A stretch of DNA of 37,695 nucleotides from Acidobacteriota bacterium (GTDB taxonomy: Bacteria > Acidobacteriota > Thermoanaerobaculia > Thermoanaerobaculales > Sulfomarinibacteraceae). A program made the position numbers and the translations under genes. Shown here one piece after another: positions 1 to 37,695 of the stretch (positions are counted from its first letter, which is position 1; each line of letters opens with the position of its first letter). The stretch spans positions 1-37,695 of the forward strand of contig JAHECW010000032.1 of NCBI GenBank assembly GCA_024641545.1, given 5' to 3'. The notes under the pieces are model-generated. The model saw only the letters and a program-made list of their open reading frames with translations, had not been told where the DNA came from and made no database searches.

Positions 1-266
1 GCCGCGCGGATATCCTCGACCCGCAGGCAGATGTGGTGCAGCCCGGGGCCCCGGCGCTCGAGATGCTTGGCGATGGGGGAGGACGGGCCGGTCGGCTCGA
101 GCAGCTCTATTCGGCCCCCCCCCACAGGAAGGAAGCCTACCTTGACGCCCTGCTCTTCGACCTCCTCGACGCCTTCCAACTCGAGACCCAAGGCCTGGTA
201 GAACTTGACTCCCTCGGCGAGGGACTCGACGGCGATGCCGATGTGATCCAGTGTTGGTTTGGCCAC
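1..266 (-). CDS. mce: Methylmalonyl-CoA epimerase / VOC family protein (truncated by window edge)
   Basis: Minus-strand translation from GTG at 266: (M)AKPTLDHIGIAVESLAEGVKFYQALGLELEGVEEVEEQGVKVGFLPVGGGRIELLEPTGPSSPIAKHLERRGPGLHHICLRVEDIRA; typical MCE/VOC motifs (LDHIGIAV, ELLEP, GLHHICLRV). Missing from the ORF track because the start is GTG and the 3' end is cut. Confidence 0.85.
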   Translation of the reverse strand, partial: MAKPTLDHIGIAVESLAEGVKFYQALGLELEGVEEVEEQGVKVGFLPVGGGRIELLEPTGPSSPIAKHLERRGPGLHHICLRVEDIRA

Positions 267-281
267 GGACTCAACCTCCCG

Positions 282-1439
282 TCAACGAGCCTTCAGGATC
301 TCACGGGCGATGACCAAGCGCTGAATCTCCGAGGTGCCTTCGCCGATCGTACAAAGCTTGGCGTCGCGCCACGCGCGTTCGACCGGGTAGTCGGTGGTGT
401 AACCGTAGCCGCCGTGGATCTGGACCGCCTCCTCGCCGACCCGGACCGCGGTCTCCGAAGCGAAGACCTTGGCCATGGACGATTCGACGGTCGTGGTCTC
501 GCCGCGGTCCTTGAGCATGGCCGCTCGCATGGTCAGCAACCGCGCCGCCTCGACCCCGGTGGCCATGTCGGCCAGCTTGGCGCGGGTGAGCTGGAACGAG
601 GCGATGGGCTTGCCGAATTGCTGCCGGACCCGTGAGTAGTCGATGGTGGCGTCGAGGGCGCCGCGGGCAATCCCGAGCGACAGGGCCGCAATGGAAATCC
701 GGCCACCGTCGAGGACCTTCATCGCCTGGATGAAGCCCTCGCCCTCGGCGCCGAGCAGGTGGTCGGCCGGCAACCGGCAATCCTCGAGCACCAGCGACGA
801 GGTGTCGGAGCAGCGCATCCCGAGCTTGTCCTCTTTCTTTCCCGGGCTGACACCCGGACGGTCGAAGGGCACGAAGAAGGCCGAGATCCCGTGGTGTCCA
901 CCTTCCTTCGAGGTCCGCGCCATCACCACCGAAGCCGAACCGACGCTGGCGTGAGTGATGAAGTTCTTCGAACCGTTGAGGACCCACTCATCACCGTCGC
1001 GCACCGCGGTCGTGCGGGTGCCTCCGGCATCCGAACCCGCTTCCGCCTCGGTCAGGCCCCAGGCGCCGATCCATTCGCCCGAGGCGAGCTTGGGCAGGTA
1101 TCCCGACTTGAGTTCGTCCGAACCGAAGAGAAAGAGGTGGTTGGTGCACAGCGAGTTGTGCGCAGCCACCCCGAGTCCGACCCCGCCGTCGGCGGCGCCG
1201 ATCTCCTCGAGAATCAATACGTACTCGACATAGCCGAGTCCGGCGCCGCCGAACTCTTCCGGTATCAGGACGCCGAGCAGCCCGAGCTCGCCGAGCTGCG
1301 CGAAGAGCTCGTGAGGAAAGTGCTGTTCGCGATCCCACGCCACCGCATTGGGGGCGATCTCCCTGCGCGCGAAATCGCGCACCATGTCTCGGATCGAGAG
1401 CTGATCTTGAGTGAGTTCGAGATCCACAAGCACCTCCAC
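282..1439 (-). CDS. Acyl-CoA dehydrogenase
   Basis: 385 aa with ACAD signatures ([76 protein letters not shown]). Confidence 0.95.
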
Positions 1440-1497
1440 GTGGTCGCGAACGGCGACCGCGAATATTCTACGTCAGCCCTCGGGTCTCACCGCGGAA

Positions 1498-3606
1498 CTA
1501 CTGCGGGCTCCGGGTCGCGAGATCGACCCCGGTGTAGTAATGCCGCAGGATCGCGTCGTAGCTCAGCCCCGCCCGCGCCAAACCGTAGGCGCCGTTCTGA
1601 CACAGGCCGACCCCGTGTCCCCATCCGCGACCGAGGAACTGAGCCACCCGACCACCATCGGGAAGGGTCCTCAGGTGCATTTCGAAGAGGGTCTCCGGGA
1701 GGTCGAGGGCGCGACGGACATCGAACCCGTTGATGAGCCGGCGGTTGCCGCCGCGGTCGATGACCGCGAGGCTCACGACACGATTGGATCGGCCCCGGCG
1801 GACGATCTCCAACCGCTCGAGATCCGGCTCGCCGAGACTTGCCTCGAGTTCATCCCAGGTCCTTTCCCGACGCCAACTCCGCCACGCCGACCGGCGATCG
1901 GCATCGCCGCCTCCATCGGACTGCACCACCACCAGCGCGAGGATCCGGTCCCCGAGACGGGTGCGCTCGAGGGTGGTTCCGGGCAGAACGCGGAGCTCCG
2001 AGGCGCCACCATAGCTCCCATCCCACCGCCAGATCAGTGGCAGGGAGCCGGGCAGCGGCTCCGACGCATCGGCCGCGCGCGGGTAGATGGCCGCGCCGGC
2101 AGGATGGGGCACGACTTCACCACGATCGCTCCGGATGCTCCCCCGAAGCTCGAGGACCGCCGCTGCGGCCTCGAGGAACCAGCCGTCGCGCCAACGATCC
2201 GGGGTTGTCGGCGGGAGCGGAATCTCGAAGAGATCGGCGAGCTCGACCAGCCGGGCGGCCCCCTCGCCGACGACCAGCGGGCTCGACTCGTCGAGCCCGC
2301 CCGCGGCCAGCAGGGCGTCGATCCAGGCAGCCAGATCGGGATCTGCCGGCAGCGGCGGGACCACTCCGTCACAGAGCGCGGCGACGGCCGGCAGAATACC
2401 GACTGGAGAACCCCCATCACGACCGAGACCGAGCGCGCGACGGGCCAGGAGCCGGCGGAATTCACCACGATCGCCGATCAGCTCCGAATAACCTTCACCA
2501 ACGAGAAGAATCGGCCTGTCCCACGCACACGCAACACCCGAGAGATAGGGGTGTCCGCGTCCCGAAAAGAGCTCGGCGGCGTCTTCGGTGTGACCGCCGC
2601 AGGTCGAGGTGTACATGGCGTCGATGGGTTTGCCGTCCCAGATGATGATGATCCCAGCGGTCTCTGCGACCGCGCGATCCGACAACGAGTGTTCGGCGCC
2701 GGCGCCGTGATAGGCCTGGCAGGCAGGGGTCGCGCAGATGTCCCACCCCTCGTCGTCGTGGTCGCCCAGGTGGGCCACGGCATAGGTCCTGGCCGCCACC
2801 GCCTGCGCCTTGAGGGCCTCGAGCTCGGGAAACTGGTAGGGACCCATTTCGACCGGCACCACCCCGCGGAGATAGTCCTCCATGGCGAGCTCGTTGATCA
2901 CCAGCAGCCCCTCTCGGCCGCTTCTGAACCGGAAGCGGCCTCGATAGCGCCTGTCACCGACCGCTGTCGACCAGTCACCCGCCGGGTTGAGGACGATCTC
3001 TTCGGAACTTTCGAAGGACCCCCCGGCGCCTGTAATCAGCACCGATCCGGCGCCGGAGACGCGGTAGGCATCAGCGTAACCTGCCGCCGCGAGCCGGGCC
3101 TTGGCGTCGGCAGGCTCACCCGCCGGCCATCGCACCCGCACCCTGGTCAGATCTCCGGCGGTGGGCTCCGGCCAGACCACGGCGCCGCCACCGAGCCGAC
3201 CGGAGAGCGTCTCCACCACCGCGGCGGCGCCTTGGGAGCTCGACCATGCGCCGACCTGCCAGGCGGCCTCGATCGACGCCCTGGCCTCGAGCGGGCCCCA
3301 GAGCCAGACCGCCTCGCCGCCGGCCTCGGCCCGGTAGGCTCGGCCCGGCTGGGGCAGGGTCATCGAACCGGTTGTCGTCTTGAGGAGCACCCGGATCTGA
3401 GCTCCGCCCGGCTCCGTCCCGCCCATGAGCGGAACCGGTCCGGTGGGAACCGGGGTCGGGATCGGGGTCGGCGACGGCACCGCGTCGCGTCCGGTGGTGA
3501 CCGGTGGTTCGGTCGGGGCAGGCGGCGCCGAGGACGGTGGCGCCGGTGCGGTCGATGCACAGCCCGCCGAGACGGCGAGCAGGAGAATCCATACGATCCT
3601 GGTCAA
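1498..3606 (-). CDS. SpoIID/LytB domain lipoprotein with large internal insertion
   Basis: Lipoprotein signal (L/M)TRIVWILLLAVSAGCAS starting at TTG 3606 (TTGA overlap with upstream gene stop); SpoIID motifs RGVVPVEMGPYQFPELEALKAQAVAARTYA, TSTCGGHTEDA and GRGWGHGVGLCQNGAYGLARAGLSYDAILRHYYTG. The ORF-track start at 3888 lies inside the upstream gene. Confidence 0.85.
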   Translation of the reverse strand: MTRIVWILLLAVSAGCASTAPAPPSSAPPAPTEPPVTTGRDAVPSPTPIPTPVPTGPVPLMGGTEPGGAQIRVLLKTTTGSMTLPQPGRAYRAEAGGEAVWLWGPLEARASIEAAWQVGAWSSSQGAAAVVETLSGRLGGGAVVWPEPTAGDLTRVRVRWPAGEPADAKARLAAAGYADAYRVSGAGSVLITGAGGSFESSEEIVLNPAGDWSTAVGDRRYRGRFRFRSGREGLLVINELAMEDYLRGVVPVEMGPYQFPELEALKAQAVAARTYAVAHLGDHDDEGWDICATPACQAYHGAGAEHSLSDRAVAETAGIIIIWDGKPIDAMYTSTCGGHTEDAAELFSGRGHPYLSGVACAWDRPILLVGEGYSELIGDRGEFRRLLARRALGLGRDGGSPVGILPAVAALCDGVVPPLPADPDLAAWIDALLAAGGLDESSPLVVGEGAARLVELADLFEIPLPPTTPDRWRDGWFLEAAAAVLELRGSIRSDRGEVVPHPAGAAIYPRAADASEPLPGSLPLIWRWDGSYGGASELRVLPGTTLERTRLGDRILALVVVQSDGGGDADRRSAWRSWRRERTWDELEASLGEPDLERLEIVRRGRSNRVVSLAVIDRGGNRRLINGFDVRRALDLPETLFEMHLRTLPDGGRVAQFLGRGWGHGVGLCQNGAYGLARAGLSYDAILRHYYTGVDLATRSPQ

Positions 3607-4352
3607 CGGTTCAATCCTCCTTCGCGAGCGGCGAGACGTTCGGCGCGGTAGTCGCGGCCGCGAAGCTCGATCCGGCGGCACATCTCCCACAGTCGCGACC
3701 GGATCCGCTGCGAGACGCGGTCGGTCAGGCTCTCTTCCCCGGTCTTCTTGGGAAAGTCCGAGTAGTTGGTGGTGAAGATGGTCAGTCGATTCTCGAGATA
3801 GCGGGTGTTGACCAGGTAGTAGAGAAGATCCATCACCCACGGGGTCGTCTTGCCGGCGCCCAGTTCGTCGAGGACCAGGACATCGCACTCGACCAGGGGA
3901 CGGAGGATCTCGCGACTGCTCCCGGAACCGTCGAAGGTCATCTGGATTTCGAGCACGAGCGAGGTGAAATCGGCGAACCGGCCGTGCACCGGCGGACGCT
4001 TCTCACGCAGGATCTGCTGCAGCGCAGCCACCGCGAGGTGGGTCTTGCCGGTCCCCACCGGCCCCATGAGCACCAGTCCCTTGTCGACATTCGGGTAGAG
4101 GTCGACGAACTCCTGAACCACGCGCAGCGACTTCCCGAGGGTCGGATCCTCGGGGTTCCACAACTCGAAGTCATCGAGGGTGCAGTGGCGGTAGCGATCC
4201 GGGATCCCGGCACGCGTGACCGAGCGTTCGCGCAGACGCGCTTCCGCGCATTCGCAGCGCCTCGCCATCTCCACTCCGCTCTCCTCTACAAGGATCCATC
4301 CGGTCCCGTCGCAGAGTGGGCAGGCGGCTTCGTCGGTGATTGCCTGGGTCAT
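3603..4352 (-). CDS. DnaC/IstB-like ATP-binding protein (putative helicase loader) with N-terminal CxxC zinc motif
   Basis: 249 aa; Walker A GPVGTGKTHLAVAAL, Walker B VLVLDELGAGK, N-terminal CPLCDGTGW. Confidence 0.85.
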   Translation of the reverse strand: MTQAITDEAACPLCDGTGWILVEESGVEMARRCECAEARLRERSVTRAGIPDRYRHCTLDDFELWNPEDPTLGKSLRVVQEFVDLYPNVDKGLVLMGPVGTGKTHLAVAALQQILREKRPPVHGRFADFTSLVLEIQMTFDGSGSSREILRPLVECDVLVLDELGAGKTTPWVMDLLYYLVNTRYLENRLTIFTTNYSDFPKKTGEESLTDRVSQRIRSRLWEMCRRIELRGRDYRAERLAAREGGLNR

Positions 4353-4592
4353 GGTGGAAGTATAGCCCGATCATTCCCTGGACCGGGGCGGCGGCGGCCG
4401 ACGACGAGCGTTTCATCGACGCCATTCCGACACGGTTCCTATTGCCGCCGTCGGCCGCGGGATTCCTCGTCCGATGAGATGTGCAGCGGCAGCGACAGTG
4501 CCCGCGTCTGCGATCGGGGCAGGGTGAACAATGACCGCAATTCACCCGACACATGGGCGAAAACAGGTCGAGGGCGGCCGGCCACCTCGACG

Positions 4593-5195
4593 CTAAAACC
4601 CCGACCCGGGCTGCCTGAGGAACTCGATCTCCGCCGTCGTCGATTCGCGGCCGAGGACGGCGTTGCGGTGCGGAAAACGGCCGAATCGATCGATGATCTC
4701 CTGGTGCCGGACGGCGAAGTCGAGATAACCATCGAAGAGCTTCGTCCACTCCTCCGGCACGTCGGCCGCCAGGCCCCGGAAGAGGGCGACGCTCCGCTCC
4801 TGATCCTGCCGGTCCTCCGAGTGCTCGAAGGGGAGATAGAAGAAGACCCTTTCGATCGGCCTCAGGAGCCGGTCAGCGCCCGAGGCGAGGCCCTGATCCG
4901 CCACCCGACGGGCCCTGGCATCCTGGGCGAAGGCCTCCGGGGCTCCCCGGTGGATGACCCGCGGCAGTTGGTCGAGAAGCAGAATCAGGGCCAGCCTGCC
5001 GCGCGGCGATCCGGTCCAGTGATCGAGGGCGCCGGCGGCGGCGGCCGAGGCCGACTGGCCGAATCGTCCCGCAATGAAGTCGTCGTTCTCGGCGTTCTTG
5101 CCCCACCACAGCGCGGCCTGGGCCCGACCGACTTCAGCATCGTCGGTCGCGTCGCCGAACCAGAAATCAAGCAGCACGTCGCGAATCTTTTCCAT
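4593..5195 (-). CDS. DUF924 family protein
   Basis: 200 aa from MEKIRDVLLDFWFGDA; DUF924-type motifs (LDFWFG, LILLLDQLPR, FFYLPFEHSED, FGRFPHRNAVLGRESTTAE). ORF-track start at 5495 is upstream of the likely ATG at 5195. Confidence 0.85.
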   Translation of the reverse strand: MEKIRDVLLDFWFGDATDDAEVGRAQAALWWGKNAENDDFIAGRFGQSASAAAAGALDHWTGSPRGRLALILLLDQLPRVIHRGAPEAFAQDARARRVADQGLASGADRLLRPIERVFFYLPFEHSEDRQDQERSVALFRGLAADVPEEWTKLFDGYLDFAVRHQEIIDRFGRFPHRNAVLGRESTTAEIEFLRQPGSGF

Positions 5196-5262
5196 CGCCC
5201 AACCCTCCCACCAGCACAACCGGCGCACTTCGGTTTGAGATTCCACGTTACGATATCCGACC

Positions 5263-6513
5263 ATGCGAGTGCTGCACGTCCTATCCCAACGACCTCTGTT
5301 GACCGGCAGCGGTATCACCCTGGATTCCACCGTCCGCCATGCGTCCGCCGCAGGATGGGAACAGCGGGTGGTGGTCGGTGTACCGGCTGCGGATCCCCGA
5401 CCGGACGTCGGCGGGCTCGCTCCCGACCAAATCCACCCCCTGGTCTTCGGCGACGGCGGACTGCCGTTCTCCGTGCCCGGGATGAGCGACGTCATGCCCT
5501 ATGCGAGCACCGTGTTCAGCGCCATGACCGGGGGACAGGTCTCGGTCTATCTCGAGGCGTGGCGATGTCATCTCGCCGGGGTCATCGCCGATTTCAAGCC
5601 CGATCTCATCCACTCGCACCACGTCTGGCTCGTGTCATCGCTGCTCAAGGACCTCGCCCCGACCACCCCCGTCGTGACCCACTGCCACGCCACCGGTCTG
5701 AGGCAGATGGAGCTGGTCCCCTCGCTCGCCGCTGGGGTGCGCTCCGGCTGTGCCCGCAACGACGCCTTTGTCGTGCTCCACCGGGGCCACGCCCGCGATC
5801 TCGGACGGCAACTCGGGATCGGCACCGACAGAATCCACATCGTCGGGGCCGGCTACCGCGACGAGGTCTTCCACGCTCACGGGAGCGACCCGGCTCGCAC
5901 TCCGGCACTGCTCTACAGCGGCAAGTTCAGCGTGGCCAAGGGTGTGTCGTGCCTCCTCGATGCCTTCGAAGGATTGAAATCGAGCCACCCGGATCTTCAG
6001 CTGCACATTGCCGGCGGCGGTACGGGCGCCGAGGCCGAGTCCCTGAGAAACCGGATGATGACCATGGCGCCGCGCGTCGTTCTTCACGGCCAACTCTCGC
6101 AGAGCGACCTCGCCGGACTCATGCGTCGGACAACGGTGTGCGTGCTGCCGTCGTTTTTCGAGGGGCTCCCGTTGGTGCTCGTCGAGGCTCTTGCCTGCGG
6201 CTGCCGGCTGGTCGCCACCGGTCTGCCGGGCGTCGTCAACGAGCTCGCGCCACGGATCGGCGCCGCCCTCGAGCTCGTCGAGCTCCCCATGATGGCCGCC
6301 ATCGACACCCCGGTCGAGGCCGAAGTCCCGGCCTTTGTCCGCCGCCTCGAGACCGGCCTCCGACAGGCGCTCGACGCCGCACCCCCTGGCGACCCGGCCG
6401 CGACCATGCCGGAAGCCCTCGCCTCCTTTACCTGGGGCGCCGTCTTCGGCCGCATCGAGCGCGTCTGGCGCGCCGTGATCGACCGGGCAAAAGCTGAACC
6501 GCAACGGCGCTAA
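5263..6513 (+). CDS. Glycosyltransferase family 4-like protein
   Basis: 416 aa; GT4-like pattern (LLYSGKFSVAKGVSCLLDAFEGL, PSFFEGLPLVLVEALACGCRLVATGLPG). Confidence 0.85.
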   Translation: MRVLHVLSQRPLLTGSGITLDSTVRHASAAGWEQRVVVGVPAADPRPDVGGLAPDQIHPLVFGDGGLPFSVPGMSDVMPYASTVFSAMTGGQVSVYLEAWRCHLAGVIADFKPDLIHSHHVWLVSSLLKDLAPTTPVVTHCHATGLRQMELVPSLAAGVRSGCARNDAFVVLHRGHARDLGRQLGIGTDRIHIVGAGYRDEVFHAHGSDPARTPALLYSGKFSVAKGVSCLLDAFEGLKSSHPDLQLHIAGGGTGAEAESLRNRMMTMAPRVVLHGQLSQSDLAGLMRRTTVCVLPSFFEGLPLVLVEALACGCRLVATGLPGVVNELAPRIGAALELVELPMMAAIDTPVEAEVPAFVRRLETGLRQALDAAPPGDPAATMPEALASFTWGAVFGRIERVWRAVIDRAKAEPQRR

Positions 6514-6586
6514 GGTCACATCGCAGTTTCACCGCAAAGAGCATCACAACATTCAATGAAGCACGAGTGTGGGGTCGCGTACCGCC

Positions 6587-7345
6587 TCAAACGGGGTTCG
6601 GCATCTCGATGTACTCGACCTCGAGGCCGCGCCTCTCGGTGAGCCACCGACCCAGGGCCTGCACGCCGAAGCGCTCGGTGGCGTAGTGCCCCGCGGCGAT
6701 GAAATGGACCCCGTCCTCGGCGGCCTGGTGGAGAACCCACTCCGTCGCTTCGCCGGTGATGTAGGCGTCGAGACCCGCCGCCACCGCCTGGTGGTACTCG
6801 CGTTCGGCGGCGCCGGTGACGATCCCCACCGAGGAGATCAAGCGCCGGTTGCCCTCGAAAACCTGCGGCTCGCGATCGGTGACTTCGGCGACGGCCGAGA
6901 AAAACTCGACGGCGTCCACGGGTTCGGGGAAAACCCCACAGACTCCGGCCGAGGCGCCATGGTGTTCGGCAAACGGCTCGAGCTCGGTGAGCCCGAGGCG
7001 TCGAGCGAGTTGGGCGGCATTGCCCAATTCCGGGTGCCGGTCAAGCGGGAGGTGATAGGCGATCAGGGAAACGTCATTGGCGAGCAGGAGCCGGACCCGC
7101 TCGCGAAAGGAACCCACCAGCCGCGGCGGTTCGTCCCCGTTCCACAACAGGCCGTGGTGGACGATGACGGCATCGGCGCCGTGGTCGACGGCCCGGGTGA
7201 ACAACGCCCGCGAAGCGGAAACCGCGGTCACCACCTTCTGGACATCGGTCGAACCCTCGACCTGCAACCCGTTGGGACAGTAGTCCCGCACGTCATCGGC
7301 ATCCAGGAGTTCGTCGAGATCCGCGACGAGTTGGTGGAGGTCCAT
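6587..7345 (-). CDS. Nif3-like dinuclear metal centre protein
   Basis: 252 aa from ATG 7345: MDLHQLVADLDELLDADDVRDYCPNGLQVEG...VIVHHGLLW...AYHLPLDRHPELGNAAQLA...GHYATERFGVQAL; typical YbgI/NIF3 motifs. Confidence 0.9.
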   Translation of the reverse strand: MDLHQLVADLDELLDADDVRDYCPNGLQVEGSTDVQKVVTAVSASRALFTRAVDHGADAVIVHHGLLWNGDEPPRLVGSFRERVRLLLANDVSLIAYHLPLDRHPELGNAAQLARRLGLTELEPFAEHHGASAGVCGVFPEPVDAVEFFSAVAEVTDREPQVFEGNRRLISSVGIVTGAAEREYHQAVAAGLDAYITGEATEWVLHQAAEDGVHFIAAGHYATERFGVQALGRWLTERRGLEVEYIEMPNPV

Positions 7346-7390
7346 GACCAAATAGTACCCCAAAACCAAACGGTGTATGGTGGAGAGACT

Positions 7391-8362
7391 GTGCGAAACC
7401 TGTCCATCCTTACACGGATCTGCGTGCTCGCCGCCGCCGGCCTCCCGGTGGTGTCGTGCTCCCCCGCGAAACCACCGGAGGAAGATGGATTTCGTGTCCG
7501 GCTGCTGACCTCCGTCACGTTGAGCGGACGCTGGGAGAGATCGGCAGAACGGGGTCTCGGGCTGATCGCAGCCGAACTCGATGCCGACATCGCCCGTTGC
7601 CGTGCGGCGGGCTCGGCCGACCAGCGTTCTCGTCTCCGCGCCCTCGGCCGAGACGGGGTCGATCTCGTCTTCTGCGTCGGCCCGGAGGTCGAGTCGCTGG
7701 TCTACACCGAAGCTGCCGCCTTCCCCGACACCGACTTCGTGATCATCCCGGGCGAGATCCACGGCGCCAATGTCGGCAGCGTGAGCTTCACCCCGGAAGA
7801 GCCGGGATACCTCGCCGGGGCGGTCGCGGCCAACCTCACCGAGGGAGCCAAGATCGGATTGCTCCGCGGTGCCGGTCGGCCCTGGCTGGAGCGCCTCGAG
7901 ACCGGTTTCACCGCCGGTTTCCGTTCGATCAACCCCGATGCCGAGGTCGCCACGGCCTCGGGATTGGAGGGCCCGTGGCAGCTGACCGCGATCGGAGTCG
8001 GCGTCGCGCTCTACGCCACCGACCAGGTCGATCCTCAGATCGTGGCGGCCGCCCACGACGCCGGGTTGTTGCTCGTCGGCGCCGATCCCACCCTTCTTGA
8101 TGCCGAACCGGATCTCGTCATCGCCGTCGTCGAGGTCGATGTCGCCGAGGCGATGCTGCGGATCGCACGGGAGGTCCGCGATCTGACCTTCACCGGCAAG
8201 GTCTACGCCTTCGATCTCGGGTCCGGTGTTCTCGACGTCAGGCTCAATCCCAGATTCTCTTCGCCGGGGCAAACCGGCGATATTCGCGAGGCCCTGGAGC
8301 GGGCCCGTTCCGAAATCACCGCCGGTTGGGTCGAGATCGAAGAGCTCGGAATCGGGCGATAG
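7391..8362 (+). CDS. BMP/PnrA-family substrate-binding lipoprotein
   Basis: GTG start at 7391 after GGAGAG; lipobox-like LPVVSCSP; BMP-family pattern (GVDLVFCVG, FPDTDFVIIPG, NVGSVSFTPEEPGYLAGAVAANLTEGAKIGLL). Confidence 0.75.
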   Translation: MRNLSILTRICVLAAAGLPVVSCSPAKPPEEDGFRVRLLTSVTLSGRWERSAERGLGLIAAELDADIARCRAAGSADQRSRLRALGRDGVDLVFCVGPEVESLVYTEAAAFPDTDFVIIPGEIHGANVGSVSFTPEEPGYLAGAVAANLTEGAKIGLLRGAGRPWLERLETGFTAGFRSINPDAEVATASGLEGPWQLTAIGVGVALYATDQVDPQIVAAAHDAGLLLVGADPTLLDAEPDLVIAVVEVDVAEAMLRIAREVRDLTFTGKVYAFDLGSGVLDVRLNPRFSSPGQTGDIREALERARSEITAGWVEIEELGIGR

Positions 8363-8405
8363 CCGCCCGCTCCTTGCTATCCTTCCGGCGACGGAGGTGC
8401 TCGGC

Positions 8406-8753
8406 ATGAGCGTTGTCATCTATCACAACCCCGGTTGATCGAAGTCCCGCCAGGCGCTGCAGTTGCTGCGCGAGAAGGGCATCGAACCCGAGATCGTCGA
8501 ATACCTCGAGGCACCGCCGGACGCGGCCAAGATCGAGGGGCTGCTCGCACAGCTCGGGATGGAACCCCGCGAGCTCATGCGAAAGAAGGAGAAGGAGTAC
8601 AAAGAGCTCGGTCTCGCCGACGGCGCGCTGAGCCGTGGTGAGCTCATCGCCGCCATGGCGTCGCACCCGCGGCTGATCGAGCGCCCGATCGTCGTCTCGG
8701 AAAAGGGAACCGCCCTCGGCCGGCCGACGGAGAAGATCCTGGAAATCCTCTGA
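8406..8753 (+). CDS. arsC: ArsC-family arsenate reductase-like selenoprotein (in-frame TGA 8436-8438 = predicted Sec)
   Basis: MSVVIYHNPG[U]SKSRQALQLLREKGIEPEIVEYLEAPPDAAKIEGLLAQLGMEPRELMRKKEKEYKELGLADGALSRGELIAAMASHPRLIERPIVVSEKGTALGRPTEKILEIL. TGA falls at the ArsC catalytic Cys; arginines matching R60/R94/R107 of plasmid R773 ArsC are present (ELMRK, LIERPIVV, LGRPTE). ORF track shows only the fragment 8463-8753. Confidence 0.85.
8454..8471 (+). promoter_or_regulatory. Putative bacterial SECIS hairpin
   Basis: GCGC-T-GC-[AGTT]-GC-T-GCGC: 4 bp, U-U mismatch, 2 bp, 4-nt loop with G at position 2 followed by U; loop begins 22 nt after the TGA. Confidence 0.75.
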
Positions 8754-8807
8754 TTCGAATCGGGTTTTCGCACGGGGATGGTCACCAACCGCAGAAGCGG
8801 CTGCAGC

Positions 8808-8867
8808 GGCAGGGACAGCGGCCGCGGCAGGGACGGCGGCAGGGACAGCGGCCGCGGCAGGGACAGC
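8808..8867. repeat. GC-rich tandem repeat, period 30 bp, about 2 copies (GGCAGGGACAGCGGCCGC core)
   Basis: GGCAGGGACAGCGGCCGC at 8808-8825 and 8838-8855, each followed by GGCAGGGAC(G/A)GC. Confidence 0.85.
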
Positions 8868-8960
8868 GTCAGCGCTCCGAGCACGCTGATTGCGCGACGC
8901 TGAGTCGCCGGAGGCGGCCCAGAAGGCCTGAGCTCCAACCGCATACGCTACACTCCACCG

Positions 8961-9824
8961 ATGCCTGAAACCGGAAACGCTCCGACGCCGCGGAACCAGT
9001 TCTCCTTCTCCCGGGTCAAGTCGTACCACCAGTGTCCGCTGCGCTATCGCTATCGCTACCTCAAGGGCTTCAAAGAGGTCTTCCGTTCGATCGAGTCCTA
9101 TCTTGGAAGCGTCGTTCACGATGTCCTCGAGTGGATGTACACCGAGCGCGAACAGCGCGAGAGCCCCTCTCTCGAGGCCGCACTCCAGCTCCTGGCCGAC
9201 CGCTGGGCAGACGGTTTCAACGACGAAATCACCGTCATCCGCAGCGGCGACTGCGCTGATTCCTATCTCGTGACCGGGCGGGAGATGCTCGAGCGATTCT
9301 ACCGGAGCACCTTCCATCGGGATCGTTCGCAGACGGTTGCGCTCGAACAGCGACTCAACCACACGCTCTCCGATGACATCGTCTTCACCGGGTTCGCCGA
9401 CCGGATCGGGCGCACCGAGACCGGTCGCCTCTTCGTGGTGGACTACAAGACCTCGAAAAAGGAAGGCGACCCTTCGGAGTTTTCCGAAGGGCTCCAGGCC
9501 CCGCTCTACGCCGCCTGCGCCATGCGCAAGAACGGCGAGGTCGAGGCCCTCGCCGGCTACCACTATCTGCGCCACGAAAGCACCCGCTGGCAGTCCGTCG
9601 ACGCAGCGCGGGCAGGAGAGCTCCTCGACCGATTTCACCAACTCGCTCGGAACGTCAATTCGGCAACCGATTTCGAACCGCGACCGGGCATCCTCTGCGC
9701 ATGGTGCGGGTTCAACGCCATCTGCCCGGCCGCTGAGGTACCGGCGGCATTCTCGGGCGGCCTCGAAAAGGCGAGAGAGATCAACAACCGTACGCCTTCT
9801 CTTTTCGAGGTCGATTCGCAATAA
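8961..9824 (+). CDS. PD-(D/E)XK nuclease family protein (RecB/AddB-like, possible Fe-S)
   Basis: 287 aa; FSRVKSYHQCPLRYRYRYLKG, GFADRIGR...LFVVDYKTSKKEGD, C-terminal CAWCGFNAICP cysteines. Confidence 0.88.
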   Translation: MPETGNAPTPRNQFSFSRVKSYHQCPLRYRYRYLKGFKEVFRSIESYLGSVVHDVLEWMYTEREQRESPSLEAALQLLADRWADGFNDEITVIRSGDCADSYLVTGREMLERFYRSTFHRDRSQTVALEQRLNHTLSDDIVFTGFADRIGRTETGRLFVVDYKTSKKEGDPSEFSEGLQAPLYAACAMRKNGEVEALAGYHYLRHESTRWQSVDAARAGELLDRFHQLARNVNSATDFEPRPGILCAWCGFNAICPAAEVPAAFSGGLEKAREINNRTPSLFEVDSQ

Positions 9825-9901
9825 AGATTCAATCAGCGGGTCGGTCGTCGCGACGGTTTGGCGTACAATATCCGCGTTCTCACAAATAATTGGAGGAAAC
9901 C

Positions 9902-10477
9902 ATGGCGCATGAACTTCCAAAGCTGCCCTTCGGCCCCACCGACCTCGAACCTTTCCTTTCCGCCGAGACCCTCGACTACCATCATGGCAAACACCACAAG
10001 GCGTATGTCGACAACCTCAACAAGCTGTCCGCCGGCACGCCGATCGAGGACGCCACCCTCGAGGAGCTCGTCAAGACCGCCGAGGGCGGCGTCTTCAACA
10101 ACGCCGCGCAGGTGTGGAACCACAGCTTCTACTGGAACTGCCTCAAGGGCGGCGGCGGGAGCGCTCCCGGCGCGGCGCTCGAAGCTCGCCTGAGCGGGGC
10201 CTTCGGCAGTTTCGCCGCCTTCAAGGAGGCGTTCAACAAGGCCGGAGTGGGCCGGTTCGGCTCGGGGTGGGCGTGGCTGGTCAAGAATGCGGACGGTTCA
10301 CTCGCCGTCACCACCACCGGCAACGCCGACAACCCCATGCGGGACGGCGCGACGCCGCTGCTCACCTGCGATGTCTGGGAGCACGCCTATTACATCGACT
10401 TCCGAAACGCCCGGGCGAAGTACCTGGAAGAGTTTTGGGGCTTTGTCAACTGGGATTTCGTGGAGAGCAATCTCTAG
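9902..10477 (+). CDS. sodB: Superoxide dismutase (Fe/Mn type)
   Basis: MAHELPKLPFGPTDLEPFLSAETLDYHHGKHHKAYVDNLN...QVWNHSFYWNCL...FGSGWAWLV...DVWEHAYYIDFRNARAKYLEEFWGFVNWDFV. Confidence 0.95.
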   Translation: MAHELPKLPFGPTDLEPFLSAETLDYHHGKHHKAYVDNLNKLSAGTPIEDATLEELVKTAEGGVFNNAAQVWNHSFYWNCLKGGGGSAPGAALEARLSGAFGSFAAFKEAFNKAGVGRFGSGWAWLVKNADGSLAVTTTGNADNPMRDGATPLLTCDVWEHAYYIDFRNARAKYLEEFWGFVNWDFVESNL

Positions 10478-10570
10478 GGTTGCTCTCGATTCTCAATTTT
10501 GAATTCTTGATTTCGAAATGCCGTCGCACACCATCGGTTGCGTTGGTGCGATGAAATCGAGATCTCAAAA

Positions 10571-11452
10571 TCAAATTTTGAGAGTTGATGATGCGTTCTC
10601 GTCCGCCCACCGACGATAGGCCTGGTAACCGGCGGCGATGATCTCGTCAACCCGGTGGAAGTCGAACCAGCCGAAACGGCCGACCTCCGGCTCGATCATC
10701 GACACGCCCGCGCGGCTGCACGTGGCGAGACGGTACTGCATGATGTGGAACGAGCGGAAGACCGACTCCCAGCGCGACACCCTTGCGCTGATCTCACCTT
10801 CGTCCTTTTCGACCCGTTGACGGCGGAGCCACCCCTCGACACGGCGGAATGCCGATGGCAACTCCACCAAGATCGGCATTGTGGTCATGATCGACCCGCC
10901 CGACTCCCGGCCTGTCGGCGGACGAACCACGTTGACGGCGAGCACCGTGCCCACTCCCATGGCGGTGGCGGCGGTCACCGGGACCGGCTCGACCACCGCT
11001 CCGTCCACCAGCCGCCGTCCGCCGAGATGGCGCGACGGCAGGATGCCGGGGATGGAGGACGAGGCGCAGACCGCTTCGGCAAGGTCGCCGGCATCGAGGA
11101 CGACCATCTCGCCGGTATCGAGATCGGCACACACCGCTGCATATGCGATCTCCAGGTCCTCGATGAGGATGCCGCCGAAGCTCTCGCGCAACATGTCGTT
11201 GAACGCGGCGCCGCTGACCGATGTCACCATGATCCGACCGAGTCGAACCCAATCGATGGCGCGAAAGAGGGCCTCCATCTCGCCGGCGCTCAGACCTTGC
11301 GCCACCATCGCGCCGATGATGGATCCCATGGAGGTTCCGGCGATCGCCGCGACCTCGAGGCCATCCTCCTCGGCGCCCTTGAGCACACCGATGTGGGCCA
11401 ACCCCTTGGCCGCACCACCTCCCAACGCCAACGTGAAGACCTTCTCCCTCAT
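10571..11452 (-). CDS. Patatin-like phospholipase (RssA-like)
   Basis: 293 aa; LALGGGAAKGLAHIGVLK, GTSMGSIIGAM, DGAVVEPVPV (Ser-Asp dyad motifs). Confidence 0.92.
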   Translation of the reverse strand: MREKVFTLALGGGAAKGLAHIGVLKGAEEDGLEVAAIAGTSMGSIIGAMVAQGLSAGEMEALFRAIDWVRLGRIMVTSVSGAAFNDMLRESFGGILIEDLEIAYAAVCADLDTGEMVVLDAGDLAEAVCASSSIPGILPSRHLGGRRLVDGAVVEPVPVTAATAMGVGTVLAVNVVRPPTGRESGGSIMTTMPILVELPSAFRRVEGWLRRQRVEKDEGEISARVSRWESVFRSFHIMQYRLATCSRAGVSMIEPEVGRFGWFDFHRVDEIIAAGYQAYRRWADENASSTLKI

Positions 11453-11485
11453 CGGCCAACGCTACGTCCCGGGAACCGTATGGTC

Positions 11486-11516
11486 AAGAAAAGACCCCGG
11501 AGGATTCCGGGGTCTT
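11486..11516 (-). terminator. Intrinsic terminator of hsp20
   Basis: Perfect 11-bp stem AAGACCCCGGA/TCCGGGGTCTT with 4-nt loop; minus-strand readout ends in TTTTCTT. Confidence 0.85.
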
Positions 11517-11558
11517 CTCGTACCGAGTCGTGAATGGGAAGGGTCGGCCGGCAGGATT

Positions 11559-12020
11559 CTATTCGGTTGCGACCTTGATTTTGACCGAACGCGGCTTGGA
11601 CTCGTCGCGCTTGGGGAGCGAGAGAGTCATCTCGCCGTTGACGAAGCGGGCCTCGATCTTCTTGGGATCAACCGAGTTCGGAACCGAGAAGCTGCGCTCG
11701 AACTTGCCGTAAGAGCGCTCGACCCGGTGGTAGGTCTCTCCGTCGTTGACCTCCTCGAGGGTGCGCTCGCCCTTGATGGTGAGCACGCCGTTGTCGATGG
11801 TGACCTCGACATCCTCGGCCTTGAGACCGGGGAGATCGGCGCTGATGACGATGCCGTCTTCCCGCTCGAGAATGTTGACGGCGGGGGTCCACGCGCAGGC
11901 CGCGGTCTCTTCTTCCATCTTACGAATGGAGTGACCCATGAACTCGTTGAAGAGTCGGTCCATGCCGGTGGTCCAGGTTGCGGGACGGTTAATGGGCTGC
12001 CAACGAATCATGTTTCTCAT
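11559..12020 (-). CDS. Hsp20/alpha-crystallin small heat shock protein
   Basis: 153 aa from MRNMIRWQPINRP; WTPAVNILEREDGIVISADLPGLKAEDVEVTIDNGVLTIKGER, FVNGEMTLSLPKRDESKPRSVKIKV. Confidence 0.95.
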   Translation of the reverse strand: MRNMIRWQPINRPATWTTGMDRLFNEFMGHSIRKMEEETAACAWTPAVNILEREDGIVISADLPGLKAEDVEVTIDNGVLTIKGERTLEEVNDGETYHRVERSYGKFERSFSVPNSVDPKKIEARFVNGEMTLSLPKRDESKPRSVKIKVATE

Positions 12021-12056
12021 TGTGAGTGCCTCCTTATCAATTTCACACGCAAGCAC

Positions 12057-12085
12057 AATCTAATACCTTAGTTTTTGTTTGTCAA
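12057..12085 (-). promoter_or_regulatory. Sigma70-like promoter of hsp20
   Basis: Minus strand TTGACA-17 nt (aacaaaaactaaggtat)-TAGATT, 37 bp upstream of the hsp20 ATG. Confidence 0.65.
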
Positions 12086-12298
12086 GTCCAAAATCCGACT
12101 TTTTTAGTGCATTGTTATCAACTTTCTACCGAACTTGATTCCGGCGACCTCGTCTCAGAGCGCTGCCAGTCCCCGTTTTCGTCGGACGAAATTGAGAGCC
12201 GGGCACACGCCGCCGCACACCTTTTCGTGTCGTCCCGTGGAGTGACAAACAGCCCCGAGAGAACGCAGAAAAGGGCCTCGAACGGGGTGCCGTCTTTG

Positions 12299-12354
12299 GC
12301 ATTGTTCGGGGGTGAATCGCCGATCCCCGACCTAACGCTCAGCCCGAACAATGC
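12299..12354. other. Perfect 12-bp inverted repeat in permease leader
   Basis: GCATTGTTCGGG (12299-12310) and CCCGAACAATGC (12343-12354), 32 nt apart. Confidence 0.8.
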
Positions 12355-12396
12355 TCAAGGTGGGTCCCTCGGCCGCCGCCGAGGTAGAATGCCGCG

Positions 12397-14631
12397 ATGG
12401 CAGCAACCGCAATCAAAACCTCGGGACACGGCTTCGGCACCGCTCCGGTCTTTCTCGCCGCAATCAGCACCATCCTCGGGGCGGTCCTTTTCCTCCGCTT
12501 CGGTTATGCAGTCGCGAACGTCGGCCTGCTCGGGGCCCTGCTCATCATCCTCATCGGCCACGCCGTCACCATCCCCACCGCGCTCGCGATCTCCGAGATC
12601 GCCACCAACCGGCGCGTCGAGGGCGGCGGCGAGTACTTCATCATCTCGCGCTCTTTCGGAACCACCATCGGCGCGACCATCGGCGTCGCGCTCTACCTTT
12701 CCCAGTCGATCTCCGTCGCCTTCTACTCCATCGCCTTCGCCGAGGCCTTCCAGCCGCTGGCGCCCTGGCTCGAGGGCCTGACCGGGTTGGTCTTCGACCC
12801 GCGGATGGTCTCGCTGCCGTTCGTCGTTCTGCTGCTGGCCCTCATGATCGTGCGCGGCGCCGACGCCGGAGTCCTCGGGCTCTACATCATCGCCGCCGTG
12901 CTCGCCGCCTCGCTGCTGTTCTTCTTTCTCGGCCCCCCGATGGACGACGCGCCGGTCGGAGTCTCGCTGCTGACGAGGGTTGCCGATGCCGACGGCTTTT
13001 TCATCGTCTTCGCCATCGTCTTTCCCGCCTTTACCGGGATGACCGCCGGCGTCGGGCTGTCCGGCGACCTCGCCAATCCGCGAAAATCAATCCCCCTCGG
13101 CACGCTGTCGGCAACCATCGCCGGCATGGCGGTGTACATTCTGGTCGTCGTCAAGCTCGCCGCCTCGGCTGCGCCCGAGGCGATGGCTGCGGACCAGCTC
13201 ATCATGGGCCGGATCGCCATCTGGGGCCCGATCATCCCCATCGGCCTCGCCTGCGCCACCATCTCGTCGGCCGTTGGGTCGGTACTGGTCGCCCCGAGGA
13301 CGCTCCAGGCCATCGCCAACGACAGGGTGGTTCGCTGGCGTTCCGTCACCGATTTTCTCGGCCGCGGCGCCGGCAACGCCAACGAACCGCGCAATGCCAC
13401 CATCATTACCGGCGTCATCGCCATCACCTTCGTCGCCGCTGGCAACGTCGACTTCGTCGCCCGGATCATCTCCATGTTCTTCATGGTCACCTACGGTTCC
13501 CTCTGCGCGATCTCCTTCCTCGAGCATTTCGCGGCCCGGCCGAGCTACCGACCGACCTTCCACTCGCGGTGGTACCTGAGCCTTCTCGGCGCCATCGGTT
13601 GTCTGCTCCTGATGTTTCAGATGGACCCGTTCTTCGCGCTCTTGGCAATCCTCGCCATCGCCCTTCTGTACCGCTTCATCCGCGCTTCGAAGAACGCCGA
13701 GGGCGACGACCTCGGAGCGATTTTCCGAGCCGTGATGGTCCAGGCCACCCGGCAGCTGCAGATCGGCCTCCAGAGCATCGAAACCGAGTCGACGGCGGAC
13801 CAGTGGCGCCCGAGCATCATCATGGTCGACGGCCGCACCTTCGACCGCGCTTCACCGCTCCAGTTGATGGCCTGGTTGTGCCACCGCCACGCCGTCGGGA
13901 CCTATCTCCACTTCATCCCTGGGCTCCTCGATCCCGAGAACTTCCGCGAATCAAAGAAGACGATGAAAAGACTGGTCAAACTCGCCCACGAGCGGGCCGG
14001 CGGGGTCTTCGTCGATACCATCATCAGTCCTTCGATGAGCTCGGCCCTCGCGCAGAGCCTCCAAGTGCCCGGGATCTCGGGCATGGAAAACAATGTCGTT
14101 CTCTTCGAGTTCTCCAAACACGACCCTCCTGAGGTCCTCCAGGAGGTCTACGACGGCAGTCTTTTCGCCGCCGCGACCGAAATGGACATTCTCGTGCTGC
14201 GCCACTCCGACGTCTATTTCGGCAACCGCGATCGGATCCACATCTGGCTCACCTGGCACGACTACAAAAACGCGAGCCTGATGATCCTCCTCGCGTATAT
14301 CCTCATCGGCCACCCGGATTGGAGTGACGCCGAGATCGAAATCCTGGTCGCCGCGCCGGAGGAGCGTGCCGCCGGCGAGGAAGCCAAGATCGAGGAGACG
14401 CTGGCGACCGGACGAATACCGGTGAGCCCGCGCAATGTCCGCATCTTCCCCACCGACGCCAACGTCGACTTCGGCCGATTGGTGGCCGAACATTCGACGG
14501 CGGCCGATCTCGTGATTCTCGGATTCACGATGCCGCGGTTGAGCTCCAAAGGCGCCGAAATGCTCCAGCGCCATCCCGAGCTGCAGGATGTCCTCTTCGT
14601 CTGCGCCGACGCCCGGTTGACCATCGACTGA
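12397..14631 (+). CDS. APC-superfamily permease, bacterial cation-chloride cotransporter-like
   Basis: 744 aa; KTSGHGFGTAPVFLAAISTILGAVLFLRFGYAVANVGLLGALLIILIGH...EISEIATNRRVEGGGEYFIISRSFG-type N-terminus, multiple TM segments, long soluble C-terminal domain. Confidence 0.82.
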   Translation: MAATAIKTSGHGFGTAPVFLAAISTILGAVLFLRFGYAVANVGLLGALLIILIGHAVTIPTALAISEIATNRRVEGGGEYFIISRSFGTTIGATIGVALYLSQSISVAFYSIAFAEAFQPLAPWLEGLTGLVFDPRMVSLPFVVLLLALMIVRGADAGVLGLYIIAAVLAASLLFFFLGPPMDDAPVGVSLLTRVADADGFFIVFAIVFPAFTGMTAGVGLSGDLANPRKSIPLGTLSATIAGMAVYILVVVKLAASAAPEAMAADQLIMGRIAIWGPIIPIGLACATISSAVGSVLVAPRTLQAIANDRVVRWRSVTDFLGRGAGNANEPRNATIITGVIAITFVAAGNVDFVARIISMFFMVTYGSLCAISFLEHFAARPSYRPTFHSRWYLSLLGAIGCLLLMFQMDPFFALLAILAIALLYRFIRASKNAEGDDLGAIFRAVMVQATRQLQIGLQSIETESTADQWRPSIIMVDGRTFDRASPLQLMAWLCHRHAVGTYLHFIPGLLDPENFRESKKTMKRLVKLAHERAGGVFVDTIISPSMSSALAQSLQVPGISGMENNVVLFEFSKHDPPEVLQEVYDGSLFAAATEMDILVLRHSDVYFGNRDRIHIWLTWHDYKNASLMILLAYILIGHPDWSDAEIEILVAAPEERAAGEEAKIEETLATGRIPVSPRNVRIFPTDANVDFGRLVAEHSTAADLVILGFTMPRLSSKGAEMLQRHPELQDVLFVCADARLTID

Positions 14632-14727
14632 GCAATTCTCGGTTGTTGACCTTCATCGCATCTGCCCCGGATGCGCCTGCAACGGTGCGACGTCATCAGG
14701 AAATCACAATTCAAGACTCAGGACTGA

Positions 14728-14748
14728 CGGATTCGATTCTCGAATCCG
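14728..14748. promoter_or_regulatory. Perfect 9-bp hairpin/operator-like palindrome upstream of SNF2 gene
   Basis: CGGATTCGA-TTC-TCGAATCCG, followed by extended -10-like TGCTATGAT. Confidence 0.5.
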
Positions 14749-14763
14749 ATCTTGCTATGATGA

Positions 14764-17487
14764 GTGGCTATGACTCGCGACCCTCTTCATGCCGGTCCTG
14801 CTTCCAGGCCGGCTGGACTTTTTCACATCAAGAGCGGTCAGATTCTCGGCGATCTCCCGCGCGGGACCGCCGAACGCGGCTACCACCTCTACCAGGAGCG
14901 GCGGGTCATCCGAATCGTCTGGACCGGCGACGGTCTCGAATCCGAGATTTCGCAACCGGTCTGCACCGTGCGCATCAGCGACACCGGAGGTCCTTTCACC
15001 GGCTGTCGCTGCACCGCGTGCGAGGATCATGAGAGCCCCTGTCCGCACGCCGTCGCCACTCTTCTCCAGTGGCTGGATGTCCGCCCCACCATGCAACGCC
15101 TGGGACCCGGCGCCGCCTGGCGGGCCAATTCCCGCCACCCGTTCATCGCCCCCGGACGGGCGACCGCGGAACGGCTCGACCTCAGCCACCTCACCGGTCA
15201 CGATCTCCGCTCGGCCCTCGAGCTCCAGCTCTCGCTGCAGAAGACCGGCGCCGCCACCGCCCGCATTTCGGGCCATGAGGTCGAGATTCACATCATCCTG
15301 CCATCCGGCGGCCGCCGGGTGGTGGTCTTCAGCGCCACCCTGCTGCCATCCGCCCTGCCGCTGCTCCGGTCGCTCCCGGGAATCAAGCTCTCCGGCGACC
15401 TCACCGGCCTCGAGCTTTCCGAGGCGCGACTCCACCCGGTCCTCATCTCATCGTGGAACGAATCAGGCATCACCCTCGAGCCCGGGTATCGACTCGGCAG
15501 CGGCAAGGTTCTCCGCGGCTCGGCCCTGGAAGGCCACATCTTCGGCCGCTGGGCGCGGATCGCGAATCACCTCTGCCGCGTGCTCGATCCGGCGACGCCG
15601 CTGGTTCCTTTCCACCGGCGCGGCAAGCAGGTTCTCAACGGTCAGGACGCCCTCCGTTTTCTCAATCTCGACCATCCCCAACTTCTGCAGCACCCGTGGT
15701 ATCTCCCCCAGGGCCAGCTCGCCGGATTCAGGCAGCCGATCGCACCCAAACCGGTCTCACTCGAGGCCACCCTGACACCCAACGGCAGAGTCCGCATCCG
15801 CCCGAGATTCAAGGCCGCGGGCTGCACCCTCGAGTGGGCTCAAAGTTACGACCTTCTCGATCAGGGATTCACCCGCATCGGCGACGCCATCGTTCGGGCG
15901 CCCGATCTCGATCTCTTCGAGGAAGCCGGTTTCAGACTGCCGAAGAGGGCGCAAGCCAACGGGCTTCTGGGCACTCGGATCGCCCTGATTCGCCTGGTTG
16001 CAGAAACCGGGCTCCCGGTCGGCGGCGATGACGGCCTCGCCTCACTCGCAGATCTGCTCCAGGGCCGCTCGGCGCCCGCGTGCCCCGACCCGCCCGGCCT
16101 GAGATCCCGGCTCCGCCCGTACCAAAGCGAGGGCGTGGCGTGGTTGTGGAACCGCTATCTCGCGGGAATCGGCGCTCTGCTCGCCGACGACATGGGACTC
16201 GGGAAAACCCACCAGGTCATGGGATTGCTCTGCCTGGTCCACGAGATCAGACGATCCGAGGGGCTCTTGGTGGTCTGTCCCCGGGGGGTGCTCGAACACT
16301 GGCACACGCTGCTCCACCGCTATGCCCCCGATCTCAAGGTCCACCTCTATCACGGGCCGGGCCGGTCCCTCGAAGGGACCGACGGCGGCGTGGTGGTCCT
16401 CACGACTTACGACATCCTCTTTCGGTCGGGGGACGAGCTTCAGGACCGGATCTGGGAAGTGGCGGTCTTCGACGAGGCCCAGCGAATCAAAAACTCACGA
16501 ACCAAGGCCGCCCGTGCGGCGCGGAGGATCCCCGCGGTCTTCCGCATCGCGCTCTCGGGCACTCCCCTCGAGAACCGCCTCACCGAGCTCTGGTCGGTGG
16601 TCGATCTGATTCTGCCCGGCTACCTCGGCTCGGAACGAGAGTTCCGGACCAAACACCGCAACCCGACCCACCATCAGCTCCACCTCCTTCGTCGCCGGCT
16701 CTCGGTCCTCACCTTGAGGCGGATCAAGGACCAGGTCCTCGCCGACCTGCCCGAGAAGGTCGAGGACATCCGCTTCTGCCGCATGGTGGGCAGACAGCGG
16801 GAGCTCTACGAAACCATCCGCGAGCTGGGTTCGCAGGAGATCGCAAGCCGGCTCCAAGATCCCACTTCCAACATCCCCTACATCCACATCTTCGCCCTCC
16901 TCACGCGGCTCAAGCAGGTCTGTGACCACCCGGTCCTCGTTGACGACAGCCTTTCGTCGAGTGCTCACTCGGGCAAGATCGATGTCCTCGATCAGATCCT
17001 CGACGAGGCCCTCGCGGGGGACTGCAGCGTGGTCGTCTTCTCGCAGTACGTCACCATGATCACCTACCTGTCGACCTATTTGGAGAAACGTCGGATCCCG
17101 CACCTCAAGCTCACGGGTTCCACCGGAGACCGTGGACGAATCGTCCGCCGATTCAATTCCGAACAGCACGAGCGCGTCCTCCTCGCGAGTCTGCTTGCCG
17201 GCGGCGTCGGAATCGATCTGACCGGGGCGTCGGTGGTCATCCACTACGACCGGTGGTGGAATCCCGCCAAGGAGAATCAGGCGACGGATCGCGTCCACCG
17301 CATCGGCCAGAAGAAGTTCGTCCAGGTCTTCAAGCTGGTGACCCGTGACACCGTGGAAGAAAGGATCGACGACCTCATCCGATCCAAACTCGAGCTCATG
17401 GAAACCGTCGTCACCCCGACCGAAGACGTCCTGCGCGCCTTCGACCGGCACGAACTCGCGAACCTCCTGGGAATCAAGGTCAATTGA
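14764..17487 (+). CDS. SNF2-family helicase with N-terminal SWIM-like zinc motif
   Basis: 907 aa; CRC...CPH SWIM-like, LLADDMGLGKTHQVMGLL, VFDEAQRIKNSRTKAARA, SGTPLENRLTELWSVVDLILPGYLG, HYDRWWNPAKENQATDRVHRIGQ. Start GTG 14764 or ATG 14770. Confidence 0.93.
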   Translation: MAMTRDPLHAGPASRPAGLFHIKSGQILGDLPRGTAERGYHLYQERRVIRIVWTGDGLESEISQPVCTVRISDTGGPFTGCRCTACEDHESPCPHAVATLLQWLDVRPTMQRLGPGAAWRANSRHPFIAPGRATAERLDLSHLTGHDLRSALELQLSLQKTGAATARISGHEVEIHIILPSGGRRVVVFSATLLPSALPLLRSLPGIKLSGDLTGLELSEARLHPVLISSWNESGITLEPGYRLGSGKVLRGSALEGHIFGRWARIANHLCRVLDPATPLVPFHRRGKQVLNGQDALRFLNLDHPQLLQHPWYLPQGQLAGFRQPIAPKPVSLEATLTPNGRVRIRPRFKAAGCTLEWAQSYDLLDQGFTRIGDAIVRAPDLDLFEEAGFRLPKRAQANGLLGTRIALIRLVAETGLPVGGDDGLASLADLLQGRSAPACPDPPGLRSRLRPYQSEGVAWLWNRYLAGIGALLADDMGLGKTHQVMGLLCLVHEIRRSEGLLVVCPRGVLEHWHTLLHRYAPDLKVHLYHGPGRSLEGTDGGVVVLTTYDILFRSGDELQDRIWEVAVFDEAQRIKNSRTKAARAARRIPAVFRIALSGTPLENRLTELWSVVDLILPGYLGSEREFRTKHRNPTHHQLHLLRRRLSVLTLRRIKDQVLADLPEKVEDIRFCRMVGRQRELYETIRELGSQEIASRLQDPTSNIPYIHIFALLTRLKQVCDHPVLVDDSLSSSAHSGKIDVLDQILDEALAGDCSVVVFSQYVTMITYLSTYLEKRRIPHLKLTGSTGDRGRIVRRFNSEQHERVLLASLLAGGVGIDLTGASVVIHYDRWWNPAKENQATDRVHRIGQKKFVQVFKLVTRDTVEERIDDLIRSKLELMETVVTPTEDVLRAFDRHELANLLGIKVN

Positions 17488-17559
17488 CGACCCATCGCCG
17501 TCGACCGGATCGAACTCGGCACTCCTGTTGTGGTAGGGTGCGAGAAATGGTGGACACAC

Positions 17560-17760
17560 ATGACCCCCGACTATCTCATCTGTCTTGAATGCGAGAGCCC
17601 GGTCTACATTTTCGAGTGGAAGGACGGCGTCGTCAGGGAAGCGATCTGCGAGCTCTGCGGCAACGACGACGTCAGCCAGTTCGCCACCGAAGACGAGTAT
17701 GAAGACCTCTCCATGGACCGTCGTTTCGATCGCAGCTCGCCGCCCGCCTCCGACGAGTAG
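17560..17760 (+). CDS. Small double-CxxC (zinc ribbon-like) protein
   Basis: MTPDYLICLECESPVYIFEWKDGVVREAICELCGNDDVSQF...; two CxxC pairs; lies between same-strand genes. ORF-track start at 17530 is an alternative. Confidence 0.65.
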   Translation: MTPDYLICLECESPVYIFEWKDGVVREAICELCGNDDVSQFATEDEYEDLSMDRRFDRSSPPASDE

Positions 17761-17771
17761 CCCATCCCCGA

Positions 17772-19784
17772 ATGGCGAAGCTGAGCTTTCTCTGGCACCT
17801 GCACCAACCGTCGTATCGCACTGCGGACGGGATATCGCACGCACCTTGGGCGGCCATCCACTCCGGCGGCGCCTACCGCACCCTCGTCTCCGCCATCATC
17901 GAAGCTGAGGGTCGCGGACAGGTCGTCAACATTGTCCCGACCCTCCTCGAACAGCTCATCGCCTATCGCGACGGTGCGGTCCAGGACCCCGTCATCGATG
18001 CCCTCGCGACCCCGGCCGGGGACCTCGCCGACGATCAGCGCGAGCTTCTGGTTTCCTGGTGCTTCCACGTCACGGCACGGCAACTGAAGCGATACCCGCG
18101 GTTGGCCGAGCTCGCCCGCCGCCGCGAGGTCTCCGAAGACCGACCACGTCCATCGTCGGCATTCGGCCCGGGCGACCTTCGCGACCTGCAGGTGCTCTTC
18201 GTGATCGCCCAGGCGGGTGAGCAGGCATGGCGGGACGAACGACTCAAGGGGCTGGTGTCGCGCGGGCGCGGATTTTCACCGATGGACCACGAGGCGGTGA
18301 TTTCCTGGCTCAAGGCTCAGCCGGGTGAACTCATCGAGCTCTGGCGCCGGCTGGCCCGCCTCCCCGGTGTCGAGATCTCGACCAGCCCGTACGCGCACCC
18401 CATCATGCCGTTGCTCGCCGACACGGGTATCGTCGTCGACAGCTGGGCGCCCCACCCGGCCCCGGAGGTCCCTCGCTTCAAGTATCCCGAGGACGCCGTC
18501 TGGCAACTCGAAGAGGGGCTGGCGTTGATGCGGTCCGCCGGACTCCCCGCCCGCGGATGCTGGCCGCCCGAGGGCTCGGTCTCCACCCAGGCGTTGGCGA
18601 TCTACGCCGATGCCGGTATCGAGTGGCTGGTCACCGACGAGGGCATCCTCGAAAAGAGTCTCGGCACGCCCCTCCGCACCGCAGATTCGGCGCGGCCCGA
18701 ACTCTACCGACCCTGGCGGCTCCAGGAGTCGGGCACGGTGCTCTTTTTCCGCGATCGCGCCCTGTCCGACGCCATCGGCTTTCGATACGGAAACTGGGAC
18801 GACGAGGCTCGCGCCGCCCGTTCGCTGGTCGACGACCTCACCAACCTCGGCCGGAAACTCCCCGAGGACGCCACCATCGTCCTCGCCCTCGACGGGGAAA
18901 ATGCCTGGCTCCACTATCCGGAGGGTGGAGGCCGCTTCCTCCGCGCGCTCATGGGAGCACTTTCGCAAACCGGCGACGGACTCCGACCGGACACGCTCAC
19001 GAGGATGGCTGCAACCTCGAAACCCGGAGTCCTGGACACCCTCCACCCTGGCTCGTGGATCAACGGGGTCTTCGCCACCTGGATCGGGCACCCGGAAAAA
19101 TCGGCGGCCTGGAAGCTGTTGGCGGACGTTCGCGGCGCCCTCGAACGCTCCGCCACGCCCCATCCGCCTTCGCTCCTGGCGGCCGAGGCTTCGGACTGGT
19201 TCTGGTGGCTCGGCGACGACAACCCCACCGAGCTCGCGCCGCTCTACGATACGATCTTTCGCCGCCACCTGGCGGATGCGTGCAGCCAGGCCGGCATCGA
19301 ACCGCCACGAGCGATCGACCAACCGCTCAAGACCGTCGTCAGACGAGTTCCGGTCCCGGTCGCGACCCGGTGGAACCCGCCCCATCTCGACGGCCGGATC
19401 ACGTCCTATTTCGAGTGGTGCCTCTCCACCCGGATCGAGACCAAAGGCGACCACCCGATCCGGAGACTCTCCTTCTGGGGCGGCAAAGACCGGCTCCACC
19501 TGCTCATCGAAGGCATCCGAGCCATGGACGAGGTCGTCGCCGGCTACGCGCTGAATATCCAATTCGAACCCGAGAGCGGTCCGCCCACGGCCGTCATCAT
19601 CGACGGCACCGGCTGTCACGGATGCGGCGCCGACTGCGCGCTCGGACGGGTGGTCGAGCTTTCGCTGCCATGGGACAGCCGCCGGCCCGCCCGCCTCGAG
19701 GTCCGCAGCGGCGAGCGAAGCGCGTTGGACGGAGCCGTTCTCCTCCTCGAGCCCACCTCCGTGGATGAAGCGCCCGATGAATGA
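17772..19784 (+). CDS. Glycoside hydrolase family 57 protein
   Basis: 670 aa; FLWHLHQPSY, GCWPPEGSVS (nucleophile region), FFRDRALSDAIGFRYGNWD, LDGENAWLHYPEGGGRFLRAL. Confidence 0.9.
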   Translation: MAKLSFLWHLHQPSYRTADGISHAPWAAIHSGGAYRTLVSAIIEAEGRGQVVNIVPTLLEQLIAYRDGAVQDPVIDALATPAGDLADDQRELLVSWCFHVTARQLKRYPRLAELARRREVSEDRPRPSSAFGPGDLRDLQVLFVIAQAGEQAWRDERLKGLVSRGRGFSPMDHEAVISWLKAQPGELIELWRRLARLPGVEISTSPYAHPIMPLLADTGIVVDSWAPHPAPEVPRFKYPEDAVWQLEEGLALMRSAGLPARGCWPPEGSVSTQALAIYADAGIEWLVTDEGILEKSLGTPLRTADSARPELYRPWRLQESGTVLFFRDRALSDAIGFRYGNWDDEARAARSLVDDLTNLGRKLPEDATIVLALDGENAWLHYPEGGGRFLRALMGALSQTGDGLRPDTLTRMAATSKPGVLDTLHPGSWINGVFATWIGHPEKSAAWKLLADVRGALERSATPHPPSLLAAEASDWFWWLGDDNPTELAPLYDTIFRRHLADACSQAGIEPPRAIDQPLKTVVRRVPVPVATRWNPPHLDGRITSYFEWCLSTRIETKGDHPIRRLSFWGGKDRLHLLIEGIRAMDEVVAGYALNIQFEPESGPPTAVIIDGTGCHGCGADCALGRVVELSLPWDSRRPARLEVRSGERSALDGAVLLLEPTSVDEAPDE

Positions 19785-19797
19785 CGAGGAGTGAGTC

Positions 19798-20874
19798 ATG
19801 TCCGAACTCCGCTACTGCCCGATCAAGAATCGCTGGGCCATCATCGCCCCCGAACGACGGCTCCGACCACTCGAGTTTCTGGTCCCCGAACAATCGGGAA
19901 TGCCTCCTTCTCCGGAGGTCGATCCTTTCGCCCCCGGGAACGAAGACCAGACCACGCCCGAGATCTTTTCGCTCCCGGCTCTCGACACCGCCACCGGCGC
20001 TCGCTGGCAGGTGAGGGTTTTTGCCAACAGGTTTCCCGCCCTCAGAGTCGAGGGCGAGGTGATCCGCGAGGGCGTCGGACTCAACGACTGCGTCAGCGGG
20101 GTCGGCGCCCACGAGGTGATCGTGGAGTGCCCCGAATCGGCCCGCGAGATGGCGGATTTCACCGTCGACGAGCTGCTCCAGGTTCTCAAAGCGTGGCGCG
20201 CGCGGATCGTCGATCTCCGGCGGGACACCCGGCTGCGCTATGTGCTGATCTTCAAGAACCAGGGAACCGAGGCCGGCGCCTCGGTGGCCCATGCCCACTC
20301 CCAGCTCATCGCCACCCCGATCATCCCCTCCGTCGTCGCCCAGGAACTCAAGTCGGCACGCGAGCATTTCACCAGCAAAGAACGCTGCCTTTTCTGCGAT
20401 CTCGTCCATCAGGAGCTCGAGCTCGGCGACCGGGTCGCCATCGAGACCGACACCTTTGTTGCACTGACTCCCTACGCATCCGCGCTTCCATTCGAAACCT
20501 GGATCCTGCCGCGGCGTCACGGTCATGATTTCGCGACCGCCGACGACACCGAACTCCGGGGCTTGGCGGTGATCCTCCGCGATCTCCTCCGGCGGATCCG
20601 GCTGCTGCTCGAGGATCCCCCGTACAATCTCGTGCTCCACACCGCGCCGAGCCCCCACCCCAGGCGGGGCCATCCGGACGACTGGTCGACCATCGAGCAC
20701 GACTTTCATTGGCACCTGGAGATGGTCCCGCGGATCAGTCGGCGGGCCGGGTTCGAATGGGGCTCCGGCTACACCATCAACCCGACCGCCCCGGAGGAGG
20801 CCGCCCGCCATCTGCAGGAAGCCGATCCGGACGGGATGGCCGGTACGACCCAGCGCCGGCGCTCAACCGATTGA
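19798..20874 (+). CDS. GalT-like nucleotidylyltransferase (HIT superfamily)
   Basis: 358 aa; ELRYCPIKNRWAIIAPER, NRFPALRVEGE, GASVAHAHSQLIATPIIP, CLFCDLV, FHWHLEMVPRISRRAGFEWGSGYTINPTAPEEAA. Confidence 0.85.
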   Translation: MSELRYCPIKNRWAIIAPERRLRPLEFLVPEQSGMPPSPEVDPFAPGNEDQTTPEIFSLPALDTATGARWQVRVFANRFPALRVEGEVIREGVGLNDCVSGVGAHEVIVECPESAREMADFTVDELLQVLKAWRARIVDLRRDTRLRYVLIFKNQGTEAGASVAHAHSQLIATPIIPSVVAQELKSAREHFTSKERCLFCDLVHQELELGDRVAIETDTFVALTPYASALPFETWILPRRHGHDFATADDTELRGLAVILRDLLRRIRLLLEDPPYNLVLHTAPSPHPRRGHPDDWSTIEHDFHWHLEMVPRISRRAGFEWGSGYTINPTAPEEAARHLQEADPDGMAGTTQRRRSTD

Positions 20875-20925
20875 CGGGTTGCGTCGGCGCATCGTTTCCT
20901 GGCCACGCTCGAGTCTCGTTTCAGC

Positions 20926-21582
20926 TCATTCGTCCGCGATCTTCTTGAGCAGCGCCCGGACCGGCGCCGCATCGATCCCGCGCAGCGGCATGGGAAGGGC
21001 CACCAGCGTGTAGCAGCCGGCCTCGACACCTTCGAGGTTCAGACCTTCAATCCAGGTCATCCCACGCCGAGCCAAGACCTGGTGAGCCTCGAGGTCGGTT
21101 GACGAAAAGGAATCCACCGACGGGGTGTCGATGCCCAGGGTGGAGACCCCGTGATCGGCGAGCCAGTTCACCAGTTCGGCGGAGGTCGCCGAAAAACCGT
21201 CGACGATCGGCGAGCCGACCGGCTGGCTGTCCGTCCGGAGGAGGATCCTGGGATGCCGCGGGACCCAACCCAACGGGAGATCCCGGCAGCCCGCCGCGCC
21301 GCATCCGGCGGGCAACCGCACGACCTCTGCCGGCCCGAGGAGCCGCCCGAGGGGAATCTCATGGACCGCGGTTCCGGTCGGGCAGAGATGGAGGGGAGCA
21401 TCGACATGGGTGCCCACGTGGCAGGTCGTGGCGATGGCCGAGATCATGAGATCGCCGATCTTCCGCTGCTGCAACTCGAAGCTTCGATCCCCCGGCCAGA
21501 CCGGAGTTCCTGGGCCGAGCGGGCGGCTGATGTCGATCCAGCCGTCACCGAAGCTCGCGCGGTCAGGACTCCTCGGGATCAT
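20926..21582 (-). CDS. Cyclase family protein (kynurenine formamidase-like)
   Basis: 218 aa; WIDISRPLGPGTPVWPGD, TCHVGTHVDAPLHL (HxGTHxDAPxH), LGIDTPSVDSFSSTDLEAHQVLARRG. Confidence 0.9.
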   Translation of the reverse strand: MIPRSPDRASFGDGWIDISRPLGPGTPVWPGDRSFELQQRKIGDLMISAIATTCHVGTHVDAPLHLCPTGTAVHEIPLGRLLGPAEVVRLPAGCGAAGCRDLPLGWVPRHPRILLRTDSQPVGSPIVDGFSATSAELVNWLADHGVSTLGIDTPSVDSFSSTDLEAHQVLARRGMTWIEGLNLEGVEAGCYTLVALPMPLRGIDAAPVRALLKKIADE

Positions 21583-21994
21583 CTTCGAAGGCCTGGACGG
21601 TGTCGATATGTTGCCGGACCAGCTTCACCAACTCGCGCTGGTCGGCGATCGGCTTTGCGACATAGTCGTTGGCGCCGGACGAAAACAACAGACGTTCCCG
21701 ATCGCCCTTCATCGCATGCGCCGTGAGCAGGATCACGGGCAGCCCGACGCCACCGGCGAGCGATCGGATCCGGCGCGTCAACTCGACCCCGTCGACCTTG
21801 TCACCGCCCACCCGCGTGTTCTTCAGGGAGACATCCATCAACGCGGCGCTGATGGGCCGTGATGTCACGATCTCGAGAATCTCGTCGCCGTCGTCGCTTC
21901 GGATCACGTCGAAACCGCCCAGGCGGGTGAGAATCGTCTCCACCAGCAGGGCGTTGGCAGGGTCATCCTCGACCACGAGCACCGTGTCCGCCAT
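21563..21994 (-). CDS. Stand-alone response regulator receiver domain
   Basis: 143 aa; VLVVEDDPANALLVE, AALMDVSL, LPVILLTAHAMKGDRERLLFSSGANDYVAKPI. Confidence 0.93.
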   Translation of the reverse strand: MADTVLVVEDDPANALLVETILTRLGGFDVIRSDDGDEILEIVTSRPISAALMDVSLKNTRVGGDKVDGVELTRRIRSLAGGVGLPVILLTAHAMKGDRERLLFSSGANDYVAKPIADQRELVKLVRQHIDTVQAFEDDPEES

Positions 21995-22031
21995 TTCTCA
22001 GCCCTCCGAGCACCTCTAAAGGTACCACGCG

Positions 22032-23678
22032 TCAGCGATCGACAAACCCGTCGATGTCGTCACAGTTCACGATATCGGCCGGGGTGGCGCCTGCCCTTCG
22101 GGCCACGGCGGCGCCCCAGCGAACGTGATCCAGACCCTCGACGGAGTGAGCGTCCGGGTTGATGACGAGCTTGACCCCCCTGTCCAACGCCCGCCTCGCC
22201 CACCACCAATCGAGATCGAGTCGATAGGGGCTGGCGTTGATCTCCACCGCAACTCCGTTTTCGGCACAGCCATCGAGCACCCGCTCGAGATCCACCGCAT
22301 ATCCCGGCCGCGCCAGAAGAAGCCGTCCCGTCGGGTGGCCGAGAACCCGACACGCCGGATGGCGCACCGCCGCCAGGATGCGATCGGTCTGGGCATCTTC
22401 GGTCAAGCGGAACGACGAGTGGACCGAAGCCACCACATAGTCGAGACCCGACTCGCATCCGTCCGGGATGTCGAGCCGACCGTCGGCCAGGATGTCCGCC
22501 TCCAACCCCTTGACGATCCTCACCCCCGGGTTCGCCGCGTTCCAGGCGTCGGCTCTCGCCCACTGTTCGCGCAACCTGGCCCCGTCGACGCCATTGGCAT
22601 AAAACGCCGCCGGCGAGTGATCGGCGACGCCGAAGAACGACCATCCCCGGTCCCCAGCCGCCCGAGCCATCTCCTCCAACGAAGCGGCGCCGTCCGAATC
22701 GGTGGTGTGATTGTGCAGGACCCCCCGAAGATCGGCGAGCTCGAGGAGCTCGGGCATGACGCCGCGGTCCGCCGCATCCAACCATCGCGTTTCCTCCCTC
22801 AGCTCGGGCGGAATCCAGTCGAGATCGAGCCCCGCGAAAACGGCCGCCTCATCTTCGCCGGCGAGGACCGCTCCTCCCCGAGCCGACAGCGCCTCGGTAA
22901 ACGCATCGCTCCCGGTGGCCCGAATCAACGCCGCTCCCGCAGCGCCCGGCGTCGAGAACCACAGCCGCACCGGAAGGCCGCCGGGGGACCGGCACAGCCA
23001 AACGTCGTCCTCGACCTTCTCGGCCTCGCCCAGTGATGCGGCCACCCGACCGGCCTCGCCGACCGCACCCACCATCACGACGAACGCGAGTTCTCCGATG
23101 GTCTCGCAGCAGCGCCGGACCTCGCCGGCAATCGTGACGGCGAGCACCCCGGACAACCCGGCGAGATCCTCACGGGTGGTCTCCGCCGCCATCCAACCCT
23201 CGTCCAGAAGCCGTCGTTGACCGGCGCGAGTACGGAAGATCACCGCATCGAGCACCGCGGCCTGGCTCGCGGGCCCAAAGCCCTTGAGATCGACGAGCCG
23301 GTTCTCCCGGCACGCGTATTCGAGTTCGCCCAGAGTCTCCACCCCGAGGTCCCGCCACAGCGTTCGCACCTTCTTCGGCCCGAGACCGCGCAGTTCCATG
23401 ATCTCGCGAACTCCAGCCGGAACCCGCTCCTCGGCTTCAACCAGAGCCCGCGGCCGCCGGCCGGCCGCGAGGTCCTCGAGGACAGCCGCCGTGCCCTTTC
23501 CGACACCCTTGAGATCGAGGATCCTTCCTGAGTTGAAAATCTCGTCGAGGTCGCCGCCGGCCGTTTCCACAGCCCGAGAAGCGCCCTCGAACGCCCGGAC
23601 GCGGTGTGGATTCTCGCCCGCGACTTCAAGCAGGCGACCGATCTCCCTGAGTGTTCTGGCGGCGGATTTCTGATCCAT
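22032..23678 (-). CDS. polX: DNA polymerase X family protein with C-terminal PHP domain (polymerase site degenerate)
   Basis: 548 aa from MDQKSAARTLREIGRLLEVAGENPHRVRAFEGAS; HhH motifs, PHP motifs LHNHTTDSDG, GVADHS, GLEADIL, VASVHSSF, GHPTGRLL, EINASPYRLDL, INPDAHS. Confidence 0.92.
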   Translation of the reverse strand: MDQKSAARTLREIGRLLEVAGENPHRVRAFEGASRAVETAGGDLDEIFNSGRILDLKGVGKGTAAVLEDLAAGRRPRALVEAEERVPAGVREIMELRGLGPKKVRTLWRDLGVETLGELEYACRENRLVDLKGFGPASQAAVLDAVIFRTRAGQRRLLDEGWMAAETTREDLAGLSGVLAVTIAGEVRRCCETIGELAFVVMVGAVGEAGRVAASLGEAEKVEDDVWLCRSPGGLPVRLWFSTPGAAGAALIRATGSDAFTEALSARGGAVLAGEDEAAVFAGLDLDWIPPELREETRWLDAADRGVMPELLELADLRGVLHNHTTDSDGAASLEEMARAAGDRGWSFFGVADHSPAAFYANGVDGARLREQWARADAWNAANPGVRIVKGLEADILADGRLDIPDGCESGLDYVVASVHSSFRLTEDAQTDRILAAVRHPACRVLGHPTGRLLLARPGYAVDLERVLDGCAENGVAVEINASPYRLDLDWWWARRALDRGVKLVINPDAHSVEGLDHVRWGAAVARRAGATPADIVNCDDIDGFVDR

Positions 23679-23758
23679 GTCGGATCCCTCCCGAGAGCTG
23701 CGCGAAGGCAAAAAGCGGGCGCTCATCTCTCTCGTCATGATATATTTCTCTCGATTCG

Positions 23759-25501
23759 ATGGGCCTTATTAAACGCTTCAAATCCAGTCTGACCTATCCC
23801 ATCGCGGCGACGTTGGTGTTGGTGACGGTCCTACCGGTTACGCTTTCCGGGTGGCTGCTCGCATCCTACAACCGCGAGCACCTGACCACGGTTGAAAAGC
23901 TCTACCTCAATCGTCAGGCGGTCTCGCTGGCCACGGAGGTCGATCACTTCTTCTCGAGCCGCAGGACCTATCTGGAGAGCACGGCGCGCGCGCTGGCGGT
24001 TTCCAGCCCCGATGATGTCGCCTCGTTCGAGTCGTTTCTCGAACAGATGGCGCGCGAGGCCGGTCCATCTTTCGCCTACCTCCAGATTCTCAACCGTGAT
24101 GGCGAAGGAAGCTATGTCTACGACCCCCAGCTTCAACCCCGGGACGTCGAAGTCCTCTCGGATCTGGTCCGATCCGCGCAGGAGGGAGCGCTCACCGGCG
24201 ACCCTTCCCCCGCCTACAGCTTCGAGGTGCCCGCCGACCGATCGCCCTGGGCGATCCTGGTCTTTCCGCTCCAGACGCGCGACGGCGACGCCTGGGGAAG
24301 CCTCGCAGGTGTTCTCGACTTCGCCGACCTCGAAGCCCGGTTTTCAGAAAACACCTTCAGCGGTTTCTACGTCAGCGTCATCGACGGCGGCGGAAAGGTG
24401 ATCCTGAGTTCAGCGCCGGCGCTCCGCGGCGCCTCCCTCGCCGAATCGCCGCTCATTCGAGATTTTCTGACCCGCCCCCTCGCCCTGACCTCCACCTACA
24501 CCAACCCGATGAATCCCGATGCCGGCGAGGTTCTCGGATCCGCTGCACCGGTCTCGTCCCTCGGCTGGGGGGTGCTCCTCGAGAGGTCGACATCGCTCGC
24601 CTTCGCGCCGGTGCGAGTGATGCAGCAGCGGACCCTCATGGTGAGCGCCATCGCCGGGCTGGTGGCCCTTGGTCTCGGGTTTGTTCTCAGCCGCCACCTG
24701 ATTCGCCCGATTCAGGAGCTCGCCCACATCTCGAGCGAGATTTCAGAGGGAAAGCTCAGCGTTCGCTCCGAGGTCCACGGCAACGACGAGATCGCTCTGC
24801 TCGGGAGCAACTTCAACCAGATGGCGGAGAACATCGAGACGCTGGTCAGGAAACTCAAGCACGCCCTGCGCCAGAACCAGGAGTTGTTTCTCGAGACGAT
24901 TCGCACTCTGGCCGCCGCCATCGACGCCAAGGACCCATACACCAAAGGCCACTCGGAACGGGTCAGCTCCTACGCGATGGCGATCGCCCGGCATCTCGGG
25001 CTCGGCTTCGACGATGTCTTTCACATCCGCATCGCCTCCATCCTGCATGACGTGGGAAAACTGGGCATCAAGGACGGGATCCTCAACAAGCCCGGCGGCC
25101 TGACCGATGAAGAGTACGAGATCATGCGCCGCCACCCGGATATCGGGGCACAGATCATGACCCCGATCAGCAAGCTCAAGACCATCATCCCCGGTATCCG
25201 AAATCACCACGAGACCTGGGACGGCAAGGGTTACCCGGACAGGCTCGCCGGGGAGCAGATCCCGATGGTCGCGAGGATCATCGGCGTCGCCGACACGTTT
25301 GACGCCATGACCACGAATCGGCCCTACCAGAAGGCCATGTCGCTCACCTACGTGGCCGAAAAGATGAGGTCCATGGCCGGCACCCGGTTCGATCCCGTGG
25401 TCGTGGACGCATTCACCGCCGCGGTCGCCGCGGGCGACATCATGCCCCCGGAGGCTTCGCCTCACGCGGAAGAGACCGGGAAGACCCAGGAGGCCTCATG
25501 A
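23759..25501 (+). CDS. Membrane sensor with extracytoplasmic region, HAMP and HD-GYP domain (c-di-GMP phosphodiesterase-like)
   Basis: 580 aa; N-terminal TM, HLIRPIQELAHISSEISEGKL (HAMP), ILHDVGKLGIKDGILNKPGGLTDEEYEIMRRHPDIGA, NHHETWDGKGYPDRLAGEQIPMVARIIGVADTFDAMTTNRPYQKAMS. Confidence 0.95.
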   Translation: MGLIKRFKSSLTYPIAATLVLVTVLPVTLSGWLLASYNREHLTTVEKLYLNRQAVSLATEVDHFFSSRRTYLESTARALAVSSPDDVASFESFLEQMAREAGPSFAYLQILNRDGEGSYVYDPQLQPRDVEVLSDLVRSAQEGALTGDPSPAYSFEVPADRSPWAILVFPLQTRDGDAWGSLAGVLDFADLEARFSENTFSGFYVSVIDGGGKVILSSAPALRGASLAESPLIRDFLTRPLALTSTYTNPMNPDAGEVLGSAAPVSSLGWGVLLERSTSLAFAPVRVMQQRTLMVSAIAGLVALGLGFVLSRHLIRPIQELAHISSEISEGKLSVRSEVHGNDEIALLGSNFNQMAENIETLVRKLKHALRQNQELFLETIRTLAAAIDAKDPYTKGHSERVSSYAMAIARHLGLGFDDVFHIRIASILHDVGKLGIKDGILNKPGGLTDEEYEIMRRHPDIGAQIMTPISKLKTIIPGIRNHHETWDGKGYPDRLAGEQIPMVARIIGVADTFDAMTTNRPYQKAMSLTYVAEKMRSMAGTRFDPVVVDAFTAAVAAGDIMPPEASPHAEETGKTQEAS

Positions 25502-26292
25502 AACGCCGGATGATCGCCGCTGTTTGTTTTCTCGTCGTCGCGCTGATGGCGGCCGGCACGACCGTCGGTCTCGCATCGCCCTCGCCCGAACCGAAGAAGA
25601 ACAAGAAACAGACAAAGACCGATCCCCTGCTCGCCCAGTCCCTCATCCGCCAGGCCTATGTCTTCATGCAGCAGCAGAGGTACGACGAAGCGATCGAGCG
25701 TTTTCACGAAGCCGAAGCGGCAAACCCCGGCAACGCAACGATCTACAACATGATGGGGCTGTGCTATCTGAGCACCAACCGGACCGACAAGGCCCTCGAG
25801 AACTTCGACACCGCCCTCCGCATGATCCCCGGTTTCACCGACGCGAGAAACAACCGCGGAACCGCCTATCTCGCCCTCGAGCAGTACCGTCTTGCCGAAG
25901 TCGACTTCATCGCCGTCCTTTCGGACTCCACCTATCCGCACCGGTGGAAGGTCTTCTACAACCTCGGGCTGACCTACCTGGGTCGTGGCCAGATCGGCGC
26001 CGCCGAAGAGAACTTCACGAAGGCGATCACCTCGACGACTCCGGTCTTCGAGGCCTATCTCCGCCTCGCCGAGATCGCGGTATCGCAGGGACGCACCGAC
26101 TCCGCCCTCGGTCTCCTCGAGGAGGCGCATTTCAAATTCCCCGAGCGGCTTGACGGGAGCCTCGCCTACGGCCGTCTGCTGGTCGATCTGGGTCGCATGG
26201 ACGAGGCGCGGCCATACCTTCAGGACGTCGTCGCGTCCGATCCCGAGTCGCAGCTCGCAGTTGAGGCGAGGGCCCTTCTCGGTCGGCCCTGA
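25498..26292 (+). CDS. TPR-repeat secreted/periplasmic protein
   Basis: 264 aa; N-terminal signal, repeats such as QAYVFMQQQRYDEAIERFHEAEAANPGNATIYNMMGLCYLSTNRTDKALENFDTALRMIPGF; ATGA overlap with upstream gene. Confidence 0.88.
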   Translation: MKRRMIAAVCFLVVALMAAGTTVGLASPSPEPKKNKKQTKTDPLLAQSLIRQAYVFMQQQRYDEAIERFHEAEAANPGNATIYNMMGLCYLSTNRTDKALENFDTALRMIPGFTDARNNRGTAYLALEQYRLAEVDFIAVLSDSTYPHRWKVFYNLGLTYLGRGQIGAAEENFTKAITSTTPVFEAYLRLAEIAVSQGRTDSALGLLEEAHFKFPERLDGSLAYGRLLVDLGRMDEARPYLQDVVASDPESQLAVEARALLGRP

Positions 26293-26654
26293 TGCCCTTC
26301 AATATCCTGCTCACCAACCTGATGGTGGATGTCCCGGAGGCGGTCGGTGCGATCTTCCTCGACGAGGAAGGGGAGACCGTCGATTTCGTGACCCGCCACG
26401 GTGAACCGTTCGACCTCAAGGTCGAGGGGGCGGTCCAGGGGCTCTTCACCCGTCAGCTGGGATCGACCGTCGCCGGCGCCGGCATCGGCAGTCTCCAGTA
26501 TTTCGTGATCGAGGGAACCGAACTCGCCACGTTGACGCACGTCCTTCCCGATGGCTACTATATGGTGCTCGTCGTGCGCAAGCCCGTCGCGCGAGCGCGG
26601 GCGCAGCACCATCTCAGAGGGACCGCCAAATTGATTGCCCGCGAGTTCGAGTAG
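26292..26654 (+). CDS. Roadblock/LC7-like domain protein
   Basis: 120 aa; MPFNILLTNLMVDVPEAVGAIFLDEEGETVDFV...DGYYMVLVVRKPVARARAQHHLRGTAKLIAREFE fits the Roadblock alpha/beta pattern; overlaps stop of TPR gene. Confidence 0.65.
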   Translation: MPFNILLTNLMVDVPEAVGAIFLDEEGETVDFVTRHGEPFDLKVEGAVQGLFTRQLGSTVAGAGIGSLQYFVIEGTELATLTHVLPDGYYMVLVVRKPVARARAQHHLRGTAKLIAREFE

Positions 26655-26742
26655 CCGGCGGCAATTAGATCCACGAGTCAAACGACGCGGCGAAAACAGA
26701 CGAGCCGCCGGCGATGGCGGTCGGCAGGACACTGGAGACACG

Positions 26743-27669
26743 ATGGCTGGAACATTCCTGAAAAAGCTCAAACGCGGCCTCTTCATGACCCACACCGAGT
26801 TCATCGAGAAGGTGGGAGAGACCTTCCAGCGCTCAGGACCGGTGGCCCCCGAACACATCGATCGCCTGGAAGAAGCGCTCATCGCCGCCGATGCGGGTGT
26901 CGCCCTCTCGGTTCGCCTCGCCGATGAGATTCGCGGCGAGGTCCGGGCAAAACGGATCACCACCGCTGAAGATCTCCGTCCCGCCGTCAGACGCCGTCTT
27001 CTCGAGCTTCTCAGCGATGCCGACACCGGACGCCGGACGAGCGGGACCCGCCCGAAGATCACCCTCGTCGTCGGGGTCAACGGCACCGGCAAGACCACAA
27101 CGGTCGCCAAGCTCGCCCACCGGCGCATCGAGGCGGGGTCGTCGGTGGTTCTTGCCGCCGCCGACACCTTCCGCGCCGCCGCGGTGGAACAGCTCAAGGT
27201 CTGGGCGGAGCGGGTCGGTGCGCCGGTCGTCCACCAGCAGGAAGGCGCCGACCCTGCGGCCGTGGTCTACGACGCCATCGCCGCCGCCAAATCCCGCAAC
27301 ATCGACGAGGTTCTGATCGATACCGCCGGTCGACTCCACACCCGCGCCAACCTGATGAAAGAGCTCGAAAAGGTCAAGGGGATCGCCGCCCGCGAGGTCG
27401 ACGGCGCGCCGCACGAGGTTCTCCTCGTCCTCGACGCCACAACGGGGTCCAACGGCATCGAACAGGCGCAGCAGTTCGGCGCCACCGCGGGTGTCGACGG
27501 CGTGGTGCTGACCAAACTCGACGGCACCGCCAAGGGAGGGGTGGTCCTCGCCATCGCCGGAAACCTGAAGTTGCCCGTCCGCTGGATCGGCGTCGGCGAG
27601 GGCATCGACGATCTTCTCCCATTCGATGCCGAGGATTTCGTCGACTCCCTCCTCGATCTCAAGGCCTGA
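26743..27669 (+). CDS. ftsY: Signal recognition particle receptor FtsY
   Basis: 308 aa from MAGTFLKKLKRGLF; SRP GTPase motifs VGVNGTGKTTTVAKLA, DTFRAAAVEQL, IDTAGRLHTRANLMKEL, TKLDGTAKGG, IGVGEGIDDLLPFDAEDFVDSLL. Confidence 0.96.
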   Translation: MAGTFLKKLKRGLFMTHTEFIEKVGETFQRSGPVAPEHIDRLEEALIAADAGVALSVRLADEIRGEVRAKRITTAEDLRPAVRRRLLELLSDADTGRRTSGTRPKITLVVGVNGTGKTTTVAKLAHRRIEAGSSVVLAAADTFRAAAVEQLKVWAERVGAPVVHQQEGADPAAVVYDAIAAAKSRNIDEVLIDTAGRLHTRANLMKELEKVKGIAAREVDGAPHEVLLVLDATTGSNGIEQAQQFGATAGVDGVVLTKLDGTAKGGVVLAIAGNLKLPVRWIGVGEGIDDLLPFDAEDFVDSLLDLKA

Positions 27670-27754
27670 CCCGCGCTCTTCCCCGGGTTTCGTCGCGACG
27701 GCGCCCCGTCGGCCGAAGTCGAGGAACGGTGAGAAAAGCGGGTTCACCTCGCCG

Positions 27755-27783
27755 TTGAGGGTTGACACCGGTTCCGATACACT
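27755..27783 (+). promoter_or_regulatory. Candidate sigma70 promoter upstream of ribD
   Basis: TTGAGG-17 nt-TACACT. Confidence 0.4.
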
Positions 27784-27814
27784 GGGAAGCATCTCGGATC
27801 AGGAACGGGTTGGG

Positions 27815-29041
27815 TTGAATTCACCGGAATATGAACATGGGGAATGCGGGTCTCGGAATTCCGAAACTCCGCCCACAGCTCCCGCGCCGGCCACATCGGC
27901 GGGGGGGAACGGTGCCGTTGATGCGACCGACAACCACTGGATGCGGCACGCCCTGAACCTCGCCCGGAAGGGTCTTCACGGGGCATCGCCCAATCCGATG
28001 GTCGGCGCTGCGCTGATCGACGCAGAGGGTTGTCTGGTCGGTGAGGGCTACCATGAACGCTGCGGCGGACCCCATGCCGAGGTCAACGCGCTCGCCCAGG
28101 CCGCGGCCGGCGCCCGCGGCGGAACCCTGTACGTCACCCTCGAGCCTTGCGCCCATCACGGACGAACCCCGCCCTGCGTCGACGCCATCATCGCGGCCGG
28201 CATCCGGCGCGTGGTGGTCGCCACCAAAGACCCGAATCCGGTCGCTTCGGGTGGTCTCGACATCCTCCGAACCGTGGGTATCGAGGTCACCGAGGGCGTC
28301 GGTTCCGAAAGCGGTCGCATCCTCAACCGGCGGTGGCTGCGTTGGGCGCAAACCCGGCGGCCGTGGGTGAGCGCCAAAGCCGCGACCTCCCTCGACGGTC
28401 GAATCGCCACCCGAGCCGGCGATTCCAAGTGGATCACCGGCAGGGCGGCGCGTGATCGCGGTCTCGAGTTGCGCGAGGAACACGACGCCATTTGCGTCGG
28501 TGTCGAAACCGTCCTGGCCGACGATCCTCGGCTGACCCGACGCCTCGGCCTCAACCCCGGAGACGACTGGCATCGGGTGATCCTCGACTCCACCCTGCGG
28601 ACCCCCAGCCTCGCGACGGTCGTCGAGACCGACCCCGAAACGACCATCATCGCCCACACCGCCGAGGCCGCTGACGCCGACCGCGCGCGTCTCGAATCAA
28701 CCGGAGTCGAACTCGTCGAGATCGCCGAAGACGACAACGGCCGCATCGACCTCGGTGCGTTGCTCGACACCCTGGGAGGGCGCGGAATCGCCGCTCTCCT
28801 GGTCGAGGGCGGAGCGACCGTCCACGGCTCGTTCTTCGATGCCGATCTCGTCGACGAGATCTTTTTCTTTGTCGCGCCCCTCGTCATCGGTGGCGAGGCC
28901 CCCGCCGCCGTCGGCGGCCTCGGGGTCGCCAATCTCGACATGGCGCACCGCTTTCACTACGAAGAGATCCGCCGCCACGGCGACGATCTCGAACTCCACT
29001 GCGTTCGGCCGGAGGATGCGGATGTTCACGGGTCTGATTGA
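27815..29041 (+). CDS. ribD: Bifunctional diaminohydroxyphosphoribosylaminopyrimidine deaminase / reductase
   Basis: MRHALNLARKGLHGASPNPMVGAALIDAEG, GGPHAEVNAL, LYVTLEPCAHHGRTPPCVDAII, RPWVSAKAATSLDGRIATRAGDSKWITG. Start uncertain: ATG 27941 or in-frame TTG 27815. Confidence 0.93.
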   Translation: MNSPEYEHGECGSRNSETPPTAPAPATSAGGNGAVDATDNHWMRHALNLARKGLHGASPNPMVGAALIDAEGCLVGEGYHERCGGPHAEVNALAQAAAGARGGTLYVTLEPCAHHGRTPPCVDAIIAAGIRRVVVATKDPNPVASGGLDILRTVGIEVTEGVGSESGRILNRRWLRWAQTRRPWVSAKAATSLDGRIATRAGDSKWITGRAARDRGLELREEHDAICVGVETVLADDPRLTRRLGLNPGDDWHRVILDSTLRTPSLATVVETDPETTIIAHTAEAADADRARLESTGVELVEIAEDDNGRIDLGALLDTLGGRGIAALLVEGGATVHGSFFDADLVDEIFFFVAPLVIGGEAPAAVGGLGVANLDMAHRFHYEEIRRHGDDLELHCVRPEDADVHGSD

Positions 29042-29672
29042 AGCTGTCGGCAGCGTTCGACGGCTCGCGCGATCGGGCCGCGGCGCCCGCATCGAGATCG
29101 AGGTCGCGTGGCCCGACGGCGCGGTCCCCGAACACGGCGACAGCATCGCGGTCAACGGCGCCTGCCTCACCGCCCTGAGCCCGACGGCCGGGGCCTTCGC
29201 CGCCGATCTCTCTCCGGAGACCCTCGACCGCACCCTGCTGGACGAGATTCCGCCGGGCGCTGCCGTCAATCTCGAGCGCGCCCTCAGACTCGGTGACCGG
29301 ATCGGCGGCCACCTCGTTCAGGGCCACGTCGATGCTCATGTCACGATCGTGGCGATCCACCCCGAGGGCGGGTTCCAGCGTTGGCGTCTCTCCCTGCCGG
29401 TGGAGCACGCTCGTGAAGTCGCTGTCAAGGGCAGCGTGAGTCTGCACGGAGTTTCGCTGACGGTGTCGGCTCTCGGGCGGGACTGGTTCGAGGTCGCCCT
29501 GATTCCCGAGACCCTCGGATCGACCACCCTCGGAAAGCTCGCCGCGGGCGCACGGCTCCATCTCGAAACCGATGTGCTCGCCAAATATGTCGCCCGCCGT
29601 CTGCAGGGTCCCGGGGAATCATCATCGACCCCATCCGCCATCAACGAGATGTTCGGGGGCGGCGGTGCGTAG
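29022..29672 (+). CDS. ribE: Riboflavin synthase alpha subunit
   Basis: 216 aa; MFTGLIEAVGSVRRL, DSIAVNGACLTAL, LGGHLVQGHVD-type GDRIGGHLVQGHVDA, KGSVSLHGVSLTV, ETDVLAKYVARRL. Confidence 0.95.
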   Translation: MFTGLIEAVGSVRRLARSGRGARIEIEVAWPDGAVPEHGDSIAVNGACLTALSPTAGAFAADLSPETLDRTLLDEIPPGAAVNLERALRLGDRIGGHLVQGHVDAHVTIVAIHPEGGFQRWRLSLPVEHAREVAVKGSVSLHGVSLTVSALGRDWFEVALIPETLGSTTLGKLAAGARLHLETDVLAKYVARRLQGPGESSSTPSAINEMFGGGGA

Positions 29673-30648
29673 GGTCGAACCGGCGTACCCGGATCTCTTC
29701 CCCGTGACTCATGTCCAAAGACCGGGATATCTGCCCGGACCCAAGGTGAGTCTCGACCCCATCAAGCTCGGGATCGTCTGGGAGGACGCCCCGAGGCGGA
29801 TCCTCCCGGCGGAAGGATCGGTACCACGGGAAGCCGTTCGGGCGATGTCGTTCGCCCGCGTCGCCCGCGAGCGGAGCGACATCCTGCACCGGGTCCTCGA
29901 TCGCGGAGGGTCGATTCTCATCGTCCTCGACGATCCGGAGATCACTCCAAAGGAACTCGGGTTCCCCGCCACACCCGAGGATCTTCGGGTGAGCGCCCTG
30001 CTTCCGGTTCTACCCTTCCCGCTGTCGGATGGATTGAAGATGCCCGCGGCCTGGACGGACTGGCGCTGGGGTGCGGTGCTCGGACTCTTTCCCTTCCCGG
30101 GGGCCGATGCCGAGGTCGAGCGGCGAATCAAACAGCTCAAGAGGGACGGCGCTCGGTTTGCCGTCGCGGCGCCACTTTTCCTGACCCCAAAAGACCGTCA
30201 CCGCATTCTCGACGGTTGTGACGGGACCGGTGTCGCCGACGAGCTCGAAAACGCACTCTTCCACGCCGATGTCGGCCGCGGCCTGCACGCACTGGAACGC
30301 CGCGCCGGAGTCACCCTGCACGACGTGGGCATGGACCCTTTCATCCCGTGCATGGTCCCCCAGGGCTACCAATCCAACGCCGTGCGGACAGCCGCCGTCC
30401 TGCGGTTGTGGGCGCGCCGACTCGACCAGTGCCACGAAGAGTCATCGTGGGGTTGGCGACTGCGCCGCGCGGCCACCGCTTTGGACCAACTTCCCAACGA
30501 CCCGGCCGTCCTCGCCATGGAGGACAACCTTCGCGTCATCCCGGGTTTCGATCCCTGGGTCGAGAGTTTCACCCGCGCCCTGTGGTACGGCGGCGAGCCC
30601 ATCAACTCGGTTTGGCAGCGCTGGTCCGGAGAAGACGGCGACGGCTGA
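29665..30648 (+). CDS. Protein of unknown function
   Basis: 327 aa from GTG 29665, overlapping the ribE stop; VRRVEPAYPDLFPVTHVQRPGYLPGPKVSLDPIKLG...; no family recognised; long continuous ORF in operon context. Confidence 0.7.
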   Translation: MRRVEPAYPDLFPVTHVQRPGYLPGPKVSLDPIKLGIVWEDAPRRILPAEGSVPREAVRAMSFARVARERSDILHRVLDRGGSILIVLDDPEITPKELGFPATPEDLRVSALLPVLPFPLSDGLKMPAAWTDWRWGAVLGLFPFPGADAEVERRIKQLKRDGARFAVAAPLFLTPKDRHRILDGCDGTGVADELENALFHADVGRGLHALERRAGVTLHDVGMDPFIPCMVPQGYQSNAVRTAAVLRLWARRLDQCHEESSWGWRLRRAATALDQLPNDPAVLAMEDNLRVIPGFDPWVESFTRALWYGGEPINSVWQRWSGEDGDG

Positions 30649-30718
30649 GCCGTCGATCGGAAGACCTTCCCCGCTTCCTTTGTTGTCACAGGTGCGCGAG
30701 ACAAACGAGGAGGAAACA

Positions 30719-30925
30719 ATGTCCGAAAAAGTATTCAAGCAGATCACCGTGACCGGATGTTCGTCAGAAAGCTACGAGAAGGCCATCGAGGCCGCGGTCG
30801 AAAAGGCGTCCGAGAGTCTTCGTGGACTCTCATGGTTCCAGGTCACCGAGTTTCGCGGCGGCATCCGCGCCGACGGCGGCATCGAGTACCAGGCGACCCT
30901 CAACGTCGCGTTCAAGGTGGACTAG
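30719..30925 (+). CDS. Dodecin family protein
   Basis: 68 aa MSEKVFKQITVTGCSSESYEKAIEAAVEKASESLRGLSWFQVTEFRGGIRADGGIEYQATLNVAFKVD; RBS GAGGAGG. Confidence 0.92.
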   Translation: MSEKVFKQITVTGCSSESYEKAIEAAVEKASESLRGLSWFQVTEFRGGIRADGGIEYQATLNVAFKVD

Positions 30926-30988
30926 ACCCGCGATTTTCTTCCGCGTCCTTGCAACCCGTTGCCAATCGGGGTATCATCCGCCGCGCGT

Positions 30989-31064
30989 GGGGCCGTAGCT
31001 CAGCTGGGAGAGCGCAGCGTTCGCAATGCTGAAGTCGAGGGTTCGATCCCCTTCGGCTCCACCA
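30989..31064 (+). tRNA. tRNA-Ala (CGC anticodon), CCA encoded
   Basis: GGGGCCG...CGGCTCC acceptor, D arm GCTCAGCTGGGAGAGC, anticodon arm CAGCG-TTCGCAA-TGCTG, T arm GAGGGTTCGATCCCCTT, ACCA. Confidence 0.95.
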
Positions 31065-31065
31065 A

Positions 31066-31104
31066 TTTTTTGCCGCGGCTGCCGAGGCAGCCGCGGCAAA
31101 AAAA
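31066..31104. other. Long perfect palindromic hairpin just downstream of tRNA
   Basis: TTTTTTGCCGCGGCTGCC-GA-GGCAGCCGCGGCAAAAAAA; 18 bp perfect inverted repeat; A/T polarity opposite to an intrinsic terminator. Confidence 0.85.
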
Positions 31105-31124
31105 TTTCAGGGCGGCGTTGATTG

Positions 31125-32084
31125 ATGGATCAGTTTCTCGACACCACTGCGACCACGCTGCTCGCGATCCTCAAGATCTTCCTGGTGGTTTTCCTGGCCG
31201 GTTTCCTGGTACGGCGCAAGATCCTGACGGACGCAATGGTCACGGCGCTGACCAAGGCGACCATCGTCCTCTTCCTTCCCTGTCTGATCCTCGACAAGAT
31301 CCTGACCAATCTCTCGCCGACGGAGTTCCCACTGTGGTGGACCCTGCCGTTGACGAGCATCGCCATGGCGCTGGCCGGAGTCGCTCTGGCCGCGGCGGTG
31401 TTCGTCCGCGAACTGCCCGAGAAACGCAGCATGCTCGCCGTCGCGAGCATGCAGAATGCGGGCTACCTCATCCTCCCCATCGGCGCCGCCCTCTACCCCG
31501 GGCAGTTCGACGAGTTCGCGCTCTACGTTTCGCTCTTCATCGTCGGCTTCAACCCGATCCTCTGGAGCATCGGGAAGTTTCTCGCCACCAACGGCGCCCC
31601 GCGGCCGCCGGATTGGCGCGGTTTGCTCAACCCGCCTCTCGTCGCCTGCCTTTCCTCCATCGCGCTGGTCTTGACCGGCGTGAACCGTTTGATTCCCAGA
31701 CCGGCTCTCGAGACCGTCGAACTCGTCGGACAGGGAGCGGTTCCGGTGGCCACCGTGGTCCTCGGCGCCATGTTGGGCGGGATGACCCTCCGCCTTCGGC
31801 CCCATCTCTGGGACGCCGTCCGGGCGATGACAGTCAAGTACGGTCTGCTGCCGGCGCTGACGGTCGCGGTGCTCTCGGCCACCAACATCGGGAACAGTAA
31901 CCCGCTGCTCGCCCGGTTCCTGGTGCTGCAGGCTGCTTCTGCACCCGCGGTCGGCCTCATTCTCCAGGTCCGGGCCTACGGCGGCGACGAGCAGAAGGTC
32001 GGTGCCGTCATGCTGCTGAGTTATATCCTGTGCGGACTCAGCCTGCCGGTCTGGCTCGCGGTGTGGGAGATGGTGTCGAGCTGA
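31125..32084 (+). CDS. AEC (auxin efflux carrier) family transporter
   Basis: 319 aa; [47 protein letters not shown], ten or so hydrophobic segments. Confidence 0.88.
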
Positions 32085-32111
32085 AATCTGGGCTGGAGGC
32101 TGGGGGGGAAC

Positions 32112-32160
32112 GGGCAGCGGCAGCGACCGGGGCAGGGGCAGCGACCGGGGCAGCGACCGC
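32112..32160. repeat. GC-rich short tandem repeat (GGGGCAGCGACC-type units)
   Basis: cgggcagcggcagcgaccggggcaggggcagcgaccggggcagcgacc. Confidence 0.8.
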
Positions 32161-32214
32161 CACATCTTCCCGTGGACTCGCGTGCAACGCTTCGGCTCCG
32201 TCGAGGCCTCTGAA

Positions 32215-32232
32215 GGTGGGCCGAGGCCCACC
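32215..32232. repeat. REP-like palindrome GGTGGGCC-GA-GGCCCACC
   Basis: Perfect 8-bp inverted repeat with 2-nt centre in noncoding DNA. Confidence 0.7.
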
Positions 32233-32527
32233 CTACGGCGGTCCATCCCAGCATTCGACACCGGGACGCCGGAGGCGGCCCGGAAGGCCGGAGCTCGAGG
32301 AAGCGGCTGACCTTCCCGCGCCACTGCTCGTTGGTGCCGAAACGCAACGGCATCCTGCGGCCGGGACGCCCGCACCACAATCGGCGCCGCTCCGGCCGTC
32401 GCCACGGTTGTCAGTCCGGGCCGAATGCCCTAAGCTCACGATGGCTGCGCATCGACCAGTGACGGCGGTGACGCGGTGAACGGACCGACAACGAAGACGG
32501 ACTTGATCTGAAAGGACAGGTACCGAT

Positions 32528-33235
32528 ATGGATGCTCCCATCTATGGGCTGGTCGGCCGCGGGCGTGCGGCCCGCCACATGGCCCGCTATCTCGAACTCG
32601 AAGGCCAGAACGTCAGAGGATGGCATCGTGGTTCGCCGACCCCGCCCGCCGAGGCCCTGAGCGGCGCGGAGATCATCCTGCTCGCCATCAGCGACAGCGC
32701 GCTCGAGCCCTTCATCGCCGACAATCCCGGGATCGCTGACCGTCCGCTGGTGCACTTTTCGGGCAGCCTGACCATCGCGGGCGCGCACGGCCTCCACCCT
32801 CTCATGACCTTTGGCCCGGAGGCTTATGACCTCGACACCTACCGCTCGATCCCGTTTGTCGAGGAAAGCGGCAGCCGTGGATTCCGGGAGCTCTTCCCCC
32901 ACCTGGTGAACCCGGTCTGGACCATCGACCCCGAGCTCAAGCCCCTCTACCATGCGCTCTGCGTCCTCGCCGGCAACTTCACGACCGTGCTGTGGCTCAA
33001 GGCGATGGACGACTTCGAGGATCGGCTCGGTCTTCCGCGCGAGATGCTCCGGCCGTTCCTCGAACGAACCGCGGCCAATACCCTCGCCAACGGCCGCGCC
33101 GCGATGACCGGTTCGCTCGCGCGAAGCGAGGCCGGCACCATCGAGCGCGACCTCCGCGGTCTCACCGGCGATCCGTATCATCAGGTCTACACGGCGGTCG
33201 CGCACGCCTCCGGCGCCGAGGAGGTCAACCGATGA
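32528..33235 (+). CDS. Rossmann-like/DUF2520 protein, candidate ketopantoate reductase
   Basis: 235 aa; MDAPIYGLVGRGRAARHMARYLELEG, EIILLAISDSALEPFI, LVHFSGSLTIAGAHGLHPLMTFG; ATGA-overlapped with panB. Confidence 0.8.
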   Translation: MDAPIYGLVGRGRAARHMARYLELEGQNVRGWHRGSPTPPAEALSGAEIILLAISDSALEPFIADNPGIADRPLVHFSGSLTIAGAHGLHPLMTFGPEAYDLDTYRSIPFVEESGSRGFRELFPHLVNPVWTIDPELKPLYHALCVLAGNFTTVLWLKAMDDFEDRLGLPREMLRPFLERTAANTLANGRAAMTGSLARSEAGTIERDLRGLTGDPYHQVYTAVAHASGAEEVNR

Positions 33236-34020
33236 TCGTCCCCGATTTTGCCAAACGCAAACGCGACGGCGTGCCGATCTCCATGGTCACCTGCTACGAC
33301 GCCTGGAGCGCGGCCCTCATCGCCTCGACCGAGATCGACTGCATCCTTGTCGGCGACAGCCTGGCCATGGTCGTCTACGGCCACGATACGACCCTGCCGG
33401 CGGACATCGACACCATGGCGGCCCACACCGCCGCCGTTCGCCGCGGCGCACCCGATGCCTTTGTCATCGGCGACATGCCATTCCTTTCCTACCGGCGAGG
33501 TCTGGAATCGGCGGTGGGCAACGTCGCCAAGCTCATGCGTGCCGGCGCCCGGGCGGTCAAGCTCGAAGGCGCCGCGGGCAACATCGAGCTCATTCGCCAC
33601 CTGGTGGAATCCGGGGTTCCGGTCATGGGCCACCTCGGACTGACCCCCCAGTCGGTCCACCAGCTCGGCGGCTTCAAGGTCCAGGCGAGAAGTGACCGGG
33701 CCGCAGCCACCCTCGTCGAGCAGGCCGTCGAGCTCGAGCGGGTCGGCTGCTTCGCCCTCGTCCTCGAGGCGGTCCCGGGGGCGGTTGCGGCCCAGGTCAC
33801 CGCGGCCCTCGAGATTCCCACCATCGGCATCGGCGCCGGTCGTCACGTCGACGGCCAGGTCCTGGTGCTGCAGGATCTGCTGGGCATCACCACCGCCTTC
33901 CGTCCCAAGTTCGTCCGCACCTGGCTCGACGGGTCGACGCTCATCCGCGACGCCCTCCAGGCGTACCACAAAGACGTGACCGACCGGAGGTTCCCCAACG
34001 AAGAGGAGAGCTACCAATGA
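33232..34020 (+). CDS. panB: 3-methyl-2-oxobutanoate hydroxymethyltransferase
   Basis: 262 aa; MVTCYDAWSAALIASTEIDCILVGDSLAMVVYGHDTTLPADIDTM, VKLEGA, VMGHLGLTPQSVHQLGGFKVQ, PTIGIGAGRHVDGQVLVLQDLLG. Confidence 0.97.
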   Translation: MIVPDFAKRKRDGVPISMVTCYDAWSAALIASTEIDCILVGDSLAMVVYGHDTTLPADIDTMAAHTAAVRRGAPDAFVIGDMPFLSYRRGLESAVGNVAKLMRAGARAVKLEGAAGNIELIRHLVESGVPVMGHLGLTPQSVHQLGGFKVQARSDRAAATLVEQAVELERVGCFALVLEAVPGAVAAQVTAALEIPTIGIGAGRHVDGQVLVLQDLLGITTAFRPKFVRTWLDGSTLIRDALQAYHKDVTDRRFPNEEESYQ

Positions 34021-34781
34021 TCGAGGTCATCAGAACCATCGGCGACGCCGGCCGGCGGATGGCCGATTTCCGCCGAAAAGCGCTGTCGATCGGCCTAGTC
34101 CCCACCATGGGCGCCCTCCACGACGGCCATCTCAGCCTCATCGGGCGCGCCCGGGCGGACAACGACCGGGTGGTCGTGTCAATCTTCGTCAACCCGACGC
34201 AGTACGACGACCCGGAAGACCTCGAACGCTACCCGAGGACCCTGGCCGCCGACCTGGAAAAGGCCGAAGCGGCCGGCGCAGACCTGGTCATCCACCCGGC
34301 GCCCGAGGACATCTACCACGACGGCTACCGGTTTCGGGTCACTGAATCGGCCTTCAGCCGCGAACTCGAGGGTGCCCACCGCAAGGGCCATTTCGACGGC
34401 GTCCTCACCGTGGTGCTCAAACTGCTCAATATCGTCCGCGCCGACCGCGCCTACTTCGGCGAAAAGGACTGGCAGCAACTGCTCCTGGTTCGGGACATGG
34501 CGGCTGCGTTCTTCGTCGCCACCGAAATCGTCGCCTGCCCCATCGTGCGCGAGGCCGACGGCCTCGCGATGAGCTCCCGAAATGTCCACCTGGCGCCCGA
34601 GGAACGGGTGCTCGCACCTGAGTTTCATCGGATTCTCCAAACCGGTGCTTCAACCGAAGACATGCACCGGCAACTCGTCGAAGCCGGTTTCGGAGTCGAC
34701 TATGTCGCAAAGCGCGGTGATCGGATTCTCGGCGCCGTACGGCTCGGGAAAGTGAGGTTGATCGACAATGTCCAGCACTGA
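34017..34781 (+). CDS. panC: Pantoate--beta-alanine ligase (short)
   Basis: 254 aa; LVPTMGALHDGHLSLIGRARADNDRVVVSIFVNPTQYDDPEDLERYPRTLAAD, YFGEKDWQQLLLVRDMA, DGLAMSSRNVHLAPEER, RLIDNVQ. Confidence 0.95.
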   Translation: MIEVIRTIGDAGRRMADFRRKALSIGLVPTMGALHDGHLSLIGRARADNDRVVVSIFVNPTQYDDPEDLERYPRTLAADLEKAEAAGADLVIHPAPEDIYHDGYRFRVTESAFSRELEGAHRKGHFDGVLTVVLKLLNIVRADRAYFGEKDWQQLLLVRDMAAAFFVATEIVACPIVREADGLAMSSRNVHLAPEERVLAPEFHRILQTGASTEDMHRQLVEAGFGVDYVAKRGDRILGAVRLGKVRLIDNVQH

Positions 34782-35313
34782 GACCCGAATCGTTCTCCAG
34801 GTCACCGGTTCCATCGCCGCGTTCAAGGCGGCGACGTTGGCGTCGCTTCTTGTCGAGGCGGGATCGGAGGTGCAGGTCATCGTGAGCGAAGGCGCCCGTT
34901 ATTTCATCGGCGAGTCAACTTTCGAAGGCCTCACCGGCCGGACGGTGCTCGGCAACGTTTTCGAGCGCGGGCGCGCCCACGACCACATCAATCTCGCGGA
35001 TTGGGCGGATCTGCTCCTGCTCTACCCGGCATCGGCCAACCACATCAACCGTCTTCGCGCCGGTCTCGCCGATGACCTCCTGGGCTGTCTCTTCCTGGCC
35101 AACAACTTCCGCAAGCCCTACTGGATCGCGCCCGCCATGAACAGCAACATGCTCGCCCACCCGGCGGTCACCGACGCTCTGACGGTTCTCGAAGGCTGGG
35201 GCTGTCGGATCCTTCCCACCGGAGAGGGCCGGCTCGCCTGTGGCGCGGTCGGATACGGCCGTCTCCTCGAACCCGAGCAGACGGCGCGACTCATCCGCGA
35301 GGAGCTCGGATGA
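34768..35313 (+). CDS. coaC: Phosphopantothenoylcysteine decarboxylase (stand-alone flavoprotein)
   Basis: 181 aa; VTGSIAAFKAATLASLLVEAG, PASANHINRLRAGLADDLL, PAMNSNMLAHPAV, GRLACGAVGYGRL. Confidence 0.93.
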   Translation: MSSTETRIVLQVTGSIAAFKAATLASLLVEAGSEVQVIVSEGARYFIGESTFEGLTGRTVLGNVFERGRAHDHINLADWADLLLLYPASANHINRLRAGLADDLLGCLFLANNFRKPYWIAPAMNSNMLAHPAVTDALTVLEGWGCRILPTGEGRLACGAVGYGRLLEPEQTARLIREELG

Positions 35314-36026
35314 GGATTCTCGTCACCGCCGGAGGGACCGAAGAGTCGGTGGACGGCGTCCGCCGCCTGACCAACACCTCCACCGGAGCCACCGGCGGCG
35401 TGCTTGCCCGGAGCTTTGCCGAGCGCGGCGCCCAGGTCCTGCTTCTTCATTCCGAACGGGCGCCGCTCGGCTCCATCGCGGTGGAGCGCAACACCTTCGT
35501 CACCTTTGCAGACCTCGAAAACGCACTTCAGCGGCATCTCGGCGCAGGCAACTGGGACGCCGTCGTCCATCTCGCCGCGGTGTCGGACTATTCCGTCGCC
35601 TCCGTCGAGGTTGACGACCGGTCGGTGGCGCACGGGAACCAGGGCAAGATCGGCAGCGGCCACGAGGTCGTCATCCGGCTCAGGCCCAACCCCAAGCTCA
35701 TTGACAGCCTCAAGAAATGGTCTCGCAACAAGGCGATCCGGGTCATCGGGTTCAAACTCACCAATGATCCGGATCGGGCGGCCCGCGCCACTCATGTCCG
35801 GGCGTTGCTTGATCGCAGCACCGCCGATTTCGTTGTCCACAACGACCTCGGGGAGCTGACGGGCGGCCGCCACCCTGCGGAGATCTGGAACCGGCGGGGT
35901 CCGCTGGTCCGAACCGCGACCAAGGAGGAGCTCGCCGAAGCGCTGTGGGCTCTCCTCACCGACCCGCGTCAGTCGAAATGTTTCGCCGACCTGCCGGCCG
36001 GCCCGTCCACGGGAGTCGAATCATGA
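35310..36026 (+). CDS. coaB: Phosphopantothenate--cysteine ligase (stand-alone)
   Basis: 238 aa; ILVTAGGTEESVDGVRRLTNTSTGATGGVLARSFAERGAQVLLLHS, VVHLAAVSDYSV, GFKL. Confidence 0.92.
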   Translation: MRILVTAGGTEESVDGVRRLTNTSTGATGGVLARSFAERGAQVLLLHSERAPLGSIAVERNTFVTFADLENALQRHLGAGNWDAVVHLAAVSDYSVASVEVDDRSVAHGNQGKIGSGHEVVIRLRPNPKLIDSLKKWSRNKAIRVIGFKLTNDPDRAARATHVRALLDRSTADFVVHNDLGELTGGRHPAEIWNRRGPLVRTATKEELAEALWALLTDPRQSKCFADLPAGPSTGVES

Positions 36027-36376
36027 TGATCGAGATGCTGAAATCCAAGATCCACCGCGCCACCGTCACCGGCGCCGAGCTCGACTACACCGGCTCGGTG
36101 GCCATCGACCCGGCGCTCTGCGAGGCCGTCGGCCTGCGCGAGTTCGAGAAGGTCGACGTCTTGGACATCGACAACGGCGCCCGCCTCACCACCTATGTCA
36201 TCCTCGGCGCCCCCGGCGAGGTCTGCGTCAACGGCGCCGCAGCCCGGTTGGTTCAGAAAGGGGACCGAGTGATCATCGCCGCATATGGCCAACTCGATGC
36301 AACCGAGGCCGAGGGCTTTCGGCCGCAGATCGTCGTGGTGGATGAAATAAATTCGATCGTTGAACGGTTCGGTTGA
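36023..36376 (+). CDS. panD: Aspartate 1-decarboxylase
   Basis: 117 aa; MLKSKIHRATVTGAELDYTGSVAIDPALCEAVGL (YxGS self-cleavage site), NGARLTTYVI, NGAAARLVQKGDRVIIAAYG. Confidence 0.97.
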   Translation: MMIEMLKSKIHRATVTGAELDYTGSVAIDPALCEAVGLREFEKVDVLDIDNGARLTTYVILGAPGEVCVNGAAARLVQKGDRVIIAAYGQLDATEAEGFRPQIVVVDEINSIVERFG

Positions 36377-36428
36377 TCAGCCAGAAGGAGCGAAAACCGT
36401 CAACCTTAATTTTCCCGAGGAGAAACAG

Positions 36429-37007
36429 ATGAGAAAACTGATTTCCGCGCTGATGATCTGCGCCGCCATCGGTATCGTCGCCGTCCGGCCCGCCGTTGCC
36501 GCCGATGAACCGACCTCGGCCGAGCTCAAGGACGAGTCGAAAAGAGTGAAAATCAACGAAGTGGCCGAGGAAACGCTGCAGGAACTCTTCGCTAATAACG
36601 CAAACGCCAAGAGCCTGTATGACAGGGCGATCGGTTGGGCGGTCTTCGACAACACCAAGGTCGCTTTCGGGATCTCGGGTGGCGGCGGCAACGGCGTAGC
36701 CGTGTCCAAGACGAGCGGCAAGAAGGCCTACATGAAAATGGGAACCGGCGGGGTCGGCCTCGGTCTCGGTGTCAACAAGTACCAGATCGTCTTCCTCTTC
36801 CAGGATGAAGAGACCCTCAAGAACTTCATCGAAAAGGGCTGGCAGGCGGATGCCGGCGCGACCGCTTCGGCGGGCACGGCCTCGGCCGAGGCCAAGACCA
36901 ATTTCGTCAACGGCCTGGCGATCTATCAGCTCACCGAGAAGGGCCTGATGCTCAACGCCGACATCGCCGGCACCAAGTACTGGCTCAACGACGCGCTCAA
37001 CGAGTAG
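36429..37007 (+). CDS. SYLF/Ysc84-domain secreted protein
   Basis: 192 aa; signal MRKLISALMICAAIGIVAVRPAVAA; AKSLYDRAIGWAVFDNTKVAFGISGGGGNGVAV...KAYMKMGTGGVGLGLGVNKYQIVFLF. Confidence 0.88.
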   Translation: MRKLISALMICAAIGIVAVRPAVAADEPTSAELKDESKRVKINEVAEETLQELFANNANAKSLYDRAIGWAVFDNTKVAFGISGGGGNGVAVSKTSGKKAYMKMGTGGVGLGLGVNKYQIVFLFQDEETLKNFIEKGWQADAGATASAGTASAEAKTNFVNGLAIYQLTEKGLMLNADIAGTKYWLNDALNE

Positions 37008-37037
37008 TACCGGCTCAACGACACGCTCAGCGAGTGG
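36978..37037 (+). repeat. Adjacent 30-bp direct duplication spanning the SYLF gene stop codon
   Basis: TACTGGCTCAACGACGCGCTCAACGAGTAG / TACCGGCTCAACGACACGCTCAGCGAGTGG, 26/30 identical. Confidence 0.85.
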
Positions 37038-37066
37038 CCTGTGTTGTCCCGGGTCCCAGCGACCAG

Positions 37067-37094
37067 ACGCCCCTGCCTTTGAATGCGGGGGCGT
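37067..37094 (+). terminator. Hairpin downstream of SYLF gene, probable terminator
   Basis: ACGCCCC...GGGGCGT stem followed by TTCTGCCTCTCC (weak U-tract). Confidence 0.45.
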
Positions 37095-37344
37095 TCTGCC
37101 TCTCCTGCCGCAGTTCGTCGATCCGAGAAAATGGCTGAGAACCTCCAGAATTTCAAAAGATCTTGGGAATCTCGGGCACTCTGGATCCGTTCCACATCCT
37201 GATCAAGCACGAAATCGACTCGACCAGAAAGCATATTGCGCGAATTGAGAGGGACGAAAAGCCAGCTGTGCCGAGCTTTCCGGCGCAAAAACAGCAACGA
37301 AAAACAAATTCAGACAGTAGCGATGCAAACAAGGAGGATAGGAA

Positions 37345-37695
37345 ATGTCGATGAAGCAGAATCTGATCATTGCTCTGGTCGCCGTGGTGGCCATGGGCGC
37401 CAGCCTGGCGATCGCCCAGACTACGACCTACGAAATCAAGCAGGGCACCGTACTCCACGTGTATGGAAATCACCTGGTCGTGCAAATGGCGGACGGCACC
37501 GTCCGCGACGCGGATATCCCCGCCGACTTCCTCTTCGATGTCGATGGTCAGATGGTCCCGGTCAGCCAGCTCAGGCCGGGTACCGAGCTCACCCAGACCA
37601 TCGCCACCACCACGACGCCCGTCGTCGTCAAGACCGTCGAGGTCCGCGATGCCGAGATCGTGCAGCGCATCGGCCAGACCATCATCTACCGCGAC
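37345..37695 (+). CDS. Secreted protein of unknown function (truncated by window edge)
   Basis: MSMKQNLIIALVAVVAMGASLAIAQTTTYEIKQGTVLHVYGNHLVVQMADGTVRDADIPADFLFDVDGQMVPVSQLRPGTEL...; strong RBS AAGGAGGATA; signal peptide. Confidence 0.8.
   Translation, partial: MSMKQNLIIALVAVVAMGASLAIAQTTTYEIKQGTVLHVYGNHLVVQMADGTVRDADIPADFLFDVDGQMVPVSQLRPGTELTQTIATTTTPVVVKTVEVRDAEIVQRIGQTIIYRD

Follow-up and report, generated by a model that had tools for sequence, protein, structure and literature searches.

The analysed window, a stretch of 37,695 nucleotides corresponding to contig C71 of the host genome, carries on its forward strand (8406 to 8753) a gene of the glutaredoxin-dependent arsenate reductases (TIGR00014/COG1393) whose product is very probably a selenoprotein. 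At the position of the catalytic cysteine the gene has an in-frame UGA (8436 to 8438), and we infer with high confidence that this codon is decoded as selenocysteine (Sec). A Sec nucleophile at this TGA had been proposed in a sequence-only reading of the same DNA, and the proposal is supported by the Sec machinery of the host, by the alternation of Cys and TGA among homologues and by a SECIS-like hairpin. As a kind of gene, Sec-containing arsenate reductase (Sec-ArsC) has been known since 2005, when 14 UxxS sequences with SECIS elements were described from the Sargasso Sea (PMC1088965); 77 genes were found in the GOS survey (PMC2398784), and the protein is also listed in PMC9312934 and PMC13188914, in line with the earlier suspicion that it already appeared in selenoproteome surveys. 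A literature search of partial coverage found no report of Sec-ArsC in the Sulfomarinibacter family, and the acidobacterial gene described here is a well-supported further example.

Read through the TGA, positions 8406 to 8753 (forward strand) give a product of 115 residues, MSVVIYHNPGUSKSRQALQLL...LGRPTEKILEIL, followed by a terminal TGA at 8751 to 8753. The TGA at 8436 to 8438 is the sole interruption of this full-length ArsC frame, and a Shine-Dalgarno-like GGAGGTG (8393 to 8399, forward strand) can be seen in the sequence 6 bases 5' of the ATG. With the site entered as Cys, the product matches the TIGR00014 arsC profile from end to end (positions 1 to 114 of 114) at 149.9 bits, where the curated equivalog cut-off for arsenate reductase (glutaredoxin) is 106.05 bits, and it also matches PF03960 ArsC (80.6 bits). 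Relatives with solved structures align with it along its whole length. The alignment with plasmid R773 ArsC (PDB 1I9D, 1JZW) is ungapped over the whole length with an offset of one, and places U11, R59, R93 and R106 at Cys12, R60, R94 and R107, so that the catalytic residue and the three arginines correspond; the R773 enzyme has Cys in a CGTS motif and a longer C-terminus, whereas the window protein has a predicted Sec in the motif USKS. Standard-code ORF calling recovers just a 96-residue ORF with a TTG start (8463 to 8753). The sequence-only reading had claimed a continuous protein of ArsC length, replacement of exactly the Cys12 codon, retention of the three arginines and truncation by automated callers from near 8463, and all of these agree with the profile match, the alignment and the ORF call. 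Since plain-code calling trims the gene to a piece without the active site, counts of Sec-ArsC in Acidobacteriota are probably too low. GC-rich short repeats (GGCAGGGACAGCGGCCGC...) lie at 8800 to 8880, in the interval that separates the ArsC gene from the one after it, and an Rfam scan of the window returned a tRNA-Ala as its sole match.

The host belongs to the Candidatus Sulfomarinibacter family (Thermoanaerobaculia, Acidobacteriota), a placement based on the kinship labels of the genomes and on the contig of one of its three Sec relatives described next (G019:C49), which over 2,067 bases is identical to the Candidatus Sulfomarinibacter kjeldsenii contig JACXWA010000113.1. In a set of 61 related genomes, the top four ArsC matches were the window gene and three genes from a second genus in the family, each of the four with one TGA at the catalytic column, while the next five, also from genomes of this family, have Cys there. 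Identity of the window protein is about 60% to its three Sec relatives and 52–61% to close Cys relatives. A survey of the phylum (396 genomes, plus fetched loci) brought the number of distinct TGA-bearing ArsC-family genes to 30, comprising the window gene, the three from the same family and 26 more. The TGA lies at the catalytic column in 30/30, and the stray stops in relatives that would count against Sec are absent, with no TAA, TAG or second TGA in the matched frame of any of these genes. Codons at this column were limited to TGA, TGC and TGT (150 loci), the 116 remaining loci, many of them from Proteobacteria, having TGC or TGT; Cys and TGA alternate at exactly the catalytic position, the pattern for which the earlier reading had proposed to look. 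The gene selA was found in 29 of the 30 TGA genomes, the thirtieth (G156) having a strong tRNA-Sec (69 bits), compared with 23/31 Cys genomes (Fisher p = 0.026).

These comparisons bear on two other origins of the TGA. The gene could be a recent pseudogene in which a Cys codon mutated to TGA and decay has begun, and it fits this account that neither of the two congeneric genomes compared gave an ArsC match and that the SECIS candidate of the window gene, described below, is not the strongest. However, the gene has no other lesion and keeps all residues that are invariant across the compared relatives, and chance decay cannot explain why 30 genes, all from genomes that decode Sec, have TGA at the catalytic codon alone; given that all 30 share this column, the TGA in the window is more than chance, and we regard decay as very unlikely. 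An error of sequencing or assembly that turned TGC or TGT into TGA is conceivable in a draft genome of 310 contigs, but the same codon is TGA in independent assemblies of relatives and the frame is otherwise uninterrupted, which makes such an error highly improbable.

The genome itself (5.38 Mb, 99% complete) contains all four of the Sec genes whose presence the sequence-only reading had made a check on its proposal: selA (504 bits), selB as one 640-residue ORF, selC as a tRNA-Sec with anticodon TCA (76.5 bits), and selD (368 bits). The host selenoproteome, sampled through family searches, further includes three genes of the AhpC/TSA family with one TGA each. Two encode AhpC-type peroxiredoxins in which U occupies the peroxidatic site (...DFTFVUATE...; L179 on G000:C166, TGA at 1630, and L180 on G000:C36, TGA at 1639), both with strong hairpins 3' of the TGA, and the third encodes a thioredoxin-like protein with a UGGC motif (...FPTUGGC...; L183 on G000:C125, TGA at 1606). 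Together with the Sec machinery, these three catalytic-site TGA genes indicate that Sec is very probably used in several redox proteins of the host. The PF00384 molybdopterin oxidoreductases of the genome were considered as further selenoproteins and set aside, as they are without in-frame stops. A changed genetic code in which UGA specifies another amino acid is extremely unlikely, and no observation spoke in its favour: TGA is the stop codon of 16 of the 22 genes in the window, the ArsC gene among them, which as the usual terminator speaks against a general code change, and the host has the full Sec machinery.

A bacterial selenoprotein gene is expected to have, just 3' of the UGA and inside the coding sequence, a hairpin with a G in its small apical loop, which here would aid decoding of the UGA at 8436 to 8438 by SelB with tRNA-Sec. 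RNA folding of the window gene predicts such a SECIS-like hairpin at 8454 to 8471 on the forward strand (GCGCUGC-AGUU-GCUGCGC, with a U-U mismatch; -8.1 kcal/mol), spanning +16 to +33, with an AGUU apical loop that starts 23 nt past the UGA. This candidate is moderately unusual rather than exceptional, as 16 of 200 codon-preserving shuffles of the gene match it. Among the 30 TGA genes, 12, including the three relatives from the same family, have a different element, a seven-pair hairpin from +11 with a GGUC-like loop at +18 (GGUCA in the three relatives). All seven pairs form in these 12 genes and in 0 of 116 Cys genes, and at its second and third pairs both bases differ from one lineage to another (C-G to G-C and A-U to C-G). 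This +11 hairpin was looked for in the window gene and rejected, since just four of its seven pairs form there; the hairpin at 8454 to 8471 is both weaker than the GGUC element in the closest Sec relatives and placed differently, with its loop at +23 instead of +18. The three other predicted selenoprotein genes of the host have loops of GGUC at +18, GGC at +21 and, in the thioredoxin-like gene, AGUUG at +17, and among other TGA genes L034 has AGUU at +18 and L152 has a loop at +23. By analogy with the thioredoxin-like gene, L034 and L152, the candidate hairpin at 8454 to 8471 is likely the SECIS of the window gene.

Sec and Cys have been swapped more than once at the catalytic position in the ArsC family, with at least three changes on the starred branches of a tree of 69 sequences that includes the distant UxxC genes. 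For the four Sec genes from the same family, a single clade was neither demonstrated nor excluded (AU p = 0.32). It is possible, though we lean somewhat against it, that Sec arose in the window gene separately from these relatives, with a SECIS at another spacing (+23, AGUU loop). If so, Cys and Sec would have replaced each other repeatedly at a single catalytic position in ArsC of Acidobacteriota. With close Sec and Cys relatives now gathered, a direct test of what Sec contributes to an ArsC-family enzyme becomes possible.

By homology, we infer arsenate reduction as the function, and arsenate is slightly favoured as the main substrate. In the mechanism that we propose, the Sec selenolate would take the place of the catalytic Cys12 of R773 ArsC and, by analogy, attack an arsenate that the three conserved arginines hold in place; the resulting Sec-arsenate adduct would be resolved by glutathione and glutaredoxin to release arsenite, and three glutaredoxin-family matches were found in the host genome. 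Arsenate reduction with a Sec nucleophile is the leading hypothesis suggested by the sequence comparisons, and its main rival, which differs in substrate alone, is that Sec is inserted but that the protein acts mainly as a general thiol/selenol reductase with glutathione or glutaredoxin, as other orphan proteins of this family may do. We consider this broader role a serious contender, a little short of an even chance. The gene for R773 ArsC sits in an ars operon. The neighbours of the window gene encode a Bmp-family protein, NIF3, a PD-(D/E)XK nuclease and an Fe-superoxide dismutase, and neither arsR nor acr3 adjoins it. On another host contig, an arsR-like gene, so named from a reading of its ORF, is followed by acr3 (L178, G000:C4, 1049-2550), with no arsC adjoining the pair in the surrounding sequence covered. 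The presence of this pair in the genome is in favour of arsenate reduction, and its separation from the window gene speaks for the broader role, as does the naming of the nearest solved structures, which are called arsenate reductases or putative ones, some without tested function; against the broader role, the product scores above the TIGR00014 equivalog cut-off and has retained the three arginines of R773 ArsC.

Compared with the Sec-ArsC already described (ArsC 1, UxxS; COG1393/TIGR00014), the window gene belongs to the same family and has the same motif (UxxS), the same column for Sec (that of the catalytic Cys) and a bacterial SECIS, here a candidate; those sequences came from marine metagenomes, whereas the window gene belongs to the genome of a Candidatus Sulfomarinibacter family member. 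The Sec-ArsC-like UxxC type (ArsC 2; NF041106) is of the same Pfam family and has Sec at the same column, but three residues past Sec it has Cys where the window protein has Ser. Many of the acidobacterial relatives found are of this type (KPTUxxC, TUxxC). UxxC-type ArsC-family genes with TGA at the catalytic column were observed in other Acidobacteriota at L147, L152, L153, L155, L157-L161 and L163-L166, and several genes of this type are without the +18 hairpin and may have a loop near +31 instead.

Follow-up and report, generated by a model that had tools for sequence, protein, structure and literature searches.

Arsenate reductases with selenocysteine (Sec) in a UxxS motif were first reported in 2005 in the selenoproteome of the Sargasso Sea, where 14 sequences with predicted SECIS elements were described (PMC1088965). 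The Sec-containing arsenate reductase (UxxS) is also listed in a 2026 review (PMC13188914). We analysed an arsC gene with one internal UGA in a window of 37,695 nucleotides, the term being used here for the whole stretch of Acidobacteriota DNA under study. The gene resembles the known Sec-ArsC (TIGR00014/COG1393) in its family, its UxxS motif, a UGA in place of the catalytic Cys codon and a predicted SECIS just downstream. No difference of kind was found in this comparison, which was made at the level of family and motif. The case is thus a well-supported new example of the known Sec-ArsC, and its mechanism is not new.

The arsC reading frame starts with the ATG at 8406, passes through the TGA at 8436-8438 and ends at a second TGA at 8751-8753, all in the same frame. 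When the UGA is read as Sec, the product has 115 amino acids and begins with MSVVIYHNPGUSKSRQALQLLREKGIEPEIVEYLEAPP. It scored 150 bits against TIGR00014 (arsenate reductase, glutaredoxin), for which the cut-off is 106.05, matched the Pfam family ArsC and aligned over its full length to ArsC proteins of solved structure, 3f0i and 1i9d among them. A serine follows three residues after the UGA (USKS), which together with the TIGR00014 match and the UGA at the catalytic Cys places the product among the UxxS enzymes. Codon 11 is also TGA in three orthologues of a sister genus and is TGC or TGT in the Cys homologues. The ArsC alignment shows no variation at Arg59, Arg93 and Arg106. The numbering is offset by 1 from that of 1i9d, and by this offset we take the three to be the catalytic residues Arg60, Arg94 and Arg107 of the R773 ArsC. 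Judged from its sequence, arsC is a glutaredoxin-type arsenate reductase gene in which a UGA replaces the catalytic Cys codon, and its product is likely an active selenoenzyme. The features of the locus are listed in Table 1.

Table 1. Features of the arsC locus, with positions counted from the first nucleotide of the window
Feature	Position	Strand	Basis
Conserved part of the adjacent upstream gene for a BMP/PnrA-like lipoprotein (context)	7529..8362	+	Pfam Bmp on frame 6569-8362; synteny
Shine-Dalgarno-like GGAGGT, 7 nt 5' of the arsC ATG	8393..8398	+	Sequence; GGAGGT also kept in genus mate G396
arsC frame containing a single in-frame UGA	8406..8753	+	Translation; TIGR00014; Pfam ArsC; structure match
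In-frame UGA, predicted Sec codon, residue 11, catalytic Cys position (HNPGUSKSR)	8436..8438	+	Translation; orthologues
Possible lower stem, CCC 8446-8448/GGG 8477-8479 and UCGA 8439-8442/UCGA 8482-8485	8439..8485	+	Minimum-free-energy fold only, without comparative support
Putative SECIS core hairpin GCGC-U-GC-[AGUU]-GC-U-GCGC	8454..8471	+	Minimum-free-energy folds; pair probabilities; consensus and null models
PD-(D/E)XK nuclease-superfamily gene, downstream (context)	8961..9824	+	Pfam PDDEXK_1; synteny

The original prediction had placed a SECIS-like hairpin at 8454-8471 with its loop 22 nt past the UGA, and we could confirm both its sequence and its coordinates. The stem is formed by pairing of 8454-8457 with 8468-8471 and of 8459-8460 with 8465-8466. 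A symmetric U-U mismatch (8458/8467) lies two pairs below the apical loop AGUU, which occupies 8461-8464. As the prediction had demanded of a genuine element, the stem was present in the minimum-free-energy fold, and this was the case for all six stretches that were tried. The core pairs had probabilities of 0.97-0.99 in contexts of 47-155 nt, and the hairpin dominates the ensemble. Its energy was -8.1 kcal/mol for the core and -9.9 kcal/mol for 8450-8475. The outer CCC/GGG pairing, which had also been proposed, appeared in the minimum-free-energy fold but found no comparative support.

The SECIS of E. coli fdhF, GGU-U-GC-[AGGUCU]-GC-ACC, has a bulged U and a loop of six nucleotides. Both elements consist of a short GC stem in which a U is unpaired close to the apical loop, and the loop itself contains G. 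The arsC hairpin has a U-U mismatch and the 4-nt loop AGUU in place of the bulged U and the 6-nt AGGUCU. The likeness to fdhF therefore appears to be one of type.

For the comparison with the bacterial SECIS consensus, the limits of the bSECISearch model were used. These are a distance of 16-37 nt from the UGA to the apical loop within the coding sequence, an upper stem of 4-16 bp and an energy of -7.5 kcal/mol or lower (PMC13188914). The arsC hairpin lies inside all of them with its 22 nt spacing, 4-nt loop, 6 bp and core energy of -8.1 kcal/mol, and its loop has a G at position 2 followed by a U. It agrees with the consensus in loop size, the G then U, stem length, spacing and energy, and differs from it by the U-U mismatch in the stem. 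No other hairpin with consensus features was found in the 78 nt after the UGA. An Rfam scan of the window at the gathering threshold returned a tRNA-Ala only.

How far such a hairpin might arise by chance depends on the measure. Its energy was not better than that of dinucleotide shuffles (z from +0.62 to -1.25) and is ordinary for such GC-rich DNA. In the other genes of the window, some hairpin within the model limits was in range at 12.9% of the codon positions. When the arsC peptide was recoded synonymously 40,000 times with the codon usage of the window, a consensus hairpin with a G[GU] loop occurred in 0.0825% of the sequences and any G-loop hairpin in 0.93%. Of the ArsC-family loci that were gathered, 17 of the 31 with UGA and 2 of the 123 with Cys, at similar GC content, carried the full consensus hairpin after the active-site codon; when the energy limit was relaxed to -3 kcal/mol, the counts were 28/31 and 18/123, and all of these include related, non-independent rows and are to be read as rates, not as p-values. 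The arsC hairpin exceeds chance given the encoded peptide, but not by its free energy alone.

The same genome encodes a tRNA-Sec with the UCA anticodon, SelA, SelB and SelD, all above the curated cut-offs, and thus has the components that define a Sec-decoding organism. A search of the genome with the AhpC/TSA-fold family found three further genes with an in-frame TGA at redox positions and a consensus hairpin, a number that is a lower bound since the selenoproteome was sampled through family searches. Two of them are peroxiredoxins (TFVU), one with the hairpin loop GGUC at +17 and the other with GGC at +20. The third is a thioredoxin-like gene (FPTUGGC) with the hairpin GCGUGG-AGUUG-CCACGC, and its loop AGUUG starts at +16. 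This gene was found in 21 genomes of the class, 19 of which have the TGA. In the 17 genomes from which the hairpin was extracted, including the genome studied here, AGUU was invariant. All stem cells paired in the 13 distinct sequences, slid controls paired far less, and two pairs were changed on both sides (U-A/C-G and C-G/U-A), that is, in a compensatory manner. Because this hairpin is invariant in AGUU and covaries in its stem, AGUU is credible as the loop of a SECIS in this lineage. The arsC and FPTUGGC elements have the AGUU loop and the same SelB in common; they differ in that the FPTUGGC loop begins 16 nt past its UGA on a perfect 6-bp stem and is conserved in many genomes.

Internal UGA codons were also seen in ArsC-like proteins of other types in the same phylum. 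The TUSTCRKA group (12 loci) carries the hairpin GCAAGGC-GGUC-GCCUUGC, and across its loops GGUC, AGUU and CGUG the first and the last letter (positions 1 and 4) covary. A group of UxxC genes (11 loci; EKPTUTTCR and similar) mostly has a consensus hairpin placed later, with a weak stem and a loop (CGUGA/CGGGA) about 30 nt after the UGA. Sec and Cys forms are intermingled in this one family.

A survey of 20 genomes of the family identified three genomes of a sister genus with the same TGA in arsC, the products being 60-61% identical. By neighbourhood the genes are orthologous, and the UGA codon is identical. Their hairpin, GCAGGC-GGUCA-GCCUGC, has a perfect stem, and 17 nt separate the UGA from its loop; residues 17-18 are Val-Ser there and Leu-Gln in the gene studied here. 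With an energy of about -12.5 kcal/mol, as against -8.1 kcal/mol, the sister-genus hairpin is the stronger one. The original prediction had asked for a conserved hairpin in homologues with the same TGA. This was borne out in substance: a consensus hairpin is present in all three family orthologues, but its loop lies 5 nt earlier and its sequence is another one. An orthologue with the arsC hairpin in the same register was not found, and this genome alone shows precisely this register. No further UxxS arsC with an internal TGA was detected in 149 genomes of the class (E of 1e-20 or better). A scan of contigs with the ArsC alignment from which the Cys/Sec codon had been removed did not add a UGA orthologue, the best 80 loci all being Cys forms. 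Plasmid proteins yielded thousands of ArsC sequences, the best with about 61% identity.

Three genomes of a third genus in the same survey have arsC with TGC at codon 11. These Cys genes contain a perfect 6-bp hairpin, CAGGGC-CUG/UUG-GCCCUG, at about the position of the sister-genus SECIS and with no G in the loop. Of the remaining 120 Cys genes, only 2 have a similar hairpin. The structure is possibly a relic of an earlier use of Sec; another reading is that it arose by chance in one ancestor.

A putative Nif3-like gene, the BMP lipoprotein gene, arsC, the PD-(D/E)XK nuclease gene and the flanks form a neighbourhood that is common to the relatives, with rearrangements. Two genus mates have no arsC, which is therefore dispensable in the genus. 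One of them, G396, has retained between the BMP and nuclease genes the Shine-Dalgarno sequence GGAGGT and the first eight arsC codons (ATG AGC ATC GTC ATC TAC CAT AAC), and the remainder is gone. It follows that the genus has had arsC at this locus for a long time and that this genome did not acquire it recently. In the window, a GC-rich tandem repeat with a 30-nt unit (8803-8874; 2.3 copies, 92% matches) lies between arsC and the nuclease gene. An apparent TGA within the nuclease gene of G397 was rejected, as the alignment had overrun that gene's own stop.

In trees of 106 UxxS-type ArsC sequences (114 columns), the best topologies needed two changes and separated this gene from the sister-genus Sec genes. 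A single Sec clade was not rejected (p-AU 0.22), and we do not claim two independent origins of Sec in the UxxS ArsC. The 5-nt shift of the loop is compatible with a SECIS that moved as well as with a second origin. A tentative reading, to which we give rather less than even odds, is that the arsC SECIS was moved or re-made within the family and also lost, leaving AGUU at +22, GGUCA at +17 and Cys genes with a possible relic. If so, the SECIS would have shifted by 5 nt during continuous use of Sec, or Sec would have been gained twice.

Several other explanations of the TGA and the hairpin were weighed. One is that sequencing or assembly turned TGC into TGA in a Cys arsC, another that the gene is a pseudogene; in either case the hairpin would be a coincidence. 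Indeed, the TGA rests on a single draft genome of 310 contigs, and the gene is absent from two genus mates, one with the first eight codons only. However, the reading frame is undisturbed before and after the UGA, with a good match to ArsC, the codon is also TGA in three independent sister-genus genomes, a chance consensus hairpin is expected in only about 0.08% of the synonymous recodings and the genome decodes Sec elsewhere, which makes decay or error very improbable. Slightly less probable again is that the UGA is read as Sec with the help of some other structure, the hairpin being incidental to the GC-rich coding sequence. The frequency of consensus hairpins in the window genes (12.9% of positions) and the different register used by the sister genus would allow for this, whereas the hairpin at 8454-8471 is the only consensus one in the 78 nt after the UGA, is dominant in the ensemble and has an AGUU loop like that of another SECIS in this genome, whose stem covaries.

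The output of a mechanical ORF caller contains a frame from TTG 8463 to 8753, and on this reading the UGA would be a true stop, translation would start at the TTG and the hairpin would have no role in recoding. The resulting 96-residue protein would lack the active site with its catalytic loop. A Shine-Dalgarno sequence precedes the upstream ATG, the segment before the UGA matches ArsC and the arrangement is conserved in the sister orthologues. We regard a true stop as hardly credible.

We favour the reading in which the hairpin at 8454-8471 serves as a bacterial SECIS for Sec insertion at the arsC UGA, yielding a Sec arsenate reductase, and put its probability at about 0.92. It is carried by what the DNA itself displays, namely the hairpin, the UGA, the intact frame, the catalytic framework, the Sec machinery and sister orthologues with UGA and hairpin. 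The agreement with the model constraints, the location of the UGA at the active-site Cys position in an intact ArsC, the Sec machinery and the other UGA genes support the SECIS assignment made originally. Counting against it are the lack of a same-register orthologue for covariation, the ordinary energy, the commonness of such hairpins, the weaker stem than in the sister genus, the single draft genome behind the TGA and the best trees, which place this gene apart from the sister-genus Sec genes. In the proposed mechanism, the arsC mRNA would present the AGUU loop 22 nt past codon 11, the UGA, and SelB with Sec-tRNA-Sec would bind to this loop. The spacing would allow selenocysteine to be delivered when the UGA occupies the ribosomal A site. 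The predicted product is a glutaredoxin-type arsenate reductase with a Sec nucleophile in the UxxS motif, which would convert arsenate to arsenite. The arsenite could be exported by an Acr3 pump, whose gene (447 bits) lies elsewhere in the genome.

In annotation the gene would be truncated or marked as broken, but it is predicted to encode a likely active selenoenzyme. The AGUU loop, backed by the covarying hairpin elsewhere in the genome, extends the loop sequences predicted for the SelB of this lineage. With two registers of the SECIS, Cys relatives whose hairpin may be a relic, and a deleted copy, the arsC genes of the family form a compact comparative set that is useful for studying how SECIS elements arise, move and vanish under protein-coding constraint.
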